Assembly (NCBI RefSeq): GCF_002741015.1 | Contig: NZ_CP016617.1 | Location: 372,001 to 436,000, forward strand | DNA from: Microvirga ossetica | Lineage (GTDB): Bacteria; Pseudomonadota; Alphaproteobacteria; Rhizobiales; Beijerinckiaceae | Length of the DNA stretch: 64,000 nucleotides | Reading direction: 5' to 3' | Position numbers and translations under genes: made by a program | Notes under the pieces: generated by a model | Database searches by the model: none | What the model saw: only the letters and a program-made list of their open reading frames with translations | Told to the model about the DNA's origin: nothing | Shown: one piece after another, positions 1-64,000 of the stretch | How the letters are laid out: the number at the start of each line of letters is the position of its first letter | Position numbering within the stretch: position 1 is the first letter of the stretch

Positions 1-1
1 G

Positions 2-361
2 CTCGGACGCGCCATCGCGTTTCGCATTGCACCCGGTCAGGCGCACGAGCTGCCTGACGCCATTCCGCTGCTTCACAGTTTGCCGAGTGTGCCCAGCTGG
101 GTGGTGGCCGATCGCGGTTATTCAAGCCACAGCTTCCGCGAGCACATCTGGAGCATCGGTGCGAAGCCGGCGATCCCGGCTAAGTCCAATGAGGCGCCGG
201 TGGCCTGTCCGGACTGGATCTATAACAACCGCAATGTCGTCGAGCGGCTCTGGGCCAGGCTCAAAGAGTGGCGAGCCGTTGCAACCCGCTACGAGAAGAC
301 CGCACGATCCTTCATGGGCGTGCTCTGCCTCGCCGCAGCAATCGACTGGCTCAAGCGCTAA
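2..361 (+). CDS. IS5-family transposase, C-terminal part (5' end outside window)
   Basis: The reading frame is open from base 2 and ends at 361. It contains VADRGYSSHSF, typical of the second catalytic Asp block of IS5-type DDE transposases, then NNRNVVERLWARLKEWR with the catalytic Glu followed by Arg/Lys-rich sequence. This resembles the IS427 group of the IS5 family (family knowledge). The N-terminal half lies outside the window. Its 3' flank runs straight into a cyclase gene on the opposite strand, which is cut off here, so the right end of the element lies near 373. Whether it is intact cannot be judged. Confidence 0.8.
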   Translation, partial: LGRAIAFRIAPGQAHELPDAIPLLHSLPSVPSWVVADRGYSSHSFREHIWSIGAKPAIPAKSNEAPVACPDWIYNNRNVVERLWARLKEWRAVATRYEKTARSFMGVLCLAAAIDWLKR

Positions 362-373
362 CAGGCCGTAGTC

Positions 374-1303
374 CTGAAAGTCGAAAATATCGTCAACTAA
401 ACCCTCGTAGCGCTCGCCCCAAAAATGAGCTCTGGTCGCGGCATCAATCAACTGCGCGGTCGCACGCACTCTGTTTCGGCTGCGCCGGACACTTCCCTCA
501 AGAACGTACCTGACACCCTGTTCCCGACTGACTTGCTGGACGTTTACCGCAGGGTCCTTGTAAATGAAGGTGGAGTTGCGGGCGATCACGAAGAACGAGC
601 GGACCCGCGACAGCGCGGCGATGATGTCGTCCACAATGCCGTCCGCAAGGTACTCGTCCTCTCGATCATGTCCAATATTGTCGAACGGCAGCACGGCAAT
701 CGACGGCTTATCAGGCAAGGGGAGCGGCTTTGCTCGCTCGCCTCGCGGCGTCGAGCCAGTCGCTGGCAATGCTGGAGCCGCGACACGAAACACATGCACC
801 GGCTCTTCAATGTTTTTGACCTTCTGCGGTCCAAGATCATCGAAGCCGGGAGTAAGCGCTCGACGAGCATACGCGTGGGTTTCGGCTGAGATATACACGC
901 TTCCAGGCTCCGCGAGGCTCTCCCGTCGGGCAGCGATGTTAACGACATCGTCCAACAGGTCGCCGTCCCGCACCATCACGTCGCCAACATGCACTCCGAT
1001 CCGGAACTGGAGGCGGCGCTCCTCAGGTGTATCCTGGTCTGCTTGGGTGAGGAGCTTCTGGACTTCAACGGCGCATCGGACGGCATCTACGGCGCTCGGG
1101 AACTCCGCGAGTACACTGTCGCCCGCTGTGTTGGCAATTCGCCCACCACTCTCGGTGATGAGCCGGTCTATGATCCCGCGACAGGTGGTCAGGCTCTGGA
1201 GGGTTGCATCCTCATCCTGGGACATCAGGCGTGAATAGCCTGCCATGTTAGCGGCAAAGATTGCCACCAGTCGCCGCTCAACCTCATGCTCCTGCCGATC
1301 CAT
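374..1303 (-). pseudogene. Class III adenylate/guanylate cyclase-TolB-like protein, 3' truncated by IS
   Basis: About 310 codons of host sequence remain. Residues ~8-175 are a class III cyclase homology domain (VAGYSRLM-type start, GDS loop, RIGVHVGDV), and residues ~198-310 a TolB-like N-terminal domain (PSIAVLPFDN ... LEGSVRR). The TPR region expected next is missing: after FDFQD the frame enters antisense IS5 sequence and reads on to 122 as meaningless protein. The first metal-binding position, normally Asp in AADVAGYS, is Asn19 here, while Asp62 of the GDS loop is kept, so cyclase activity is doubtful even before truncation. The complete relative at 40201-42423 shows the expected full architecture. 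Start ATG at 1303 reads MDRQEHEVERR. Confidence 0.8.
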
Positions 1304-1426
1304 GGGACCCTTGGTGCAGTTCCAGTTCCAGAAGGAATTGTGCGGCGGGTCGGGTGAGCTGTCCAGTTTATGCTAACGAACCGCCAAGCTTGTTACAGAG
1401 CCTCAGGCAGGCGCGGATGGTCGTGG
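1268..1426. repeat. Direct repeat, copy 1: start and upstream region of the cyclase gene
   Basis: This ~155-bp stretch covers the first codons and upstream region of the cyclase at 374-1303. It recurs in the same orientation at 2071-2223 with roughly 80-85% identity by eye, including blocks such as TGTCCAGTTTATGCTAACG and GTTACAGA.CCTCAGGCAGG. A 6-base indel separates the two copies. Confidence 0.8.
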
Positions 1427-1438
1427 AAGGGTGGACGA

Positions 1439-1981
1439 TCATTTTTCAACGAGGTGCTGGGCTGTCTCGGATGTTCGCCGAGGTTGTTCGGAAACATCCG
1501 GCTGATCATTCAGGTGCATGGTGCCAATCAGACGAAGTGCTCCCGCGATCAACACAATGGCAGTCGGCTTCACGAGCATCTCCCAAGTAATGCGGGTCTC
1601 AGCCTCCACAACGTCGGTAACAAAATCCACTACCAAGTAGACCAAGACCACCTGGATCAAGGTGATCTTGATTTCTCCGAGACCCTCGATGTGCATCCAT
1701 AGCGGTGCCTTGGCTCGAACGCTGTTGGGGAGGGTGAAGGCAAAGCCGAAGGTGATGGCATAGGCGAACACAATTAGGACAAGACCAAACAGGAACGCAT
1801 CCGTGGCCTGCATCACTGTGGCGATGACCGACGTTTCGGTGTCGGCGCTCGGCTGAAGCACCATCTCCAGGGCATATGCCAGTTTCAGGCAACCCTCGAA
1901 AAACATCAGCAGGGCCCCGAGTGCAGCCCCAAGAGCAGCGACGAGGGTGACCCAGCGCAGGGAGAGGATGGAGTGGAGCAT
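1439..1981 (-). CDS. UPF0114 (YqhA-like) integral membrane protein
   Basis: The 180-residue protein has hydrophobic segments at ~9-30, ~64-84, ~103-122 and ~138-155. The order of segments and the EIKITLIQVVLVYLVVDFV stretch fit the UPF0114/YqhA family of small inner-membrane proteins of unknown function, which are usually 160-200 residues long. The C-terminal ~25 residues are polar and probably cytoplasmic. It lies between the two copies of the cyclase-upstream repeat and has the same orientation as the broken cyclase, so the two could once have been neighbouring genes. No partner suggests a role. Confidence 0.7.
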   Translation of the reverse strand: MLHSILSLRWVTLVAALGAALGALLMFFEGCLKLAYALEMVLQPSADTETSVIATVMQATDAFLFGLVLIVFAYAITFGFAFTLPNSVRAKAPLWMHIEGLGEIKITLIQVVLVYLVVDFVTDVVEAETRITWEMLVKPTAIVLIAGALRLIGTMHLNDQPDVSEQPRRTSETAQHLVEK

Positions 1982-2070
1982 CTGATCAGAGAGCCTCAGC
2001 CGGTATCGTGGTCTTGGTACAGTTTAACATATTCACCAGGAAAGACGCGCTACCTGAGCCAAAACAATTG

Positions 2071-2223
2071 CAGCCGTCGCTCGACCTTACGATCCTGCCG
2101 ATCCATGGGACCCTCGGTGCAGTTCCAGATCGGATTGTGCGGCGGGTCGGGTGAGGTGTCCAGTTTATGCTAACGCACCGCCAAGCCTGTTACAGACCCT
2201 CAGGCAGGTGCGGACGGTTGCGG
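2071..2223 (-). pseudogene. Direct repeat, copy 2: relic of a second cyclase start
   Basis: The minus strand from 2106 reads ATG then MDRQDRKVERRL, nearly identical to the first 12 residues of the cyclase at 374-1303. It then loses similarity and reaches a stop after 18 codons. The upstream half matches the cyclase-upstream sequence at 1304-1426. This looks like what is left of a paralogous cyclase gene, or of a tandem duplication whose body was deleted. The interval 1982-2360 holds nothing else recognisable. Confidence 0.6.
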
Positions 2224-2360
2224 AGAGAAACAAGGCACACAGGCTGCAACCAGCCGACAATCTTGTGACTCTCCGCTTGGCAACGCTCCAGGAGGAGGAG
2301 AACACTTGTATTCCTTCGTCCTGTGCAAGATTCTGGATTGAGCCTCCGGAGTGATCCGTC

Positions 2361-2607
2361 ATGCCTCTCCAGACCCGCTTGACCACCGCGCTTGGGATTG
2401 AGCATCCGATTCTGCTCGCCCCTATGGACCTTGTGGCGGGTGGCAAACTCGCCGCTGCGGTCAGCCATGCTGGTGGGCTCGGCCTCACCGGTGGCGGCTA
2501 CGGCTATGCCGACTGGCTGGAGCGGTAGTTAGCCGCATCAGGCAACGCCAAGGTCGGCTGCGGGTTCATCACCTGGAGCTTAGCCAAGAAACCCGTACTG
2601 CTGGATT
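2361..2607 (+). pseudogene. Nitronate monooxygenase-like protein, N-terminal remnant with in-frame TAG
   Basis: From ATG 2361 the frame encodes an FMN-dependent nitronate monooxygenase/2-nitropropane dioxygenase N-terminus (GIEHPILLAPMDLVAGG, then HAGGLGLTGGG). A TAG stop lies at 2526-2528. The same frame continues past it with AKVGCGFITWSLAKKP, still typical of the family, until about 2607, where unrelated IS3 sequence begins. At least three quarters of the gene is missing. The TAG sits where the family commonly has Glu. A full-length family member is present at 43737-44735. Confidence 0.75.
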
Positions 2608-2610
2608 TCC

Positions 2611-2739
2611 GTGTTCCAGACACGAGCAGCGGCCAAGGATGCGCTTGGGCGTTACATCAACGGCTTCTACAACCCCGTCCGGCGTCATTCGACACTGGAC
2701 TATGTCAGTCCGGTTCAGTACGAAAGGCTGGCCGGATAG
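2611..2739 (+). pseudogene. IS3-family transposase OrfB, C-terminal remnant
   Basis: Forty-two codons read into the characteristic end of IS3-type OrfB: YINGFYNPVRRHSTLDYVSP, then a stop at 2737-2739. The F-Y-N-x-x-R-R-H-S-T-L block is diagnostic for the C-terminal end of rve-type IS3 integrases. Nothing upstream of 2611 belongs to the element, so only the tail survives. Confidence 0.8.
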
Positions 2740-2751
2740 CTACAAAGCCGC

Positions 2752-3201
2752 TCTCCACTAAACCGACGCAAATCCACGATGGCTCGCAGGTCGAGCTCTT
2801 GCTCGACCAAATCACAGTTCCTCTTGCCTCCTTCGTGGGCGATGGAGCCTACGATCAGGCCGGCATCTACGGCATTGTCGCCATGCGCAACCCTGATGCT
2901 GACGTGATCATACCGCCCCGCTCAACAGCGGTACTAAGCGAGAATGTGGAAATCAAACCGACTCGGCGCGACCGGCATCTCCAATCTATCCGCCGAGCAT
3001 GGACGCAGGAGGTGGCAGAAGACATCCGGGTACACTCGTCGTGCCCTGGTGGAGGCTGCCGTAAGCCGCTTCAAACGAGTGATTGGGGGTACGTTGCGCT
3101 CGCGGACGGAACACCGCCGCGCGACCGAAATTGCCATTGCAGTTCATGCGTTGAACCGGATGCTCGAGCTTGGTCGCCTGATGCTGCATGGGGGGTTTTA
3201 G
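2752..3201 (+). pseudogene. IS5-family (IS903-type) transposase remnant, frameshifted
   Basis: The sequence matches the C-terminal half of the transposase at 10560-11528 (shared FVGDGAYDQ.GIYG, DRHLQSI, SGYTRRALVE and ALNRM.ELGR). The match runs in one frame to about 2990 and in another from there to the stop at 3199-3201, so a frameshift lies near 2985-3000. The N-terminal half and the left element end are missing. The stop overlaps the end of the converging MFS gene. Confidence 0.8.
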
Positions 3202-4391
3202 TGTGGCCGGGTCTCTGGCATTGCAACCAGCACCAGCACGAGCGGGATGAAGGCCACTCCAGCCAACATCAGAAACGCCGCCTCATAGCCGGCCCACGTC
3301 ACTGCCAATCCTCCTAGCGCCTGGCTGAGGGAGCCGCCAATTCCCTGAACAGTACCAACAAGGCCGCGAGCCACATTGTACCGCCCCGTGTCACGCATGA
3401 TATCGGCCAGAATAAGAGGCAAGAGTGCATCGAACAGGCCAATCCCGATGCCATCAAGCACTTGGACTGCGATCAACCAAGCCGCATTTCCAGAAAGCGT
3501 GAAGAGAATACCACGCAGCACCAAGGCGGCTATGGCAATAAGCAGAAGTGGTTTGCGCCCAGTCAGGTCGGCACGCGCCACGAGCAACGAGATCGGGACC
3601 ATCACGAGTTGCCCCACAACAATCGCGCCTGCGGTGAGGGCCACCTCCTGGCCTGGATGACCGAGCGCGAGCTTCTGGCTGACCAAGGGGAGCATTGCCG
3701 CATTGGCTAAATGAAAGATCGCCGCGACTGCGGCGAGAACTAGGAGGGAGTTGTCCGTCAGGAGCGTGCCCCAGCGACTAGGTTGGTGTTGACGAACTGT
3801 CATCGAGGGCACCCAACCGCGGGCACGCTGATGATCGATCGCGTGGCTTGGGATCGCGAGCACAATCCACACCGTCCACACGCCGAAGAAGGGGACCAGG
3901 TAAAAAACCGCCCGTTGGCCCCAGGCCGTACCAACAGCGCCCGCCACGGCAGCGATAAACAGGTTTCCGGCCCGATCGAAGGCAGCATTGCGCCCAAGGC
4001 GAGCAGCTAATTTGTCTCGGTCGACGAGGCCCAGTGTGATCGCCGCAACGACTGGTGCGAAGACGGCGCCCAAGATTGCCATTGCTACATCGGCCGCAAA
4101 CACAATGGGTACGATCGGGCGCCATGCAATAGCGATCGCGCAGGCCGAGAGTGCAACGACGCCCACCACGATAAGGCTGCGCTTGGCCCGGGTTGCGTCG
4201 ATCAGGGCTCCGATGGGAGCGTGCATAGAGATCCCGATCAGGCCGCTGATCGTCAGGACCAGACCGATTGTAGCTTGGTCCCACCCTGCCTCCGTGAGCA
4301 GGAATACGCTGACATAAGGTCCCAGCCCGCCCCTTACGTCGGCCAGCAGGAAGTTGAGCCAATCCAGCGCTGCATGATGGGACATGATCAC
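3198..4391 (-). CDS. MFS transporter
   Basis: The 397-residue protein has about twelve hydrophobic segments and the MFS layout. A loop with APIGALIDATRAKRSL after TM2 resembles the family A-motif (G-x-x-x-D-R/K-x-G-R/K), and there is a long polar loop near residues 185-205 between the halves. Substrate is not predictable. The gene ends within the stop region of the IS5 remnant on the other strand, so its last residues may have been altered by that insertion; PETRPH is nevertheless a normal MFS tail. An alternative start lies two codons downstream. A glycosyltransferase gene diverges 87 bp away. Confidence 0.8.
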   Translation of the reverse strand: MIMSHHAALDWLNFLLADVRGGLGPYVSVFLLTEAGWDQATIGLVLTISGLIGISMHAPIGALIDATRAKRSLIVVGVVALSACAIAIAWRPIVPIVFAADVAMAILGAVFAPVVAAITLGLVDRDKLAARLGRNAAFDRAGNLFIAAVAGAVGTAWGQRAVFYLVPFFGVWTVWIVLAIPSHAIDHQRARGWVPSMTVRQHQPSRWGTLLTDNSLLVLAAVAAIFHLANAAMLPLVSQKLALGHPGQEVALTAGAIVVGQLVMVPISLLVARADLTGRKPLLLIAIAALVLRGILFTLSGNAAWLIAVQVLDGIGIGLFDALLPLILADIMRDTGRYNVARGLVGTVQGIGGSLSQALGGLAVTWAGYEAAFLMLAGVAFIPLVLVLVAMPETRPH

Positions 4392-4478
4392 AGCTTAACA
4401 GGCGCGTATGAGCTTGGAACCCCCTTCACTAACATGGGTTAACCTCAGGAACCCGACACCTCAATTGCTGGAAACATC

Positions 4479-5543
4479 TTGATGCGGATTGCGCAGGTTG
4501 CCCCATTGGCCGAGGCCGTTCCGCCCAAGCTTTACGGCGGGACCGAGCGAGTGGTCTCCTGGCTTACTGAGGAGTTGATGCGTCAGGGCCATGACGTTAC
4601 CTTGTTCGCCAGCGGTGATTCAACAACGTCCGCAAAGCTCGTGCCCTGTGTTCCGAAAGGGCTCAGACTTGCCGGCATTCGCGATCACATTGCCAGCCAT
4701 CTCGTCATGCTAAACGAGGTCCGCTCCCGAGCTGATCAGTTCGACATCATCCATTTCCATGTTGACCTGCTGCAACATGTGCTCTTCCGCGATCTCGCTC
4801 ATAAGTGCCTGACAACCTTGCATGGCAGGCTCGACCTGCCCGACTTCATGCCAGTGTACCAAACCTTCCAAGAAATGCCCCTGGTCTCGATTTCCAACAG
4901 CCAGCGCGCTCCGATGCCTCCTCATGTGAACTGGCTCGCAACGGTTCACCATGGATTGCCCGCGAGTGTCTGTCCCTTTAATGAGCAAGGTGGGGGCTAT
5001 CTTGCATTTCTTGGTCGCATCGCCCCGGAAAAGCGTCCGGATCGCGCTGTTGAGATTGCCAAACGAGCTGGCATTGCGTTGAAGATCGCTGCCAAGGTTG
5101 ATCCGGCCGATCAGGCGTATTTCGAAGAGGTCATTGAACCACTTCTTGATCACCCGTTAATCGAGTTTGTGGGTGAGATCGATGAGGAAGCCAAGTGCGA
5201 CTTTCTCGGGCATGCTTTGGCGCTGCTATTTCCGATTGATTGGCCCGAGCCTTTTGGTCTGGTGATGATTGAGGCCATGTCGGCCGGAACGCCTGTGATC
5301 GCCTTCCGCAACGGCTCAGTCCCTGAGGTTGTTGCCGATGGCGTCACTGGTTTCATCGTCGAGACAATGGATGAAGCGGTCACGGCCGCTCGTCAGGTTG
5401 AGAGCCTGGGTCGAGCGGGTGTGCGGGAAGTCTTCGAGTGCCGCTTCACGGTGGCTCGCATGGCCAAAGACTATGTCCATGCTTACGACACCCTGCTGAC
5501 AAAAGGCGGCACTGATCAGCGCCATCTGGTTGCGGCAGAGTAA
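4479..5543 (+). CDS. Glycosyltransferase family 4 protein
   Basis: The 354-residue protein is a GT-B fold glycosyltransferase. The N-terminal domain opens with MRIAQVAPLAEAVPPKLYGG and GGTERVV near residues 20-26, a donor/acceptor loop typical of GT4. The C-terminal domain has FLGRIAPEKRPD near 177-188 and the E-x7-E motif in PEPFGLVMIEAMSAG (Glu257 and Glu265), which binds the nucleotide-sugar donor. No signal peptide or membrane segment is seen, so it is probably cytoplasmic. The glucosidase gene follows 93 bp downstream in the same direction; pairing of a GT4 enzyme with an amylo-alpha-1,6-glucosidase suggests a glucan or glycosylated-osmolyte pathway (inference). Donor and acceptor are unknown. 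Confidence 0.85.
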   Translation: MMRIAQVAPLAEAVPPKLYGGTERVVSWLTEELMRQGHDVTLFASGDSTTSAKLVPCVPKGLRLAGIRDHIASHLVMLNEVRSRADQFDIIHFHVDLLQHVLFRDLAHKCLTTLHGRLDLPDFMPVYQTFQEMPLVSISNSQRAPMPPHVNWLATVHHGLPASVCPFNEQGGGYLAFLGRIAPEKRPDRAVEIAKRAGIALKIAAKVDPADQAYFEEVIEPLLDHPLIEFVGEIDEEAKCDFLGHALALLFPIDWPEPFGLVMIEAMSAGTPVIAFRNGSVPEVVADGVTGFIVETMDEAVTAARQVESLGRAGVREVFECRFTVARMAKDYVHAYDTLLTKGGTDQRHLVAAE

Positions 5544-5636
5544 ACAATCGATCGCTTCCGAGCACCATGAGCGTATGGCTAAGCCGGCCATGGCAGCATT
5601 GAGCCTATACAGAACATCAACAACGAGGAAATTGGC

Positions 5637-7850
5637 ATGAGCGAACGCGTCATGGGACCGGCCTCGGACCATCCAGAACCTTCTTCGGAGCAGCTTTCGG
5701 AACACTACATTGAGGCTCAAACATCCTTGGTCGAACGGAGTTTGCGAACGCTGAAGACGGGCGACGCCTTCGTGGTGCTCGATACCCATGGCGACTGCGG
5801 TACCGTGCCGGATAGTCCAGAAGGCCTGTTCTTCCAGGATACTCGTTACCTTTCACGGTTTGAGATGCGGTTTGAGGGCAAGCGCCCCCTGCTGCTGGGC
5901 TCAGTCATTCAGGACGATAATGCAGCGCTCACGGTTGACTTGACGAATCCCGACATAAGGCCGGGGGAGGACACCGCGCTGCCGCGGGACATTATCGCAC
6001 TCAATCGAACCAAGTTCCTTTGGAAGGGGGTTCTCTACGAGCGTATTGGCCTGCGCAACTATGACGCTCACCGGCGGGTCTTCCGCCTCGAATGTCGGTT
6101 CGACGCCGATTTCTGCGACCTGTTCGAGGTCCGCGGTATGCAGCGGGATCATCGCGGTCACCTTTCAATCAAGACCGTGACTCCCGACCGGATCGTGTTC
6201 AGCTATGAGGGACTCGACGGGATCGTCCGTCAGTCCATGCTGCACTTCGAGCCGTGGCCAACACGCCTTGAGGCTAAGCGAGCCATTTACGAGATGGCGT
6301 TGGAGCCAGACGAGCGCCGCTCGATCCTGATCTCGGTGGCATGTGAGGAGCAGAAAACTGGGGAGATCTTTAGTCCCGAGGTACCTAACTTCCTCAAGGC
6401 CTACCGAGACACCCGTCGAGCCTTGCGGGCGACGACGCGGGAGATCGCCAAGATCAAAACTTCGAACCACCTCTTCAACGAGGTTATCTCCCGCTCCGCG
6501 TCCGATATGTACATGCTGGTCACGCCCACCGAGTGCGGCCTCTACCCTTATGCTGGCATTCCCTGGTACAGCACGGTTTTTGGTCGTGACGGCATCATCA
6601 CCGCAATGATGCTTCTGTGGGCAGACCCATCCATTGCAAAAGGCGTGCTGCGCTATCTGGCTGAGATGCAGGCTACCGACGTCGATCCTGCTGCCGATGC
6701 TCAGCCCGGCAAGATTTTGCACGAGCGTCGCTTGGGCGAGATGGCTCGCCTCGGCGAGGTCCCGTTCCGGCGCTACTACGGCACAGTGGACGCAACACCC
6801 CTTTTCGTTATGCTGGCAGGCCAATACTACGAGCGCACGGGTGACCAGGAGACCATCAAGGCAATCTGGCCGAATATCGAAGCGGCCCTGCGCTGGTGCG
6901 ATGAGTACGGTGATCGCGACGGCGATGGCTTTGTCGAGTATCACCGGGAAACGGATCAGGGGCTAGCCAACCAGGGCTGGAAGGACAGCCACGATTCCAT
7001 CTTCCACGCGGATGGCTCGGGAGCCGAAGGTCCGATCGCACTCTGCGAGGTACAGGCATACGTCTTCGCAGCCAAGCAGGCTGCCGCGCGGCTGGCGACG
7101 ACACTCAATCAAGCAGATATCAGCAACCGGCTTGCCAAGGAAGCCATCAACCTTCGTGAGAGGTTCGAGGCAGCATTCTGGTGTGAGGATATCAGCACCT
7201 ACGCCTTGGCACTCGACGGAGCTAAGCGGCCCTGCCGTGTGCGGGCATCCAACGCCGGGCATGCCTTGTTTGCCGGCATTGCTGCACCGGAGCGGGCCCG
7301 CCGGGTTGCGAGGACATTGATGAGCCCCGACTTTTTCAGCGGCTGGGGCATCCGCACGCTCGCGCGGGGCGAAGCGCGGTACAATCCAATGTCGTACCAC
7401 AACGGCTCAATCTGGCCGCATGACAATGGGATGATTGCGCTCGGTATGGCGCAGTATGGCCTGAAGCATGAGGCGGCGCAGGTTTTCCGGGCCTTGTTCG
7501 AGGTCGCAAGCTATCAGGAATTGCGCCGTTTGCCCGAACTGTTCTGCGGGTTTACGCGCCGGCGCCACCGGGGACCAACGGCCTACCCGGTTGCCTGCTC
7601 ACCGCAGGCGTGGGCCGCGGCGACACCGTTCGCGCTTCTTGGATCGAGCTTGGGGCTGGAACTCAATCATGAGGGAAATGCGGTTCGGTTCAACGATCCA
7701 ACCTTGCCAAGCTTCCTGGACGAGGTCTTGATCCACGAGCTTCGCGTGAATGCCTCAACGTTTGATCTGAGACTACATCGGTATGGACAGGATGTGTCGC
7801 TAAATGTCTTAAAGCGCGCGGGCGATGCCCGCATTTTGCTTGCGAAGTAG
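5637..7850 (+). CDS. Amylo-alpha-1,6-glucosidase (glycogen debranching enzyme type)
   Basis: The 737-residue protein has an N-terminal beta-rich glycogen debranching N-terminal domain (residues ~35-240) and a C-terminal (alpha/alpha)6 barrel. Family blocks include PYAGIPWYSTVFGRDG near residue 303, a Trp-Lys-Asp block (NQGWKDSHDS, near 443) and SIWPHDNGMI near 589. Family members hydrolyse alpha-1,6-linked glucosyl residues in limit dextrins or similar glucans. No export signal is present. Together with the GT4 gene upstream it probably belongs to glucan turnover or trehalose/glucosylglycerate-type metabolism (inference). It ends 32 bp before an IS630 element, so downstream partners may have been separated from it. 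Confidence 0.88.
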   Translation: MSERVMGPASDHPEPSSEQLSEHYIEAQTSLVERSLRTLKTGDAFVVLDTHGDCGTVPDSPEGLFFQDTRYLSRFEMRFEGKRPLLLGSVIQDDNAALTVDLTNPDIRPGEDTALPRDIIALNRTKFLWKGVLYERIGLRNYDAHRRVFRLECRFDADFCDLFEVRGMQRDHRGHLSIKTVTPDRIVFSYEGLDGIVRQSMLHFEPWPTRLEAKRAIYEMALEPDERRSILISVACEEQKTGEIFSPEVPNFLKAYRDTRRALRATTREIAKIKTSNHLFNEVISRSASDMYMLVTPTECGLYPYAGIPWYSTVFGRDGIITAMMLLWADPSIAKGVLRYLAEMQATDVDPAADAQPGKILHERRLGEMARLGEVPFRRYYGTVDATPLFVMLAGQYYERTGDQETIKAIWPNIEAALRWCDEYGDRDGDGFVEYHRETDQGLANQGWKDSHDSIFHADGSGAEGPIALCEVQAYVFAAKQAAARLATTLNQADISNRLAKEAINLRERFEAAFWCEDISTYALALDGAKRPCRVRASNAGHALFAGIAAPERARRVARTLMSPDFFSGWGIRTLARGEARYNPMSYHNGSIWPHDNGMIALGMAQYGLKHEAAQVFRALFEVASYQELRRLPELFCGFTRRRHRGPTAYPVACSPQAWAAATPFALLGSSLGLELNHEGNAVRFNDPTLPSFLDEVLIHELRVNASTFDLRLHRYGQDVSLNVLKRAGDARILLAK

Positions 7851-7879
7851 TGCAGCCCCTGGTTTGAGCGTCTTTCCAA

Positions 7880-8623
7880 CTAAGCAGCGATTCGGTGGTT
7901 GGCCAACGGATGGCGACTTCGCTCGCAATTGAGCATCGCGACCGCCTCGTGGATGGCATCATCGAGGGTCTCTGGACCCGCGAAAGTCTGGTGAGCAAGA
8001 TGATGCTGCTTCAGATCGCGCCAGAGCTCTTCGATGGCGTTGAGTTCGGGAGCGTACTTTGGCAGCCATTCGACCGTGAGCCAGGGCGCCCGCTCGGCGA
8101 GGGCGGCGCGCGTCGCCTTGCTGGTGTGGATCGGGCCATTATCGAGGACGAGCACGATCGGCTTCGTCGCACGAGCGGACGTTGGGCCATACTGCGTGTC
8201 GATCTGGTCCAGCAGCGCGATGAAATCGGCACTGCGCTTGCTCCGGCTGGTGCGCACGATCAGGTCCCGCGGGGCCCAGTCGAGCAGACCGAGCATCGCC
8301 ACCTTGGCGGCTTGGCCGGGCGCTGGAATGCGCAGATCCGCGCCCTTCTTGGCCCAAGCATGGGCGAGATAGGGGTGGGTGAGCGCTTCGGATTCATCCC
8401 CGAACAAGAGCACGATATCGCCCGCCTCGGCCTGCGCCTTCAGGAGCTTGCGGCGCAGGCCGGCGCGGTCCACGGCGTCTGCATCCTGGCGGCCCTTCAG
8501 GGTATGGCGCGGCCGGCGCCAGCGGAAATCCCCTTTTGGCGCAACACGACCGAGAGCCGTGAGCGCGAGATGCGCACGCCGGAGCGCTTCTCGATCTCGT
8601 CGGCCAGCCGCGGCAAGGTCCAA
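7880..8623 (-). CDS. IS630 transposase OrfB (DDE catalytic part)
   Basis: This frame encodes the catalytic domain: DESEALTHPYLAHAW (first Asp), VLDNGPIHTSKATR (second Asp) and YAPELNAIEELWRDLK (third acidic residue). Real coding sequence starts around FRWRRPRHTLKGRQ, after the frameshift; the first ~33 residues of the open frame overlap OrfA and are not native. The stop codon TAG at 7880-7882 is formed by the duplicated target TA plus one host base, so translation terminates only because of the insertion site. Confidence 0.85.
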   Translation of the reverse strand: MDLAAAGRRDREALRRAHLALTALGRVAPKGDFRWRRPRHTLKGRQDADAVDRAGLRRKLLKAQAEAGDIVLLFGDESEALTHPYLAHAWAKKGADLRIPAPGQAAKVAMLGLLDWAPRDLIVRTSRSKRSADFIALLDQIDTQYGPTSARATKPIVLVLDNGPIHTSKATRAALAERAPWLTVEWLPKYAPELNAIEELWRDLKQHHLAHQTFAGPETLDDAIHEAVAMLNCERSRHPLANHRIAA

Positions 8624-8949
8624 TTGGGGCGATTTGCGACCGATCCCGCCAGAACCGCCTCGGCCACCGCGAGCGCCCGCTCGGCCTTGACCGGTGCCGG
8701 TCCCGGGGCAACGGATCGCCGCAGCGCGTCGACCCCACCCGTCATGAAAGCGCTGCGCCAGAGCCGCACGGTATCCTCGCGCACGCCGAAGGCCTCGGCG
8801 ATCCGCGGGCTCGTCCAGCCCGCCAGGGTCAGCAGGAGCGCCCGCGCCCGATCCGCCTCGCCCCGATCGCGCGAGTGGCTGAGAGCCATGAGCTCACGCC
8901 GCTGCGCGGCGCTTGCGACAACAGGGGATTTGCCCGCCATGATCCGCAT
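8497..8949 (-). CDS. IS630 transposase OrfA (helix-turn-helix part)
   Basis: The 150-residue frame contains a winged/helix-turn-helix region of the Tc1/IS630 type (SPRIAEAFGVREDTVRLWR, then a second HTH around RPNWTLPRLADEIEKRSGVR). It binds the terminal repeats. The last 20 or so residues past LRQKG are out of the transposase frame, because full-length protein requires a shift into OrfB near 8530. The upstream methionines place the start at 8949 or at 8940 (MAGKSP). Confidence 0.85.
   Translation of the reverse strand: MRIMAGKSPVVASAAQRRELMALSHSRDRGEADRARALLLTLAGWTSPRIAEAFGVREDTVRLWRSAFMTGGVDALRRSVAPGPAPVKAERALAVAEAVLAGSVANRPNWTLPRLADEIEKRSGVRISRSRLSVVLRQKGISAGAGRAIP
8530..8538 (-). promoter_or_regulatory. 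Probable -1 programmed frameshift site, CAAAAGGGG
   Basis: On the minus strand OrfA reads CAA AAG GGG and OrfB resumes with GAT TTC CGC one base back, giving LRQKG then DFRWRRPRHTL, the continuous family sequence. A-AAA-GGG type heptamers are common slip sites in IS630 and IS3 elements. Confidence 0.7.
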
Positions 8950-9221
8950 CCCGAACCAAACTATGAGATGGAATCACAGACAGCATCCGTTGGCCACCCC
9001 GCTGAAACCTGCTTAGCCGTTTAGATGGAGTATTCGGCTTGAGTCCTCTCTGCAACGGCAATGGTTAGAAGGCAGCGCTTCGAGCTGATGATAGCGTGAG
9101 GGTGATCCCTCACAAGCATCAGGACAGGGCGCGCAGCATGAAGCGACCGTGATGGAGTGGACGCCCCAACGGCCCTGGTGTGCCACAGTGGAGGTGTTGA
9201 TCATCACGTCAGGAGGCGTCC

Positions 9222-10247
9222 ATGGCAGAGGTTTGTACGATCGGGCTGGATTTGGCGAAGCATGTGTTCCAGGCTCATGGAGCCGATGCATCTGGAGCAG
9301 TCCTGTTCCGCAAGAGGTTGCGGCGGGCTCAGGTGCTATCATTCTTTGCGACTCAGCCGCCCGGTACCGTGGCTATGGAGGCCTGCGGCAGCGCCCTTCA
9401 CTGGGCGCGCGAGATCGGCAAGCTCGGTCATGCCGTGCGGCTGATCCCACCGGCTTACGTGAAGCCCTTCGTCAAGCGCCAGAAGAACGATGCCGCCGAT
9501 GCGCAAGCGATCTGTGAAGCGGCCCAGCGCCCGACCATGCGCTTCGTGGCGCCCAAAAGCGAGCAGGCCCAAGCCGCCGCTCTCGTGTTCCGGGCGCGGG
9601 ATCTCCTGGTGCGGCAGCGGACCCAGATCATCAATGCTTTGCGAGGTCATCTGGCCGAGTTCGGGATCGTGGTGGCCCAAGGACCGGCCCATGTCTCTTC
9701 CCTTGTGCGGGCCGTAGAGGACCCGGCTGAGCCGGTGCCGGAGATCGCTCGTGCCATCCTGTCGGTGCTAATCGAGATGCTGCACAGGCTGGATGGCAGG
9801 ATTTCCTTGCTTGATCGCGAGATTGCCCAGAGGGCCAAGGAGGATGTAACCGCACGCCGTTTGATGACGATCCCTGGAGTGGGTCCGATCACTGCAACAG
9901 CCTTGACGGCCTTGGCGCCGCCGGCCGAGACGTTCAAGCGTGGACGAGATTTTGCCGCCTGGATCGGCTTAACTCCTTTGCAGCATTCGACCGGCGGCAA
10001 GCAGAAGCTGGGGGCCACCTCGAAGATGGGCGAGCGAACTCTACGTCGCCTGCTGATCATCGGGGCGAGTGCTGTCCTGCGCTGGGCGGCCCGTCATGGC
10101 GCACCAGCCGGATCGTGGCTGTCTCGCATGCTGGCCCGCAAGCCGCCGATGCTGGTGCGGGTAGCATTGGCCAACAAGATGGCCCGCATGGTCTGGGCCT
10201 TGATGGCCAAAGGTGGGGACTACCGAGCTCCGGCCGTGAGCGTGTAA
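9222..10247 (+). CDS. IS110-family transposase (DEDD recombinase)
   Basis: The 341-residue protein has the RuvC-like DEDD tetrad expected of IS110 enzymes: Asp10 in GLDLAKHVFQ, Glu53 in AMEACGSA, and Asp90/Asp93 in KNDAADAQAI. A coiled region around 185-215 precedes the C-terminal Transposase_20 domain (MTIPGVGPITATAL, then HSTGGKQKLG with the conserved Ser). Length is normal for the family and no frame disruption is visible. These recombinases act with a structured RNA encoded by the element's non-coding end (established for IS110-family members). Start ATG 9222 follows AGGAGG at 9212-9217. Confidence 0.92.
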   Translation: MAEVCTIGLDLAKHVFQAHGADASGAVLFRKRLRRAQVLSFFATQPPGTVAMEACGSALHWAREIGKLGHAVRLIPPAYVKPFVKRQKNDAADAQAICEAAQRPTMRFVAPKSEQAQAAALVFRARDLLVRQRTQIINALRGHLAEFGIVVAQGPAHVSSLVRAVEDPAEPVPEIARAILSVLIEMLHRLDGRISLLDREIAQRAKEDVTARRLMTIPGVGPITATALTALAPPAETFKRGRDFAAWIGLTPLQHSTGGKQKLGATSKMGERTLRRLLIIGASAVLRWAARHGAPAGSWLSRMLARKPPMLVRVALANKMARMVWALMAKGGDYRAPAVSV

Positions 10248-10507
10248 GCGCTCGCGTCCGTGGGGCTGTTGGAGGCGTAGGAAAGTCGAAGGGGAGAGAT
10301 GGCGCAACGGTCGATGAGACGGGATCAGGAAAACCAGAGTGCAACAGCGTGCCTTGAGCACGTGACCGTGAGTTGGACTTGATCCGCGGACTTCCATCCG
10401 GGCCCGCGGCATGTGAATGGCCGCAGACGAGGCCGCACACATGTAAGCACTCGCCGACGCACTACACCGAACCTAAAGATTTCTCTTGCGTCACCTGGGG
10501 CGTCCAC
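10248..10507 (+). ncRNA. Candidate guide (bridge/seek) RNA region of the IS1111-group element
   Basis: The 3' non-coding region between the transposase stop and the right inverted repeat is about 250 bp long, has no coding potential, and includes short GC-rich pairing segments (for example TCCGCGGA and the CCGGGCCCGCGG stretch at 10386-10410). In IS1111-group elements this end encodes the RNA that directs target choice (family knowledge). RNA limits and guide loops cannot be fixed by eye. Confidence 0.55.
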
Positions 10508-10539
10508 ACATGTTGCACGGATCGACCGGGGCATGGATT

Positions 10540-11556
10540 TAACCTATCCTTGCCCGATCTCAGGCAACTCGAACAGGCTCCGGGCGCCCAAGCTCAGGCA
10601 TGCGGTTCAGGGCAGAAATGGCGATGGCGACTTCGGTCGCGCGACGCCCATCTGTTCGCGAGCGCCGCGCATCTCCGATCACTCGTTTAAGCCGGCTGAT
10701 GGCGGTCTCTACCAGAGCCCGACGCGTGTACCCGGATCTCTTCAGCCAGCCCATACGGCCATGCTTCGCGATGCTTTGGAGATGTTGGTCGCGATCGGAA
10801 GGAGTGCCCTCTGCCATGTTGCTCGGCACCGCCGTTGCTCGGGGTGGAACGATGACTTCGGCAGCAGGATGGTGCTCGGTGACGGTGCCATAGATGCCGG
10901 ACTGGTCATAGGCTCCGTCGCCAACGAAGGAGGCAAGTGGGCCGGGGATATGGTCGAGCAACGGCTCGACCTGCGTACCATCTTCGATAGCATGGGGCGT
11001 CAGCGCTGATGCGAGGATTTGTCCAGTCTCGGCGTCGACGCCGATGTGCAGTTTGCGCCAGGACCGGCGTCTTCGGGTGCCGTGCTTCTCGGTCAGCCAC
11101 TCGCCGGGTCCACACAATCGCAGGCCCGTGCTGTCGACCAGCAGGTGAACGGGCCCTCGCGAGCTTGGACAGGGCTTTGGCACCTCGAGGGTTTCGGCGC
11201 GACGGCTCGGGGTTGAGTGATCCGGCACCGCCAGATCCAGACCCAAGAGCTGAAGGATCGAGCCGATCAGGCCCTCCGTCTGACGCAGCGCCAACCGGAA
11301 CACGGCTCGCAGCGTCAATGCTGTCTGGATCGCCGAAGCCGAGTAGTGGGGCTGACCACCGCGTGTCGTGCGGGGCTCGGCCCGCCAGGCGGCAATCGCC
11401 TCGTCAGAGAACCAGACCGTCAGACTGCCTCGCTGGCGCAGGCTGGCGTCATACTCGGCCCACTTCGTCACCCGGTACCGCTGCTTGGGAATTCGGTGCC
11501 GACGAGTGGCGTTGGCTTTGAACGGCACGGCAGATGTCCGACAAGGAGGGGCGCAG
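10540..11556 (-). mobile_element. IS5-family (IS903-type) insertion sequence, ends approximate
   Basis: The transposase gene at 10560-11528 is flanked by a weak imperfect inverted pair (CCTATCCTTGCCCGATCT at ~10542 against the complement of AGATGTCCGACAAGGAGGGG at ~11531). Ends are therefore only estimates and no target duplication could be identified. A decayed relative lies at 2752-3201. Confidence 0.6.
10560..11528 (-). CDS. IS5-family transposase (IS903-type)
   Basis: The 322-residue transposase has an N-terminal DUF772-like region (GSLTVWFSDEAIAAWRAEP, residues ~34-53) and the DDE residues in LLVDSTGLRLCG, SFVGDGAYDQSGIYG and RRALVETAISRLKR. Length and uninterrupted frame suggest it is functional. 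It is the closest relative in the window of the fragment at 2752-3201, so the family has inserted at least twice. Start ATG 11528 reads MPFKANATRRHR. Confidence 0.88.
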   Translation of the reverse strand: MPFKANATRRHRIPKQRYRVTKWAEYDASLRQRGSLTVWFSDEAIAAWRAEPRTTRGGQPHYSASAIQTALTLRAVFRLALRQTEGLIGSILQLLGLDLAVPDHSTPSRRAETLEVPKPCPSSRGPVHLLVDSTGLRLCGPGEWLTEKHGTRRRRSWRKLHIGVDAETGQILASALTPHAIEDGTQVEPLLDHIPGPLASFVGDGAYDQSGIYGTVTEHHPAAEVIVPPRATAVPSNMAEGTPSDRDQHLQSIAKHGRMGWLKRSGYTRRALVETAISRLKRVIGDARRSRTDGRRATEVAIAISALNRMPELGRPEPVRVA

Positions 11557-11749
11557 TCCTCCTATGTCGCTCGGTTCCGGTTACCAACTCGCCTATTCGT
11601 GCAACAACGCGGCTCGCCGCCCGCCTTAATGTCCGACCGTTTCTGGCGCATTGTTTCGGTGAGCGGCACGATACCGCCGGCTCATCGAAAGATAGCACCT
11701 GGGACCACAAGACCATGTGCGTGCAACCGACTATACAGAGGAGGGAGCC

Positions 11750-13105
11750 ATGACGAGGATCTCGGTTCTGTTGTCACAATTAGCCATCCAGCCATGGCGA
11801 AACCGGAGGCGTCGGGTTCTGCTGAGTACCGCTGCCGTCTTATGTGCAGGGCTCACCGGTCAGCCGGTTCAAGCCGACGAGACTTGCCAGTCGCCGTACA
11901 TGGCCAAGATCACCGGCGAGGAGGAGTTCGTCTATGTCTGGACCCTCGGCCTCGAGGGGGTTGGCGACGGGCAGGACAAGGTGGTCACCGTCGATGTCCG
12001 CAAGGACTCGCCGACCTTCGGCAAGGCGATCGACACTGACTCGGTCGGCGGGCGCGGCGAGGCCCACCATGGCGGGCTGACGGATGACCGCCGCTTCTTC
12101 TGGGTCGCAGGCCTGTCCGACAGCAGAATCCACATCTTTGACGTGGCAACGAACCCTGCCAATCCGAAGCTGGTCAAGACGATCGACGACTTCGTCGAGA
12201 AGAGTGGAGGCGTGGTTGGCGCGCATGGCGCCTATGCCCTGCCGGGGCGCATGCTAATCCCGGGGCTGTCGAACAAGAACCACGACGGGCGTACCGGACT
12301 GGTCGAGTACACCAATGACGGGCAGTACATCACCACGCACTGGATGCCGACCGCGGAGAATACCCAAGGCGCGGCCGTCGAGAAGGTTGCCGACGGCTAC
12401 GGCTACGACGCCCGTGTCCTTCCGCGCAAGAACGTCATGCTCACCTCATCCTTCACGGGCTTCAGCAACTACATGCGTCCGCTCGGCGAGGTCATGAAGG
12501 ACGAGGAGGCGATGAAGCACTTCGGCCAGACAATGGTCCTGTGGGACTTCCATGCGCGCACGCCGAAGAAGGTATTCAACGTTCCGGGCGCGCCGCTGGA
12601 GATCCGTTGGGCTTGGGGGCCCTACAACAACTACGCCTTCACCTCGACGGCTCTCACCTCGAAGCTGTGGCTTGTGTACGAGGATACGGACGGAGAATGG
12701 AAAGCCGAAGCGGTGGCGGATGTTGGGGACCCAGCCAAGCTGCCGGTTCCCGTCGACATCAGCCTGAGTGCCGACGATAGGACGCTGTTCATCGACAGCT
12801 TCATGGACGGCATGACCCGGGTCTTTGACGTCTCCGACCCGCACAGGCCAAAGCAGATCTACGAAAGAAAGGTCGGCGGTCAGGTCAACATGGTCTCGCA
12901 GAGCTGGGACGGAAAGCGTCTCTATTACACCAGCTCACTTCTCTCGAACTGGGACAAGACGGGTGCCGACGGCGCGCAGTTCCTGAAGGCCTATAGCTGG
13001 GATGGAAAGGAGTTGGCGCCGCGGTTCGAGATTGACTTCCTGCGCGAGGGATTGGGGCGTCCGCACATGATGTCGTTCGGTTCCTCGAAGCTCTACGCGA
13101 GCTGA
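11750..13105 (+). CDS. mtoX: Methanethiol oxidase / selenium-binding protein SBP56 family
   Basis: The 451-residue protein belongs to the SBP56/MtoX family. Near the N-terminus it has RRRRVLLSTAAVLCAGLTG, a signal sequence with a basic stretch, followed by CQSPYMAKITGEEEFVYVWTLG. The body shows family blocks DKVVTVDVRKDSPTFGK, RGEAHHGGLTDDRRFFW, HGAYALPGRMLIPGLSN and GRPHMMSFGSSKLY. Bacterial MtoX is a periplasmic copper enzyme that oxidises methanethiol to formaldehyde, sulfide and hydrogen peroxide. ATG 11750 is preferred over the upstream in-frame alternative because GAGGAGGGAG precedes it. The SCO1-like gene 58 bp downstream matches known mtoX operons and would serve copper delivery (inference). 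Confidence 0.88.
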   Translation: MTRISVLLSQLAIQPWRNRRRRVLLSTAAVLCAGLTGQPVQADETCQSPYMAKITGEEEFVYVWTLGLEGVGDGQDKVVTVDVRKDSPTFGKAIDTDSVGGRGEAHHGGLTDDRRFFWVAGLSDSRIHIFDVATNPANPKLVKTIDDFVEKSGGVVGAHGAYALPGRMLIPGLSNKNHDGRTGLVEYTNDGQYITTHWMPTAENTQGAAVEKVADGYGYDARVLPRKNVMLTSSFTGFSNYMRPLGEVMKDEEAMKHFGQTMVLWDFHARTPKKVFNVPGAPLEIRWAWGPYNNYAFTSTALTSKLWLVYEDTDGEWKAEAVADVGDPAKLPVPVDISLSADDRTLFIDSFMDGMTRVFDVSDPHRPKQIYERKVGGQVNMVSQSWDGKRLYYTSSLLSNWDKTGADGAQFLKAYSWDGKELAPRFEIDFLREGLGRPHMMSFGSSKLYAS

Positions 13106-13163
13106 CGTTTTCCGGGCGGGAGCCCTTCGGCTCTCGCCTTGCACCTGCGAGGGGAGGGATCCA

Positions 13164-13895
13164 ATGCCGAGCCGTACTGTCCCCCGTCTCATTCTGGCCA
13201 CCGTGCTCTGTGGGGCATCATTGGCTGCGTCGGCCCATGATCTGCACGAGCGCGAGCCAAACGCCGGGCAACCGATCGGCCCAAGCACCGGCTACGCCTT
13301 TGCTCTGCCGGATCCCGGAAGCTATCGGCTTCCGGCCATCCGACCCGCGGCCGGGGGGAGTGTCCTGGACGAGAGGGGGCGAGGACATGATCTGGCCGAT
13401 CTCCTTCAGGGTCGGATCACCGTCCTGGCGTTCATGTACACGCGCTGCGGCGATCTCTGCCCGACCGCGACGTTGCAGTTGTCACTGTTGCAGGACCTTG
13501 TGGCCAAAGATCAACGGCTTGCCCAGCGCATGCATCTGGTCTCGATGAGCTTTGACCCGGATCATGACACACCTGAGGTTCTTGCCGAGTATGCGGCGAC
13601 CTGGCGCTCAAGCGAACCCGGCGCTCCCGAATGGCTCTTTCTCACGGCCCCCGACCGCTCGGCGCTCGCGCCCGTGCTCGCCGCCTATGGGCAAGCTGTC
13701 AGCGCCAAACCCGATCCCGGCGCGGCGGGCGGACCGCTGTACCACATCTTTCGCGCCTTCCTGATCGACGCCTCGGGCCAGATCCGCAACATCTACAGCC
13801 TGGATTTCCTCGACCCAGAACTGGTTCTCACCGACACCAAAACCCTGATCCTCAATCAGGAGCAGGACCAACATGCGGCCAGCCCCGCTCCTTAG
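13164..13895 (+). CDS. SCO1/SenC family copper chaperone-like protein
   Basis: The 243-residue protein has a signal peptide (residues 1-24, ending SAHA-like) and a thioredoxin-fold SCO domain. Copper ligands are in place: Cys95 and Cys99 in TRCGDLCP and His194 in PLYHIFRAF. The core is followed by FLIDASGQIRNIYS and a family-like C-terminus. SCO proteins act in the periplasm to insert copper into cuproenzymes such as cytochrome oxidase; next to mtoX the likely client is MtoX itself. GAGGGGAGGG precedes ATG 13164. The gene is co-directional with mtoX and probably in one transcript. Confidence 0.88.
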   Translation: MPSRTVPRLILATVLCGASLAASAHDLHEREPNAGQPIGPSTGYAFALPDPGSYRLPAIRPAAGGSVLDERGRGHDLADLLQGRITVLAFMYTRCGDLCPTATLQLSLLQDLVAKDQRLAQRMHLVSMSFDPDHDTPEVLAEYAATWRSSEPGAPEWLFLTAPDRSALAPVLAAYGQAVSAKPDPGAAGGPLYHIFRAFLIDASGQIRNIYSLDFLDPELVLTDTKTLILNQEQDQHAASPAP

Positions 13896-13930
13896 GCCAA
13901 GCACCACCTTTTCCACATGAGGCGAACATC

Positions 13931-13985
13931 ATGGTGAACTTTACCCCCTATCGGTCCTGATCGGTGGACTGCTAGCCGCGCTTAA
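13931..13985 (+). pseudogene. Relic of a YeeE/YedE-type sulfur transporter start
   Basis: ATG 13931 gives MVNFTP; after skipping one frame the DNA reads LSVLIGGLLAALNAG. The two together resemble the first TM segment of YeeE/YedE proteins (xFTPLSxLIGGxLIGLSA). A one-base change near 13950 and loss of everything after ~13985 leave only this stub. Identification from ~18 codons is tentative, but a sulfur transporter would fit the mtoX operon. Confidence 0.4.
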
Positions 13986-14530
13986 CGCCGGACGTAGCCA
14001 GCCGTGACCTCGTCCTTATGGGCGGCGAAGGCGGCCAAGACTTCGGCCTTCTCGCGCTTCGGAACCTTGAAGAAGTCCAGGGACCGTCCGAGTTCGGCGG
14101 TAACCGCATCGAATTCTGCGGGGGAGATCCGGAGGTCCCGGTGCGCCTCCTCGAGGCCGAGCGGCGTCGCGCCGGGCTTGGTGGCCGTGAACTGGAAAGG
14201 TCCACCCGCAGCGTTGCAGACCCACAGCGTCCGCATGAACTTGAGGCCGGGCAGCCTCTTTAGATTCTTCGTGTGCCATTCCCGCAGCCGCGGGTTCTTG
14301 GACTTCTGGCCGACGATAGGGTTCTTCACGACGGCATCGCTGAAGTGATCGACCACCGCCGCAATGGCGAAGACGCCGCCGAGTCGCTCGTACAGACTTG
14401 TCTCAGGCTTGGTTTGATTGGTTTGGGCGTAGGCGTGATCCGCTCCTGTCAAAGCCACCGGGGCCGCGGTCAGCGCAAGCCCTATGACCGCCCATCGTCT
14501 TGTAAGAGACGTCGAAAAAAGCTGTGCCAT
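13982..14530 (-). CDS. Exported group 1 truncated haemoglobin
   Basis: The 182-residue protein has a signal peptide (residues ~1-36, TAAPVALTGADHAYAQ) followed by a group 1 truncated-globin domain (SLYERLGGVFAIAAVVDHF ... LEEAHRDLRISPAEFDAVTAEL). His130 in EEAHRDL is the expected proximal haem ligand. Family members bind O2 or NO and often appear near periplasmic redox enzymes. The gene converges on the mtoX operon and its stop overlaps the YeeE remnant, so a deletion probably brought it here. No obvious terminator separates the two units. Confidence 0.82.
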   Translation of the reverse strand: MAQLFSTSLTRRWAVIGLALTAAPVALTGADHAYAQTNQTKPETSLYERLGGVFAIAAVVDHFSDAVVKNPIVGQKSKNPRLREWHTKNLKRLPGLKFMRTLWVCNAAGGPFQFTATKPGATPLGLEEAHRDLRISPAEFDAVTAELGRSLDFFKVPKREKAEVLAAFAAHKDEVTAGYVRR

Positions 14531-14791
14531 AAAATCCTCCTAGGGCTGAAGCGATTTACGCTCGCAGTGAATGGCCGCCCGAGCGGGTTCGACCCAACAT
14601 TGGATGTTGCGGGCAGGAGAAGGTTCCCGTCTGGCGAGCTTACCAGATGCAAGAGTTCTGGAAGCTCCTGTTCCGAGAGCAGCGCCAGCAGATCGTTTTG
14701 TAAACAGCCTTTCGCGAAATTCCATCCATCCACCCGTGGGCCATCGGGCGCTTAGCGTGGGTATGGTTTGAGCTCGAAAGGTCTCCTAAGA

Positions 14792-15741
14792 GGCTGGTGA
14801 GCAATTTTATTGCTCGCTTCAAGTCTTTGATTCAGGATAGATTTCACTGGAATCGGTGAGGCGGATGCGGGCTGTTTGACGGTTGAGGAGCCCCGCCATG
14901 GATGTCTGTTCCTACGCCAGCGATCTCAATGATGCCGAATGGGCGCTGCTCGCGCCCCTTGTCCCCCGCAGCCATCCAGCCGGACGGCGACAGACCTATC
15001 CGTTACGGCGCATCGTCGATGCGATCTTCTATCTGCTGCGCACCGGAGCCCAGTGGCGGCTGCTGCCGCACGAGTATCCACCCCGGTGTGCCGTCTTCTA
15101 CCACTATGCCCAGTGGCGCGAGGATGGCACCTGGGAGCACGTGACCCAGGTCCTGCGCGAGAGCTACCGCCGCACGATCGGCCGCAGTCCTCAGCCGACA
15201 GCGGCGATCATCGACAGCCAATCGGTCAAGACCTCTGAGATGGGCGGACCACGTGGTTACGATGGTGGCAAAAAGATCAAGGGTCGCAAGCGCCATCTTC
15301 TCGTTGATACGCAAGGCAATCTCCTGAAGAACAGCGTGCATCCAGCCGACATCCATGACCGCGCCGGAGCCGAGATCTTGTTGGAGGGTCTGCAGCATCT
15401 CTTCCCGGCCATCGAGCTGATGTGGGCCGACACGGCTTATCGCGGATTGAAGGATTGGCTGTGCAAAGCGCTGGGCTGGAGGCTGTCGATCCCACAACAC
15501 TGGTGGGCCGGTGGCGTCTGGACGCGGATTGGCGCAGAGCCGCCGACGCGGCCGAGTGGCTTTCAGGTGCTCGCGCGCAGATGGGTTGTTGAGCGGACAA
15601 TCGCCTGGTTGACCACCAACCGGCGGCTGGCGAAGGACTACGAACGTCTGGTCGAGACCGGCGAGATGCTGCTCTATCTCGCGATGAGTCGTATCCTGCT
15701 GCGCCGCCTCACGCGAAAGGAAAGATAATTGCTCACCAGCC
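14792..15741 (+). mobile_element. IS5-family insertion sequence with 15-bp inverted repeats
   Basis: GGCTGGTGAGCAATT at 14792-14806 and its exact complement at 15727-15741 delimit a 950-bp element with one transposase gene. It has inserted into a membrane-protein gene, whose N-terminal part remains at 15742-16082 on the other strand. A clean target duplication was not found. Confidence 0.88.
14898..15728 (+). CDS. IS5-family transposase
   Basis: The 276-residue protein opens with an IS5 DUF4096-like N-terminus (YASDLNDAEWALLAPLVP) and carries the DDE residues in AIIDSQSVKTSEMGG, MWADTAYRGLKDW and RRWVVERTIAWLTTNRR. The GPRGYDGGKKIKGRKRH block is typical of this branch of the family. ATG 14898 is chosen because GAGGAG lies 8-13 bases upstream; an upstream TTG in frame has no such site. 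The frame is intact and the stop falls inside the right inverted repeat. Confidence 0.9.
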   Translation: MDVCSYASDLNDAEWALLAPLVPRSHPAGRRQTYPLRRIVDAIFYLLRTGAQWRLLPHEYPPRCAVFYHYAQWREDGTWEHVTQVLRESYRRTIGRSPQPTAAIIDSQSVKTSEMGGPRGYDGGKKIKGRKRHLLVDTQGNLLKNSVHPADIHDRAGAEILLEGLQHLFPAIELMWADTAYRGLKDWLCKALGWRLSIPQHWWAGGVWTRIGAEPPTRPSGFQVLARRWVVERTIAWLTTNRRLAKDYERLVETGEMLLYLAMSRILLRRLTRKER

Positions 15742-16082
15742 ACTGAGACCAGCGCGACATCAAGTACAATAAAGCCTAGCTTAATCGCCTCGCCGTGAGG
15801 ATGATGCCGCAGACGGTACGGGAGGTAACCGAGGACGAAGAACCCGAAGGCGTAGGCCCCGTAATAGAGATCGCGTGGCCATGGTACGAGCCAGATGAGC
15901 CAGACGGACACGACGATGATCGCAGTCAGCCGGGCATAGAACGCGAACTGGAGGCCTTCAAGTTCCGCCTGTCGAATGCTCGCCTGAAGATGATCCTGTG
16001 AGTTTCCATGAGACCAAAGCGATCGAAGCGCCTGCAAGGCACTGGACACAAAGCCGATGATCCGGTTCGCCACGTCAGACAT
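15742..16082 (-). pseudogene. N-terminal fragment of a membrane-anchored protein (cyclase-like), cut by IS5
   Basis: About 114 host codons remain. After a polar N-terminus with HLQASIRQAELEGLQFAFYAR come three hydrophobic segments (RLTAIIVVSVWLIWLVPWP, GAYAFGFFVLGYL, LGFIVLDVALVSVA). Beyond 15742 the frame reads antisense transposase. The sequence resembles the multi-TM N-terminus of some alphaproteobacterial class III adenylate cyclases (recollection, not verified). The remainder of the gene is not recognisable on the far side of the IS (14531-14791), so a deletion may have accompanied insertion. Confidence 0.6.
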
Positions 16083-16245
16083 GTGCTCGCTCTGCTAATC
16101 ACGAAGGCTCTGAGCTTGAACCTGATAGCATTCCGGCAAGAGCCTTGCACGGTGCGAGCAGAAACGGCGATGGGGGTCAGGCCGGAGCTTAGGTCCATAC
16201 GGAAATGTTTCGGGTGCAAGCCTGCCGCCCTAACGCATGCGGGGA

Positions 16246-16641
16246 TCACCCGCGGTACTGATCGTCCGTTACGTGTTCCATCCAATCGACAGGAGAGCCG
16301 TTCAGCTTTTCTTGGATGGCGATGTGGCTCATGCCCGTGGTGGCTGTCGCGCCGTGCCAGTGCTTCTCGCCAGGCTCGAACCAGACCACGTCACCCGGCC
16401 GGATCTCCTCGATAGGGCCGCCCTCGCGCTGCACCCAGCCAAGGCCGGACGTGACGATGAGGGTCTGGCCCAGCGGATGGGTGTGCCAAGCCGTGCGCGC
16501 GCCGGGCTCGAACGTGACATGAGCCCCCGCAACACGCGCCGGATCGGGCGGGCTGAACAAAGGGTCGATGCGCACGGTGCCGGTGAACCAGTCTGCCGGT
16601 CCCTTGCCCGAGGCTTGTGAGCCGCTTCTATTGATTTCCAT
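16246..16641 (-). CDS. Cupin-domain protein, (R)-hydroxynitrile lyase-like
   Basis: The 131-residue single-domain cupin has motif 1 in [20 protein letters not shown] and motif 2 in [17 protein letters not shown]. Predicted metal ligands are His53, His55, Gln59 and His94. This ligand pattern and the [15 protein letters not shown] strand resemble manganese cupins that include bacterial hydroxynitrile lyases and gamma-carboxymuconolactone-decarboxylase-associated cupins. Natural substrate is uncertain. It has no signal peptide. Downstream genes on the same strand are not contiguous: the SDR fusion at 16799 lies upstream, with 157 bp between, and may have been co-transcribed. Confidence 0.78.
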
Positions 16642-16798
16642 CGTCCTTCTCCTTCGATGTTTGGGAATCTCGCGTCATGTTCGCGACGTCCGATCAGGTC
16701 GGAGGGTAATCTAATGCGCGCAGCTCCAGGCGATTAGGTGGTGAAATTTACATGACCCTCTATTCGGGATTCATAAGTGCCGCGCATAGGACCACCTG

Positions 16799-17300
16799 TC
16801 ACTTCGGCGTGAGATCGCTGTACCAATAGGCGGCCGTCACGCCACCATCCATGAGGAAGTCGCTGCCCGTAATGAACGCGCCGTCCGGACCCATGAGGAG
16901 GGCACCGACGGTTCCGACCTCGTCCGGGGTGCCGGCTCTCCCTGCTGCTGACAACTCAATCATGCGACGGTAGCCGGGGCCGCGTGGTCCCTCGAGTTCA
17001 TCTTTCGCGAGCGGGGTGATGATGATCCCCGGGCTGATCGTGTTGATTCGTGCGCCGCGCTTACCCCAGCGGACGGCCTCGGCCATCACCCGTAACGAGT
17101 TCCCTCGCTTCGAGACCTGATAGGCATGGAGCGGATCCTCCACCTGATCGGGCTGAAGCATCGGCAGCGTGAGAAGGTCTTCCGTGGGCGTTGTCGCGAG
17201 GGCCGCGTTCTGCTCGGTTGAGAGCGGCGGCAGCCGATGCCCGGACTGGGAGGCGATCACGACGCCCGCGCCCCCGCGTGCGATGACGTTGCCGAATTCC
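16799..17300 (-). pseudogene. SDR oxidoreductase, C-terminal part only
   Basis: The C-terminal two-thirds of a short-chain dehydrogenase: GGAGVVIASQSGHRLPPLS, then HAYQVSKRGNSLRVMAEA with the Tyr-x3-Lys pair, GARINTISPGIIITPLAKDE and FITGSDFLMDGGVTAAYW at the end. The N-terminal Rossmann half with the GxxxGxG nucleotide loop is absent. It is fused in frame to an alpha/beta hydrolase tail near 17300 (SAEEFGNVIAR), so the open frame 16799-17575 is a chimera of two truncated genes. Without the cofactor-binding half a dehydrogenase activity is unlikely. Confidence 0.8.
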
Positions 17301-17716
17301 TCGGCGCTCGTGCCAGTGCCAGGACCGAAGCCGTGACCGAGTTCCTTGTACTTCCGGTATTCCACCTCCGTGCCAGCCTGTCGCAGCGCTGCAATCCGTC
17401 TCTCCATCGCGGAGGGAGGTGCGATTACATCCTCCTCGCCGACGGCTACAAAGGTCGGAGGCTCGTCGGCTGAAAGGTCCGAATGGGCCGTGTAGGCCAT
17501 CACGACAGCCGACGGCTTCGGAAGGTCCTTGCCTCCATATCGGGCGACGCCGTGCGAGCCGATCGACGCAGCCATTCTCGCTCCCGCGGAACTGCCCCAC
17601 TAGGAATACCCTTGAGTACTGACCCCGAGCGTGTCGGCATTCTCGAAGATGTATGAAATCACGGTAGCCAGATCCTGGGTCGCAATCGCGCCGCCCTGTC
17701 CGGCCCGATATTTGAT
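17300..17716 (-). pseudogene. Alpha/beta hydrolase (acetylesterase-like), broken at both ends, in-frame TAG
   Basis: Reading from ~17716, the frame gives YRAGQGGAIATQDLATVISY, then NADTLGVSTQGYS, a TAG stop at 17600-17602, then WGSSAGARMAASIG and on to GHGFGPGTGTS. The family nucleophile elbow (GGSAG-like) is thus directly behind the stop. The gene start is missing, replaced by a divergent MFS fragment at ~17710, and the end is replaced by SDR sequence. An open frame restarting at 17575 could still be translated into the chimera. Confidence 0.78.
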
Positions 17717-18797
17717 GCCTTCGGTGTCGGCCTCATCTCGACTGCGTCGCTGCTGGGATCCGCCCTCTTGACGCTCGCCCTCGGGTTGGTCGCCTACCGG
17801 ATCCCGCGGCGTAGGGCCCTGCTGGCCGCAAGTCTCCTGATGCTGGCCACCGGGCTGGGGTTCGCTGGAATCGAGACTTTCTGGCCGCTGCTTGTGATCG
17901 CCTTCGTCGGCACGCTCAATCCGTCCGGCGGCGACGTCAGCGTCTTCCTGCCCCTTGAGCACACCGTCGTGTCCCATGTCGTCGCCGACGGGGACCGGAC
18001 GGCGGCGTTCGCCCGCTACAGCTTCGTCGGCGCCTTCTTCGGTGCCCTCGGGGCGCTCTCGGTCGGCGTGGGTCGACTGGCTTGCCCCGGTCGCCACGCC
18101 GGAGACGACGTCCGCGGCTCTCTTCGGCTTCTACGGCCTGCTGGGGCTGCTCACGTTCCTGCTCTACCGCCACCTCTCGCGCGAGGTTGAGGCGGGCACC
18201 GACAACCCGCCGGCCCCGCTCGGGCCGTCGCGCGGGATCGTCTACCGGCTGGCGGCCCTGTTCTCGGTCGATGCCTTCGGCGGCGGCCTCGTCATCAACG
18301 CGTTGCTCACGATCTGGCTGGGCGAGCGGTTCGGCATCGGTGTCTCGACAATTGGAGCGATCTTCTTCGTGACCAGCCTGTGTTCGGCGGTCTCGTACTT
18401 CGCAGCGGTGCCGCTGGCCAAACGGTTCGGGCTGATCAACACGATGGTGTTCACCCATCTGCCGTCGAGCGTCTTCCTGATCCTGACCGCCTTCGCGCCG
18501 ACCATCTGGATCGCGTTCGGGCTCCTGATCCTGCGGAGCCTGCTGTCGCAGATGGACGTGCCAACCCGGTCCTCGTACGTCATGGCGGTGGTCACGCCGG
18601 AGGAGCGGCCCGCCGCCGCGAGCGTAACGGCGGTGCCCCGGAGCCTCGCCTCGGCGGTCGCGTCACTTTTGTCCGGCTGGCTGCTGACCGCGTCGCCGTT
18701 CGGCTGGCCGCTCGTGCTCGCCGGCACCCTGAAAGTAGCCTACGACCTGACGCTGCTGCGGCTGTTCTCGGCCATCAAGCCACCGGAGGAACGCTAA
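17710..18797 (+). pseudogene. MFS transporter, 5' truncated and frameshifted
   Basis: Coding sequence starts abruptly at ~17710 with FDAFGVGLISTASLLGSALL (normally the second TM segment of such transporters), with no start codon or TM1. It runs to about 18065 (FFGALGALSVG), where the frame shifts by one base to WLAPVATPETTSAALFGFYG and then continues to PPEER. About ten TM segments are recognisable. The junction with the hydrolase remnant at 17710-17716 marks a deletion or recombination point. Not expected to be functional. Confidence 0.82.
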
Positions 18798-18818
18798 CGC
18801 GGTTCAGGGCTGGCTCCC

Positions 18819-19214
18819 TCACCCGGATGACGTGGGCCAGAACAGCCAGATCAGGAATGCGGCGGCCAGGAGCCACAGCGTGATGATCGCCGCAGCGGCG
18901 ACCTTGCTGACCGGCCGTCCCTCCCGCGCAACCGCCTCGGCCCGGAACTCCATCATCAGGTCAGCCGGGACGAGCTTGATGGCGAGCAGGATTCCCAGAG
19001 GCACGATGAGAAGGTCGTCGAGGTAGCCGAGCATCGGCACGAAGTCCGGGACGAGATCGATCGGCGAGAGCGCATAGGCGGCCACCGCTCCGGCGGCCGC
19101 CTTCGCATACCAGGGCACCCGGTGGTCACGGGCGGCGATCCAGAGCGCCACGACATCGCTTTTGATGGTGCGCGCCCACTGCTTGGCCCGGTCGATCAAG
19201 CTGTCAGTGGCCAT
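18819..19214 (-). CDS. YkvA family (DUF1232) membrane protein
   Basis: The 131-residue protein has the DUF1232 signature VPWYAKAAAGAVAAYALSPIDLVPDF (residues ~33-58) followed by MLGYLDDLLIVPLGILLAIKL. A C-terminal TM helix spans ~107-127. YkvA proteins are small, widespread and of unknown function. The gene is convergent with the broken MFS gene, 22 bp apart, and has the same direction as the copper-related genes upstream. Confidence 0.85.
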   Translation of the reverse strand: MATDSLIDRAKQWARTIKSDVVALWIAARDHRVPWYAKAAAGAVAAYALSPIDLVPDFVPMLGYLDDLLIVPLGILLAIKLVPADLMMEFRAEAVAREGRPVSKVAAAAIITLWLLAAAFLIWLFWPTSSG

Positions 19215-19227
19215 GCAAAGGCTTCCT

Positions 19228-19344
19228 TTACGATAAGGCCGTCGCGGGTGCTGCGAGGTCGACGAAGCCCTGCACCAGCATGATCACCCCCAGAACACCG
19301 ACGAGGCCGGCCGAGGCCAGCGGCAAGGATGCGTCTGAGTTCAT
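19228..19344 (-). CDS. Possible 38-residue membrane peptide
   Basis: ATG 19344 opens a frame of 38 codons with one clear hydrophobic helix (GLVGVLGVIMLVQGFVDL) and a stop at 19228-19230, 13 bp before the YkvA start. No good ribosome binding site is visible. It could be a small membrane protein translated with YkvA, or chance. Confidence 0.3.
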   Translation of the reverse strand: MNSDASLPLASAGLVGVLGVIMLVQGFVDLAAPATALS

Positions 19345-19510
19345 CGTGTCGGTCGGTCATGGCACGGATCCTCCGCTGGTCGGACGGTCTCCCCGGCCTG
19401 GCGCGCACGGCACCCCGGCGCGTCCAGCATAAGCCTGTCGCCACCGGACGGACATGCTTTCGCGGCCATGCCGGTTTCCCGTATGCCCGCCCGCTTGCAC
19501 GGGGAGGCGG

Positions 19511-19984
19511 TCACACCTCCTCTGAGCCCTGATAGCGAGCGAAGGTCCTCTGGCCCGCAGGCCCGAACAGGACGACTTCGTAGGTATCGTTCTCCACGCC
19601 CGTGACCTCCATCCCGGGTGAGCCGACGGGCATGCCTGGGACCGCGAGCCCCTTGGCCTGCGGCTTCTCCGCAAGGAGACGCATGATCGCGTCCGCGGGG
19701 ACATGTCCCTCGATGACGTAGCCGCCGACCTCGGCAGTGTGGCAGGAGGTGAGGTCCTGGGGTACCCCGAGCCGGACCTTCACCCGTTTGATCTCGGGTA
19801 TCTCCCGAACCTCCACTGGGAAGCCCGCAGCGCGGATATGGTCGATCCAGCCGGAACAGCATCCACAGGACGGATCCTTGCTCACGACGACCTTCGGCAG
19901 GCCCGTCTCGGCGAAGACGGGCTTCATGGCCAGGGCCGCCCCCGCGGTGCCGAGGACGTTCAGGAAACGGCGGCGGTCGAACAT
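19511..19984 (-). CDS. DUF411 family metal-binding protein
   Basis: The 157-residue protein starts with MFDRRRFLNVLGTAGAALAM, an RR-containing signal resembling a Tat leader. The DUF411 domain follows: VVVSKDPSCGCCSGWIDHIR (CxCC metal-binding block), LTSCHTAEVGGYVIEGHVPA, and RLLAEKPQAKGLAVPGMPVG. DUF411 proteins are periplasmic and co-occur with copper resistance genes. AAGGAGG lies 8 bases before ATG 19984. The HMA-domain gene ends 11 bases upstream, so the two form an operon, plausibly for copper handling (inference). Confidence 0.85.
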   Translation of the reverse strand: MFDRRRFLNVLGTAGAALAMKPVFAETGLPKVVVSKDPSCGCCSGWIDHIRAAGFPVEVREIPEIKRVKVRLGVPQDLTSCHTAEVGGYVIEGHVPADAIMRLLAEKPQAKGLAVPGMPVGSPGMEVTGVENDTYEVVLFGPAGQRTFARYQGSEEV

Positions 19985-19995
19985 GGGAGCCTCCT

Positions 19996-20253
19996 TCAGA
20001 CTTCGATTGGGGTGTAGCCCGCCTCGGCAACAATGGCCTTGATGGACACCAGATCGGTACTGCCGAGGACCGAAACGAGCTTGGAGGCGGGATCGGCCTC
20101 GACGCTCGTGCCGGGTAGGCCGGTCTCGATGGCTTTCCTGATGGTGCCGGCACAGTGACCGCAGGTCATGTCCTCGACCTTCAGGGACAGGACATCCGGA
20201 GGACGATCCACGGCCTGGCTCGCCTCGGTCTGATGGGTGCTGCATCCGCACAT
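19996..20253 (-). CDS. Heavy-metal-associated domain protein (CopZ-like chaperone)
   Basis: The 85-residue protein has an N-terminal Cys/His cluster (MCGCSTHQ) and one HMA domain, with the metal-binding MTCGHCAGTIRKAIE at ~29-43 and the usual beta-alpha-beta-beta-alpha-beta layout ending in EAGYTPIEV. Such domains pass Cu(I) to P-type ATPases or other acceptors. It is the first gene of a two-gene unit with DUF411. The extra N-terminal CGC may add a second metal site. Confidence 0.88.
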   Translation of the reverse strand: MCGCSTHQTEASQAVDRPPDVLSLKVEDMTCGHCAGTIRKAIETGLPGTSVEADPASKLVSVLGSTDLVSIKAIVAEAGYTPIEV

Positions 20254-20632
20254 GGTAAAGTCTCCGTTTCAACGGGATGATGCACGCACCCCGCACCTTC
20301 CCACGATGGCAAGGTCAAGAGACATACGCGCCCTCGTCCGACAATGGCCCCTCGGCTGGTCGGCGGAACCGTGCGAGAGGGCCATCGTCGGCATCATGGA
20401 CCGTACCGTGGGTGGCCTGATCCGCCTCGTGCTCAGTCGCCGCGTCCCTGCCGAAGGCCACTTCGCTCCCGCCGTGCGACCTCCGAAGGCGTGAACGTGT
20501 ATCCGGCCACCATCGCGAAGTCCTTCCTCGATTGCAGCCGGACACCAACGCGCGCATCGGCGCACGACGGCACTGCCTCGGCCCTGACGTGTACGGCGAG
20601 GCGTCGGTGGCATGATCCCGGCACCAAGCTGC
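20254..20632. other. Intergenic, no gene recognised
   Basis: 379 bp between the divergently oriented HMA gene and the end of the small membrane protein. It must hold the HMA promoter near 20260-20300. No other structure was recognised. Confidence 0.5.
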
Positions 20633-20917
20633 CTACTTGCGCTTGTCGCTGTCGTATACCTTGGCGCCGCCGGTGGATGCCCCGGGGGTCGCCGAGGAGC
20701 CGGTTGTCGTGGCCCGTGACCGTCCGCGCATGAAGTACCAGACAAGGCCGGCAATGATCGCCAGCCCTATGATGATCCACAGCCAAGGGGCGCCGCCGTC
20801 CGTGGACGCGGGGGAGGCGGGTGAACCGGAGGTAGCCGGCGGCGTGGCTTGGGCGAGGGCCTCGTTCACCGCAACGAGGGTCGTGATCGTGAAGACGCTG
20901 AGCCTGTCGAGCATCAT
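20633..20917 (-). CDS. Small membrane protein, single TM, Ser/Thr/Pro-rich linkers
   Basis: About 94 residues: an N-terminal hydrophobic signal-like stretch (VFTITTLVAVNEALAQA), a low-complexity linker rich in Ala/Ser/Pro, a strong TM helix (APWLWIIIGLAIIAGLVWYFM, residues ~44-64) and a Gly/Ser/Thr tail ending KVYDSDKRK. GGAAGGGG lies just upstream of the paired ATGs at 20914 and 20917. No family recognised. Topology suggests periplasmic N-terminus after cleavage and a short cytoplasmic tail. Confidence 0.6.
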   Translation of the reverse strand: MMLDRLSVFTITTLVAVNEALAQATPPATSGSPASPASTDGGAPWLWIIIGLAIIAGLVWYFMRGRSRATTTGSSATPGASTGGAKVYDSDKRK

Positions 20918-21079
20918 GTTCCCCTTCCGCCCACAAGGGCTGCGGATCAACGTTGGCCACACGCCCGCGTTCCTCTCATCGCGAGGGCTGGCGCACCCCT
21001 GCCTCGGGTTTCCCGGCCCTCCATATGGGGAACCGACGCGACGGGTGCCCGTTTGTCCTCGCTTGCGAGAGAAACAGCC

Positions 21080-21580
21080 ATGGGCGACCCAACCCACCCT
21101 TCGAGCGTTCCGCCACACGATGATCAGCAGATGCCTGTTCTGGACGATGCGCCGAGGGGCGGTGCCCGCACCATGGCCGAGGAGATCATCCCGCTCGTCG
21201 AGGAGACCATGACCGTCGATAAACGACGGGTCATCACGGGCCGCGTACGCGTGCAGACGGTCACAGACACTCTTGAGGAGCTGGCTCACGCAAACGTCCA
21301 GCGGGAGACGGTGGAGGTTACCCGTGTGCCCATCGACAAAGTGGTCGAGACCGCACCGGAGATCAGGACCGAAGGCGATGTGACCATCGTGCCGGTGCTC
21401 GAGGAGGTGCTCGTGGTCGAGAAGCGCCTGGTGCTCAAGGAGGAACTGCACATCCGGCGCCGCGTCGAGTCCGAAACCGTCGAGGTGCCGGTCACCCTGC
21501 GCAAGCAACGCGCGATCATCAAGCGTGTCGATCCCGACGACCTTGGTCCCGAGGGTCCGGCAACCTATCCGGCAACCTAG
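21080..21580 (+). CDS. DUF2382 (YsnF/AvaK) stress-response domain protein
   Basis: The 166-residue protein is mostly one DUF2382 domain with alternating charged/hydrophobic strands: EEIIPLVEETMTVDKRRVITG, VQRETVEVTRVPID and a later strand that repeats the first pattern (LEEVLVVEKRLVLKEELH). DUF2382 proteins occur in stress-response loci; biochemical role unknown. ATG 21080 is used; sequence upstream in the same frame is not conserved-looking. A 25-bp repeat starts two bases after its stop. Confidence 0.8.
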   Translation: MGDPTHPSSVPPHDDQQMPVLDDAPRGGARTMAEEIIPLVEETMTVDKRRVITGRVRVQTVTDTLEELAHANVQRETVEVTRVPIDKVVETAPEIRTEGDVTIVPVLEEVLVVEKRLVLKEELHIRRRVESETVEVPVTLRKQRAIIKRVDPDDLGPEGPATYPAT

Positions 21581-21581
21581 G

Positions 21582-21606
21582 GGTTAAATTCTAACGCTTG
21601 GTACCC
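21582..21606 (+). repeat. 25-bp inverted repeat, left copy
   Basis: GGTTAAATTCTAACGCTTGG followed by TACCC. The exact reverse complement occurs at 26432-26456, 4.85 kb away. Both copies lie just downstream of a DUF2382 gene that points towards the bracketed segment. Confidence 0.85.
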
Positions 21607-21887
21607 ACGGCCAAGCCAACGCATTGGGTGGAAAGCGGACCTTCCCTCGCTGTTCTCAACATCCTGGTTTGACCCGTTTCGGACCATCCTGCTCTGGGAC
21701 GCAATGGCACGAGCTGGACAGTGGATCAAACACATTCGGCTCCAGTGCGGGACTACCGAACCGATCTTCGTACTATTGCGCCGCGAGGGTCTCACAACTG
21801 TGCCTTGTTCCCAAACAACACTGATACAGTTGACCTCCGTCCCCGGGATAGGTCTACGGTCCACCACGGGAAGATGGAGGACTGGCA
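21607..21887. other. Intergenic, no gene recognised
   Basis: About 280 bp between the left inverted repeat and the broken ABC transporter gene. Short open frames have no family resemblance. The leader and promoter of the ABC gene should lie in its last part. Confidence 0.4.
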
Positions 21888-22846
21888 ATGCCTCGGTCGG
21901 CTGCCGAACCTGATGGACATCACGCGCCAACGGGTCGATTGTCCGGGTTCTACCGGCTTCTCTGGCGTCAGACGAGACAGGCGCAGCTCCTGCTGATCGG
22001 GCTTTCGCTCGCGATCGCCGTCCTGGCGGCCGTGCCGCTCTACCTCCAGCTGAAGCTGATCAATGGACTGGCGTACGGGACCTCGCTGCACCAGGTGCTG
22101 GTGCTCGGCGCTTCCTATGGGGCAGCAAGCCTGCTCACAATCGCGCTGAAGCTCTGCCTGCAATATCGGAGTGCGATCCTCGGTGAGACCATCGTCCGCC
22201 GCATCCGCGGCCGCATCCTTTCCACCCATGCCCACAAGCGCCGCACCGGTGATCCGACGCGGACGGCCGATGGGACCGTCGTCAGCATGCTGACCGCCGA
22301 GGCCGAAGGCGTCGGTCTGTTTGTCGGCGAAGCGATCACGACACCGCTCCTGGAGATCGGGACACTGCTCAGCATCCTCATCTTCATCACAGTCAGCGAG
22401 CCGCTCCTGGGAGTGTTCATCGCTGCGATCGCACTCCCGCAGGCGGCGATCGTGGCTGCCGTCCAGGGATCCGTGAACACCTTGGTGAAAAAGCGCCTGG
22501 AGCTGCTGCGAACGGCCGCGGACCGGGCGGTCGATGCGGCGGCCCCTGGCCTGAGGCAACGATCCTTGAGACGTTCGACGAGGTCTTCCGCGCCCGCCGA
22601 CGGATCCACATTCGCAAGCTGTCCTCGAAGGCGGCGCTCAAGGTGCTGGCCGCCCTCGGTGTCGTCGGCACACTTGTGCTGGGTGGTTGGCTGGTGCTGC
22701 GGGGCGAGACCGACGTTGGGACCGTTGTGGCCGCCCTGACCGGGCTGACCCGCATCGATCGCCCCTGGAACAACCTGATCAAGTTCTACCGCTCACTGAG
22801 CATGGTCATGGTCCGCTACGGATTGCTGGAGGGGGCCATCGAGTGA
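21888..22846 (+). pseudogene. ABC transporter transmembrane domain, frameshifted, no ATPase domain
   Basis: The frame from 21888 encodes an exporter-type membrane domain with TM helices near residues 33-55 and 66-86 and further pairs (GTLLSILIFITVSEPLLGVFI). At ~22550 the frame shifts: sense coding continues as TILETFDEVFRARRRIHIRK, then KAALKVLAALGVVGTLVLGG and on to LEGAIE at 22846. The reconstructed protein is ~320 residues of six TM helices with no Walker A/B domain. Either the ATPase half was lost or the family is TMD-only. In any case the frameshift breaks the gene. Confidence 0.65.
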
Positions 22847-23203
22847 GGCGACCCGTGTACCACACCTCGCGCTCAATGCCATCGACCACCGGTGAGCTCG
22901 CGCCCCAACCCCTACTCGGATCAATGAAAACCCGCATCTGAATCTAAGGGAAACCCTGAAAATATTATCAGGGTATTGCGATCCTATCCCAGCAGGCTCC
23001 GAATTCAACGTGAAGTCAAAGGTAGCATGACGTGCGTAACTTGCCGGAATTTCCCAACAGTAAGTGAGTTATACTGAAATATTGAGCAGATTCAATTCAT
23101 CTTGTTCGCAGTCAAGCGGATGAATAAATGGACCGATTAGCAAACTTCTGAGAGCATCGATGCCCCCACAGGCGGCCAATGCGATATCGCTCAGGAGGAC
23201 TGG
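22847..23203. other. AT-richer intergenic region upstream of the CoA-transferase gene
   Basis: Around 22930-23130 the GC content drops noticeably. A 7-bp stem (ACCCTGA / TCAGGGT, 22953-22974) is present but without a T-run. The promoter of the downstream gene probably lies here. Confidence 0.4.
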
Positions 23204-24841
23204 ATGATGGACCCCACACGTCGCGAGATCGTGCAAGGTGCCGGCGCTTTTGCGCTCAGCGCAGCATTCGCCTCAACGCTCTCCGGTGCGGCACAAGCGG
23301 CAACTGATCCGGCGAGCTTCGACATCGACAAGGCGTTCTCGGGCTTCATGGCCGACATCGGCGGCAACCCTTCCGATGGTGGCGGGACAGTCAGCTTCAC
23401 GGGCCGCGATCCGATCCTGCGCAGCCATTTCCGCATCGGCACGGCGATGGCACTGCCGGCAATGGCAGCGGGTGTCGGCGCCGCCGCGATCTGGAAGGAC
23501 CGCATGGGCGAGGGGCAGGACCTGACAGTCGACCTGCGCGAGGCGGTCTACAACGTCAATCCGCTCATGACGCCGATCATGCAGCACCGCATCGCAGCCG
23601 GACGCGTGCCGGCGGACGACCCCGTGCCGCGAGGCTTCACCTTCACGCCAACCATCAACGGCCGCCTGTACCAGGCACCCGTCGGTCTGGGGAATCCCTT
23701 CTCATTCGTGGCGTTCGAGACCAAGGACGGCCGGTACGTCAACGTGACCGGCGCCTACCCCCACCTCAACGACCGCGCGCTGAGACTGCTGCGGACCACA
23801 CCCGACCGCGAGTCGATCACCAAAGCCATCAAGCAGTGGAACGCCGAGGATCTCGACAATGCGATGATCGAGACGAGGACCGTCGGCGGCATTCACCGCA
23901 CCGCGCAGGAATGGCTCGATCATCCGGAAGGCGCGGCACTGGCCAAGGTGCCGGTGATCGACATCCGCAAGGTCGGTGACTCCGAGCCCATCCCCTTCAC
24001 GCCCGATCCAAGGTAGCCGCTGTCCGGGATCAAGGGGCTGGCGCTCACCCACGTCATCGCCGGATCCTGTGCGGCGCGCACGCTGGCGGAATACGGGGCC
24101 GACATCCTCCAGGTTGCGCGCGACCAGTCCTTCGAGCACGAGGCGATGTGGACCGACGTCAATGTCGGCATGCGCTCGACGATGCTCGACCTGAGGAATG
24201 CGGATCAGGCCAAGGCCCTCGATGCGCTCGTTCCCCGCGCCGACGTGTTCATGGAGAGCTTCAGCGGACGCGGGATCGAGCGGCTGGGCTTCGGTGTCGA
24301 GGAGGTCGCGAGGAAGCGTCCTGGGATCGTCTACCTGACCGTGCGCTGCTACGGATGGGACGGCCCTTGGAAGGACCGGGCCGGCTTCGACATGGAAGCC
24401 CTGACGGTGACGGGCTACACCATGGCCGAGGGCGGCGGCGGCAAGCCGGGGATCCCGCCGACCTTCCCCATGCCGGAAGGTGAGAGCCCGACACCGGCCT
24501 TCCCGCCGACCCTGGTGCTCAACGATTACATCGCCGGCTATCTCGGAGCTGCCGGCGTCATCGCGGCCCTCCGGCGCCGTGCACGGCAGGGCGGCAGCTA
24601 TCACGTGCGGGTCAGCCTCTCGCGCGCCGCCATGTGGTACCAGAGCCTCGGCACGTTTCCGAGCACCGACTTCGACGCCACGGCTCCGGAGCACCGGATG
24701 GTCCCGCCGGAGACTGTTCGGGGACCGACACCCTATGGCGAGGTCCACCGCCTTGCGCCGCTGGTGAAGCTGTCCAGGACACCAAGTGGTTGGCGTGATC
24801 CTTTGGTCATCGTCCGCGGCAGCGACCGTCCAACCTGGTGA
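23204..24841 (+). pseudogene. CaiB/BaiF-family CoA-transferase with Tat-like signal, interrupted by one in-frame TAG
   Basis: The frame runs from ATG 23204 to 24841 (545 codons) with a single TAG at 24014-24016. The first part has RREIVQGAGAFALSAAFAS, a twin-arginine-type leader, then type III CoA-transferase sequence (GPLEGQDLTVDLREAVYN-like, GRYVNVTGAYPHLNDRALR). The second part opens with GIKGLALTHVIAGSCAARTL and continues with the family's ADVFMESFSGRGIERLGFG and GIVYLTVRCYGWDGPWKDR. Two CaiB-like halves fit the duplicated architecture of some family members. A Tat leader is odd for an enzyme acting on CoA thioesters. Restoring one codon would give a full protein; alternatively two polypeptides are made. 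The porin gene overlaps its end. Confidence 0.75.
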
Positions 24842-24852
24842 GGGTGAAGCAC

Positions 24853-26193
24853 ATGCGTCAGTTGAGTGAACGAGATGCGGACCGAAGCAAGGTTCTCACG
24901 GTTGTCAGCGTCTTTGCCTTGTGTCTGACGCCCGGTATGGCCTCATCCCAGACACCGGGAGCAGCGGCCCCTCCGCTGTATCCCGATCCCGGCATAATCG
25001 AATGGTACGACGGGGCTCGGGTCGATCTCCTCGACCAGACCCTGTCGGGCAAGGGCGACGTCGAGGAGGATAACAGGCCCCATAGCGGCTTCTTTCGCCT
25101 TCCGACGGCACTCGAGGAATGGTTCGCCTACAAACAGCGCTTGACGGAGCTGTACGGGCTCACCATCGGCGGTTCCTACGGCGTGTTGTGGCAGCACTAT
25201 TCCAGCAGCCCGATCGACGAGCACGACGCAGTTGGTGGCAAATTCACGTTCAACCTAAGCTACCAACTGACCAGCCCCGGCTATGAGAACCCGATGTGGC
25301 TCGAGGCCGTGGTGGAAGACCGGCGAGCGCTGGGAACGGAGCTGTCACCGCTGTTCGGAGGGCTGGCAGCCGGGTCGATCACGCCGACTGCCGCCACGTG
25401 GGGCGAGTTCGATCTCGGCGTCACCCAGTTCTACATCCGCCAGAACCTGTTCAACAATCGCTTCCAGTATGCCATCGGCAAGCTCTTCGCGCCCAACTTC
25501 GTCAACGCCTATCCGTTCTTCGACGACAACCGGCAGTTCTTCAACCAGGCGTTTTCGACGAGCCCGACAATTCCTACGCCCCTGAGAGGGTTTGGTCTCG
25601 TCGCTGCCGGGTACCCGACCGACGGCGGGCTTTACATCAAGGCCGGCATGTACACGGCCAACAGCGACGACACCGGCCTCACCATCGACGACTTCTTCAC
25701 CGAGCCCGAGCACTTCTACCATGTGGAGGTCGGATGGACGTCGCTCGCGGGACAAGGCGTCCCCTTGCAAGCCCGCGGTCCGATGGATGCCAACAATGTC
25801 CACATCACGGCCTGGCACAAGGACGACCAGAAATTCGGCCCACCCGAAGCGAACGGCGTCGCCTTCAACGCCAACTACAAGGTCCGCGAGGACGTGATGG
25901 TGTTCCTGCGCGGCGGCGTGTCCGAGGGATGGTTCGTCGATCGCAATCTCGCGGCCGGGTTTGGCTGGCGCCCGTTCGAGGCCTACTCGGATCTTTTCGG
26001 TCTGGGCGTGGGCTGGGCACAGCCGTCCAACGACGCGCTCAGGGACCAGTACACGATGGAGGCCTTCTACCGCTGGCACCTGACGCCCAATCTCGCGTTC
26101 ACGCCGAACATTCAGATGATCGTCAATCCGGCCTTAAATCCCAATGAAGACACCCTGTGGGTGTTCGGCTTGAGAACACGGCTCACCTTCTAA
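24853..26193 (+). CDS. OprB-like carbohydrate-selective porin
   Basis: The ~446-residue protein has a signal peptide (VVSVFALCLTPGMASSQ) and a beta-barrel pattern with many aromatic strands: LTIGGSYGVLWQHYSS, FYIRQNLFNNRFQYAIGKLF and a C-terminal Phe (GLRTRLTF) used for outer-membrane assembly. Length and the central RQNLFNNRFQYAIGKL block fit the OprB/carbohydrate porin family. ATG 24853 has GAGGGTGA upstream; a GTG at 24838 overlapping the previous stop is possible. Tight packing suggests co-transcription with the interrupted CoA-transferase gene. Substrate is unknown. Confidence 0.78.
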   Translation: MRQLSERDADRSKVLTVVSVFALCLTPGMASSQTPGAAAPPLYPDPGIIEWYDGARVDLLDQTLSGKGDVEEDNRPHSGFFRLPTALEEWFAYKQRLTELYGLTIGGSYGVLWQHYSSSPIDEHDAVGGKFTFNLSYQLTSPGYENPMWLEAVVEDRRALGTELSPLFGGLAAGSITPTAATWGEFDLGVTQFYIRQNLFNNRFQYAIGKLFAPNFVNAYPFFDDNRQFFNQAFSTSPTIPTPLRGFGLVAAGYPTDGGLYIKAGMYTANSDDTGLTIDDFFTEPEHFYHVEVGWTSLAGQGVPLQARGPMDANNVHITAWHKDDQKFGPPEANGVAFNANYKVREDVMVFLRGGVSEGWFVDRNLAAGFGWRPFEAYSDLFGLGVGWAQPSNDALRDQYTMEAFYRWHLTPNLAFTPNIQMIVNPALNPNEDTLWVFGLRTRLTF

Positions 26194-26521
26194 CGTGAGG
26201 CGTGATGTTCATAGATCGACATCGCACATCGTTGTTTCTGATCGCGGCAGTCCGGACTGGTCTATCGCTGACGTCCACTAATTCTTCCGCTCTCAGAGCC
26301 GGGCTGCCGGTTCGAGCGTACGGGAATAAGATCGAATTGGAGACGCCTTGCCGTCGCCTAAACGGCAGCTAATGGCACTGGGCTGACCTTAGCCGTACTT
26401 CCGCTTTGGGCTAGAGCAGGCATCCCAGATCGGGTACCAAGCGTTAGAATTTAACCACTCGGGCCTGGTCGTTTCGAGGAACCGAAGCCCGGCAACACGC
26501 CGGGCCTCGGCCGAATTGCGA
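26194..26521. other. Intergenic between porin and DUF2382 gene, contains right 25-bp repeat
   Basis: Both flanking genes end here. Apart from the repeat at 26432-26456 and a segment resembling the dispersed repeats elsewhere (GCTGACCTTAGCCGTACTTCCGC, split here: GCTGACCTTAGCC at ~26379), nothing is recognised. Confidence 0.4.
26432..26456 (-). repeat. 25-bp inverted repeat, right copy
   Basis: Reads GGGTACCAAGCGTTAGAATT then TAACC, the exact complement of 21582-21606. It lies 66 bp beyond the stop of the DUF2382 gene at 26522-27379. Confidence 0.85.
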
Positions 26522-27379
26522 TCAGCCCTTGCGACCCTTGCGATCGGTCGAACCCGCGGTGCCCGTACCCCGGACGCTGCGCTCGTCATCGACGTCGACT
26601 TCCGTCTTGCGCACGGTGTCGGACACGGTCTCGGTGCGCTGCTCCACGTCCTTGCGCACGACAACCTCTTCCGTGACCCGCGCCTCCTTGGAAACCACCG
26701 CCTCCTCGCGGCGCTCCTCGGCCTCGATGGTGCGTTCGCGGAAGGCGGCGTCACCCTCGCTCAGGGGACGGTCGACGGGGCGGCGCTCCACGTGAACGCG
26801 TTCCTCGCGCAAATTGACCTGCTCCTGCACCGGGCGCTCGACCACACGGGACTGGATGCGCACCCGGCCGTGGCCGACCTCGCGCTTGCCGACATGCAGT
26901 TGCTCCTCGGCAATCGGGATCACCTCATCCCGTCCGGTCACATCGGTCCTGGCGCTCCTGGCGCGGGATGTCTCCGACGTTCCCGCGAGGTCGCTGGCCA
27001 CCGCTGCCGTCGCACTGCCGAGACCGGCCGTGCTGCCCGAGGCCGACACGTCATATCCCGGCCATCCCTCGGAGCGCCAGGCGGTCTGCTGCTCGTCGAG
27101 GTCGAGGATGCCCTCGCCGTCGAGGATGCCGACCACCCGGTCGACCTCGTCCTCATCACATTCCACGGCAACGAGCGAGCCGCCCCGGCGCACGCCTTCC
27201 GCATAGGCATGGGCATCGGTGCGCGGCACGCCATCGTTTTCCAGATCGTCGATGAGGTTGTCGGAAGCCGTCGAGTAAAAGCTGATGTCACCGCGCGAGA
27301 TGCCGGCCTGCTCGAGGCGGCTGACGATCTCGCTGGCTTTCTGTTGGTCCTGGTAGAGGCACGTGACGGTCTTGGACAT
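26522..27379 (-). CDS. General stress protein 17M-like plus DUF2382 protein
   Basis: The 285-residue protein has an N-terminal ferredoxin-like region (TVTCLYQDQQKASEIVSRLE, DISFYSTASDNLIDDLEN, RGGSLVAVECDEDEVDRVV; residues ~3-90) of the heat-induced stress protein YflT/GSP17M type, a flexible Ala/Ser linker (~105-150), and a C-terminal DUF2382 domain (EVIPIAEEQLHVGKREVGHG ... VSKEARVTEEVVVRKDVEQR). The fusion is common in alphaproteobacteria. ATG 27379 follows an AGGAGCC site. It is a second DUF2382 protein in the window and faces the first across the 25-bp repeats. Confidence 0.85.
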   Translation of the reverse strand: MSKTVTCLYQDQQKASEIVSRLEQAGISRGDISFYSTASDNLIDDLENDGVPRTDAHAYAEGVRRGGSLVAVECDEDEVDRVVGILDGEGILDLDEQQTAWRSEGWPGYDVSASGSTAGLGSATAAVASDLAGTSETSRARSARTDVTGRDEVIPIAEEQLHVGKREVGHGRVRIQSRVVERPVQEQVNLREERVHVERRPVDRPLSEGDAAFRERTIEAEERREEAVVSKEARVTEEVVVRKDVEQRTETVSDTVRKTEVDVDDERSVRGTGTAGSTDRKGRKG

Positions 27380-27750
27380 GAGGTTGGCTCCTGAAAGGCT
27401 TTCGTGATCGAACCCGTTTGTGACCCATGGTCGAGCCGGACAGTTGCAACGGCAGACACGATCCCGCATCCCGGCGGGACACCGATGGTCCAGGGCAGCG
27501 TCCATGCAGGCAATCGGCTCGGCCGAGAACCAACCAATGTGCCGTCAGGATTTCGGTTCCCTTGACCCGACGGGCTTTACCGACGCAGTGACCATCGCCT
27601 GCCGCTCCTGCGGCAGGCGCCCTCGTTCTCGGATTGGCCAGTGCGGGCGATCCCGGTGCACCTGAAACGACCGGAAATATTTCGTGAAGGAATAAGCCCG
27701 CGACGGCTTTCGTTTGTCACTCATACGAACCGAGAAGGCAGAGCTGGCCC
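27380..27750. other. Intergenic, divergent promoters expected
   Basis: 371 bp upstream of the DUF2382 gene. It contains a strong hairpin (27597-27618) but no recognisable gene. Confidence 0.4.
27597..27618. terminator. GC-rich hairpin, 9-bp perfect stem
   Basis: GCCTGCCGC - TCCT - GCGGCAGGC. There is no following T-run, so intrinsic termination is uncertain; it may instead be a structured leader or spacer. Confidence 0.4.
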
Positions 27751-27906
27751 ATGAATCACATCCGAGTGGCAGAAGCGCCCCAGGCTCCAGCGACCAATCC
27801 TTCCTACGCCTTCAGCACTGGCCCGTCATTGCAGTGCGCGGCGCTCTTTCTTGTCGCCTCCGTCAGCTCCTTCGTTGGAGCGGGCCTCCTGCTGGCGAGC
27901 ATCTGA
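27751..27906 (+). CDS. Possible 51-residue membrane protein
   Basis: ATG 27751 opens MNHIRVAEAPQAPATNPSY, followed by one hydrophobic segment (CAALFLVASVSSFVGAGLLL) and a stop. The ribosome binding site is weak. The composition is protein-like, but no family is recognised. Confidence 0.35.
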   Translation: MNHIRVAEAPQAPATNPSYAFSTGPSLQCAALFLVASVSSFVGAGLLLASI

Positions 27907-28167
27907 TGGGAACTGTGCCCTCCCGCGTGACAGTGGTTCGCCCAGGCCAAACCCATCTCGAACGGACGGGCCGATGAGACCCGCGCACAACACTCGAAAG
28001 ATGACCTCCATGGCGTGGCCGCTTGGCGGGAACTTGGGAGCGATTAGGTCTGTTACTGCCAAGCTGGGTCTAGGTCTCACAGGCTGTCCCCGGAATGGGG
28101 TGTCGCAACCCGAAGGCCCCTCGGCTGGAACTTGCCGCCAAGCGTCGCCGGTACTCTCAAACGTACA

Positions 28168-28938
28168 ATGATGACTATCAGAAGTGATGCACAATCCATG
28201 GACCAGGATGTTGTTTATGGCGAGCGATCCCGCCCGCTCGCCCAACAGGCCCGCTCTCATGTCGCGACCGTTCTGGTCTGTCAGAACAACCTCATCCGCA
28301 GCGGCATCGATCACGTTCTTTCGGGGACGCGGTTCGTCATCTCGTCGGGCGCCGACGAACAAACCTCAGAGGCGCCTGCTCTCTGCTTGATCTACACGGA
28401 CCACGTTGCCGACGACATCGGCGAGGCCGTCAACCGCCTCAAGACGCGATGGCCTTCTGTCCGGACGGTTCTCTTGAGCGATCACTTGGATCCCGCTGCC
28501 GTCGCCCATGCCTTCCAAGCGGGTCTCGATGGGCTGTGCTCGACCGCAATGAGCCCTGAAGCTCTCATGCTGGCTCTTGAGCTTGTTGTGCTCGGCGAGA
28601 GGTTTATCCCGGCAGATGTGGGCCTGGCTCTGCTGACTGCACAGTCCCGAGGCGACGAAGTTGGCTTCGGAATATCGGCTGCCGCTGTGCCAGCCAACGA
28701 TGGTCTCGGCGGAAAGAGTCTGTCCGGTCGCGAAGCCCAGATCCTGCATCTCATCACCCAAGGCGCCGCGAACAAGGTGATTGCGCGGGATCTGGGGCTG
28801 GCCGAAGCGACCGTCAAAGTTCATGTCAAAGCGATCTTGAGGAAGGTCAAGGTGTCAAACCGGACCCAAGCCGCCATGTGGGCACAGCAGCATGTGAAAG
28901 GGCACCCTCAAGCTGCCATTATGGATGCAGCGGAGTGA
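28168..28938 (+). CDS. LuxR-family DNA-binding response regulator-like protein
   Basis: About 256 residues. The N-terminal part (~35-150 from ATG 28168) has a receiver-like alternation (ATVLVCQNNLIRSGIDHVL, VRTVLLSDHLDPAAVAHAFQ, GLDGLCSTAMSPEALMLALE) but no clear phospho-acceptor Asp in the expected place, so it may be a degenerate receiver. The C-terminus is a LuxR HTH: LSGREAQILHLITQGAANKV then ATVKVHVKAILRKVKVSNRT. The start could be 28168 or 28198 (MDQDVV). No sensor kinase is adjacent. It is a candidate regulator of the neighbouring envelope genes (inference from position only). Confidence 0.8.
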   Translation: MMTIRSDAQSMDQDVVYGERSRPLAQQARSHVATVLVCQNNLIRSGIDHVLSGTRFVISSGADEQTSEAPALCLIYTDHVADDIGEAVNRLKTRWPSVRTVLLSDHLDPAAVAHAFQAGLDGLCSTAMSPEALMLALELVVLGERFIPADVGLALLTAQSRGDEVGFGISAAAVPANDGLGGKSLSGREAQILHLITQGAANKVIARDLGLAEATVKVHVKAILRKVKVSNRTQAAMWAQQHVKGHPQAAIMDAAE

Positions 28939-29208
28939 CGCAGCAAACACTAAGCAACAGGACAGCGGACCAGACGGCTCCGGCAACCGTCACTCACCTA
29001 TTCGACTGTCCAATCGTTCAGTCATAAATAACGCTTGAGATGTTTTCCAATATATATTTCCTGTCGGCGGCACTCATCAGATATTCATCTGGCCGAATAT
29101 TGGGTAAAGCTGCATATAATTTTGAGTATACTTGAAACCGTTCTCCTGGAAGTGCGTTATTGGATCAGCGGGCACCAAGCCCGAGATCATGAATTCAGGA
29201 GAACATCC

Positions 29209-29613
29209 ATGTCGAAGAAGCTTCTTCTCGCTGGTGCCGTGCTTGCATCCCTCGCCCCTGCGGCCGCTTTTGCTCAGGGCGGTGCTGCGGCCGGTGCGGC
29301 CACGGGTGCAGTCGGCGGCGCTGTTGTGGGCGGTCCGGTCGGTGCCGTGGTGGGTGGCGTCACGGGCGCCATCGTCGGCGGCATCGCCGATCAGCAGCAG
29401 CCGGAGTTCCGCACCTATGTGACGACCCAGAAAGTGCCGTCCTACACCTACAAGGAAGAGGTGCGCGTGGGTGCCGTTCTGCCCGAATCCGGCGTGACCT
29501 ATCATGAGGTGCCTTCCGAGTACAAGGTGAAGGGCTATAAGTACACGGTGGTGAACAACACCCCGGTGCTCGTCGAGCCGAGCAGCCACAAGATCGTGCA
29601 GGTCATCCGCTAA
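29209..29613 (+). CDS. DUF1236 domain protein, exported, glycine-zipper
   Basis: The 134-residue protein has a signal peptide ending AAAFAQ, then a Gly/Ala zipper (GAVGGAVVGGPVGAVVGGVT, residues ~31-58), then the DUF1236 domain (FRTYVTTQKVPSYTYKEEVR ... YHEVPSEYKVKGYKYTVVNN). Such proteins are abundant in Hyphomicrobiales; function unknown, probably at the inner membrane facing the periplasm. AGGAGAA lies 8 bases before ATG 29209. Two hairpins follow directly. Confidence 0.85.
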   Translation: MSKKLLLAGAVLASLAPAAAFAQGGAAAGAATGAVGGAVVGGPVGAVVGGVTGAIVGGIADQQQPEFRTYVTTQKVPSYTYKEEVRVGAVLPESGVTYHEVPSEYKVKGYKYTVVNNTPVLVEPSSHKIVQVIR

Positions 29614-29619
29614 GAGACT

Positions 29620-29635
29620 CTAGCCTTCGGGCTAG
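29620..29635 (+). terminator. UUCG tetraloop hairpin downstream of DUF1236 gene
   Basis: CTAGCC-TTCG-GGCTAG, a 6-bp stem closed by the very stable TTCG loop, 7 bases after the stop codon. Likely protects or ends the mRNA together with the next hairpin. Confidence 0.6.
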
Positions 29636-29637
29636 CG

Positions 29638-29662
29638 ATGGGCGGCCCTTGTGGCCGCCCAT
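29638..29662 (+). terminator. Intrinsic terminator-like hairpin
   Basis: ATGGGCGGCC-CTTGT-GGCCGCCCAT, a 10-bp perfect stem followed by TGTCGTTCT. The T content behind it is modest, but position between two same-direction genes supports termination. Confidence 0.7.
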
Positions 29663-29731
29663 TGTCGTTCTATGGCTGATCGATTAAGCCGCCAAAGAAA
29701 CACGCTAACGCTGATCGAGCGGAGGAATGCA

Positions 29732-30082
29732 ATGCGAGTGCCGGCAATCCTACTGATGGGCATTGTCCTGTCAGGCTGCGTTTTGTCCCGCGAGCCGCCA
29801 TCCCAGCCCGTTCCGCCAGCCAATCTCGGATCGACACAGGCAGCACCTCCCGTGCCCCCGGCCCCTGTCCCGGCGGCCCTTCCGCCAGGATACACCCGGC
29901 ACATCACCTACAGCGATGGCAGGTTCACTCTGCCGGACGGCTCAACGGTGCCGGCCGATCCCAATGGCGGGTTCACGATCTCCACCGGGGCCTATATTCC
30001 ACCCGACGGAGCAGGCGGAATCATTCTCCCGAACGGCGCGCGCTGCATTTCGGACAGTGCGCGGGACTACTTTTGCCCCTGA
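29732..30082 (+). CDS. Putative lipoprotein, Pro-rich
   Basis: The 116-residue protein starts with MRVPAILLMGIVLSGC, a lipoprotein signal with lipobox L-S-G-C. A Pro/Ala-rich linker (~20-50) leads to a small C-terminal domain with YSDGRFTLPDGSTVPADPNG and DGAGGIILPNGARCISDSAR, a repeated D-G-x-x-x-L-P-D/N-G pattern. GGAGG lies upstream of ATG 29732. No known family assigned. Two Cys near the C-terminus may form a disulfide. Confidence 0.65.
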   Translation: MRVPAILLMGIVLSGCVLSREPPSQPVPPANLGSTQAAPPVPPAPVPAALPPGYTRHITYSDGRFTLPDGSTVPADPNGGFTISTGAYIPPDGAGGIILPNGARCISDSARDYFCP

Positions 30083-30303
30083 GGCACCCCCTTCGGTCGG
30101 TTGTCGCCTTTAGGTCACAGCCAAGCCTCTTGCCCGCCATCCGCACGCTCGGGTGAGATGCCATCCGCTGCCTCGCTGGAGTTGGTCTTGGCGCCCTTGG
30201 CTGCCGGCAGCCCATAGCCTTCAGGGTCACGCATTGGAGCAGCGGAACCCTCGCCGGTATGGGCGCATTCCCCGACCTCTAGCCCGTTTCAACGGAGGGA
30301 CAA

Positions 30304-30699
30304 ATGCGCCGTATCCTCATTGCCATCGCCGCCACGGCCCTGTTGGCGGGCACCGCTGTCGCTCAGACGGCCGTGACAACGACAACGGAAACTTTCGTCA
30401 CAGCCAAGCCGACCGACGTGCTGAGCAACAACCTGATCGGTCTCAACGTCACCAACCAGGCCAACGAGACGATTGGTGAAATCAAGGACCTGATCCTCTC
30501 GCAAGGCGATCTCAGTGGCTACATCGTCTCGGTCGGAGGCTTCCTGGGCCTGGGCGAGCGCTATGTCATCGTCCGTCCGAGCGCCGTCAAGGTCAGCTAT
30601 GCCGAGAACGACAACAAATGGCATGCCGTGATGAATGCCACCAAGGATCAACTCAAGTCCGCCCCCGAGTTCAAGTATGAAGGCCGCTGGAAGCGCTAA
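30304..30699 (+). CDS. Exported PRC-barrel domain protein
   Basis: The 131-residue protein has a signal peptide (ALLAGTAVAQ) and one PRC-barrel domain (NNLIGLNVTNQANETIGEIK ... GYIVSVGGFLGLGERYVIV). These periplasmic proteins are common in Methylobacteriaceae and are thought to be stress or envelope proteins; no precise role is known. GGAGGGAC precedes ATG 30304. A terminator follows at 30721. Confidence 0.85.
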   Translation: MRRILIAIAATALLAGTAVAQTAVTTTTETFVTAKPTDVLSNNLIGLNVTNQANETIGEIKDLILSQGDLSGYIVSVGGFLGLGERYVIVRPSAVKVSYAENDNKWHAVMNATKDQLKSAPEFKYEGRWKR

Positions 30700-30720
30700 T
30701 CAACCCGCCCTTCAAGGCCA

Positions 30721-30745
30721 GAAAGGCCCCGTTTCGGGGCCTTTC
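30721..30745. terminator. Bidirectional intrinsic terminator
   Basis: GAAAGGCCCC-GTTTC-GGGGCCTTTC, a 10-bp perfect stem with A-runs on one side and T-runs on the other, between the converging PRC-barrel and CsbD genes. Confidence 0.85.
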
Positions 30746-30756
30746 CCATTCTGAGA

Positions 30757-30960
30757 TCACCAGGTCTGGCGACCGTACCAATCGTCGACATCCTGACGGA
30801 CGCGATCCTTCTCGAGCCCATAGCGCTCCTGGATCTTGCCTTCGAGCTGATCGCGCTGGCCGTTGATGACATCGAGGTCATCGTCGGTGAGTTTGCCCCA
30901 CTGCTCCTTGATCTGGCCCTTGACCTGCTTCCAGTTGCCCTCAACGCGGTTCCAATCCAT
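30757..30960 (-). CDS. CsbD family stress protein
   Basis: The 67-residue protein is a full CsbD domain: MDWNRVEGNWKQVKGQIKEQ, WGKLTDDDLDVINGQRDQLE and GKIQERYGLEKDRVRQDVDDW. CsbD proteins are small general stress proteins of unknown mechanism. It shares the bidirectional terminator with the PRC-barrel gene. Confidence 0.92.
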   Translation of the reverse strand: MDWNRVEGNWKQVKGQIKEQWGKLTDDDLDVINGQRDQLEGKIQERYGLEKDRVRQDVDDWYGRQTW

Positions 30961-31360
30961 GGCCTCACTCCTGTCTGTGATTAGAGCTGAGCGCTAACGT
31001 CCCGGAGCGGACAAGGGTTCTACGTCTGGTCGTTGGCCAATCCGGGCAAATCCGTGAATTCGCGGAACGGAAATCTCGCAACCGTGGCAGATGCAAACTG
31101 CGTTGGAGCCGCCAAAGCCAGTGCGGCTTCAGTTTGAAGCCCACTCCCTTCGCTCCGGTCATGCTGGCCGTGCTTGGTGTAAAATTGCCAGGAAGCACGG
31201 GAGGGTGGCTGGCCACAAGGACTGCTGCCGAGAGGGGAATTCATGGTGACTGAGTGCACGGCATGTCAACGTCGGGAAGCGTCAACGAAACCCAGCGATC
31301 CGCGGTCCGATCCAGGGGCGGCATACAATCGCCGCAGTGAGGCTGGAAATCCGACCGACC
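30961..31360. other. Intergenic, no gene recognised
   Basis: 400 bp between CsbD and a small relic frame. The CsbD promoter and leader lie at the left end. Open frames here lack family features. Confidence 0.4.
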
Positions 31361-31477
31361 ATGTCGATGGAGCCCCTGAAAGGGGATTGGTCCCCGATCA
31401 ACGCTGCGCCGCGTGACGGCACGCCCGTCATTCTGTGGATGATCGGAAGGTACAGCCAGCCATTGCCGCCGGACTGA
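31361..31477 (+). pseudogene. N-terminal relic of an APRDGTPVILW-type small protein
   Basis: ATG 31361 encodes 38 residues with W-x-P-I-N-A-APRDGTPVILWMI, matching the N-terminus of the 78-residue protein at 34244-34480 (WASVDTAPRDGTPVILWMI). After WMI the similarity ends, so the C-terminal half is lost. The motif also occurs in phage-type DUF551 proteins (family knowledge). Confidence 0.5.
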
Positions 31478-31557
31478 AGGAGTTGAGCAATATCAGGCAT
31501 TGGTTTTCCAGGAATGTCTCGCGGCTGCAATGGTTCTCCCAGCCGCCATGGAGTGGA

Positions 31558-31836
31558 TCACTTCAGGTAGGTGCGGACCACCTCGATGAGCTCGGCGGCG
31601 CCCTTGGCGCGCTCCGGGTCCGGTTCATGCGCCGGATCAACGACGTGGTTGCGGATGTGGTCCTCCATCAGCTCGACGGTCAGGCCGTTCACGGCCCCGC
31701 GCACCGAGGCAACCAGCATCAGGACGTCGGTGCAGCCGAGTTCTGCCTCAAGCGCTCGCTCGATCGCCTCGACCTGCCCCTTGATCCGGCGGACCCGGGC
31801 CAGAAGCTTCGCCTTTTCCTTGATCGTGTGGGACAT
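31558..31836 (-). CDS. RcnR/FrmR (CsoR-superfamily) metal-sensing repressor
   Basis: The 92-residue all-helical repressor has the DUF156 layout KAKLLARVRRIKGQVEAIER, GCTDVLMLVASVRGAVNGLT and EDHIRNHVVDP. His3, Cys35, His60 and His64 are all present. That set matches the Ni/Co-binding residues of RcnR, whereas formaldehyde-sensing FrmR has Glu at 64 (established knowledge of the two proteins). A nickel/cobalt-type sensor is therefore more likely than a formaldehyde sensor. The CDF-family exporter at 32774 lies on the opposite strand 0.9 kb away and is the obvious regulatory target (inference). Confidence 0.85.
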   Translation of the reverse strand: MSHTIKEKAKLLARVRRIKGQVEAIERALEAELGCTDVLMLVASVRGAVNGLTVELMEDHIRNHVVDPAHEPDPERAKGAAELIEVVRTYLK

Positions 31837-31924
31837 GTGGCCTCCTCGGTGACGGCTTGCATGATATAGGGGGCTACCCTATCTGAGTCGAGCGCAATGT
31901 TTGCCGCAGGATCGGGTTGAGGCC

Positions 31925-32173
31925 GTGACGAAAGACAATCCTTGTATTTCCGTGTGCGCGTTTGACGGGCGGACCGGCTGGTGCCTCGGCTGCGGCCGGA
32001 CAATCCCCGAGATCCGCGAATGGCGGAAGCTGACGCCGTATCGCCGCACGGCCCTCCTGCGGGAGCTTCCCCGACGCGTGGAACAGGTCCGGACACACCA
32101 TGAGGCGTACACGAATCAGGTTGCCGGTCGGGTACGCCGCCCGCTTCCTTCCGGAAGCGGACAGTCGAACTGA
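31925..32173 (+). CDS. DUF1289 domain protein
   Basis: The 82-residue protein (GTG start 31925, preceded by GGTTGAGG) carries the DUF1289 signature NPCISVCAFDGRTGWCLGCG followed by RTIPEIREWRKLTPYRRTAL. The four Cys suggest a small zinc or Fe-S site. The stop TGA overlaps the ATG of the next gene (TGATG), implying translational coupling to the YqaA-like protein. Divergent from the RcnR-like gene, with 88 bp between that may hold the operator. Confidence 0.75.
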   Translation: MTKDNPCISVCAFDGRTGWCLGCGRTIPEIREWRKLTPYRRTALLRELPRRVEQVRTHHEAYTNQVAGRVRRPLPSGSGQSN

Positions 32174-32615
32174 TGGTGCATCTGCCCGATTATCTCAGCC
32201 TCTTCGGGGCCTCCTTGCTGTCGGCGACGGTGTTCCCGTTCCAGTCGGAGTTGGTCCTGGCCGGCATGCTGCTGGCCGAGCACTACCAGGTCTGGGTGCT
32301 GGTGCTCGCCGCCAGCCTCGGCAACATCCTGGGTTCCTGCGCGAACTGGTACCTGGGCCGCCTCATCGCCCACTCCGAGGGCCGACGCTGGTTTCCGGTT
32401 GCCCGGGAGCAGGTGTGGCCAAGGCGGAGGGGTGGTACCACCGCTACGGTCGCTGGACGCTGCTTCTGTCGTGGGTGCCGATAATCGGCGATCCGCTCAC
32501 CATCGTGGCGGGCGTCCTGCGCGAGCCGTTTCCGGTGTTCCTGGCGCTGATCGTGGTGGCCAAGACCGCGCGTTACCTCGGGGTCGCGGGCCTCACGCTC
32601 GGCTGGGTGCAATGA
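32173..32615 (+). pseudogene. YqaA family (VTT/DedA-like) membrane protein, frameshifted
   Basis: The first frame gives FGASLLSATVFPFQSELVLA, ASLGNILGSCANWYLGRLI and ends its similarity at RRWFPVAREQ; the second frame from ~32405 gives AKAEGWYHRYGRWTLLLSWV and GDPLTIVAGVLREPFPVFLA to the stop at 32615. Together they make a complete ~147-residue YqaA-type protein. One missing base near 32405-32412 breaks it (or is a sequencing error). It would be the second gene of a coupled pair with DUF1289. Confidence 0.78.
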
Positions 32616-32773
32616 GGCCGCGGCGTGCCCGAGCGCACCTGCTCCTGCGATGAATTTGCAAGTAGAATCAATGGCTGGCGACAGGCGGACGAATCCCTTT
32701 GAAGCGGCCATCCCACTCATCCCCGGACCTGCCCTGGCTGCCGTCAGGTGGTCCCTATGTGTCGAGTTCGAGC

Positions 32774-33661
32774 ATGGACCGCATCCAGAAACTGGCCGCC
32801 GGAAGCATTGCCGTCGGCGTCGCCGTCCTTGGCCTGAAATACGCCGCCTATCTGCTGACCGGCTCCATCGCCCTGTACTCGGATGCGCTGGAAAGCATCA
32901 TCAACGTCGTGACCGCCGTGGTAGCCCTCCTGGCGGTGCGGACCAGCGCCATCCCGGCCGATGCGAACCACCCTTACGGGCACCACAAGGTGGAATACTT
33001 CTCCGCCGTGATCGTGGGCGTGCCGATCGTCGTGGCGGCGCTCGCCATCCTGCGTGAGGCCTACTTCGGGATCATGGCCCCAAAACCCTTCACAGCCTCG
33101 ATGGAGGGACTTCTCGTCAATGGATTGGCGAGCGTCATCAACGCCGGCTGGTGCTGGATGCTGATCCGGCAGGGGCGGCGCTCGCGCTCACCACCGCTGG
33201 TCGCGGACGGCAAGCACCTTCTGACGGACGTCGTCTCCTCCATTGGTGTCCTGTTCGGCGTGGGGCTGGCGGCAGCCACCGGCTGGGCCATCCTCGATCC
33301 AGCGCTCGCGGCCTTGGTGGCGCTGAACATCCTCTGGTCCGGCTGGGCGGTGATGCGGGAGTCGGTCGGCGGCCTGATGGACGAGGCAGTGCCGGAGAAC
33401 ACCCTCGGCCGCATCCGCGAGCTGATCTCGTCCCAGGCCGAGGGCGCGCTGGAGGCGCATGACTTGCGCACCCGACAGGCCGGGAAGGTGACGTTCGTCG
33501 ACTTCCACCTGGTCGTGCCGGGGGAGATGGCGGTGTCGGCGGCCCACGACATCTGCGACCGCATCGAGCGGGCGCTGCTTGACGAGGTCGATGACGCCCT
33601 GGTCACGATCCATGTCGAGCCCGAGCAGAAGGCCAAGCACGCCGGGACCGTCGTGCTCTAG
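32774..33661 (+). CDS. Cation diffusion facilitator (CDF) family metal exporter
   Basis: The 295-residue protein has six TM helices and a C-terminal ferredoxin-like cytoplasmic domain (~205-290, EVDDALVTIHVEPEQ). Metal-site motifs are SIALYSDALESIIN in TM2, YGHHKVEYFSAVI in the TM2-TM3 loop and VADGKHLLTDVVSS in TM5. The H-x3-D arrangement in TM5 is that of Zn/Co/Ni-type CDF proteins rather than the D-x3-D of Mn/Fe ones. ATG 32774 is chosen because the sequence upstream is not membrane-like. With the RcnR-like repressor nearby, a nickel/cobalt/zinc exporter is plausible. Confidence 0.85.
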   Translation: MDRIQKLAAGSIAVGVAVLGLKYAAYLLTGSIALYSDALESIINVVTAVVALLAVRTSAIPADANHPYGHHKVEYFSAVIVGVPIVVAALAILREAYFGIMAPKPFTASMEGLLVNGLASVINAGWCWMLIRQGRRSRSPPLVADGKHLLTDVVSSIGVLFGVGLAAATGWAILDPALAALVALNILWSGWAVMRESVGGLMDEAVPENTLGRIRELISSQAEGALEAHDLRTRQAGKVTFVDFHLVVPGEMAVSAAHDICDRIERALLDEVDDALVTIHVEPEQKAKHAGTVVL

Positions 33662-34136
33662 GCCGCGCCCGGGACGGGCCGCCGGAGGAAGCCGTCAAGG
33701 CGCAGCCACGTCCGAAAGGAACAGCAGCCCGCGACCGCGGCGCCGGCACAAGCAGGAATCGTACGGAGCATCGGCAATGTCAGGATACAAAGGGGCTGAA
33801 GCCGGCCGCCCCTCAACGTCGTTCCGTGAGCCGGTTGTGCAGGACCGCAATGGAACCCGCAAGGACCAGGCCGGCACAGGGGAAGCCGGCCATTCAATCA
33901 GCCGATGGGTGAGAAAGGTCTCCTCCAGCACGGCATCATGGGTGGGATAATCACCCTGCTGCTAGGATCCCTAAAGCCGGCTATGGTTTCTCCGCCTTGG
34001 AGATGCGGCAATCCCTTGGTGTTCGGGTCCGGGCAGGAGGGGTCGGAAGGTGGCGTCGCCGATCCCTCTTCACCCGCTCGCTTCAAGGACAGAACTCGCC
34101 AGTATTCGCAGTCCCGCCGAGGCGACTTCCCGAGCC
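33662..34136. other. Intergenic, no gene recognised
   Basis: 475 bp downstream of the CDF gene. Open frames are short and lack family features; the segment ends at a dispersed repeat copy. Confidence 0.4.
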
Positions 34137-34214
34137 GGTTTTACTGAATGGGCGGCGCGGCATTCCATAAGCTCGCACGACGACTTCCCGAACACCTCAA
34201 TCGCTTCCATACTG
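34137..34214. repeat. Dispersed ~80-bp repeat, copy A
   Basis: Begins GGTTTTACTG, contains GACGACTTCCCGAA and ends TTCCATACTG. Copy B at 47294-47374 is in the same orientation with roughly 75% identity by eye. Confidence 0.7.
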
Positions 34215-34243
34215 GCCGGTATGCGAAATTGTTGTTGGGCATC

Positions 34244-34480
34244 TCAACCAGTAAGAAGCGACATCCACCCCCGAATTTGCCGATCGGGGCAGAAGCGCGG
34301 CGGATCTCCGAAGAGACGCCAATAGCCAATACCAGCCTTGGAATTCAGCGTCCAAAACCCCACGGTCAGCGGGACCTCAGGTGGAGTCTCGTTCTCGATC
34401 ATCCAGAGGATCACAGGCGTGCCGTCACGAGGCGCAGTGTCAACCGAGGCCCAGCCGCCGCTGATGGTCGTTCTCGACAT
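34244..34480 (-). CDS. Small protein with APRDGTPVILW motif
   Basis: The 78-residue protein reads WASVDTAPRDGTPVILWMIE, then VPLTVGFWTLNSKAGIGYWR, and FGDPPRFCPDRQIRGWMSL. The A-P-R-D-G-T-P-V-I-L-W block and the aromatic tail are seen in small phage or accessory proteins of the DUF551 type (family knowledge; assignment tentative). A truncated copy lies at 31361-31477. Start ATG at 34480. Confidence 0.55.
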   Translation of the reverse strand: MSRTTISGGWASVDTAPRDGTPVILWMIENETPPEVPLTVGFWTLNSKAGIGYWRLFGDPPRFCPDRQIRGWMSLLTG

Positions 34481-34579
34481 GGCCTATAGAGCTCACCGAG
34501 CCTGTCAACGACAGACAGAAGCCTTTGTTCGCGGTTCCATACGGCTTCTGCGCAATGCGTATGCGTTCAGGCTTCTCTT

Positions 34580-35305
34580 CTACCGGGACAAGGCGGGAGG
34601 GAATGTGCCGGGCAATAGGCGCTCAAACAGACGCCGGATTTTCCCGTAGCATTCGCACGCCGTCTCTTCGAGGCCCTCTCGGTCGATCACCGTGATGCTT
34701 CCCTTGGACTGCCGGATGAGCCCTGCCGTCTGGAGCGTACGGGTCACCACACTCACGCCGGAGCGCTGCACCCCCAGCATCTCGGCCAGGAACTCGTGCG
34801 TCAACGGTAAACTGTCCTGATCGGTCCGGTCGTGCATGCTCAGGATCCAGCGGCAGCAACGGGCTTCGACCGGGTGAACGGCGTTGCAGGAGACGGTCTG
34901 GAACGTCTGGGCGAGAAAGGCCTCGCCATAGCGCATCATCAACTGCCCCAGATTCGGGCGGGCGTTCCTCACCGCATTCAAATGCTCGAATGGGATACGC
35001 GAGGCAGTGCCGGACATTTGCACGATATAGCGGCCGAAGGCTTCCCGGGTCACCAGGGCACTGAGCAGGCCCGCGGCCCCCTCACGCCCGAACACCGCAA
35101 CCTCGGTGGTGGCACCATCCTCCATGACATTGACAAGGGAGATGATGGCCTCGTGGGGGAAATAGACGTGGCGAATGATGTCACCCGGCTCATAGAGCAC
35201 CTGCTTGAGGGCCAGCTCCACGAGGTCGAGATGGGCTTCAAGCGACGCGAAGTCCGCGGGTTCCAGCGCAGCCAGCAGCCGGTTCCTCTGATGGTTCGCT
35301 TTCAT
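34580..35305 (-). CDS. Crp/Fnr-family transcriptional regulator
   Basis: The 241-residue protein has an N-terminal cyclic-nucleotide-binding-type barrel (LYEPGDIIRHVYFPHEAIIS, residues ~38-57, and VFGREGAAGLLSAL) and a C-terminal winged HTH (LPLTHEFLAEMLGVQRSGVSVV, residues ~166-187). It lacks the four-Cys cluster of FNR and the cAMP-binding RS pair of CRP is not evident, so it belongs with the rhizobial Crp-like regulators of unknown signal. Neighbours do not reveal a regulon. Confidence 0.85.
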   Translation of the reverse strand: MKANHQRNRLLAALEPADFASLEAHLDLVELALKQVLYEPGDIIRHVYFPHEAIISLVNVMEDGATTEVAVFGREGAAGLLSALVTREAFGRYIVQMSGTASRIPFEHLNAVRNARPNLGQLMMRYGEAFLAQTFQTVSCNAVHPVEARCCRWILSMHDRTDQDSLPLTHEFLAEMLGVQRSGVSVVTRTLQTAGLIRQSKGSITVIDREGLEETACECYGKIRRLFERLLPGTFPPALSR

Positions 35306-35930
35306 AGCTTTGCCATGGCAGCAGCATCACTTCATCCAGACAACGCGGGTGGGTCCGAATTGTCTCAGTCTGTTTGTTCGGAATCCGACAGACAAGGCGG
35401 GTTGGCCCGTGTACATGGATGACACCGATACCGTTCTTTTGCCCCTACGGGTCGGACCTCCAGGCGCCCGTCGTGACGGGCGCTTTCTTTTTGCCAGGAC
35501 AAGGCCTGACGTCATAAGTCCGAGACCCACTTCGCCGCTTCGTCAGGGCGACCCCTTTAAGCGCCTGGCCGGCGACGAGCTCGTCGGCAAAGATCTGGAC
35601 CAGCTCTTGGCCCTTGGTGCCGATCCAGCCCAAAAACGCATTTCATACTGTGACTTATGCGAAATTCGCTTCATGTCCCCGGGACGCTACCTTGGCACAT
35701 TCCAGCAGTACGCCGAATTCCTGTAAAGGTATGACGAGCGGTCCTTCATTTCATCCGCCCAACGTTACACTTGGCCCGTTCCCGACCCTCGCGCTGATGT
35801 GCACGCTGGCTCGGTTTTATCCAGCCCTGGTTAAGCAAAGTCCGGTAAGACCGATCTAAGCTTTCCAATGTCAAATGACGCTCTTCCAGCGCCTAGGGTC
35901 AAGATGGACCCAAGGGCCCTACACCCAGGA
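35306..35930. other. Intergenic with a strong terminator; possible small RNA
   Basis: No convincing gene. An intrinsic terminator at 35464-35492 faces right although no coding gene precedes it on the plus strand, so 35306-35463 could encode a small RNA transcribed divergently from the Crp/Fnr gene. Around 35745-35790 the sequence TCCTTCATTTCAT and CCCAACGTTACACTTGGCCC weakly resembles the dispersed repeats. Confidence 0.4.
35464..35492 (+). terminator. Intrinsic terminator
   Basis: GCGCCCGTC-GT-GACGGGCGC followed by TTTCTTTTT: a 9-bp GC-rich stem with a T-rich tail, the clearest Rho-independent terminator in the window. Confidence 0.85.
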
Positions 35931-37151
35931 TTACACGCCGGCCTCAAACGACGACACGGCCAACGCCGCACGGTTCCACCCGCGGCCACTGTCTCCATAG
36001 GCCTCGTGACCATCGGCCGTGACGGCGACCGTGTCCTCCAGTTTGATGAAGCCGCGCCGAGGGTGCAGCAGGGTTGTCTCAATCGAGATGACCATGCCCG
36101 CTGGCAGGGGGCGCTCCCGGTCGAAAGCGGAATAGGGCCACGGGCCACTCGCGGTCAGCCGAGGCGCCTCGTGGCTGATCAGCCCCATGCCATGCGCGAC
36201 GAAGCTCGCCGTGCCAGCCGTCAAATGCTGCATCAGCGGCTCGACCGCCGAATAGATCTCCGCCCCGATCACCCCATCCCTGAGAGGCTTTCGCGCCGCG
36301 AGCTGGATCTCGTCGATCTGCTCCAGCAGTTCACGGAGCTCGGCGTCAGGCTCGCCTAAGATGCCCATGCGGCAGAGATCACCGATATAGCCGCGGTAGT
36401 TGCCGCCGGAGTCCAGGGACATGATATCGCCCTCCTCAAGAACTTGATCCGAGGGGGCGCGGTTGAAGCTCGTTCCGGCAGTGGTCAGGCAATATTCGAA
36501 CAGCAGGCCTCGCATCGTCTCCTCGCGCCGGAGGGCCTCCACGACCTCGCGCTTGGTCTGGCCCGGACGCACCATCGGGAAGACAGCGAGCATGGCGTCG
36601 ACGACGCCTTCGGACGCCTGCCGCAGCAACCGCAGTTCCTCCGCAGTCTTCACGGCGCGCAAGCGCTCGAGCGTGAAGACCGCATCCGCGATCTCGGATT
36701 CTGGCATCGCATCCCTCAGGACGAGATACGCATCAGCCGGAAGAAAGCCTGCCTCGATCCCGATCCGCTTCAAGGGCAGGCCGAGGTGACGGAGATGTTC
36801 GACGCAAACCTGCATGGCGTCGGTCGAAGTTCTCGACTTGGCCTGGATGTTGGGAACCCAGAAGCGCCCCAGCTCCTGCTCGAAAGTTTCGTGCGGGTTG
36901 GCGATGTAGGCACTCTCCTCGGGGCGCCCGCGGGAGTAGACGAAGATCGGAAGGTAGCGGCTCAATCCGATCGCATCCATGTAATCGAACATGAAGAAGC
37001 GGTAGCCGCCTAGCATGTACTGGACGTTGTGCTTGGAGGTGACGATCAGCACGTCGATGCCTTCTGCCTCCATCAATTCATCGAGGTGCCGGTGGTTGAA
37101 GGGAGGCACTCCCCGGTTAGAAGGCGGGTTGGAGGCGGTCTCGGAGGTCAT
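35931..37151 (-). CDS. M24-family metallopeptidase (Xaa-Pro aminopeptidase-like)
   Basis: The 406-residue protein has a creatinase-type N-terminal domain (~20-150, EGIDVLIVTSKHNVQYMLGG) and a pita-bread catalytic domain. All five metal ligands are visible: Asp in IMSLDSGGNYRG, Asp in GYIGDLCRMG, His in FVAHGMGLISHE, Glu in VISIETTLLHP and Glu in IKLEDTVAV. Members cleave N-terminal residues preceding proline or hydrolyse related amides; substrate is open. No signal peptide, so probably cytoplasmic. Confidence 0.88.
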   Translation of the reverse strand: MTSETASNPPSNRGVPPFNHRHLDELMEAEGIDVLIVTSKHNVQYMLGGYRFFMFDYMDAIGLSRYLPIFVYSRGRPEESAYIANPHETFEQELGRFWVPNIQAKSRTSTDAMQVCVEHLRHLGLPLKRIGIEAGFLPADAYLVLRDAMPESEIADAVFTLERLRAVKTAEELRLLRQASEGVVDAMLAVFPMVRPGQTKREVVEALRREETMRGLLFEYCLTTAGTSFNRAPSDQVLEEGDIMSLDSGGNYRGYIGDLCRMGILGEPDAELRELLEQIDEIQLAARKPLRDGVIGAEIYSAVEPLMQHLTAGTASFVAHGMGLISHEAPRLTASGPWPYSAFDRERPLPAGMVISIETTLLHPRRGFIKLEDTVAVTADGHEAYGDSGRGWNRAALAVSSFEAGV

Positions 37152-37554
37152 CGGCTTCTCCCGATGCTGCTACGTCAGCCTGACCTGAGGTTATCACGAC
37201 GGCCAAGATCGGAATACTCCGCACTCGTCCAGACGCGATCGCGGCCTCCCTGTTAAGCTATGGGGATTATGCAGACGAACATCAGCCCAATCCCAAAAAG
37301 GAGCTTGAGACTACCCAAAGCCAAGATAGGAAGCAGCATCTCGATCGCAGAGCGAAGGTCTCGAATTGGCACTACTGAGACGTAAGCGCTTGGTCCGCTT
37401 CAGAGCTTAAGAGCCGACGTTCGTTGAGCGGCCGGAAGGTGAATGTTTGACCCAGAGCTGACTCTAGCTGTTCCAACATAGATTGCATCTTGCGCGGTCG
37501 TACAATTCCTGTTTCGCGAATTGCAGGACGGTCTTCATGCTCACGCGATCGTCT
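37152..37554. other. Intergenic with dispersed repeat
   Basis: 403 bp; contains the repeat copy at 37366-37462 and otherwise no recognised gene. Confidence 0.4.
37366..37462. repeat. Dispersed ~97-bp repeat, copy C
   Basis: Shares TGGCACT.CTGAGACGTAAGCG, GGTCCGCTTC, GCCGAC.TTCGTTGAG and TGACCCA with copy D at 56412-56507 in the same orientation (about 80% by eye). A partial version, GACCCGGAGCTGACTTTAGC, occurs at ~42639. Confidence 0.75.
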
Positions 37555-38043
37555 TCATCCAAGCCTGAACTCGATCCGGTTGGGCCTGGGACCTGGGCAC
37601 CCTGTGGCGTAGAAGCCGGTCTTGGTCAGCAGCCGGATGGAGGCGGCGTTGTCGGGTCGACATTCGGCAAAGATTGAACGAGGTGCCAGCGTAGGATCAG
37701 CGGCAATCTGCACCAGCATCCCCCGAAGCGCTTCAGACGCATAGCCCTTGCCTTGGTAATCGACTCCGAACCAGTAGCCAACCTCGATGCTCCCGTCCGG
37801 GTGATCAATGACCCCCATGGCCCCGATCAGGGCTCCATCAGGCAGCCGCACCGCCAAAAAGTATTCCTTGGTGTCGTCTTGGCTGGCGATGAGGGCCTGC
37901 GCCTTCTCCAGTGGGAAGCCGCCCTCCATGAAGGCCATCCATTGGCTCACCGCCGGGACGTCGCTGATCCTGGCCAGCTCAGGAGCGTCCGGGAGTTCCA
38001 GTTGACGGATTGCGAGGCGTTCTGTCGTGAACGGCTTCAACAT
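37555..38043 (-). CDS. GNAT-family N-acetyltransferase
   Basis: The 162-residue protein is a RimJ/RimL-type GNAT enzyme: TERLAIRQLELPDAPELARI at the N-terminus, IEVGYWFGVDYQGKGYASEA with the acetyl-CoA-binding Q/R-x-x-G-x-A loop (~86-105), and PDNAASIRLLTKTGFYATG near the end. Likely substrates are amino groups of proteins or small molecules; not predictable. Full length and single domain. Confidence 0.88.
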   Translation of the reverse strand: MLKPFTTERLAIRQLELPDAPELARISDVPAVSQWMAFMEGGFPLEKAQALIASQDDTKEYFLAVRLPDGALIGAMGVIDHPDGSIEVGYWFGVDYQGKGYASEALRGMLVQIAADPTLAPRSIFAECRPDNAASIRLLTKTGFYATGCPGPRPNRIEFRLG

Positions 38044-38249
38044 GCGTCCACCCTGCGACCGATCCCCTTTGTATCATCAAATCGGGACGCGGTGAGGGCC
38101 GGAAGAGGCGTCCCATGTAGCGTCTTCTCGAAACTTCGCTGTCTTGCTTGGCTGCGCGACAAGGGCCTCACTCGGGAGTAGAATAGCTGGAGTAGCGTTT
38201 CCCGACGCTCTGATGAGCGCCGCCAGCCCGTCATGAGGGAGAGCGGCCT

Positions 38250-38644
38250 ATGTCTCTCAAGCTTGATCTCTTTACAGCGATTGCCCTGCTTGGTTTCGAG
38301 CTGCCCGCCGACGCCCACGACATCTACTCGCCTCTCAGGGACTGGTCGGGGAACAGTTGCTGCCATGAGGGGATTGTCGACCCGCGCGCTATGGGGTGAC
38401 GCCGAATGGCGTGCAAATGTTCGTCGAGGGAGAGTGGATCGCGGTACAGGACCATACGATCCAGTATCGGGCGCTGCTCGGGGATACGGGTGAAACAGAC
38501 GGGGGACATTGGTGCGGGCAGATACACTGGCAGGGCCACAGGATGGACCATGCCACCCAATGCGCCATCCTACCGCCAAACCCGACAGCAATTCTTGGAC
38601 CGGAGCTTGCCCTTCGTGAGGGGGCCATCCGACCCGTCCCATGA
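38250..38644 (+). pseudogene. Secreted Cys-rich protein of unknown function, one-base frameshift
   Basis: ATG 38250 gives MSLKLDLFTAIALLGFELPA, a signal peptide, then HDIYSPLRDWSGNSCCHEG; the frame then shifts (one G missing in the GGGG at 38369-38372) and continues DCRPARYGVTPNGVQMFVEG, WIAVQDHTIQYRALLGDTGE, GGHWCG and ATQCAILPPN. The joined product is a ~130-residue exported protein with six Cys, a type I recall as common and unnamed in this order. The frameshift probably inactivates it. Confidence 0.6.
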
Positions 38645-39011
38645 GGAAGCCTGTCCTTCGGACGGCGAGAGGGCGGACCACCCCACAAGGCCAACCAAAC
38701 CGGCTGCCCGCTGAGCGGTGCCGGATCCAGCTTCATCTCTTGGCGATCAAGGACGAGCATGCTGGCGGTACCTGACGACTCGATCCATCGACGGATCTTC
38801 CGATCGGCCCCGGCATATTGCCGGGCAGTCCGAATACGCCGGGTGAGCGGTTACTTGCCTTCCTGGGGATCGGGCGTAAGATTCCCCCATTGATGGAGCC
38901 TCCAGGGTTCGGTCGCTTGCCAAGTAAACTCCGGCTCCACCATGCCACGGCGGTGCCAGTCGCTGGACCATCGTGGCGATCTGGATCGGACGCACGTTGG
39001 AGACGAGCGTG
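38645..39011. other. Intergenic, no gene recognised
   Basis: 367 bp upstream of the ankyrin-repeat gene. It should include that operon's promoter. No repeats or hairpins stood out. Confidence 0.4.
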
Positions 39012-39608
39012 ATGCGGTCCCCATGGCTTGCTGCCCTGACCTTCGCCGTCTGCCTTGGCGCCGGCGGCCACGGGAATGCCGCGCCGCTCCATGATGCGGC
39101 CCGCACAGGCAACGTCGACCAGGTCAAGCAGCTCCTTGCCACCGGCAGTGACGTGAACGGCCGCGACCGGGAGCGCGAGACGCCCCTGATCGAAGCCGCA
39201 CTCGCGGACCAGCCTGAAGCCGTTGCGGCGCTGATCGAGGCCGGAGCCGACCTCGAGGCGCGCAATGACCGCGGGTTCACCGCACTCCATGCCTCGGCCT
39301 ACGCGGGGAGCCCACGCATTGCGATCCTGCTGCTGGACCAAGGCGCCGCGGTCGATGCCAGGAGCCTGCACGCCATCACGCCGTTGCACGTCGCGGCCGA
39401 GCAGAACCAAGCCGCGGTTGCCGAGCTGCTGATCGCACGGGGCGCCGAGGTCGAGGCGGTCCAGGGCGACGGCTACACGCCGTTGAGCCGGGCGACCTTC
39501 TACAAGAGTGCCGCGGTGATGGCGCTGCTGAAGCGGCACGGCGCCCGCTGCCAGCCCAAGGAGACGATCGGCTCCTCGCAGGCCGTATGTGTTGCGGCCG
39601 CGAATTGA
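39012..39608 (+). CDS. Exported ankyrin-repeat protein
   Basis: The ~198-residue protein has a signal peptide (PWLAALTFAVCLGAGGHGNAA) and about four ankyrin repeats: APLHDAARTGNVDQVKQLLA, TPLIEAALADQPEAVAALIE, TALHASAYAGSPRIAILLLD and TPLHVAAEQNQAAVAELLIA, plus a last half-repeat (TPLSRATFYKSAAVMALLKR). ATG 39012 has GGAGACGAG upstream. It lies 27 bp before the YHS gene, in the same direction. Periplasmic ankyrin proteins accompany catalases or metal proteins in some bacteria (family knowledge); here the partner is likely the YHS protein. Confidence 0.85.
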   Translation: MRSPWLAALTFAVCLGAGGHGNAAPLHDAARTGNVDQVKQLLATGSDVNGRDRERETPLIEAALADQPEAVAALIEAGADLEARNDRGFTALHASAYAGSPRIAILLLDQGAAVDARSLHAITPLHVAAEQNQAAVAELLIARGAEVEAVQGDGYTPLSRATFYKSAAVMALLKRHGARCQPKETIGSSQAVCVAAAN

Positions 39609-39635
39609 CCGGATCGGAGAAGAGGAGTGCCCGCC

Positions 39636-40151
39636 ATGGCCCTACGCTGCTTCCCACCGCCCAAATGGTTGCCACGCGCGGTGAAACCCATCCCGCTGCT
39701 CCTCTGCCTGGGCATCGGCACCGCCGCCGCGGCCGACGGCGTGAACACCGGATACTTCGGCAACGTCGCCATCAAGGGCTACGACGCGGTCGCCTATTTC
39801 ACCGAGGGCCGCCCGACCCAGGGCTCGCCCGAGTTCAGCTACGACTGGCTCGGCGCCACGTGGCAGTTTACGAACGCCAGGAACCGGGACGCCTTCGCTT
39901 CCGAGCCCATTCGTTACGCGCCGCAATATGGCGGCTTCTGCGCCTTGGGAACGGCGAATGACGAAGCCTCGGCCAACATCGATCCGGACGCCTGGCGGAT
40001 CGTCGGCGGAAAGCTCTACCTGTTCGGCGGACGGGAAGGCCTGGAGGAGGACTTCGATGCCCGGGCCGTCGACGTGATCGCGAAGGCCGACGTCAAGTGG
40101 CCGGACATCCAGCAGAAGGAATTCCAGGCCCGGCAGGGGAGCGGCAACTGA
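39636..40151 (+). CDS. Exported YHS-domain protein
   Basis: The ~171-residue protein has a signal peptide (KPIPLLLCLGIGTAAAADG) and a YHS domain: NVAIKGYDAVAYFTEGRPTQ, GATWQFTNARNRDAFASEP and RYAPQYGGFCALGTAN. YHS domains are linked to metal (often copper) binding in periplasmic enzymes. ATG 39636 is favoured because AGAAGAGGAG ends 8 bases upstream; a GTG at 39627 is in frame. Likely co-transcribed with the ankyrin protein. Confidence 0.85.
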   Translation: MALRCFPPPKWLPRAVKPIPLLLCLGIGTAAAADGVNTGYFGNVAIKGYDAVAYFTEGRPTQGSPEFSYDWLGATWQFTNARNRDAFASEPIRYAPQYGGFCALGTANDEASANIDPDAWRIVGGKLYLFGGREGLEEDFDARAVDVIAKADVKWPDIQQKEFQARQGSGN

Positions 40152-40200
40152 GCGTCCGTCGCCAGCCTCCCACCCGCGGCCGCGGCCCTGCGTGGGAACG

Positions 40201-42423
40201 TCACTGGGCGACCGAGAAAGACCGGACGGTGGTGGAATCGGGATAGACGTACTCGCTCCGGGTCTCGGCGCTTCCCCCGGGATTGCGATAGACCGGGCTA
40301 CAGAATTTCCGGCCGAGCATGACCCCGGCGGATTGCGTGCAGAAGAGGTCCTGTTCGAGCGTGAACCGGCCAACGGCCATCCTCGTTTGCGTACGCACCG
40401 CGAAATCGCCGTTCGGGCCTAGCTGCATGACGAAGGGCGTGCGGTTCTGAAGGTGCCCGGTCCACGTCTTGCCCAAGGCGAGGGAGCGGATTGCCGACGC
40501 ATCCAGCCGATCCTCCGGCCGACCACTGAACCCGTAACACCACTCCGGCAGGCCCGCCTTGAGGAGCGCTGTCAAGCGGTGGTCAAGATCTTCCGGCCGC
40601 CGATGATGCCCGTACATGACGCGGAGACTGGCAACACTTTGGCTGGAGATCCTCTTGAGAATGGCCTCCACGGCTCCGTGCGCATCCTCCATGCGGCCCA
40701 GTTGGGCGCTCGCCATGGCCAGGGTCTCGAGGCCGACATCGCCCAACCCGTCAGGGCCGACCGAGCGGAGGACCTTGAGCGCCTCCTCGTAGCGGCGGTT
40801 CATGTACAGCACCAGGCCGTAGTAGTCGTAGACCTGGGCCTTCGGCTTCGGATCGAGTTGCAGCACCCGTTCGATGGCCGCCAGGGCTTCCGGGTGCCGC
40901 CCCGCGTAGGTCAGCACGATGGCGAGGTTGAGCCTGGCGTCCGCGCCGTTCGGGTCGAGCTCGACCGCCCGCTGCACCGATTCGATCGCCCGGTCGATCT
41001 CGCCGTCCAGCATCTGTAGGATGCCGAGGACGGCATAGGCCCGTGGTAGTCCCGGATTGAGTTCCAGGGCCCGGCCCGCCGACGCATAGGCCTGCTGGCG
41101 GGCGACCGCGCTCAGCATCAGGGGCTGGAAGTCGAAGGCGAGGACATCGACGATCGCTCGCGCATGGCCCGCATAGGCTTCGGCGAACCCGGGATCAAGC
41201 GAGATCGCCTTCTCGTACATCGCGAGGGCCTCACCCAGAGACCGCTGTCCGATCGAATAGACCTTCTGTTCGGCCCGCATGTAGAAATCGTAGGCTTCGA
41301 GATTGCGGGTGGGCAGGCGGGTGATGGCGGAGGTTTCGCTCTCGGTCAACCTGACCGACAGGGCCTCGACGACGCGCCTGATCAACTGGTCCTGCAACTC
41401 GAAGATCCTGCTGGCGCTTCCGTCATAGCGCTCCGCCCAGATGTTGCTTGCGGTGGCGGCATCGGCGAGCTGCACATTGACCCGGATAGTGTCGCCCGCG
41501 CGGCGGACGTTGCCTCCGAGCACGTACCGGACCCCCAACTGCCGGGCGATCGTTCCGACGTCCTTGGGCTGGTCCTTGTACGCGAACGCCGAGTGACGGG
41601 CGATCACCGTCAGCCCTGAGATCTTCGACAGGTCGGTGATGAGATCGTCGGTGAGCCCATCGGCGAAATAGTCCTGCTGGGCGGTATCGCCAGGACCGTC
41701 GAACGGGAGGACGACGAGCGAGGGCTTGCCGGCCCCCGGCCTAGCCGCGCGCAAGAGTTCCGACAACAGGGTGGCGGGCCGGGGCCAAAGCGCGACACCG
41801 GTCGCGGTCACAATGGCCACCAGTACCAGCGCCGCGGCCAGGATGGACCACCGCGGCCGCCATCCCCGGCCTCGCGCAGGCAGCTTCAGCAGGACGCGAT
41901 AGACCCGGACCGGCTCGGGGATGTTCTTCAGGTGCTGCCTGCCGAGCGACTGGAACTCAACGTCAAGCTTGTTTTTGGCGTGGTCATAGGCCGTTCCCGA
42001 GATGACGATGCCGTCCGGTTCGCAGATAGCCTCCAGCCGGGCGGCGATATTGACGCCATCGCCGTAGACATCGTCGCCATCGACGATGACGTCGCCGAGA
42101 TTGATGCCGATCCGGAGCGAGATCCGGGCGTGCTCGGGGAGGGTCTCACCTTGGGTGGCGATCGCCCGCTGGATCTCCACGGCGCACGCCAAGGCATCGA
42201 CCACGCTGGCGAACTCGACCAAAGCGCCGTCGCCCATGAGCTTGACGATGCGGCCGTGATGGTTCGCGATCACCGGATCGATCACCTCGCGGCGCAGCGC
42301 CTTGAGCCTGGTCAGGGTGCCGGTCTCGTCGAGGCTCATGAGGCGGCTGTACCCCACCACGTCGGTGGCGAGGATCGCGACCAGCTTGCGTTCGACCTGC
42401 GGTGTCTCGTCCACAGCGGCCAT
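40201..42423 (-). CDS. Class III adenylate/guanylate cyclase with TolB-like and TPR domains
   Basis: About 740 residues from ATG 42423 (MAAVDETPQVERK). The cyclase domain (~10-185) has the metal Asp21 in ATDVVGYSRLM and Asp65 in KLMGDGALVEF. A TM helix (ILAAALVLVAIVTATGVALW, ~200-222) follows, then a TolB-like N domain (SLVVLPFDGPGDTAQQDYFA, ~240-340) and at least six TPR units (for example AYDFYMRAEQKVYSIGQRSL and ADARLNLAIVLTYAGRHPEA). The layout puts cyclase inside and TPR outside. An in-frame extension to 42591 covers an intergenic repeat and is not thought native. It is the intact counterpart of the IS-truncated gene at 374-1303. Confidence 0.88.
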   Translation of the reverse strand: MAAVDETPQVERKLVAILATDVVGYSRLMSLDETGTLTRLKALRREVIDPVIANHHGRIVKLMGDGALVEFASVVDALACAVEIQRAIATQGETLPEHARISLRIGINLGDVIVDGDDVYGDGVNIAARLEAICEPDGIVISGTAYDHAKNKLDVEFQSLGRQHLKNIPEPVRVYRVLLKLPARGRGWRPRWSILAAALVLVAIVTATGVALWPRPATLLSELLRAARPGAGKPSLVVLPFDGPGDTAQQDYFADGLTDDLITDLSKISGLTVIARHSAFAYKDQPKDVGTIARQLGVRYVLGGNVRRAGDTIRVNVQLADAATASNIWAERYDGSASRIFELQDQLIRRVVEALSVRLTESETSAITRLPTRNLEAYDFYMRAEQKVYSIGQRSLGEALAMYEKAISLDPGFAEAYAGHARAIVDVLAFDFQPLMLSAVARQQAYASAGRALELNPGLPRAYAVLGILQMLDGEIDRAIESVQRAVELDPNGADARLNLAIVLTYAGRHPEALAAIERVLQLDPKPKAQVYDYYGLVLYMNRRYEEALKVLRSVGPDGLGDVGLETLAMASAQLGRMEDAHGAVEAILKRISSQSVASLRVMYGHHRRPEDLDHRLTALLKAGLPEWCYGFSGRPEDRLDASAIRSLALGKTWTGHLQNRTPFVMQLGPNGDFAVRTQTRMAVGRFTLEQDLFCTQSAGVMLGRKFCSPVYRNPGGSAETRSEYVYPDSTTVRSFSVAQ

Positions 42424-42828
42424 GATAGTGAAATCGGTCGGCGAGGCTACGGAAAAGGCTGCCTCACGGGGTCGTCCCAGGTGAAGAGCCCTCCCAGTCC
42501 TATAGGTGCGACGCAACGTTGCCGACGGAGTCTTCCGAATACGCTCGAACGCAACGTTTTCCGGATCCATCGAGCGCTTTGGTCTGCCCATAAGGCGGTG
42601 AGCCGACCTTCATTTCATTTGCTGTTCGTTACTCATTGACCCGGAGCTGACTTTAGCCGAACCAGTTCCTATGGCTTGTGGACAGCGCAATCCCGGCAGC
42701 GGAGTTGGCGCCAGCGGCTCCCAAGTGTTCTTCAATATTCGTGCTCACATCGGGCTGGCAGAGCGGCCGCATAGACTGGCTCTTTACTGACTCACTGACC
42801 GAGCGCCGACGGAAGCTTCCGAATACGC
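42424..42828. other. Intergenic upstream of the cyclase gene, with 32-bp repeat pair
   Basis: Contains two copies of a 32-bp repeat (one at 42521-42552, the other starting at 42805) and a partial dispersed repeat near 42605-42660. No gene recognised. Confidence 0.4.
42521..42552. repeat. 32-bp direct repeat, copy 1
   Basis: GCCGACGGAGTCTTCCGAAT followed by ACGCTCGAACGC; 29 of 32 positions match the copy at 42805-42836. Confidence 0.75.
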
Positions 42829-42836
42829 TCAAACGC
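42805..42836. repeat. 32-bp direct repeat, copy 2, at the break point of the DUF1194 gene
   Basis: GCCGACGGAAGCTTCCGAAT followed by ACGCTCAAACGC. It overlaps the premature end of the DUF1194 gene and supplies its stop codon. Confidence 0.75.
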
Positions 42837-43335
42837 GGGCCAGGGTCACGGTTCGACCCGAGTCGTTGGCTCCGTCACCCGAGACGTCGATGACCTGCCG
42901 ATCCGCTTGCAGTCCGCTCTGACGGAGTTGCCGGACGCCGAAGTCGATGCCCCCTGAAATGGACGTGTAGTTCATGCTGTGGAGTGGGCTCTGCAAAAGC
43001 CGCTCGGCAAAGGCCTGGCTATCGCCAGGCTGCGCGATGACGGTCCAGGGGACGATGATCTCCTGATCGAACGCTCCGGACCACTCGACGTAAATCACGG
43101 CGATGCGCCCCAGCACGCCCTGGCGGATCGCCTGATGGACCTCGGGGGACTGGAACGCCTCGACGAAGCCGTGTCGCTGGAGCTCCTGCTCATCCGGCTC
43201 CATGGAGAAGGAGACATCGACGGCCAGCACCAGCGCGAGATCGACCCGGGTTTCGGCAGGAGTCGCCTCTCGGTTCAAAAGCAACGTCCCCCCTGCCAAC
43301 ATCAGTATTGTCATCAGGCGCAGTACGCTCAGCAT
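42829..43335 (-). pseudogene. DUF1194 (vWA-like) exported protein, C-terminally truncated
   Basis: From ATG 43335 the frame has a signal peptide (LMTILMLAGGTLLLNREATP) and the DUF1194 domain: VDLALVLAVDVSFSMEPDEQ (MIDAS-like D-x-S-x-S), EWSGAFDQEIIVPWTVI and VIDVSGDGANDSGRTVT. It stops at 42829 just after TLAR, where the family continues for another ~70 residues; a 32-bp repeat sits at the break. An upstream in-frame extension to 43407 comes from another repeat (43381-43405). Probably inactive. Confidence 0.75.
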
Positions 43336-43380
43336 CGCAAGCTCCCGTTCCGTCAGCGCTTCGTCCAGATAGATTTCGTA

Positions 43381-43405
43381 CCGGCATTCGGCAGCAAAGG
43401 CCACC
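43381..43405 (+). repeat. 25-bp interspersed repeat, copy 1
   Basis: CCGGCATTCGGCAGCAAAGG followed by CCACC. Near-identical copies are at 44932, 45378, 46701 and 46872, plus a partial one at 45519. Confidence 0.8.
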
Positions 43406-43407
43406 AA

Positions 43408-43736
43408 ATCGCCTGTAAGCGCCTGAATCTGGAGGCGAATTACTTCGAAATGTGAGAGCGCTGACGGCTTCTGATCTAAATTGTGCGAGCGGCGATGGAG
43501 AAGTGCTCGATAGGATCTGCTACTGCTCCTTCCCGGAACAAAACTCGGACACTACCTTCGCATCGGAGGTGGAGGGCAAGGCGGGTCAGCGACTGCATCA
43601 GCGATGTGGCTGCCATCGACCATGTCGCAAGGTTGTTCGACCCGAGCATTGTTTCATGTTTCCCCATAGAACAGCCCTCGTAAACTCATGGCTGCCAGCG
43701 TTGACCAGCACACAACCGAGACGACCAGTGGCTCCG
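43408..43736. other. Intergenic, no gene recognised
   Basis: 329 bp between the DUF1194 remnant's repeat and the end of the nitronate monooxygenase gene. No coding or structural feature was recognised. Confidence 0.4.
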
Positions 43737-44735
43737 CTATGAAGCTGCAAGCGTCCCACATGCTTGGAGTACTGACCGCGCCTCGTCCATGATTTCATGT
43801 ACGATCTCGGCGGCCCCTTGGACGCGCTTGACCAGTCCAACACCCTGACCAGCCCACAACGACAGTGCCTCAATGTCACCCGTTGCATCCGCGCCCGGTG
43901 TGACTGACCTGTACCGCTCGAGTTCGCCGCGCAACGGCGAGGTCGCCAGCACCTCTCCCTCGCCGGGTCGGCTGCCGGACGCGGGGCACCCCGCCGCTTC
44001 CCACGTCCGAACGGTTGAATTTCTGAGCACCCGATGCGGAGCATTCGGCCAGCTTCCATCAAACAACCGCGTGTAGACCGTGTCCGTCCCCGTCGCCTCG
44101 AGCAGAAGCTCTCGATAACGCGGATGGATGGCAGCTTCTTTCGCAGCGAGGAATCGGGTGCCGATCCACGCGCCGGAGGCTCCGAGGGCGAGCACGGCCG
44201 CGAGACCTCGCCCGTCAGCAATGCCTCCTGCCGCCACGACCGGGGTCGGAGCAACCGCATCGACCACGCTCGGGATCAGAGAAAGGGAAGTCATCTGTCC
44301 ACGTACATGCCCGCCTGCCTCCCAGCCTTGCGCCACAATGATGTCCACTCCAGCCTCGACGGCTTGCCGCGCATCGGTGGCGTCTGGGGTCGAATGGAGG
44401 ACCAGCGCCCCAGCCTCATGAATGCGTCCGACTAGCGGGGCCGGATCGCCCCAGAACAGGGAGATGATCGAAACACCCTCCTCGAAACAGGCAGTCAGTC
44501 GCTCCTGTTGATCAAAAGCCAGGTTCAGATTGACCCCGAAAGGCCGTTGCGTCAGCGCCTTCGTCTCACGGATCTGGCGGCGGAGCCCATCGAGGTCAAC
44601 GGACCAGAGGGCCAGCATTCCGAGCCCGCCGGCGTTGCTCACCGCTGCCGCAAGCTCTGGGCAACTCGCGCCGCCCATGGGGGCCTGGATGATTGGACGT
44701 TCGATTCCAAGTTTGTCGCACAAAGCGGTCCTCAT
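43737..44735 (-). CDS. Nitronate monooxygenase family protein (FMN-dependent)
   Basis: The 332-residue TIM-barrel protein has the family blocks GIERPIIQAPMGGASCPELA, SNAGGLGMLALW, VIVAQGWEAGGHVRG-like sequence with the active-site His (IIVAQGWEAGGHVRGQ) and FMN phosphate loops TPVVAAGGIADGRGLAAVLA and LGASGAWIGTRFLAAKE. Such enzymes oxidise nitronates or act as enoyl-reductase-like flavoproteins. Full length and uninterrupted, unlike the remnant at 2361-2607. A short hairpin lies upstream at 44750-44768. Confidence 0.85.
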   Translation of the reverse strand: MRTALCDKLGIERPIIQAPMGGASCPELAAAVSNAGGLGMLALWSVDLDGLRRQIRETKALTQRPFGVNLNLAFDQQERLTACFEEGVSIISLFWGDPAPLVGRIHEAGALVLHSTPDATDARQAVEAGVDIIVAQGWEAGGHVRGQMTSLSLIPSVVDAVAPTPVVAAGGIADGRGLAAVLALGASGAWIGTRFLAAKEAAIHPRYRELLLEATGTDTVYTRLFDGSWPNAPHRVLRNSTVRTWEAAGCPASGSRPGEGEVLATSPLRGELERYRSVTPGADATGDIEALSLWAGQGVGLVKRVQGAAEIVHEIMDEARSVLQACGTLAAS

Positions 44736-44749
44736 CCCGACCTCCTGTC

Positions 44750-44768
44750 GCCTCTCGGGGAGAGGCGT
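44750..44768. promoter_or_regulatory. Hairpin in the leader of the nitronate monooxygenase gene
   Basis: CGCCTCTC-GGG-GAGAGGCG, an 8-bp perfect stem 15 bp upstream of the start codon. It resembles the GAGAGGC palindromes at 47070-47228 and may be a repeat rather than a regulator. Confidence 0.45.
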
Positions 44769-44931
44769 GCCACCAGTTACGGGCGTCTCGCGGGAGCGGA
44801 CTCACCAGGGTGGTGTCTTCTGCCTCCCATCATCGAGCATATCGCGGAAAGCCAGCACAAGGCAAAGCCACGGGAATGAGTTGATCTAGGTTCTACTTAA
44901 TTTCCATTGCAGCGCATCGACCCTGGACATA

Positions 44932-44956
44932 CTCGGCATTCGGTAGCAAAACCACC
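44932..44956 (+). repeat. 25-bp interspersed repeat, copy 2
   Basis: CTCGGCATTCGGTAGCAAAA followed by CCACC; three differences from copy 1. Confidence 0.7.
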
Positions 44957-44978
44957 GACCCGCAGGTAAAGTGGGCGC

Positions 44979-45377
44979 TCACCGAACCCATGAAGCAAGC
45001 CTGCCTATAATCGAGGCCATCGCCTCCAGCGATCCGATCATGTCATCGGGCTTCTCAAGTCCGTGGTCCAAGCCCGGCATGATTATCACCTTTGTACCCC
45101 GCTCCCTTGCGGCTTGTAGATGAACCTCATTGAAGTGCGGGTCTTGGGTTCCGATCACCAAAAGAGATCGGTTCTGGCACCGGGCCATCCCTTCAGGCAT
45201 ACCGGACACGAGAAAAGCCGGTGTTAACCAGACTAGATCAGCGCCAGCTAACCCGGCGCGATCCGGTATGATCATGGCCATTGCTGCTGTACCGGCTGAC
45301 TTGCCGATAACTGTGACATGCTCGTAGGGGCCAGCGGACTCCGCTGCGTCAAAGGCCGCCGTGACGTCAGCTCTGAT
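44979..45377 (-). pseudogene. Alpha/beta hydrolase, N-terminally truncated
   Basis: The remaining ~130 residues include VTVIGKSAGTAAMAM (nucleophile elbow G-x-S-x-G), SLLVIGTQDPHFNEVH with the acidic residue, and IIMPGLDHGLEKPDD with the catalytic His. The first half, expected to be 60-100 residues, is missing; the open frame continues upstream only by reading through interspersed repeat copy 3 (45378-45402). Several genes here are cut off exactly at such a repeat. Confidence 0.7.
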
Positions 45378-45402
45378 CCGGCATTCGGCAGCAAAAGCCA
45401 CC
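45378..45402 (+). repeat. 25-bp interspersed repeat, copy 3
   Basis: CCGGCATTCGGCAGCAAAAG followed by CCACC; one difference from copy 1. It marks the truncated start of the alpha/beta hydrolase fragment. Confidence 0.8.
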
Positions 45403-45579
45403 AACCTCAATCCACCCCTTGGGAAGTCCTGGCATATACGGGGTGCAAATCTGCTTCCTCGCCAGTCACTTGGATACAGGAATATATTTCATTACCAGCC
45501 ACTTACCTGCTGCCATGTGGTCATTACTGCCGAATGCCGCAGTTCCTGGCGCTCATCGGTCCGATGAGATTGGACAATC

Positions 45580-46587
45580 TCAAGGGGAGCGGCCTCGTTC
45601 GAGCATGTCGTCGGCGAAAGCCATGAGCGAGCCAGGGAACGTCAGGCCAAGATCATCGGCTGTTTGGAGATTGAGCACGAGTTCGTAACGGCGTGGCTGC
45701 TCGAAGGGGAGTTCGCTTGGCTTGGTCCCGCCGAGCACGCGCGCCGTGTAGACCGCGAGACCGCGATCGACCCCGCTCCAGTCAATGCCGTATGACATCA
45801 GGGCGCCTGCCTCCGTCAGGCGCCGGAACGGACTCGTGAGAGGCAGCCGATACTGTCTCGCCAACCGTGCAATCTGGTCGGCGTGAGGGACATGGTTGGC
45901 ATCCGCGAGGACGAGAACTGCCGTTGCTCCCTCCCGGACCATGGAACCGAAGAGGGCTTCATAGTTATGCGAATAGAGAAATTCCTGGATGCTGACGCCA
46001 CGCTGGTTGGCTTCACGCCAAAGCTGCCGCATGCCGTAATAAATTCTCTCCGCGCTGAGAAATGCCACATGGGATACCTTTGGCGCCGCCTCCAGAAGGA
46101 GATCGAGCTGTTTGCTGTAAAAGTCAGGTCCCAGGTCGATCGCGATACCCGTGATGTTGCCAGATCCTCGCGCAAGGCTCGATATGACTTCCTGTTCGAT
46201 CGGACTGAGAGCTGAGATAACGATCGGGATCATGCCGATCACGGCATTCAACGTACGCGCCCAGCCATGCGAGGTGGTTACGATTACATCCGGTGAGAGC
46301 CGCTGGATGTCGTCCATCACCTCGGCCCACTCATCCCGCGGTCCGCCCCAGTCCTCCACACCTTCACGCCATCTGACGACGAGGTTGTCTCCCTCCGCGT
46401 AGCCTCGATGACGCAGTTCATCCCGAAACACGGTCCAGGGCGGGGTAGCAGGATCAGTCGTCGATGGAATGGACCAAGCATGCCCGATGAGCAAGAGTTG
46501 CCGGACACGACCCTTTGGCTGCGCCAAGCCCCGCGATGGGAAGCTTGTGGCGAGCAATCCACCGAGTATGAGATCGCGCCGCCTCAT
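45580..46587 (-). CDS. ABC_sub_bind-family substrate-binding protein
   Basis: The 335-residue protein starts MRRRDLILGGLLATSFPSRG, a twin-arginine-like leader. The mature part has the two-lobed ABC_sub_bind fold: DELRHRGYAEGDNLVVRWRE, LSPDVIVTTSHGWARTLNAV, IPIVISALSPIEQEVISSLA, NITGIAIDLGPDFYSKQLDL and FPFEQPRRYELVLNLQTAD-like end. These proteins are plentiful in Bradyrhizobium relatives; ligands mostly unknown. No permease or ATPase gene adjoins it, so it is an orphan binding protein. Confidence 0.82.
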   Translation of the reverse strand: MRRRDLILGGLLATSFPSRGLAQPKGRVRQLLLIGHAWSIPSTTDPATPPWTVFRDELRHRGYAEGDNLVVRWREGVEDWGGPRDEWAEVMDDIQRLSPDVIVTTSHGWARTLNAVIGMIPIVISALSPIEQEVISSLARGSGNITGIAIDLGPDFYSKQLDLLLEAAPKVSHVAFLSAERIYYGMRQLWREANQRGVSIQEFLYSHNYEALFGSMVREGATAVLVLADANHVPHADQIARLARQYRLPLTSPFRRLTEAGALMSYGIDWSGVDRGLAVYTARVLGGTKPSELPFEQPRRYELVLNLQTADDLGLTFPGSLMAFADDMLERGRSP

Positions 46588-46700
46588 CCGATCACCTCGT
46601 GATGGCGTCGTCGCGCGCTATTCGATAACGTGCCCAGTTCTCACCTTACTCCTGACGTCGAGCAGACGCCACCAGGGCGTGCGGCGATGTAATCAAGTCC

Positions 46701-46725
46701 GGTGGCGTTTGCTACCGAATGCCGT
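46701..46725 (-). repeat. 25-bp interspersed repeat, copy 4 (inverted)
   Basis: Reads GGTGGCGTTTGCTACCGAAT then GCCGT, the reverse orientation of copies 1-3 with two or three differences. Confidence 0.7.
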
Positions 46726-46871
46726 TTCGTACGGACTGAACTTGAGCAGCGGACTGACGAGACAATCCCAACTTCCATGTCGATGTCCGAAATGAGTGTG
46801 ACCGGGCGATATTCGACAGATGTCTGCCTGCCGTAAGTCTCCTGATTGAGCGGTGGAGTCGCCTCTTGTCT

Positions 46872-46896
46872 GGTGGCCTTTGCTGCCGAATGCCGA
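46872..46896 (-). repeat. 25-bp interspersed repeat, copy 5 (inverted)
   Basis: Reads GGTGGCCTTTGCTGCCGAAT then GCCGA, the complement of copy 1 apart from the end base. Confidence 0.75.
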
Positions 46897-47069
46897 TCAT
46901 TTCCACCTACGCCGGGGGCGCAGGCCCCGCACCTGACCCCTCGGCTGACCAAGCCGGTTCGGCAGAATGAGCTGGCCGCCAGCCTGGCAAACCTTGGACG
47001 GGCATCCAACAGTTGACGGCCAGCAGGATCATGCGGCCTTCGTGTTGACCCGTGCCTCGGCCAGGCGGG

Positions 47070-47104
47070 GAGAGGCTGGGAAAACGTGCTCATCCCGGCC
47101 TCTC
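47070..47104. repeat. Stem-loop with GAGAGGC arms
   Basis: GAGAGGCTGGGA at 47070-47081 pairs with TCCCGGCCTCTC at 47093-47104 (12 pairs including one G-T). Confidence 0.65.
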
Positions 47105-47192
47105 CCTCGCCACGAAAAAGCTCCCTCAAGTCGACTAGGATTTGCCTGCCTGGAGGTACAACCATCCCGAATGGTGGCCCGTAGTCCAGGCG

Positions 47193-47228
47193 GGAGAGGC
47201 CGGAAACGGCACCGTTTCCGGCCTCTCC
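47193..47228. repeat. Perfect 36-bp palindromic hairpin
   Basis: GGAGAGGCCGGAAACGG (47193-47209), CA, then its exact 17-base complement (47212-47228). No T-run follows on either strand. It lies ~290 bp downstream of the propeller-RTX gene. Confidence 0.8.
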
Positions 47229-47293
47229 TCTTACTCAATCCGAGCCATAGCATTCGCGAGTATTCGCGTGCTGGCTGAAGCCCGCTGCGGCGC

Positions 47294-47374
47294 GGTTTTT
47301 ACTGTATAGTCAGGGCGGTGTTCCGTAAGCCGCCGGGACGACTTCCCGAAAGCTTCAAATCTCGTTCCATACTG
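47294..47374. repeat. Dispersed ~80-bp repeat, copy B
   Basis: Begins GTTTTTACTG, contains GGGACGACTTCCCGAA and ends TTCCATACTG; same orientation as copy A at 34137-34214. Confidence 0.7.
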
Positions 47375-47514
47375 CGGCATTACACGCAATACGTGCTGTT
47401 CCTGCTTGCGGACAGAGCCATTATGTTCAACTCGTTGACAGTGTGATCACGCGCATACGTGAGTTCAGCCACTCCGGTTGCCAGTCCCTCAGAGCGCAGG
47501 CGACAGGACTATTC

Positions 47515-49158
47515 TCAGATGAACAGCCAGTCGTCCGCCGAGAGCTCCCGAACCCCTCGCAAGGTCAGCGCGTCCCCGTTGTCAAAGGTCAGCGTCAGGC
47601 CGTGGTGCTGGGTGCTCAGGCCGATGTCGCCGCTTGCAATCAACGCCTGCAACTCGGCGAAATCATCAATGGCGTTGGTGCCGATACTGACGTCAAGCTG
47701 CACCCGGTCGAAGCGGGGGTCGATCTCGCGGCAGCGCTGGTCAAAGTCAAAGACCCGGTCATGACCATCAACTTCGTTGAAGACGACCAGATCTGATCCC
47801 TTGCCTGTGAAAATCCGGTCGCTGCCCGCGCCGCCGAGCACGGTGTCGTCGCCCTTGCCGCCAAATATCTTGTCGTCACCCTGGCCGCCGTCCAGGCTGT
47901 CATCGCCCTTGTCACCGAACAGCCAGTCCTTACCGCCGTGCCCGCGCAAGATGTCGTCGCGGCGGGTACCCTTGAGGACGTTGTTGCCTTCATCTCCATC
48001 CTTGACCACACCGTCCACGGGTGGGGTGAAGATCATTTGGGCCACGAAGACATCCCTGAGGCCGTTTGTATCTCCAGGAACTAGGTTTGACGCCTCGCTG
48101 ACATAGGCCACAGAGTGGCCGTCCGCCGAAACATCCGGAAGGCTGCTGAAGCCGTTGCTCTGAGTGCCATTACCCGCCACGGAGACGCGCGTGGTGGTGT
48201 GGGTCTCCCGGTCGAACACGAACACGTCTGCGGTGTCATTGGTGTCTCCAGGAACGAGGTTCGTGGAAGCGCCCACGTAGGCGACATAGCGGCCATCCGC
48301 CGAAATCGAGGGGATGCCGCTTCCTGCGGGGCCATTACCTTCAGTGCCATCACTGGCCATGGAGACGCGCGTGGTGGTGCGGGTCTGCTGATCAAACACG
48401 AAGACGTCCAAGGCGCCGTTGGTATCTCCGGAAACCAAGTTCGAGGCATCGCTGGTATAGGTGATGTAGCGGCCATCCGCTGAAATGTCGGGCTCGACGC
48501 TGAGGGCGTTCCCTTGAGTCCCGTCGCTGGCAACGGAGACACGCGTGGTGGTGTGGGTCTGCCGGTCGACGACGAAGACATCCTCGACACCGTTGGTGTC
48601 ACCTGGGACCAGGTTCGTGGCCTCGCTCCAATAGGTGACGTAGCGGCCATCCGCCGAAATGTCGGGATACCGGCTGTGGGCAATGCCTTGTGGATTCGTG
48701 GCCTCAGTGCCGTTGCTGGCGACGGATACGCGCTCGGTGATGCCGGTCTCCCGGTCGACGACGAAGACATCTATGGCCTCATTGGTGTCATCGGCGACGA
48801 GGTTCGACGCATTGCTGGAGTATGCCACAAAGCGACCGTCAGCGGAAATTGAGGGCCAGAGGCTCGACTCGTTCCCCTGAGTGTCGTCGCCAGCGACCGA
48901 GACGCGCTCGGTGGTGTGGGCCTGCCGGTCGAAGACGAAGATGTCCCCGAAGCCGTTGGTGTCTCCAGGGACGAGATTCGAGGCATCGCTGTGGTAGGTG
49001 ACGTAGCGGCCATTCGCCGAAATGGCAGGCCCCCAAGAGCCAAACCCGCCGCTGCCTCCATTCGCTTCGGTGCCATCGCTTGCGACGGATACACGCTCCA
49101 CCTGAAAGCTCTGCGCGGCTGAGATATTTCCGTCGGTTATGGTGGTCTGGGTAGCCAT
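47515..49158 (-). CDS. Predicted six-bladed beta-propeller fused to RTX calcium-binding repeats (type I secreted)
   Basis: The 547-residue protein has six tandem ~57-residue PD40/TolB-like repeats (~42-385), each with I-S-A-D-G-R-Y-V-x-Y, S-N-L-V-P-G-D-T-N-G and D-V-F-V-x-D-R-x-T-x-T-T-x-R-V-S-V. An N-terminal strand (VERVSVASDGTEANGG) would close the last blade. Residues ~405-460 are RTX nonapeptides (GHGGKDWLFGDKGDDSLDGG ... GAGSDRIFTGKGSD). No Sec signal is present, and the C-terminus ends in a hydrophobic DDWLFI, matching type I secretion. No transporter genes adjoin. The D-T-N loops may bind calcium too. Function outside the cell is unknown. Confidence 0.85.
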   Translation of the reverse strand: MATQTTITDGNISAAQSFQVERVSVASDGTEANGGSGGFGSWGPAISANGRYVTYHSDASNLVPGDTNGFGDIFVFDRQAHTTERVSVAGDDTQGNESSLWPSISADGRFVAYSSNASNLVADDTNEAIDVFVVDRETGITERVSVASNGTEATNPQGIAHSRYPDISADGRYVTYWSEATNLVPGDTNGVEDVFVVDRQTHTTTRVSVASDGTQGNALSVEPDISADGRYITYTSDASNLVSGDTNGALDVFVFDQQTRTTTRVSMASDGTEGNGPAGSGIPSISADGRYVAYVGASTNLVPGDTNDTADVFVFDRETHTTTRVSVAGNGTQSNGFSSLPDVSADGHSVAYVSEASNLVPGDTNGLRDVFVAQMIFTPPVDGVVKDGDEGNNVLKGTRRDDILRGHGGKDWLFGDKGDDSLDGGQGDDKIFGGKGDDTVLGGAGSDRIFTGKGSDLVVFNEVDGHDRVFDFDQRCREIDPRFDRVQLDVSIGTNAIDDFAELQALIASGDIGLSTQHHGLTLTFDNGDALTLRGVRELSADDWLFI

Positions 49159-50218
49159 GGTGCCTCCTTCTCGCCGTAGCGAAACGGTGCTCGACCCGAG
49201 AAATCTGGTCGAGGGCTGCGGAGTGGGGTGGCGGGCCGGATAAAGCGGCGGCTGCCTGATGTCGACTAAGCTGGGCGAAGACCTTGCATCCCTGCGACCC
49301 GTTTTGAGGCGCTCAGCGCCACGCGGCTCGATGCCCGTGCTGACACGAATAACCTAGCCACAGAATAGCACACCGGCCGATTGGCCGAAACCTAGTGCGC
49401 AGGCCCATTACGGCGTCAAAGTAGGGCATCCGGGAATTGAGGATGTAACAGTCAGTTTCGACGTCCTGATAGCAAAGATGGCCGATGACACTGGTCTGCT
49501 TACCGGAGATAATGGCAGAGCACAGGACTGTCACGAAGCGGGCTCACCCACGCACAGCCCCTGCCCAAACTGTAGTAGCTGTCCCTCAACCTCACCGCCC
49601 GCGCTCCTCAGCCTTGCCGATAAGGTGATACAATGACGACGGAGTGGCCCTCCTGAGGCTCTTCCCGGTGGTGTAGAGGTGCCACTTCCGGTTCCATAAT
49701 CTGCGAAATTGAACCCGAAGCCAGGAAGGTCAGCTCCTGGCACGAGGCAGACGAAAGCCAAACTTCCGCAGTCATACGAGTAAGCTGACCTTCACAAGGC
49801 CACGCCCAACGACTCACTTTGACCCACAAGAGACCTTCACGCGGCAGTCTTGCGATCACTTGCAACGTACAAATCAACGCGGCTGGCGAGGCGACTCGCT
49901 GCTGATGAACACTCCGAGTCGCCGGACTGTCTGGACCTTTTGACGATCGTCGCAAGGGCGGCGGAAGGCACTACGATCATCTCGCTAGCAGCGCGGCCAA
50001 CCCTGCCCCGTCCTTCAGCACCAGAATGAGGAACAGGGCGGCCAGCCCGCGATTGATCCCGACCCGCTCCAGTCCCTCGACGGCGGGGACGAGCAAGCGT
50101 CCAAGCAGCCTTCCGCAAAAGTTCTCCTCTACTGAAGCGGCACAAGGGTCAGCGGAGTATGGGTCGACGACCGCATCGCCGCACTGGTAATGTCTGAAAT
50201 CCAGAGGGAGACCGTGTC
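49159..50218. other. ~1 kb without a convincing gene
   Basis: Short open frames on both strands lack family features. On the minus strand around 49980-50100 a stretch reads GLERVGINRGLAALFLILVL then KDGAGLAALLAR and a stop, like the last helix of a membrane protein, so a gene remnant is possible. Around 49785-49830 TGACCTTCACAAGG and CTCACTTTGACCCA weakly resemble the dispersed repeats. The promoter of the propeller-RTX gene should be at 49160-49250. Confidence 0.45.
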
Positions 50219-50590
50219 ATGAACCGCCTGCTAGTCAGCCTTTTCCTTGCTGCGCCACTGATCTCGATCGGCACCTCGGGCATGGCGTAGCAGCAGTTCG
50301 ATGGGCGCTGGAGTGTCCGTGCCATCCCCGAGAAGGGCGCCTGCCGCAGGGCCCATGATTACACGGTCGTGGTCGAGAACGGGGTTCCTCGCAATGCCGT
50401 TTCGCGGCGCACGACGGACAGGGCGACCGGCGGGCTGGAACCGGACGGGCATGTTCGGGTCAGCCTCCAACGCGACAGGGCCCGGGTCGCGATCACAGGG
50501 AAGCTCGCGGGGCGTTCGAGTTCCGGCACATGGACCCTTGCGGGGAGCATGGCCTGCTCGGGACGCTGGACCGCCTCCAAATGGGGCTGA
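50219..50590 (+). pseudogene. Small exported protein with in-frame TAG after the signal peptide
   Basis: ATG 50219 encodes MNRLLVSLFLAAPLISIGTS and GMA, a complete signal peptide, then TAG at 50288-50290. The same frame continues QQFDGRWSVRAIPEKGACRR, YTVVVENGV, VRVSLQRDRARVAITGKLAG and SSSGTWTLAGSMACSGRWTA to a stop at 50590. The joined ~120-residue product is a typical small secreted protein with two Cys. The TAG lies where a Gln (CAG) would suit, so one C-to-T change would explain it. Confidence 0.65.
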
Positions 50591-50804
50591 TCCGTCGCAT
50601 GGTCAACGCGAACCGCCGGGCTCGGCCCGGACGAGTGCCGCCGCGGAGAGGCCGGCGGCGATAGCGAGCGGCACGCTCATCAAAGGTGCGTCCCGCCGCA
50701 GGTGGGCCTCTCGGCCGGAAGGTGTATACTGCCCCGGGACCTGGACCTACCGGGTCGGCCGCAGTCCAGGACGGGGTCGGCATCCTCATTCGGGAGTTAT
50801 CTCG

Positions 50805-51071
50805 ATGCAGCGTTATCTGTGGCTCGTCACCCTCGCTTCCCTGATCACCGCAGGTCCCGCCCTGGCGCAGGACAGCAATCGGCCGTTCACGCCCTCCGGG
50901 GAAATCCAGATCCCGTCCGGAGCGGCGATTGATCGGATGCTCGACAGCAATACCGTGCCACCGCCGGACAAGCAGTTCTCGCCCAATGATGCGAAGGCCA
51001 TCCAACAGATGGACCAACGCGCCAAGCGCATCGATCAGAAGGTCATGAAGGGCATCTGCACGGGGTGCTGA
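50805..51071 (+). CDS. Small exported protein of unknown function
   Basis: The 88-residue protein has a signal peptide (LWLVTLASLITAGPALAQ) and a polar mature part: PFTPSGEIQIPSGAAIDRML, NDAKAIQQMDQRAKRIDQKV and a terminal CTGC. The helix near the end is amphipathic and could mediate oligomerisation; the C-x-x-C end could bind a metal or form a disulfide. CGGGAG lies upstream of ATG 50805. The family is not recognised. Confidence 0.65.
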   Translation: MQRYLWLVTLASLITAGPALAQDSNRPFTPSGEIQIPSGAAIDRMLDSNTVPPPDKQFSPNDAKAIQQMDQRAKRIDQKVMKGICTGC

Positions 51072-51426
51072 TCCCCGATGCGTCGAGCGTGACAGAGCCT
51101 AGATCATGAGAGCGCTGAACCGCCTCCTGCAACGCATCGTGTTCTTCGCCGTCGTGCCATGAGGCTGGATTGCGGAGCCGCCCGGGCCGCTTGCCACCCC
51201 GGCCAGGAGGCGTATCCTGCTTGCAGACATTCCGGTTCCCGCGTTCGACTTGGGCTCTCGATGGGCCATTTTTGATCGACATCCTTGTCGACGTCGCTTC
51301 GTTCCACGTGGTTGCGCGAACCCAGGGGAGGAGCCGTGCATCCTCGGACATGGGCTTAGGATGCCAAGGGTCGCCTCAAGATCGGAACGCAATCCTGGGA
51401 ATGCCGCTTGCGCTGAGGAGGAGGCC
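51072..51426. other. Intergenic upstream of the RND operon
   Basis: 355 bp. An in-frame extension of the adaptor gene reaches to ~51250 but the composition before 51427 is not protein-like. The operon promoter should lie here; no operator was recognised. Confidence 0.4.
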
Positions 51427-52533
51427 ATGGGCATGTCCGTCGGCGCCGTCTCAAGCACTCCGAGAAACACTGCGCCGTGGCCCGCACTGCTCCTCCTCGG
51501 GCTGCTGGGCGCGTGCCAGCAGGCCGAAGCCCCGCCACCGGACATCCGGCCTGTCAAGACCATCACGGTCGAGCGCCGCGCCGACGAGCAGTCCGTCTCC
51601 CTCACCGGTCAGATCCGGGCCCAGGACGAGGTCAGCCTCGCCTTCCGCACCGACGGCCGCATGCTGGAGCGGCCGGTCAACATCGGCGATCAGGTCAAGC
51701 CCGGCCAGGTCGTGGCGCGGCTCGATCCGCAGAACCAGCAGAATGCCCTCCGCTCGGCCCAGGCTAGCCTGTCGGCGGCGCAGGGGCAGCTCACCCAGGC
51801 CAGGAACACCTTCGAGCGCCAGCAGGGCCTGCTCCAGAAAGGCTACACGACCCGGGCCCAGTTCGATGACGCCCAGCAGGCCCGGCAGACCGCCGAGGCG
51901 CAGGTCGATTCCGCGCAGGCGCAACTGCGCAACGCCCAGGACCAGCTCGGCTACACCGAGCTTCAGGCCGACGCACCCGGCACCGTGACCGCCAAGGGGG
52001 CCGAGCCCGGCGAGGTGGTCAAGGCCGGGCAGATGATCGTCCAGGTCGCCCGCCAGGGCGGGCGGGACGCCGTGTTCGACGTGCCGGCGCACCTCGTCCG
52101 CATGGGACCGCGCCAAGCCACCATCACCATCGTGTTGGCGGACGATCCCAGCGTCAAGGCCACCGGACGGGTGCGGGAGGTCGCGCCGCAGGCCGACCCG
52201 GTCACCCGCACATATCAGGTGAAGATCGGGCTGACGGATCCGCCCGCCGCCATGCGCCTCGGCTCGACTGTGGTCGGACGGGCCTCGGCGACCTCCGGCG
52301 AGGTGATCGAGGTTCCGGCGACGGCGCTGACCGAGGCGAACGGACGCCCGGCGGTCTGGGTGGTCGATCCCGCGACGCAGACCGTGGCGCTGCGCAACAT
52401 CGACGTGGTCCGCTACGATCCGGCCAGCGTCACCGTCTCCCAAGGCATCGAGGCCGGCGACGTGGTCGTCACCGCCGGCGTCCAAGCGCTGCGCCCGGGG
52501 CAGAAGGTCCGCCTGCTCGGGGTGACGTCATGA
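51427..52533 (+). CDS. RND efflux periplasmic adaptor (HlyD family), lipoprotein
   Basis: The 368-residue protein has a lipoprotein signal with lipobox LLGAC (~24-28), then lipoyl/barrel-sandwich halves (VSLTGQIRAQDEVSLAFRTD and QADAPGTVTAKGAEPGEVVK) around a coiled-coil hairpin (~105-170, NALRSAQASLSAAQGQLTQA). Beta-barrel and membrane-proximal domains follow. It links an inner-membrane RND pump with an outer-membrane channel. GAGGAGG lies directly upstream of ATG 51427. The stop overlaps the start of the pump gene (ATGA), showing translational coupling. No TolC-like gene is in the window. Confidence 0.9.
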   Translation: MGMSVGAVSSTPRNTAPWPALLLLGLLGACQQAEAPPPDIRPVKTITVERRADEQSVSLTGQIRAQDEVSLAFRTDGRMLERPVNIGDQVKPGQVVARLDPQNQQNALRSAQASLSAAQGQLTQARNTFERQQGLLQKGYTTRAQFDDAQQARQTAEAQVDSAQAQLRNAQDQLGYTELQADAPGTVTAKGAEPGEVVKAGQMIVQVARQGGRDAVFDVPAHLVRMGPRQATITIVLADDPSVKATGRVREVAPQADPVTRTYQVKIGLTDPPAAMRLGSTVVGRASATSGEVIEVPATALTEANGRPAVWVVDPATQTVALRNIDVVRYDPASVTVSQGIEAGDVVVTAGVQALRPGQKVRLLGVTS

Positions 52534-55500
52534 GCCTCAACCTGTCCGAGTGGGCCATCCGCCATCGGTCCTTCATCGTCTTCCTGATGCTCATCGTCCT
52601 GGTCGCGGGGATCGGCTCCTACTTTTCCTTGGGGCGGGCCGAGGATCCGGCCTTCTCGGTCAAGACCATGGTCGTCAGTGCCGGGTGGCCCGGCGCGACC
52701 CTCAACGACACGCTCCAGCAGGTCACCGAGCGCCTCGAGCGGAAGCTCCAGGAGGCGCCGCATCTCGATTATCTCCGCAGCTACACGACGCCCGGCCAGA
52801 CCACGATCTTCGTCAACCTGAAGGGCGAGGTGCTGGCGCGGGATGTTCCAGATATCTGGTACCAGGTGCGCAAGAAGGTCGGCGACATCCGCAGCACCTT
52901 ACCCCAGGGCGTGACCGGTCCCGGGTTCAACGACGAGTTCGGCGACACCTACGGTATCATCTACGGCTTCATCGCCGACGGCTTCACCCACCGTGAGCTG
53001 CGCGACACTGTCGAGGATGTCCGCTCGCGGCTCCTTCAGGTTCCCGACGTGTCCAAGATTGACGTGGTCGGGGCCCAGGACGAGAAGTTCTACCTCGAGT
53101 TCTCGACCGAGCAGCTCGCCGGGCTCGGTCTCGACCATGCTGCCCTCGCCGCGGCGCTTCAGGCGCAGAACGCGGTGGCCCCTGCGGGGGTTGTCCAGAC
53201 CGGCAACGAGAAGCTCCTGATCCGGGTGTCGGGGGAGTTCCGCTCCGAGCAGGATCTGCTGGCGGTCAACTTCGTGGTGAACGGTCGCGTCATCCGCCTG
53301 GGCGACATAGCCACCGTCCGGCGTGCCTATGGCGATCCGCCCCAACCGATGTTCCGGGTCAATGGACAGCCCGCCATCGGGATCGCGATTTCCATGCGGG
53401 ACGGCGGTGACGTGCTGGCGCTCGGCCGCAACATCGCGGCCGCCATGGCGGCGATCCGGAGGGACCTGCCCATCGGCATCGAGCCCGTGCTCGTGGCCGA
53501 CCAGCCGGTGACGGTCGAGCACTCGATCAAGGAATTCATGAAGACCCTGTGGGAGGCCGTCGCCATCGTGCTGGCGATCAGCTTCCTCAGCCTCGGCCTG
53601 CGGGCCGGCGCGGTTGTGGCGCTGTCGATCCCGCTGGTGCTCGCCATGGTGTTCATGACGATGGCCTATGCCGGCATCGACCTGCAACGGATCTCGCTCG
53701 GCGCGCTCATCATCTCCCTCGGCCTCCTGGTGGACGATGCCATGATCACGGTCGAGACGATGATCACGCGGCTCGAGCAGGGCGCTACCAGGGAGGACGC
53801 CGCCACCTTTGCCTACACATCGGTCGCGTTTCCGATGCTGACCGGCACCCTGGTCACCGTGGCGGGCTTCATCCCCATCGGCTTTGCCCGCAGCTCCGCA
53901 GGGGAGTACACCTTCTCGATCTTCGCCGTGGTCGGCATCGCGCTCGTCGCATCGTGGTTCGTCGCCGTCCTGTTCTCGCCGCTGCTCGGGGTCTGGCTGC
54001 TGCCGAGACAAGCGAAGCACGCCCATGCCGAGCCAGGGCGGCTGATGCGGACATTCCGGCGGGTGCTCATCGTCGTCATGCGGGCGCGCTGGATCACCAT
54101 CCTGGTGACGCTCGCACTGTTCGGGCTTGCGCTCTACGGGATGCGCGTCGTCCCGCAGCAGTTCTTCCCGGCCTCGGACCGCCCCGAACTGCTCGTCGAC
54201 CTCAAGCTGCCGCAGAATTCCTCGATCCATGCGAGCGAGACGGTGGCGAGCCGGCTCGACGGGATCCTGAAGGGCGACGGCGACATCGACCACTGGAGCA
54301 CCTATGTCGGCCGTGGCGCGGTCCGGTTCTATCTGCCACTGAACGTTCAGCTTGCGAACGACTTCTTCTCCCAGGCGGTGATCGTCACGAAGAGCCTGGA
54401 GGCGCGGGAGCGGGTCCGGGCCCGCCTGGAAATGGTCCTTGAGACCGAGTTCCCGAGCGTGGTCGCCCGGGTGTATCCGCTCGAGCTCGGGCCGCCGGTG
54501 GGCTGGCCGTTGCAGTACCGCGTCACCGGCCCCGACGTGAACACCGTCCGCGAGACCGCGTTCAAGGTCGCCGACGTGATGGGCTCGGACCCCTACGTCC
54601 AGACGATCAACTTCGAGTGGATCGAGCCGGCGCGCACCTTGCAGATCCGCGTCAACCAGGACGAGGCCCGGCTGCTCGGCCTGAGCTCCCAGGCCGTGGC
54701 GCAGGCCCTCAACGGCGTCGTGACCGGCGCGTCGGTGACCCAGGTGCGGGACGGCATCTACCTCGTCGACGTCGTCGTCCGCGCCGGCAGCGAACAGCGC
54801 ACCTCGCTGGCGGCCCTGCGCGATCTCCAGCTTCCCCTGCCGAACGGCCGCACGGTGCCGATCACCCAGCTCGCCTCCGTCGATTACGGGCAGGAGTTTC
54901 CGCTGGTCTGGCGGCGGGACCGGGTGCCGAGCCTCGTCGTGCAGGCGGATGTCGCGCCCGGCGTCCAGTCGGCGTCGGTCGTCAGGGAGCTGGACCCCAG
55001 GATGGCCGAGCTGGTTGCGAGCCTGCCTGGCGGCTACCGCGTGGCCGTCGGCGGCACGGCGGAGGAGAGCGCCAAGTCGCAGGCGTCGGTGCTCGCGGTG
55101 GTGCCCCTGATGCTGGCGCTGATGCTCATCCTGCTCATGGTGCAGCTCCAGAGCTTCCAGCGCCTGTTCCTGGTGCTGAGCGTGGCGCCCCTGGGGCTGA
55201 TCGGGGTTGTCCTGGCGCTGCTGCTGGCCAACAAGCCGCTCGGGTTCGTCGCGATCCTGGGCGTCTTGGCGCTGGTCGGCATGATCGCCCGCAATTCGGT
55301 GATCCTGATCGACCAGATCGAGACCGAGCGGGCGCACGGGCTGCATCCCTGGGATGCCGTCGTGGAGGCAACTGTTCACCGGTTCCGTCCGATCCTCCTG
55401 ACCGCGGCAGCGGCGATCCTTGGGATGATCCCGATTGCCCCGACGGTGTTCTGGGGGCCGATGGCCTACGCGATCATGGGCGGCCTTGCGGTGGCGACCG

Positions 55501-55628
55501 GATTGACGCTGGTCTTCCTGCCGGCGTTGTACGTGGCGTGGTTCCGGATCGATCCGCCCGCCGAGACGGACGTGTCCGGGCAGCCTCACGAGGCGGCACC
55601 GGCTCTGAAGGGCGCCGCGGCCGGATGA
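52530..55628 (+). CDS. RND efflux pump, inner-membrane subunit (AcrB/HAE family)
   Basis: The 1032-residue protein has the RND plan: TM1 (SFIVFLMLIVLVAGIGSYFS), a large periplasmic domain, TM2-6, a second periplasmic domain and TM7-12. The proton-relay pair is seen in TM4 (LGLLVDDAMITVETM, Asp near residues 401-402); the TM10 Lys of AcrB is replaced by Arg in GMIARNSVILID, as in many non-AcrB HAE pumps. The substrate is not predictable; the VDD motif argues for organic compounds over CusA-type metal export. It overlaps the adaptor gene by four bases. Confidence 0.92.
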   Translation: MSLNLSEWAIRHRSFIVFLMLIVLVAGIGSYFSLGRAEDPAFSVKTMVVSAGWPGATLNDTLQQVTERLERKLQEAPHLDYLRSYTTPGQTTIFVNLKGEVLARDVPDIWYQVRKKVGDIRSTLPQGVTGPGFNDEFGDTYGIIYGFIADGFTHRELRDTVEDVRSRLLQVPDVSKIDVVGAQDEKFYLEFSTEQLAGLGLDHAALAAALQAQNAVAPAGVVQTGNEKLLIRVSGEFRSEQDLLAVNFVVNGRVIRLGDIATVRRAYGDPPQPMFRVNGQPAIGIAISMRDGGDVLALGRNIAAAMAAIRRDLPIGIEPVLVADQPVTVEHSIKEFMKTLWEAVAIVLAISFLSLGLRAGAVVALSIPLVLAMVFMTMAYAGIDLQRISLGALIISLGLLVDDAMITVETMITRLEQGATREDAATFAYTSVAFPMLTGTLVTVAGFIPIGFARSSAGEYTFSIFAVVGIALVASWFVAVLFSPLLGVWLLPRQAKHAHAEPGRLMRTFRRVLIVVMRARWITILVTLALFGLALYGMRVVPQQFFPASDRPELLVDLKLPQNSSIHASETVASRLDGILKGDGDIDHWSTYVGRGAVRFYLPLNVQLANDFFSQAVIVTKSLEARERVRARLEMVLETEFPSVVARVYPLELGPPVGWPLQYRVTGPDVNTVRETAFKVADVMGSDPYVQTINFEWIEPARTLQIRVNQDEARLLGLSSQAVAQALNGVVTGASVTQVRDGIYLVDVVVRAGSEQRTSLAALRDLQLPLPNGRTVPITQLASVDYGQEFPLVWRRDRVPSLVVQADVAPGVQSASVVRELDPRMAELVASLPGGYRVAVGGTAEESAKSQASVLAVVPLMLALMLILLMVQLQSFQRLFLVLSVAPLGLIGVVLALLLANKPLGFVAILGVLALVGMIARNSVILIDQIETERAHGLHPWDAVVEATVHRFRPILLTAAAAILGMIPIAPTVFWGPMAYAIMGGLAVATGLTLVFLPALYVAWFRIDPPAETDVSGQPHEAAPALKGAAAG

Positions 55629-55674
55629 GGGCGAGGTCGGCTCGTTGCCGACAGACAGGTCAAGGGAGGGTGAG

Positions 55675-56382
55675 ATGTTGTCACGACGACACTTCTGCTG
55701 CGCCGGAGTTCTAGCCGGCACCGCGGCTAGCTTCTCAAGAGCGTTTGCCGCCGATCAGTGCGCGGCGACGACGCAACAGCGGCAGGCGGCGCTGAGCCCC
55801 GACGATGCGCTGGCGGAGCTCAAGGCCGGCAACGAGCGCTTCCTGTCGCAGAATATGCGCAACTGTGACCTGCTCGGTCAGGTCAGGGCGACCGCCGGCG
55901 GACAGTTCCCGTTCGCGCTGGTGATCGGCTGCATCGACTCCCGCGTGCCCCCGGAGCTGGTGTTCGATCAACGCATCGGCGATATCTTCAGCGCCCGCAT
56001 TGCCGGCAACGTCGCCGACGATGACGTCGTTGGCAGTGCCGAATTCGCGACCAAGCTGGCCGGGGCAAAGCTGATCGTCGTGCTGGGCCACAGCGAGTGC
56101 GGCGCGGTCAAGGGTGCCATTGATGGCGCCCAGCTTGGAAAGCTCACCGACCTGTTGAACCGCATCAAGCCCGCGGTTGAGGCCAACCGGAACGCCCCGG
56201 GGGAGCACACCTCGAAGAACACGGACTTCGTGCAGCAGGTGGCGACAACGAATGCCACGCTGGCGGCCCAAGGTCTTCAACGAGATAGCGAGGTTCTTCG
56301 GGATCTGGTCGCCCAGAAAGATCTGAGGATCGTTGCGGCGATGCACGATGTCGCCAGCGGGCGCATCACGTTCATGGAATGA
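55675..56382 (+). CDS. Beta-class carbonic anhydrase with Tat-type signal
   Basis: The 235-residue protein starts MLSRRHFCCAGVLAGTAASF, a twin-arginine-type leader. The beta-CA domain has Cys86, Asp88 and Arg90 in VIGCIDSRVPPE and His139 and Cys142 in GHSECGAVKG, a complete zinc site with the Asp-Arg dyad. Export of a beta-CA to the periplasm interconverts CO2 and bicarbonate there. GGGAGGGTGAG precedes ATG 55675. It lies 46 bp after the RND gene in the same direction, probably a separate function despite the proximity. Confidence 0.9.
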   Translation: MLSRRHFCCAGVLAGTAASFSRAFAADQCAATTQQRQAALSPDDALAELKAGNERFLSQNMRNCDLLGQVRATAGGQFPFALVIGCIDSRVPPELVFDQRIGDIFSARIAGNVADDDVVGSAEFATKLAGAKLIVVLGHSECGAVKGAIDGAQLGKLTDLLNRIKPAVEANRNAPGEHTSKNTDFVQQVATTNATLAAQGLQRDSEVLRDLVAQKDLRIVAAMHDVASGRITFME

Positions 56383-56703
56383 GGACTGGCGGCGGATCGA
56401 AGGTCTGGTACTGGCACTCCTGAGACGTAAGCGTTCGGTCCGCTTCGGCACTCAACTGCCGACATTCGTTGAGCCGCCGGAATGCGAATGCCTGACCCAA
56501 ACTGGCCCTTGCCGATCCGCGTCGGCATGTCTCAATCACTTCGGCCCGGCTTGTCCTTAGGCCACACAACACCCGGACACAACATCACGAACATTGACGG
56601 TATGATTGCGGATAAGCCAGCCTGTTGACTGGGGTCGTGAACGCGATGGGTGAGCTTGAGTTGGCGACGGCTTCACCCCGGTCTACATTTGGTGGAGGTC
56701 TAA
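56383..56703. other. Intergenic with dispersed repeat
   Basis: 321 bp between the converging carbonic anhydrase and cytochrome genes. Repeat copy D occupies its first third; nothing else is recognised. Confidence 0.4.
56412..56507. repeat. Dispersed ~97-bp repeat, copy D
   Basis: Partner of 37366-37462 (see there). Shared blocks include CTGAGACGTAAGCG, GGTCCGCTTC and TTCGTTGAG. Confidence 0.75.
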
Positions 56704-57246
56704 TCACCGCCGTGGCCTACTGGCTTCCCGGCAAGCAGCCTCATTCAGAGCCGCAGCCGCAGGTTTGGGCTGATGATTGTCGGGCCGGAGCTGCCCCAGA
56801 GCGCCATCGGCGCGGGCCTTCAGGTAGACAAATATGTCGGGTAGATTGCACACGACATTCTGGTCCTCTCCCATCGCCCGCATGACCCGTTGCTGGGCCG
56901 GGCCTACCGTTCGTAGGCCGTGAATGACGATGTCTTGGAAGCCTGCGTAGTCCATTGCTTTCAGAGGGGCCAACAGGGGTGGGGCAATCATGCTGCCCTC
57001 GCCACTCGGGCCATGGCACATATGACACGCCGCGTGATAGCGGCGATACCCGTTGAACGTATACCAGTCTACCTGTCCGCCCTGCGCTATGTGATAGGTC
57101 GGCTCGCCGTTCTCAGCATAATAACGCCCATCCTCGTCCCTCACCGCTTGCGCGGCGGCCTGGAACGTGACCCAGCAAGCAATCAGGATGAGCGCGCGTG
57201 CGGCGCGCCACCTATGTACGCCCACTCTGTGCATGGTTGCGCCCAT
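56704..57246 (-). CDS. c-type cytochrome of the methanol-metabolism-related family
   Basis: The 180-residue protein has a signal peptide (ALILIACWVTFQAAAQA) and one haem c site, CHMCH at 74-78 (YHAACHMCHGPSGEGS). Other family features are VDWYTFNGYRRYHAACH, LKAMDYAGFQDIVIHGL, a Met in RVMRAMGEDQNVVCNLPDIF as likely axial ligand, and YLKARADGALG. This pattern fits the four-Cys cytochrome family annotated as methanol-metabolism-related (TIGR03874, from memory). It probably accepts electrons from a PQQ alcohol dehydrogenase such as XoxF downstream, although it faces the other way. Confidence 0.8.
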   Translation of the reverse strand: MGATMHRVGVHRWRAARALILIACWVTFQAAAQAVRDEDGRYYAENGEPTYHIAQGGQVDWYTFNGYRRYHAACHMCHGPSGEGSMIAPPLLAPLKAMDYAGFQDIVIHGLRTVGPAQQRVMRAMGEDQNVVCNLPDIFVYLKARADGALGQLRPDNHQPKPAAAALNEAACREASRPRR

Positions 57247-57308
57247 GTGACATCGTGGACGGGGGCAGGGGCCGGTGCATCATGGCGCGTCGGCCGCCGA
57301 AAGCTTGA

Positions 57309-57647
57309 TCACTGATCCAGGCTGCTAAGCTGAGTGTCGTCGCTCACGAACACGCGATCCTCAATGCGCTTGATCTCAAGCTCAACGGCGCTTTGGCCGA
57401 AAGCTCGCGGTATCGACACAATTACTTTCTGACCGGACAACAGAGTTGCGATGAACCGAACAGGTGTCGCCTCCTCACTGGAAGCTAGGGTCGTTACCAC
57501 CCGATAGCCGTCCTTTTCAATGGTGTAGTACGCATTGCCCGCCACATTGGCGAGTTTGACACTCAAGCCCTTAATTGGCGTGAGTTCAGACGCGTGCGCG
57601 GAGCTCGTGATGGCAAGAGTGGAAAGGAGCATAGCGAAGGTGCGCAT
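57309..57647 (-). CDS. Small exported protein of unknown function
   Basis: The 112-residue protein has a signal peptide (MRTFAMLLSTLAITSSAHAS) and a beta-rich mature domain (LSVKLANVAGNAYYTIEKDG, YRVVTTLASSEEATPVRFIA, KVIVSIPRAFGQSAVELEIK). ATG 57647 has AAGGAG seven bases upstream; a second ATG at 57653 is too close to that site. It lies 62 bp upstream of the cytochrome gene in the same direction and could be co-transcribed. I recognise no family. Confidence 0.65.
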   Translation of the reverse strand: MRTFAMLLSTLAITSSAHASELTPIKGLSVKLANVAGNAYYTIEKDGYRVVTTLASSEEATPVRFIATLLSGQKVIVSIPRAFGQSAVELEIKRIEDRVFVSDDTQLSSLDQ

Positions 57648-58149
57648 GATCATACTCCTTCTACACCGATGAGTTGGGTTGACTGCCTCGCGGCGGACAT
57701 GGCGAATATCGCGCTCAACCCTCCGGGAAATTGCCCACATCGGATAATGATAATGTTTATTCGTGTACGCTCACTGTGCTGGATCCGATGTGCGCCGCCA
57801 CACGGAGCGGAATAGTTTTGCTTGGCTGCCCTGCTTAACAATACGATGAAGGGATTCGGTGTTTCAAATGCTATGTGTCGTTCCCCTGTCATGGAAAGCC
57901 CTTAGATCCGCTGCCGTGGCCGCTAGGCCTATGGGACAAGGATAGGCCCCGATGCACGGCCTTCCATGCCCCCTCAGCTAAACTCATCAGGTCAGCATCA
58001 GCACTAGGCTTCAGCGGCCCGGACAGGAAATCTGCGCCCTCTCGCGCTTGATGCCACCAAAGATCAGCCAGTTCGTGGGCGAGCAAAACCCTTCACTCCG
58101 TGCATTTAACGGGCGCGCAACGAGCCTGCGGTTGCCGCGGCCCAGAAGA
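57648..58149. other. Intergenic, possible small open frame at 57889-58086 (-)
   Basis: 502 bp. A 65-codon minus-strand frame with TTG start (LLAHELADLWWHQAREGADF, LSGPLKPSADADLMSLAEGA) looks protein-like and has GGAGTGAAGG upstream, but it lacks an ATG and has an in-frame stop just before; it may be a remnant. The promoter of 57309-57647 lies at 57660-57780, where AT-rich AATGATAATGTTTATTCG occurs. Confidence 0.4.
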
Positions 58150-58446
58150 TCACACCGGAAGCTTGCCAACGATCCGCGCCGCTGCCTCAGCGCTGAAGCC
58201 GATCTCAACCAACTCCTCTGCGAGATCCCCAATCTGATCGGGATCAAGCGTGATTGAGCTGTCTTCCGCATCTGTTTCGGCTCCCGGCTTTTGCTCGTTG
58301 CTCTGCTCCACGGTCCTGCCAGGTGCCACGGTCGCGCGAACGGCCAGACCTTCGTCTCCATCCTCGTCATTCTCGGTCTCGTAGACCTTGAGTGTGACCC
58401 AGCGCCCCTCGACCTCGTCCGCATAGACCGTTTTCCACTCGCCCAT
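58150..58446 (-). CDS. Small acidic protein of unknown function
   Basis: The 98-residue protein begins MGEWKTVYADEVEGRWVTLK, continues with an acidic, glutamate-rich middle (YETENDEDGDEGLAVRATVA) and ends in a helical segment (DPDQIGDLAEELVEIGFSAE). AGAGAGGGAAAG precedes ATG 58446. No signal peptide. No family recognised. Confidence 0.6.
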   Translation of the reverse strand: MGEWKTVYADEVEGRWVTLKVYETENDEDGDEGLAVRATVAPGRTVEQSNEQKPGAETDAEDSSITLDPDQIGDLAEELVEIGFSAEAAARIVGKLPV

Positions 58447-58771
58447 CTTTCCCTCTCTTTGATCAGATCCCCAGTGCTGTCTGACTCCAGCATTGTAGCG
58501 TGACACTCCCAAGCCATCGACGATGTCCTTAAGCGAGGCGTTCTATTCCTTTGCTCCCCGACGAGAGACTTTCATGGTCTCGAATCGCCCCCTCGATCCT
58601 TCCTCCCGCAACGCTGCCGCATCGCGACAATGGCGATAAGGCTGAGAGGTCCCGCAGATGTGGACCGATCCCCTGATGTCGGCACCGACGGGGCGCTGAG
58701 GCGAATCCGGCCGAATTAGGCGCATGGGGAATTGCATCACGGGTCCCCGAAATGCGATATGTATATCCACG
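58447..58771. other. Intergenic, divergent promoters expected
   Basis: 325 bp between divergent genes. No repeat or recognised structure; short frames are not credible. Confidence 0.4.
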
Positions 58772-59383
58772 ATGAAGACATTCTCCACACAAGATGCACA
58801 GGCTTCACCTTCTGTGGCCCGCAACCGGAATCCAATCTTGAGCGTACTGCGAAGGGTGCTTCCGCCGACAGGAACCGTCCTGGAGATCGCCAGCGGCACG
58901 GGCGAGCATGCGGTGTACTTTGCGGCCGCATTTCCGGGGTTGACGTGGCAGCCATCGGATCAGGACGAGCAGGCTCTGAGAAGCATTGCGGCCCATCGGG
59001 CGATCTCCAGGCTGCTCAACCTTCGCGCGCCGCTCTCACTCGATGCTGCCGCTCCTGAATGGCCTGTCGAACAGGCCAATGCCATTGTGGCGATCAACAT
59101 GGTTCATATCAGTCCTTGGCGGGCGACGCAGGGATTGATGGCCGGAGCAGGGCGGGTGCTCTCGCCAGGCGGCGTGCTTTATCTTTATGGGGCCTACAAA
59201 GAGAACGGCGCTCACACGGCGCTGAGCAATGATGCCTTCGATCAGGATCTGAGACGGCGCAATCCGGAATGGGGCGTGCGCGATCTTCCGGAGGTCGCCG
59301 AACTTGCCGAAGCCAATGGATTAAGCCTTGCCGAGCGCGTCCCGATGCCGGCCAATAACCTGAGCCTCATCTTCCAGAAGTGA
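58772..59383 (+). CDS. DUF938 family SAM-dependent methyltransferase-like protein
   Basis: From ATG 58772 the protein has ~203 residues: PSVARNRNPILSVLRRVLP at the N-terminus, the SAM-binding motif VLEIASGTGEHAVYFAAAFP (~38-57), WQPSDQDEQALRSIAAH, AIVAINMVHISPW and GGVLYLYGAYKENGAHTALS. DUF938 proteins are close to class I methyltransferases; substrate unknown. An upstream ATG at 58724 adds 16 residues without conserved character. It is the first gene on this strand before the PQQ-associated group, 146 bp ahead. Confidence 0.85.
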   Translation: MKTFSTQDAQASPSVARNRNPILSVLRRVLPPTGTVLEIASGTGEHAVYFAAAFPGLTWQPSDQDEQALRSIAAHRAISRLLNLRAPLSLDAAAPEWPVEQANAIVAINMVHISPWRATQGLMAGAGRVLSPGGVLYLYGAYKENGAHTALSNDAFDQDLRRRNPEWGVRDLPEVAELAEANGLSLAERVPMPANNLSLIFQK

Positions 59384-59529
59384 TCTGCTGACAGGAAAGT
59401 GAGACCTCCAAGCCTTGTTCAGCGTAGCCATTGTGCAGTAATCTTTCTCGCCAGCCGAAGCGGTAGCGCGTCAGGTACTGCGTGTTCACGGCTATGCCCT
59501 TCGGCCTCGCGTGAACAGGACACAATCCC

Positions 59530-60759
59530 ATGGTACTGCTTGGCTCAAGGCATCGCCTCCGGGTTCATCGGTCAATTTACCAGTTGATCCTAAGCGCTGT
59601 CGTGGCCATCACCGCGTCCAGTCTCCCAGCATGGACACAGACGCCGGATCCCACCGATATCCGTATCGGGCTGATCACCCGCCAGCCGCCACCGCCCACG
59701 CTATACGAATTCGATCCTGCCCCCGAGGATGAGGGGCTGGCGGGCGGACGGCTCGCGGCACGCGACAACAACACGACCGGGCAGTTCACGGGCCATCGCT
59801 ACGTTCTCGAGGAGGAGACGCTCGAGGAGGGGCAGGACGCAGTTGCCGCAGCGCAGACGCTCGCAGCGCGCGGGATCGCATTCCTGGCGATCAATCTCCC
59901 GGCTGAGGAACTCTTGGCGATAGCCGACGCGCTCAAGGGCAACAACACATTGCTCTTCAATGTCAGCGCTACCGACGATCGGCTCCGGGGCGCAGATTGC
60001 CGATCCAATGTCTTTCACGTGGTGCCGAGCCGAGCCATGCTGACCGATGCCTTGGCCCAGTTCCTTGCCTTCAAGCGCTGGCGTCGGCTCTTCCTGATCG
60101 TCGGCCCGCAGCCGGGGGACAAGCTCTACGCTGAGGCCGTAAAGCGCTCCGCCCGCAAGTTCGGGCTGGTGATCGCTGCGGAAAAGCCATGGGAATTCGG
60201 CCCGCTGGCTCGCGCCAAGGCCGACAGCCCGACCACCGCGGTGGCACTCACCTTCACGCAGAACCTCGATTACGACGTCGCTATCGTCGCCGACGAGGCG
60301 AGGGACTTCGGTGACTACCTCGCATATCGGACGTGGGATTCGAGACTTGTCATGGGTACCCAGGGACTGACCGCCACCACATGGCACCCGACATTCGAGG
60401 TGTGGGGAGCGGCGCAGGCTCAGACCCGCTTCCGGCGCTCCTCCGATCGCCTTATGCGCCCGCTCGACTACCACGTGTGGATGGCAGTCCGGACGGTCGG
60501 CGAGGCCGTCACCCAGACGAAGGTGACCGATCCCGGCACAGTGAGGGAATTCATCAGGGGAGCGGATTTCGGCCTCCCGGCATACAAGGGGGTCTCATTG
60601 AGCTTCAGGCCCTGGGACCAGCAGCTCCGCCAGCCCCTTCTCCTCGTGCAGCCGCGCTTTCTCGTCTCGGTGGCGCCGGAGCAGGGCTTCCTGCACCAGC
60701 GCACGCCGCTCGACACCCTTGGCTTCGATCAGCCGGAGACCGCCTGCAAGCTTCAATGA
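59530..60759 (+). CDS. ABC-type substrate-binding protein of the PQQ/alcohol-oxidation-associated type
   Basis: The 409-residue protein has a signal peptide (IYQLILSAVVAITASSLPAW) and a periplasmic binding fold: TDIRIGLITRQPPPPTLYEF, GQDAVAAAQTLAARGIAFLA, WRRLFLIVGPQPGDKLYAEA, YDVAIVADEARDFGDYLAYR and DYHVWMAVRTVGEAVTQTKV. It matches what I know of the TIGR03863-type protein found beside PQQ alcohol dehydrogenases, usually with an ABC permease and ATPase (not in this window). The beta-propeller gene follows 19 bp downstream, so both form an operon. Its ligand is unknown; a lanthanide- or PQQ-linked role is only inference. Confidence 0.82.
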   Translation: MVLLGSRHRLRVHRSIYQLILSAVVAITASSLPAWTQTPDPTDIRIGLITRQPPPPTLYEFDPAPEDEGLAGGRLAARDNNTTGQFTGHRYVLEEETLEEGQDAVAAAQTLAARGIAFLAINLPAEELLAIADALKGNNTLLFNVSATDDRLRGADCRSNVFHVVPSRAMLTDALAQFLAFKRWRRLFLIVGPQPGDKLYAEAVKRSARKFGLVIAAEKPWEFGPLARAKADSPTTAVALTFTQNLDYDVAIVADEARDFGDYLAYRTWDSRLVMGTQGLTATTWHPTFEVWGAAQAQTRFRRSSDRLMRPLDYHVWMAVRTVGEAVTQTKVTDPGTVREFIRGADFGLPAYKGVSLSFRPWDQQLRQPLLLVQPRFLVSVAPEQGFLHQRTPLDTLGFDQPETACKLQ

Positions 60760-60778
60760 CATAACCGGGAGGATTGCC

Positions 60779-61765
60779 ATGTCGTGGAATTTCGTCGGTG
60801 GAAGGACAGTGCTTGCTGTCCTGGGGGTCGCATGGCTGGGGGCCGCCGACGCTGATGCCTACACGATCTATGTCTCGAACGAGAAGGACAACACCGTTTC
60901 GGTGATCGACTCGGACAAGCTCGCCGTGGTCGCCACCTGGAAGGTCGGCCGCCGTCCGCGAGGCATCACCCTGAGCCTCGATGGCAAGTGGCTCTATGTC
61001 TGCGCGAGCGACGACAACCGCATCGACGTGGTGGACACGGCGACCGGCAAGGTAGTGCGTAATCTCCGATCCGGTCCCGACCCCGAGCTCTTCATCCTGC
61101 ACCCGAAGGGAAACCCGCTCTACATCGCCAACGAGGACGACAACATGGTCACGGTGGTGGATGTGGAGACGAACAGACTCCTGGCCGAGGTGCCGGTCGG
61201 GGTCGAGCCGGAGGGAATGGGCATCAGTCCGGACGGGGCCATCCTCGTCAACACGTCCGAGACCACCAACATGGCCCATTTCATCGATACGACGAGCCAC
61301 AAGATCGTCGGCAACGTGCTCGTCGATGCGCGGCCACGGATCGCGGAATTTTCTCCTGACGGCAAGAGGCTGTGGGTCTCCTCCGAAGTGGGAGGGACGG
61401 TGAGCGTGATCGATCCTGCCACTCGCCAGATCATCAAGAAGATCGGGTTTCAGATTCCCGGCATTACGAAGGAGGCGATCCAGCCGGTCGGCGTGCGGCT
61501 GACCAAGGACGGCAAGTGGGCTTTCGTTGCCTTGGGTCCTGCCAACCGCGTGGCGGTGATTGATGCCGAGACTATGGAGGTCAAGAAATATCTGCTCGTC
61601 GGCCAGCGCGTCTGGCAGCTCGCCTTCACGCCAGACGAGAAGCTCCTGATCTCGACGAACGGCGTCTCCAACGATGTATCGATTATCGACGTAGAGGCTG
61701 AGAAGGTGCTGAAGAGCGTCAGGGTCGGCGGGTATCCCTGGGGAGTCGTAGTAGGGCCGAAGTGA
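60779..61765 (+). CDS. YVTN-type beta-propeller protein, PQQ-associated
   Basis: The 328-residue protein has a signal peptide (VLAVLGVAWLGAADADA) and seven YVTN-like repeats, for example YTIYVSNEKDNTVSVIDSDK, WLYVCASDDNRIDVVDTATG, PLYIANEDDNMVTVVDVETN and WAFVALGPANRVAVIDAETM. Proteins of this type (TIGR03866 as I recall) lie in PQQ-dependent alcohol-oxidation loci. It is probably periplasmic and may act as a scaffold or redox partner. GGGAGGA precedes ATG 60779. Co-directional with the binding protein upstream. Confidence 0.85.
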   Translation: MSWNFVGGRTVLAVLGVAWLGAADADAYTIYVSNEKDNTVSVIDSDKLAVVATWKVGRRPRGITLSLDGKWLYVCASDDNRIDVVDTATGKVVRNLRSGPDPELFILHPKGNPLYIANEDDNMVTVVDVETNRLLAEVPVGVEPEGMGISPDGAILVNTSETTNMAHFIDTTSHKIVGNVLVDARPRIAEFSPDGKRLWVSSEVGGTVSVIDPATRQIIKKIGFQIPGITKEAIQPVGVRLTKDGKWAFVALGPANRVAVIDAETMEVKKYLLVGQRVWQLAFTPDEKLLISTNGVSNDVSIIDVEAEKVLKSVRVGGYPWGVVVGPK

Positions 61766-61791
61766 GACGGATGTGGTCTCATAGATCTGAT

Positions 61792-61874
61792 TGTCATGGC
61801 GAAACGGAATGGCACGCGCGAAGCCTTGATGGAACTGTCATGGCAAAAGGTCGTTTGTCATGGCGTGCCATTCC
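61792..61874 (+). promoter_or_regulatory. Structured leader with three TGTCATGGC repeats and a 12-bp inverted repeat
   Basis: TGTCATGGC occurs at 61792, 61836 and 61856. GGAATGGCACGC (61806-61817) pairs exactly with GCGTGCCATTCC (61863-61874), directly before the ribosome binding site GAGGAGGAG of the next gene. Suggests an operator or a translational control hairpin (inference). Confidence 0.5.
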
Positions 61875-61891
61875 CTAGAGGAGGAGCGCAC

Positions 61892-62422
61892 ATGAGGACG
61901 AACACCTTCTTGCTAGTCAGTGTGGTATCCTTGGTAGCGGGTGTCGGAACGGCTGTAGCCGGACCCTGCACAGCCCGGATCGACGACGTTTCGAAACAAT
62001 TGGCCAGCCGTGACGCGGGCTCCGGCCCGACCAGCCCTGGCGGTTCCCAGACGGCGCAGGGAGCGGCCGTCAACGCAACCGGTGCGATCCAGGGGCAGGG
62101 CAGCGCGGCCGGTTCTGCCGGAGCCACCGCGACACCCGGTCAGGTGCCGAAGGCTGGCGAGGCCGCCGGGACCGAGGCGACGCCAGCGATGAATGCCGCT
62201 ACGCAAGGGCGAGCCACGTCACCTTCGGATGCCCGCGCACAAAGTCAGGGCCAGCCGACGAGTGCACAAATCGCCCAGGGTGCAAGGGCTTCTGCCGCGC
62301 CGGACCACATGCGTCAGGCAATGGCCGCCCTCGACCAAGCTCGCGCCTTTGACCGTGAGGGCAAGGAGGCCGACTGCATGAGTGCAGTGCAGCAAGCCAA
62401 CCAACTCTCCAGCATGAAGTGA
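61892..62422 (+). CDS. Exported Ala/Gly/Gln/Thr-rich low-complexity protein
   Basis: The 176-residue protein has a signal peptide (LLVSVVSLVAGVGTAVAG), then CTARIDDVSKQLASRDAGSG, a long low-complexity middle (~45-130: QTAQGAAVNATGAIQGQGSA and similar) and a C-terminal helical end (HMRQAMAALDQARAFDREGK, DCMSAVQQANQLSS). One Cys is near each end of the mature protein. The pattern of two short helical ends joined by a flexible linker recurs in unnamed exported proteins near PQQ dehydrogenases. GAGGAGGAG precedes ATG 61892. Function unknown. Confidence 0.7.
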   Translation: MRTNTFLLVSVVSLVAGVGTAVAGPCTARIDDVSKQLASRDAGSGPTSPGGSQTAQGAAVNATGAIQGQGSAAGSAGATATPGQVPKAGEAAGTEATPAMNAATQGRATSPSDARAQSQGQPTSAQIAQGARASAAPDHMRQAMAALDQARAFDREGKEADCMSAVQQANQLSSMK

Positions 62423-62736
62423 TCAAGGTCGAACGAGAATAATCCGCCGGGCGGGAGTCGCACACGCAACGTGCGTACAAGTGCCGAGATCGCAAAAGCA
62501 AATATTGCTTAGCAAGGCAGATTATTCTACATTAGGCAAATCTTCGGTGGAACCGGGCCGGCGTTCGCTGCGCTGTCCGACGCCAGCCAATTTGAGCTTA
62601 TGCTCACTCTTGGCACGACGCCGCATGTGGCAGCAAAACGCTACCGAAGCCGAAAGATCCCATGAGTACGCCGCGTGAGCGGCCGGCATGTTGCCGGCTG
62701 CGTCTTGGCAAATAAGCGTGCATTGGGAGGAAACAA
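62423..62736. other. Leader and promoter region of xoxF
   Basis: 314 bp. AGAATAATC (62435-62443) and GATTATTCT (62520-62528) form a 9-bp inverted repeat around 76 bp. GCCGGCA-TGT-TGCCGGC near 62681 forms a hairpin. GGGAGG lies 8 bases before the xoxF ATG. No open frame is convincing. Confidence 0.5.
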
Positions 62737-64000
62737 ATGCGACGAGTTGTACTTGCGACCGTGCTACTTGGCACGGCTTCGGCCTTTTGGCCTGCCGTTG
62801 CCAATGAAGAGCTGATGAAAATGACCCAGGATCCAAAGCAATGGGTTCTGCCGACAGGCGACTACGCCAACACCCGCTTTTCCAAGCTCAATCAGATCAC
62901 GAAGGATAATGCCAGCAAGCTCCAGCCAGTCTGGACTTTCTCGACTGGCGTCCTTCGTGGACATGAAGGCGGGCCGCTCGTGATCGGGGATGTGATGTAT
63001 GTCCATACCCCGTTCCCCAACATCGTCTACGCTCTCGACCTGAACAGCGACGGCAAGATCCTCTGGAAGTACGAGCCGAAGCAGGATCCAACCGTCATTC
63101 CGGTGATGTGCTGCGATACCGTCTATCGCGGCCTTGCCTATGCGGACGGAAAGATCTTCCTGCATCAAGCGGACACGACACTCGTCGCGCTGGACGTGAA
63201 GACCGGCGCGGTGGTCTGGTCCGTGAAGAACGGCGATCCGAAGAAGGGTGAGACCAACACGGCGACCGTCATGCCCGTGAAGGACAAGGTGCTTGTCGGG
63301 ATCTCGGGTGGTGAATTCGGCGTGCGTGGGCATGTCACTGCCTATGACATGAAGACAGGCAAGCAGGCTTGGCGCGCCTATTCCACGGGACCGGACAACG
63401 AAATGCTCGTCGATCCGGACAAGACGACCCATCTCGGCAAGCCGATCGGCAAAGATTCGAGCCTCAAGACCTGGCAGGGCGAACAATGGAAGGTCGGCGG
63501 TTCGACAACATGGGGATGGTATTCATACGATCCCGAGCAGAACCTCGTGTACTACGGAACCGCAAACCCCTCGACCTGGAATCCGAAGCAGCGTCCCGGC
63601 GACAACAGATGGTCGATGACCATCATGGCCCGCGATGCGGATACCGGCATGGCCCGCTGGTTCTACCAGATGACCCCTCATGACGAGTGGGACTATGACG
63701 GCGTGAACGAGATGATCCTGGTCGATCAGGAGATCGGCGGACGTCCGCGCAAGCTCCTGGTTCACTTCGACCGGAACGGGCTCGCCTACACCTTGGACCG
63801 CACCAATGGCGAGCTTCTTGTCGCGGAGAAGTACGATCCGGCCGTCAACTGGGTCTCCAAGGTCGACATGGACAAGAACAGTCCGACCTATGGACGCCCG
63901 ATGGTGGTCTCTCAGTTCTCGACCGAACAGCAGGGAGAGGACGTCAATACGAAGCATGTCTGTCCTGCCGCGCTCGGCACGAAGGACCAACAGCCGGCAG
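62737..64000 (+). CDS. xoxF: Lanthanide-dependent PQQ methanol dehydrogenase, XoxF type (3' end outside window)
   Basis: 421 codons of an ~600-residue quinoprotein are present. A signal peptide ([19 protein letters not shown]) leads to [20 protein letters not shown] and the propeller. The vicinal Cys125-Cys126 ([10 protein letters not shown]) that stacks on PQQ is present. The active-site block reads [10 protein letters not shown]: Asp319 is the catalytic base and Asp321 is the extra acidic ligand that marks lanthanide-dependent XoxF enzymes, where calcium MxaF enzymes have Ala. [17 protein letters not shown] supplies the metal-binding Asn. It oxidises methanol, often onward to formate, in the periplasm, and passes electrons to a cytochrome c. 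Start ATG 62737 follows GGGAGG. Confidence 0.95.

Follow-up and report, generated by a model that had tools for sequence, protein, structure and literature searches.

The window (64,000 nucleotides of Microvirga ossetica DNA, which is the whole stretch analysed) harbours an insertion sequence of the IS1111 group with a DEDD transposase gene and a long non-coding 3' end, bordered on its right by an IS5-family transposase gene on the opposite strand (Table 1). On the left there are two overlapping frames on the minus strand (7880-8949), with helix-turn-helix domains (8497-8949) and a DDE_3 domain (7880-8623), which we take to resemble a frameshifted IS630-type transposase.

Table 1. Features of the IS1111-group element, its predicted RNA and its target site (positions in the window).
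Feature	Position	Strand	Remark
Left target piece GACCG	9145..9149		Outer end of IS5-family terminal repeat, deduced from uninterrupted copies
Complete IS1111-group element	9150..10510	+	1361 bp
Left tip TGATGGA	9150..9156	+	Begins with the core TG, also in right flank
Left subterminal inverted repeat	9157..9168	+	
DEDD transposase, 341 aa	9222..10247	+	D10, E53, D90, D93; GLTPLQHSTG from residue 249
Predicted guide RNA (seekRNA / bridge RNA) region	10310..10450	+	Model R1
Target loop	10322..10385	+	Closing helix 10322-10329 / 10378-10385
Target guide GTGCAACA	10339..10346	+	Complement of right-flank top strand, 8/8
Hairpin between both target guides	10347..10363	+	
Target guide GACCGTG	10364..10370	+	Equals left flank GACCG plus core TG, 7/7
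Donor guide TTCCATC	10392..10398	+	Can pair with left end GATGGAG (one G-U); weak
Donor-loop stem GGCC/GGCC and hairpin GCGGC/GCCGC	10401..10434	+	Two hairpin pairs with two-sided changes
Donor guide CACACATG	10436..10443	+	Equals right end CACACA plus core TG, 8/8
TTGCGT	10486..10491	+	Possible circle-junction promoter, 17 nt before CATGAT once right and left ends are joined
Right subterminal inverted repeat	10496..10507	+	
Right tip ACA	10508..10510	+	
Right target piece TGTTGCAC	10511..10518		Deduced from uninterrupted copies
IS5-family transposase of the element holding the target	10560..11528	-	PF13737, PF01609; NCBIfam NF033579
Putative target sequence of the window element			GACCGTGTTGCAC

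The sequence-only reading had described a complete, apparently intact and compact element with exact 12-bp repeats, the full DEDD set and a non-coding end of about 250 nt, and all of this was borne out. When the published 7- and 3-bp tips are used, its boundaries are right to the base; the two repeats are exactly inverted over 12 nt (100% complementary), and the non-coding stretch, downstream of the gene, measures 248 nt from the transposase stop to the right repeat. Repeats, reading frame, catalytic residues, RNA region and target match are all intact. The transposase contains the Pfam domains PF01548 and PF02371, scores 324.3 bits (cut-off 140) with NCBIfam NF033542 ('IS110 family RNA-guided transposase'), and has the ISCro4 (PDB 9t56) and IS621 (PDB 8wt6) transposases as the solved structures nearest to it by sequence. 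The motif GL-P----S(T)G of the C-terminal domain is also present. Both the length of the protein (341 aa, for about 330-350 aa in the IS1111 group) and that of the subterminal repeats (12 bp, exact, for 11-13 bp) are those of the group. The four DEDD residues are invariant in 69 of 69 aligned proteins, that is, the window's own and the 68 intact frames from 77 elements (9 frames with stops were excluded); L001 within this set is the window's own copy.

These 77 elements come from the best 80 of 543 relatives found in a contig scan, together with loci from the same genome and from related genomes. From 112 hits listed with their best repeat pair, 82 passed the filters and 77 remained after removal of duplicates, with 74 distinct non-coding regions. 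L055 and L102, whose ends are miscalled, are included in the 77-element guide scores and left out of the 75-element scan, of alignment A2, of the cluster permutations and of the flank surveys; L111 was also left out of A2. A second set was obtained from 18 of 40 listed plasmid records, 16 of them with usable ends (L164 and L172 were dropped); these 16 elements were not used in setting the guide columns, and they are not phylogenetically independent.

Repeat pairs with 7- and 3-bp tips were called in 82 of the 112 homologous hits, and there are further copies and relatives in the genome; the 12-bp repeat is thus more than chance, and its explanation as a chance match was rejected. Comparison of the flanks with uninterrupted sites gives the same tips (7 bp on the left, 3 bp on the right) without added target bases. 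The core is the same in the left tip and in the right flank of 73 of the 77 elements, being TG in 58 of these, and the four exceptions are L067, L089 and the two elements with miscalled ends.

That the 3' region is a bare functionless tail was considered and rejected. A covariance model (R1) made from 39 sequences, none of them from Microvirga, finds the predicted RNA region of the window with 129.8 bits (E 5.6e-31), the next best match in the window having an E of 0.064, so the covariance check proposed in the earlier reading came out in its favour. Alignment A2 has 71 sequences, of which 70 are distinct, and 97.8% of its cells are paired in the named structure, against 25-43% when that structure is slid by 1-3 columns. 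The structure was drawn from A2 itself, which favours it. Two-sided changes affect 10 of the 23 pairs (97 cells, against 32.4 in shuffles), and they are compensatory in three of the five helices; in the helix closing the target loop they occur in 6 of 8 pairs, with 95.4% of the cells paired. The GGCC:GGCC helix of the donor loop is uninformative because its pairs never vary. In alignment A1, which lacks the outer stem, 4 of 13 predicted pairs have two-sided changes. The folding energy of single sequences was no better than that of shuffles (z -0.17 and -0.97), and a search of the window with Rfam at the gathering score gave no family.

R1 matches were found in at least 24 places of the genome including that of the window, after scoring 150 of 7556 first-look candidates. 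These bridge-RNA-like places of the 9.6-Mb genome belong to several sub-groups with differing flanks. Two minor observations may be added: a 24-nt sequence at the gene end (10232-10255) has a counterpart of 75% identity where the donor loop ends (10431-10454), which may be chance, and in L105 (1568-1722, minus strand) the target loop in A2 contains an extra stretch which duplicates parts of the hairpin arm and of the second target guide.

The RNA region matches both strands of the target, and the guide for the top strand comes first. Comparison of the guide loops with the flanks, also proposed beforehand, was successful: the first guide pairs with all eight right-flank bases and the second is identical over seven bases across the insertion point. 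Both guides were first spotted by eye in the window, and alignment columns were then fixed for every element. On these columns the mean scores of the 77 elements with their own guides were 6.97 of 8 for the first guide (T) and 6.40 of 7 for the second one (B), against 4.40 and 4.20 with the guides of other elements, and none of 2000 permutations of guides against flanks was as good. T reached at least 6 in 67 of 77 elements and B at least 5.5 in 70 of 77; both values were reached together by 62 of the 77 own pairs and by 417 of 5852 swapped pairs. The elements below these values are L102, L109, L055, L119, L052, L047, L056, L063, L080 and L075 for T (10 of 77), and L102, L040, L055, L084, L068, L083 and L092 for B (7 of 77). 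For both target guides, no permutation in 5000 was as good within scaffold clusters (65 elements), nor any in 5000 among 20 cluster representatives. In the plasmid set (n=16) the own scores were 7.06 against 4.31 (T) and 6.41 against 4.17 (B), with 0 of 5000 permutations each and an equal core in 16 of 16 elements; T was below 6 in L167, L168 and L173, and B below 5.5 in L170, L171 and L174. Besides, when each RNA column was compared with the flank and end positions of 75 elements and no guides were named, LF-3, LF-2, LF-1, RE2, LF-5, LF-4, LE1 and RF+1 came out on top; weaker pairs without guide meaning rank lower, as is expected among related sequences.

The two halves of the donor loop behave differently. 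Across the same 75 elements, RNA position 10440 tracks the second of the three right-tip bases (identity 0.97), and position 10442 the first base of the core (1.00); ACAGATG appears in many elements ending in AGA, and ACACACG in many with the core CG. The right-end guide scored 6.92 with own ends against 6.30 with others (0 of 2000 permutations, 77 elements); in further runs of 5000 permutations none was as good among the 20 representatives or in the plasmid set, but 468 were as good within clusters. The left-end guide scored 5.27 against 5.10 (0 of 2000, 77 elements); in runs of 5000 permutations none was as good within clusters, where the difference is tiny, while 94 were as good among representatives and 73 among the plasmid elements. 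It could be argued that only the target loop acts, as a short seekRNA, that the protein reads the ends through the subterminal repeats and that the donor matches reflect shared ancestry; an 82-nt seekRNA was indeed enough for transposition of ISEc11 (PMC11187229), the left-end guide is weak and the right-end guide is not extreme inside clusters. Nevertheless, the tracking of positions 10440 and 10442 and the results of the right-end guide among representatives and plasmid elements make this explanation unlikely. The donor loop is likely to act in the RNA of the window element, as judged from sequence comparison, with support for its right-end half, while the left-end half is unproven. Of the structured RNA with target and donor loops that the sequence-only reading anticipated, the target loop and the right-end donor guide were supported, and the left-end donor half found weak support.

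The site occupied by the element can be read from IS5-family copies that carry no insertion (L132, L138, L139 and L152), which end in GACCGTGTTGCA. Judging by them, the element interrupts the terminal repeat some five bases from its outer end, at GACCG^TGTTGCAC; the precise tip of the repeat was likewise deduced from these copies. The pattern RCCGTGTTGCAYGRATC has 8 exact sites in the genome and 3 with one mismatch, and the reversed pattern has none. Insertion of an IS1111-type element into such a place has precedents: IS1383 was reportedly found in 2001 in the inverted repeats of IS1384, and IS4321/IS5075 in 2003 in terminal repeats of the Tn21 family. Like the window element, these sit in a terminal repeat that belongs to another mobile element, in other hosts and with other sequences.

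Further copies in the same genome (9.63 Mb) bear on the state and the history of the element. L002, on another contig, differs from the window element at 2 positions over 1361 bp; a third copy (L003 and L008) lacks the left end and is interrupted by an insert, and L004-L007 are relatives at 78-82%. The damaged third copy is in line with an element that keeps its parts and matching guides and has nevertheless lost its activity; this seems decidedly improbable for the window element, given that its parts are intact and that the copy on another contig is almost identical. The IS5-family right flank is common to L001, L002 and L008, and L001 and L002 differ at 4 positions only in its first 520 bases, as would be the case if the copies had travelled as passengers of the IS5-family element without separate insertion. 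However, the left flanks are unlike beyond CCG (that of L002, GGCCG, agrees with its guide at 6 of 7 positions), the terminal repeat is split by the insertion, and L001 and L002 show 44 differences over 861 positions of the IS5 flank. This uneven divergence of flank and element favours separate insertions, even though gene conversion could also give such a pattern, and passenger transport is very unlikely.

Taken together, the locus very probably contains an intact IS1111-group insertion sequence of the IS110 family, in which a transposase and a 3' non-coding RNA go together and the loops of the RNA read the target, the right end of the element and, less surely, its left end. The transposase would act together with an RNA transcribed from the non-coding 3' region. 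In this RNA, one loop would recognise the target on both strands, the target being the terminal inverted repeat of IS5-family elements. The other loop would recognise the right end of the IS1111-group element itself and, with less certainty, the left end, at the same TG core. The ends would join to give a circle and a promoter, as in published relatives, and this junction promoter would drive both the transposase and the RNA. The complex would then exchange strands at TG, inserting the circle without added bases. For IS1111 and IS110 elements, joined ends that form a circle and a promoter, a transposase-bound RNA, and exchange of target and donor at the core have been described (PMC11187229, PMC11208160).

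Work from 2024 already described the IS1111 family, the location of its RNA after the gene and the order in which the guides follow each other (PMC11187229, PMC11208160), as well as tips of 7 bp on the left and 3 bp on the right (PMC11187229); PMC11208160 also predicted donor-binding nucleotides for IS1111 RNAs. Since RNA place, guide order and tips are as published and the donor-binding nucleotides had been predicted, it is well supported that the window element joins a known family of RNA-guided recombinases. The 'new RNA-guided recombinase' of the earlier reading stands as a further member of this family and not as a new kind. ISEc11, ISKpn4, ISPst6 and ISPa11 share with it the subterminal repeats, the 7- and 3-bp tips, the downstream non-coding region, and a top-strand guide followed by a bottom-strand guide with overlap at the insertion point (PMC11187229). 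It differs from those seekRNA elements in its sequence and in its target, an IS5-family terminal repeat, and its RNA is a predicted one. The bridge RNA recombinases IS110/IS621 also have DEDD residues, a shared core and an RNA with one loop for the target and one for the donor (PMC11208160). They differ in that the RNA of the IS110 group lies at the opposite end, and in the long subterminal repeats of the window element. ISEc21, of the IS110 family, is likewise inserted under RNA guidance into another insertion sequence, in an IS3-family transposase gene; unlike the window element, it is of IS110 type, with an upstream RNA and a coding target (PMC11187229).

The less ordinary part concerns the targets of the relatives. 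A TGTTGCA-like right flank is present in 23 of 75 elements including the window's, with a long adjoining frame in 20 of the 23. Pfam was applied to 30 of the 32 frames of this class, the other 52 of 75 elements lying outside it, and hence the following counts have no background rate. IS5-type transposases adjoin six elements (L001, L002, L069, L073, L094 and L097), an IS6/IS240-type transposase (PF13610) adjoins L025, L061, L072 and L105, whose flanks are TGTTGCA- or TGTCGCA-like, and other transposase or integrase domains adjoin L062, L066 and L103; for 7 of the 20 elements with frames, no transposase or integrase domain was above the Pfam cut-off. The clade thus seems to reach IS6-family ends besides IS5-family ends. 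A general target survey by means of the longest one-sided frames was dropped, as these are too noisy in GC-rich DNA. A 52%-identical group with six loci in the window's genome (for instance L013) sits at GTTAACG^TGACA, and its RNA region has partial guide matches (6/8 and 6/7) which are too short to count alone.

A sister IS1111-type element with 46% amino acid identity (L021, 4224-5626, minus strand) has at least six full copies in Microvirga sp. VF16; its loci are L021, L022 and L232-L237. Five of the six fetched copies are flanked on the right by a truncated R1 match, which lies on the opposite strand (76.2 bits, three times 29.5 bits, and 28.5 bits), the flanks of L233, L234 and L237 being near-identical, and the flank of the sixth copy (L235) has no R1 match. 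These flanks indicate that the sister element lies inside bridge-RNA genes of other IS1111 elements. Its RNA carries GGTGCTG and CACATGACT; judged by eye, these agree with the left flank in L232 and L236 and, apart from 1-2 mismatches of nine, with the right flanks. The core in the right flank is AG or GG, unlike the TG of its left tip, and so is an exception to the core rule. In the open-licence literature no prior report of IS1111 elements inside bridge-RNA genes was found, which is not proof of absence.

It is possible, though we put it forward only tentatively, that the clade is specialised in hitting working parts of its rivals, namely the terminal repeats of IS5 and IS6 elements in the case of the window element and some relatives, and the conserved donor-guide segment in bridge-RNA genes of other IS1111 elements in the case of a sister element. 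If so, guide RNAs would drive competition between insertion sequences by disabling the mobility of rivals. In any case, the window element would be an RNA-guided element with the ends of other mobile elements as its target, and its genome and genus offer a natural series of close recombinases with differing guides and differing matching sites. Guide reprogramming, the IS1111 donor loop and compact RNA-guided insertion (341 aa) are directly testable on it. Two arrangements elsewhere may be added. In L074 (Sabulicella), near 4227, an R1 match abuts a second one on the opposite strand, and in L238, from the window's genome, the left flank looks by eye like the arrangement of the sister element.
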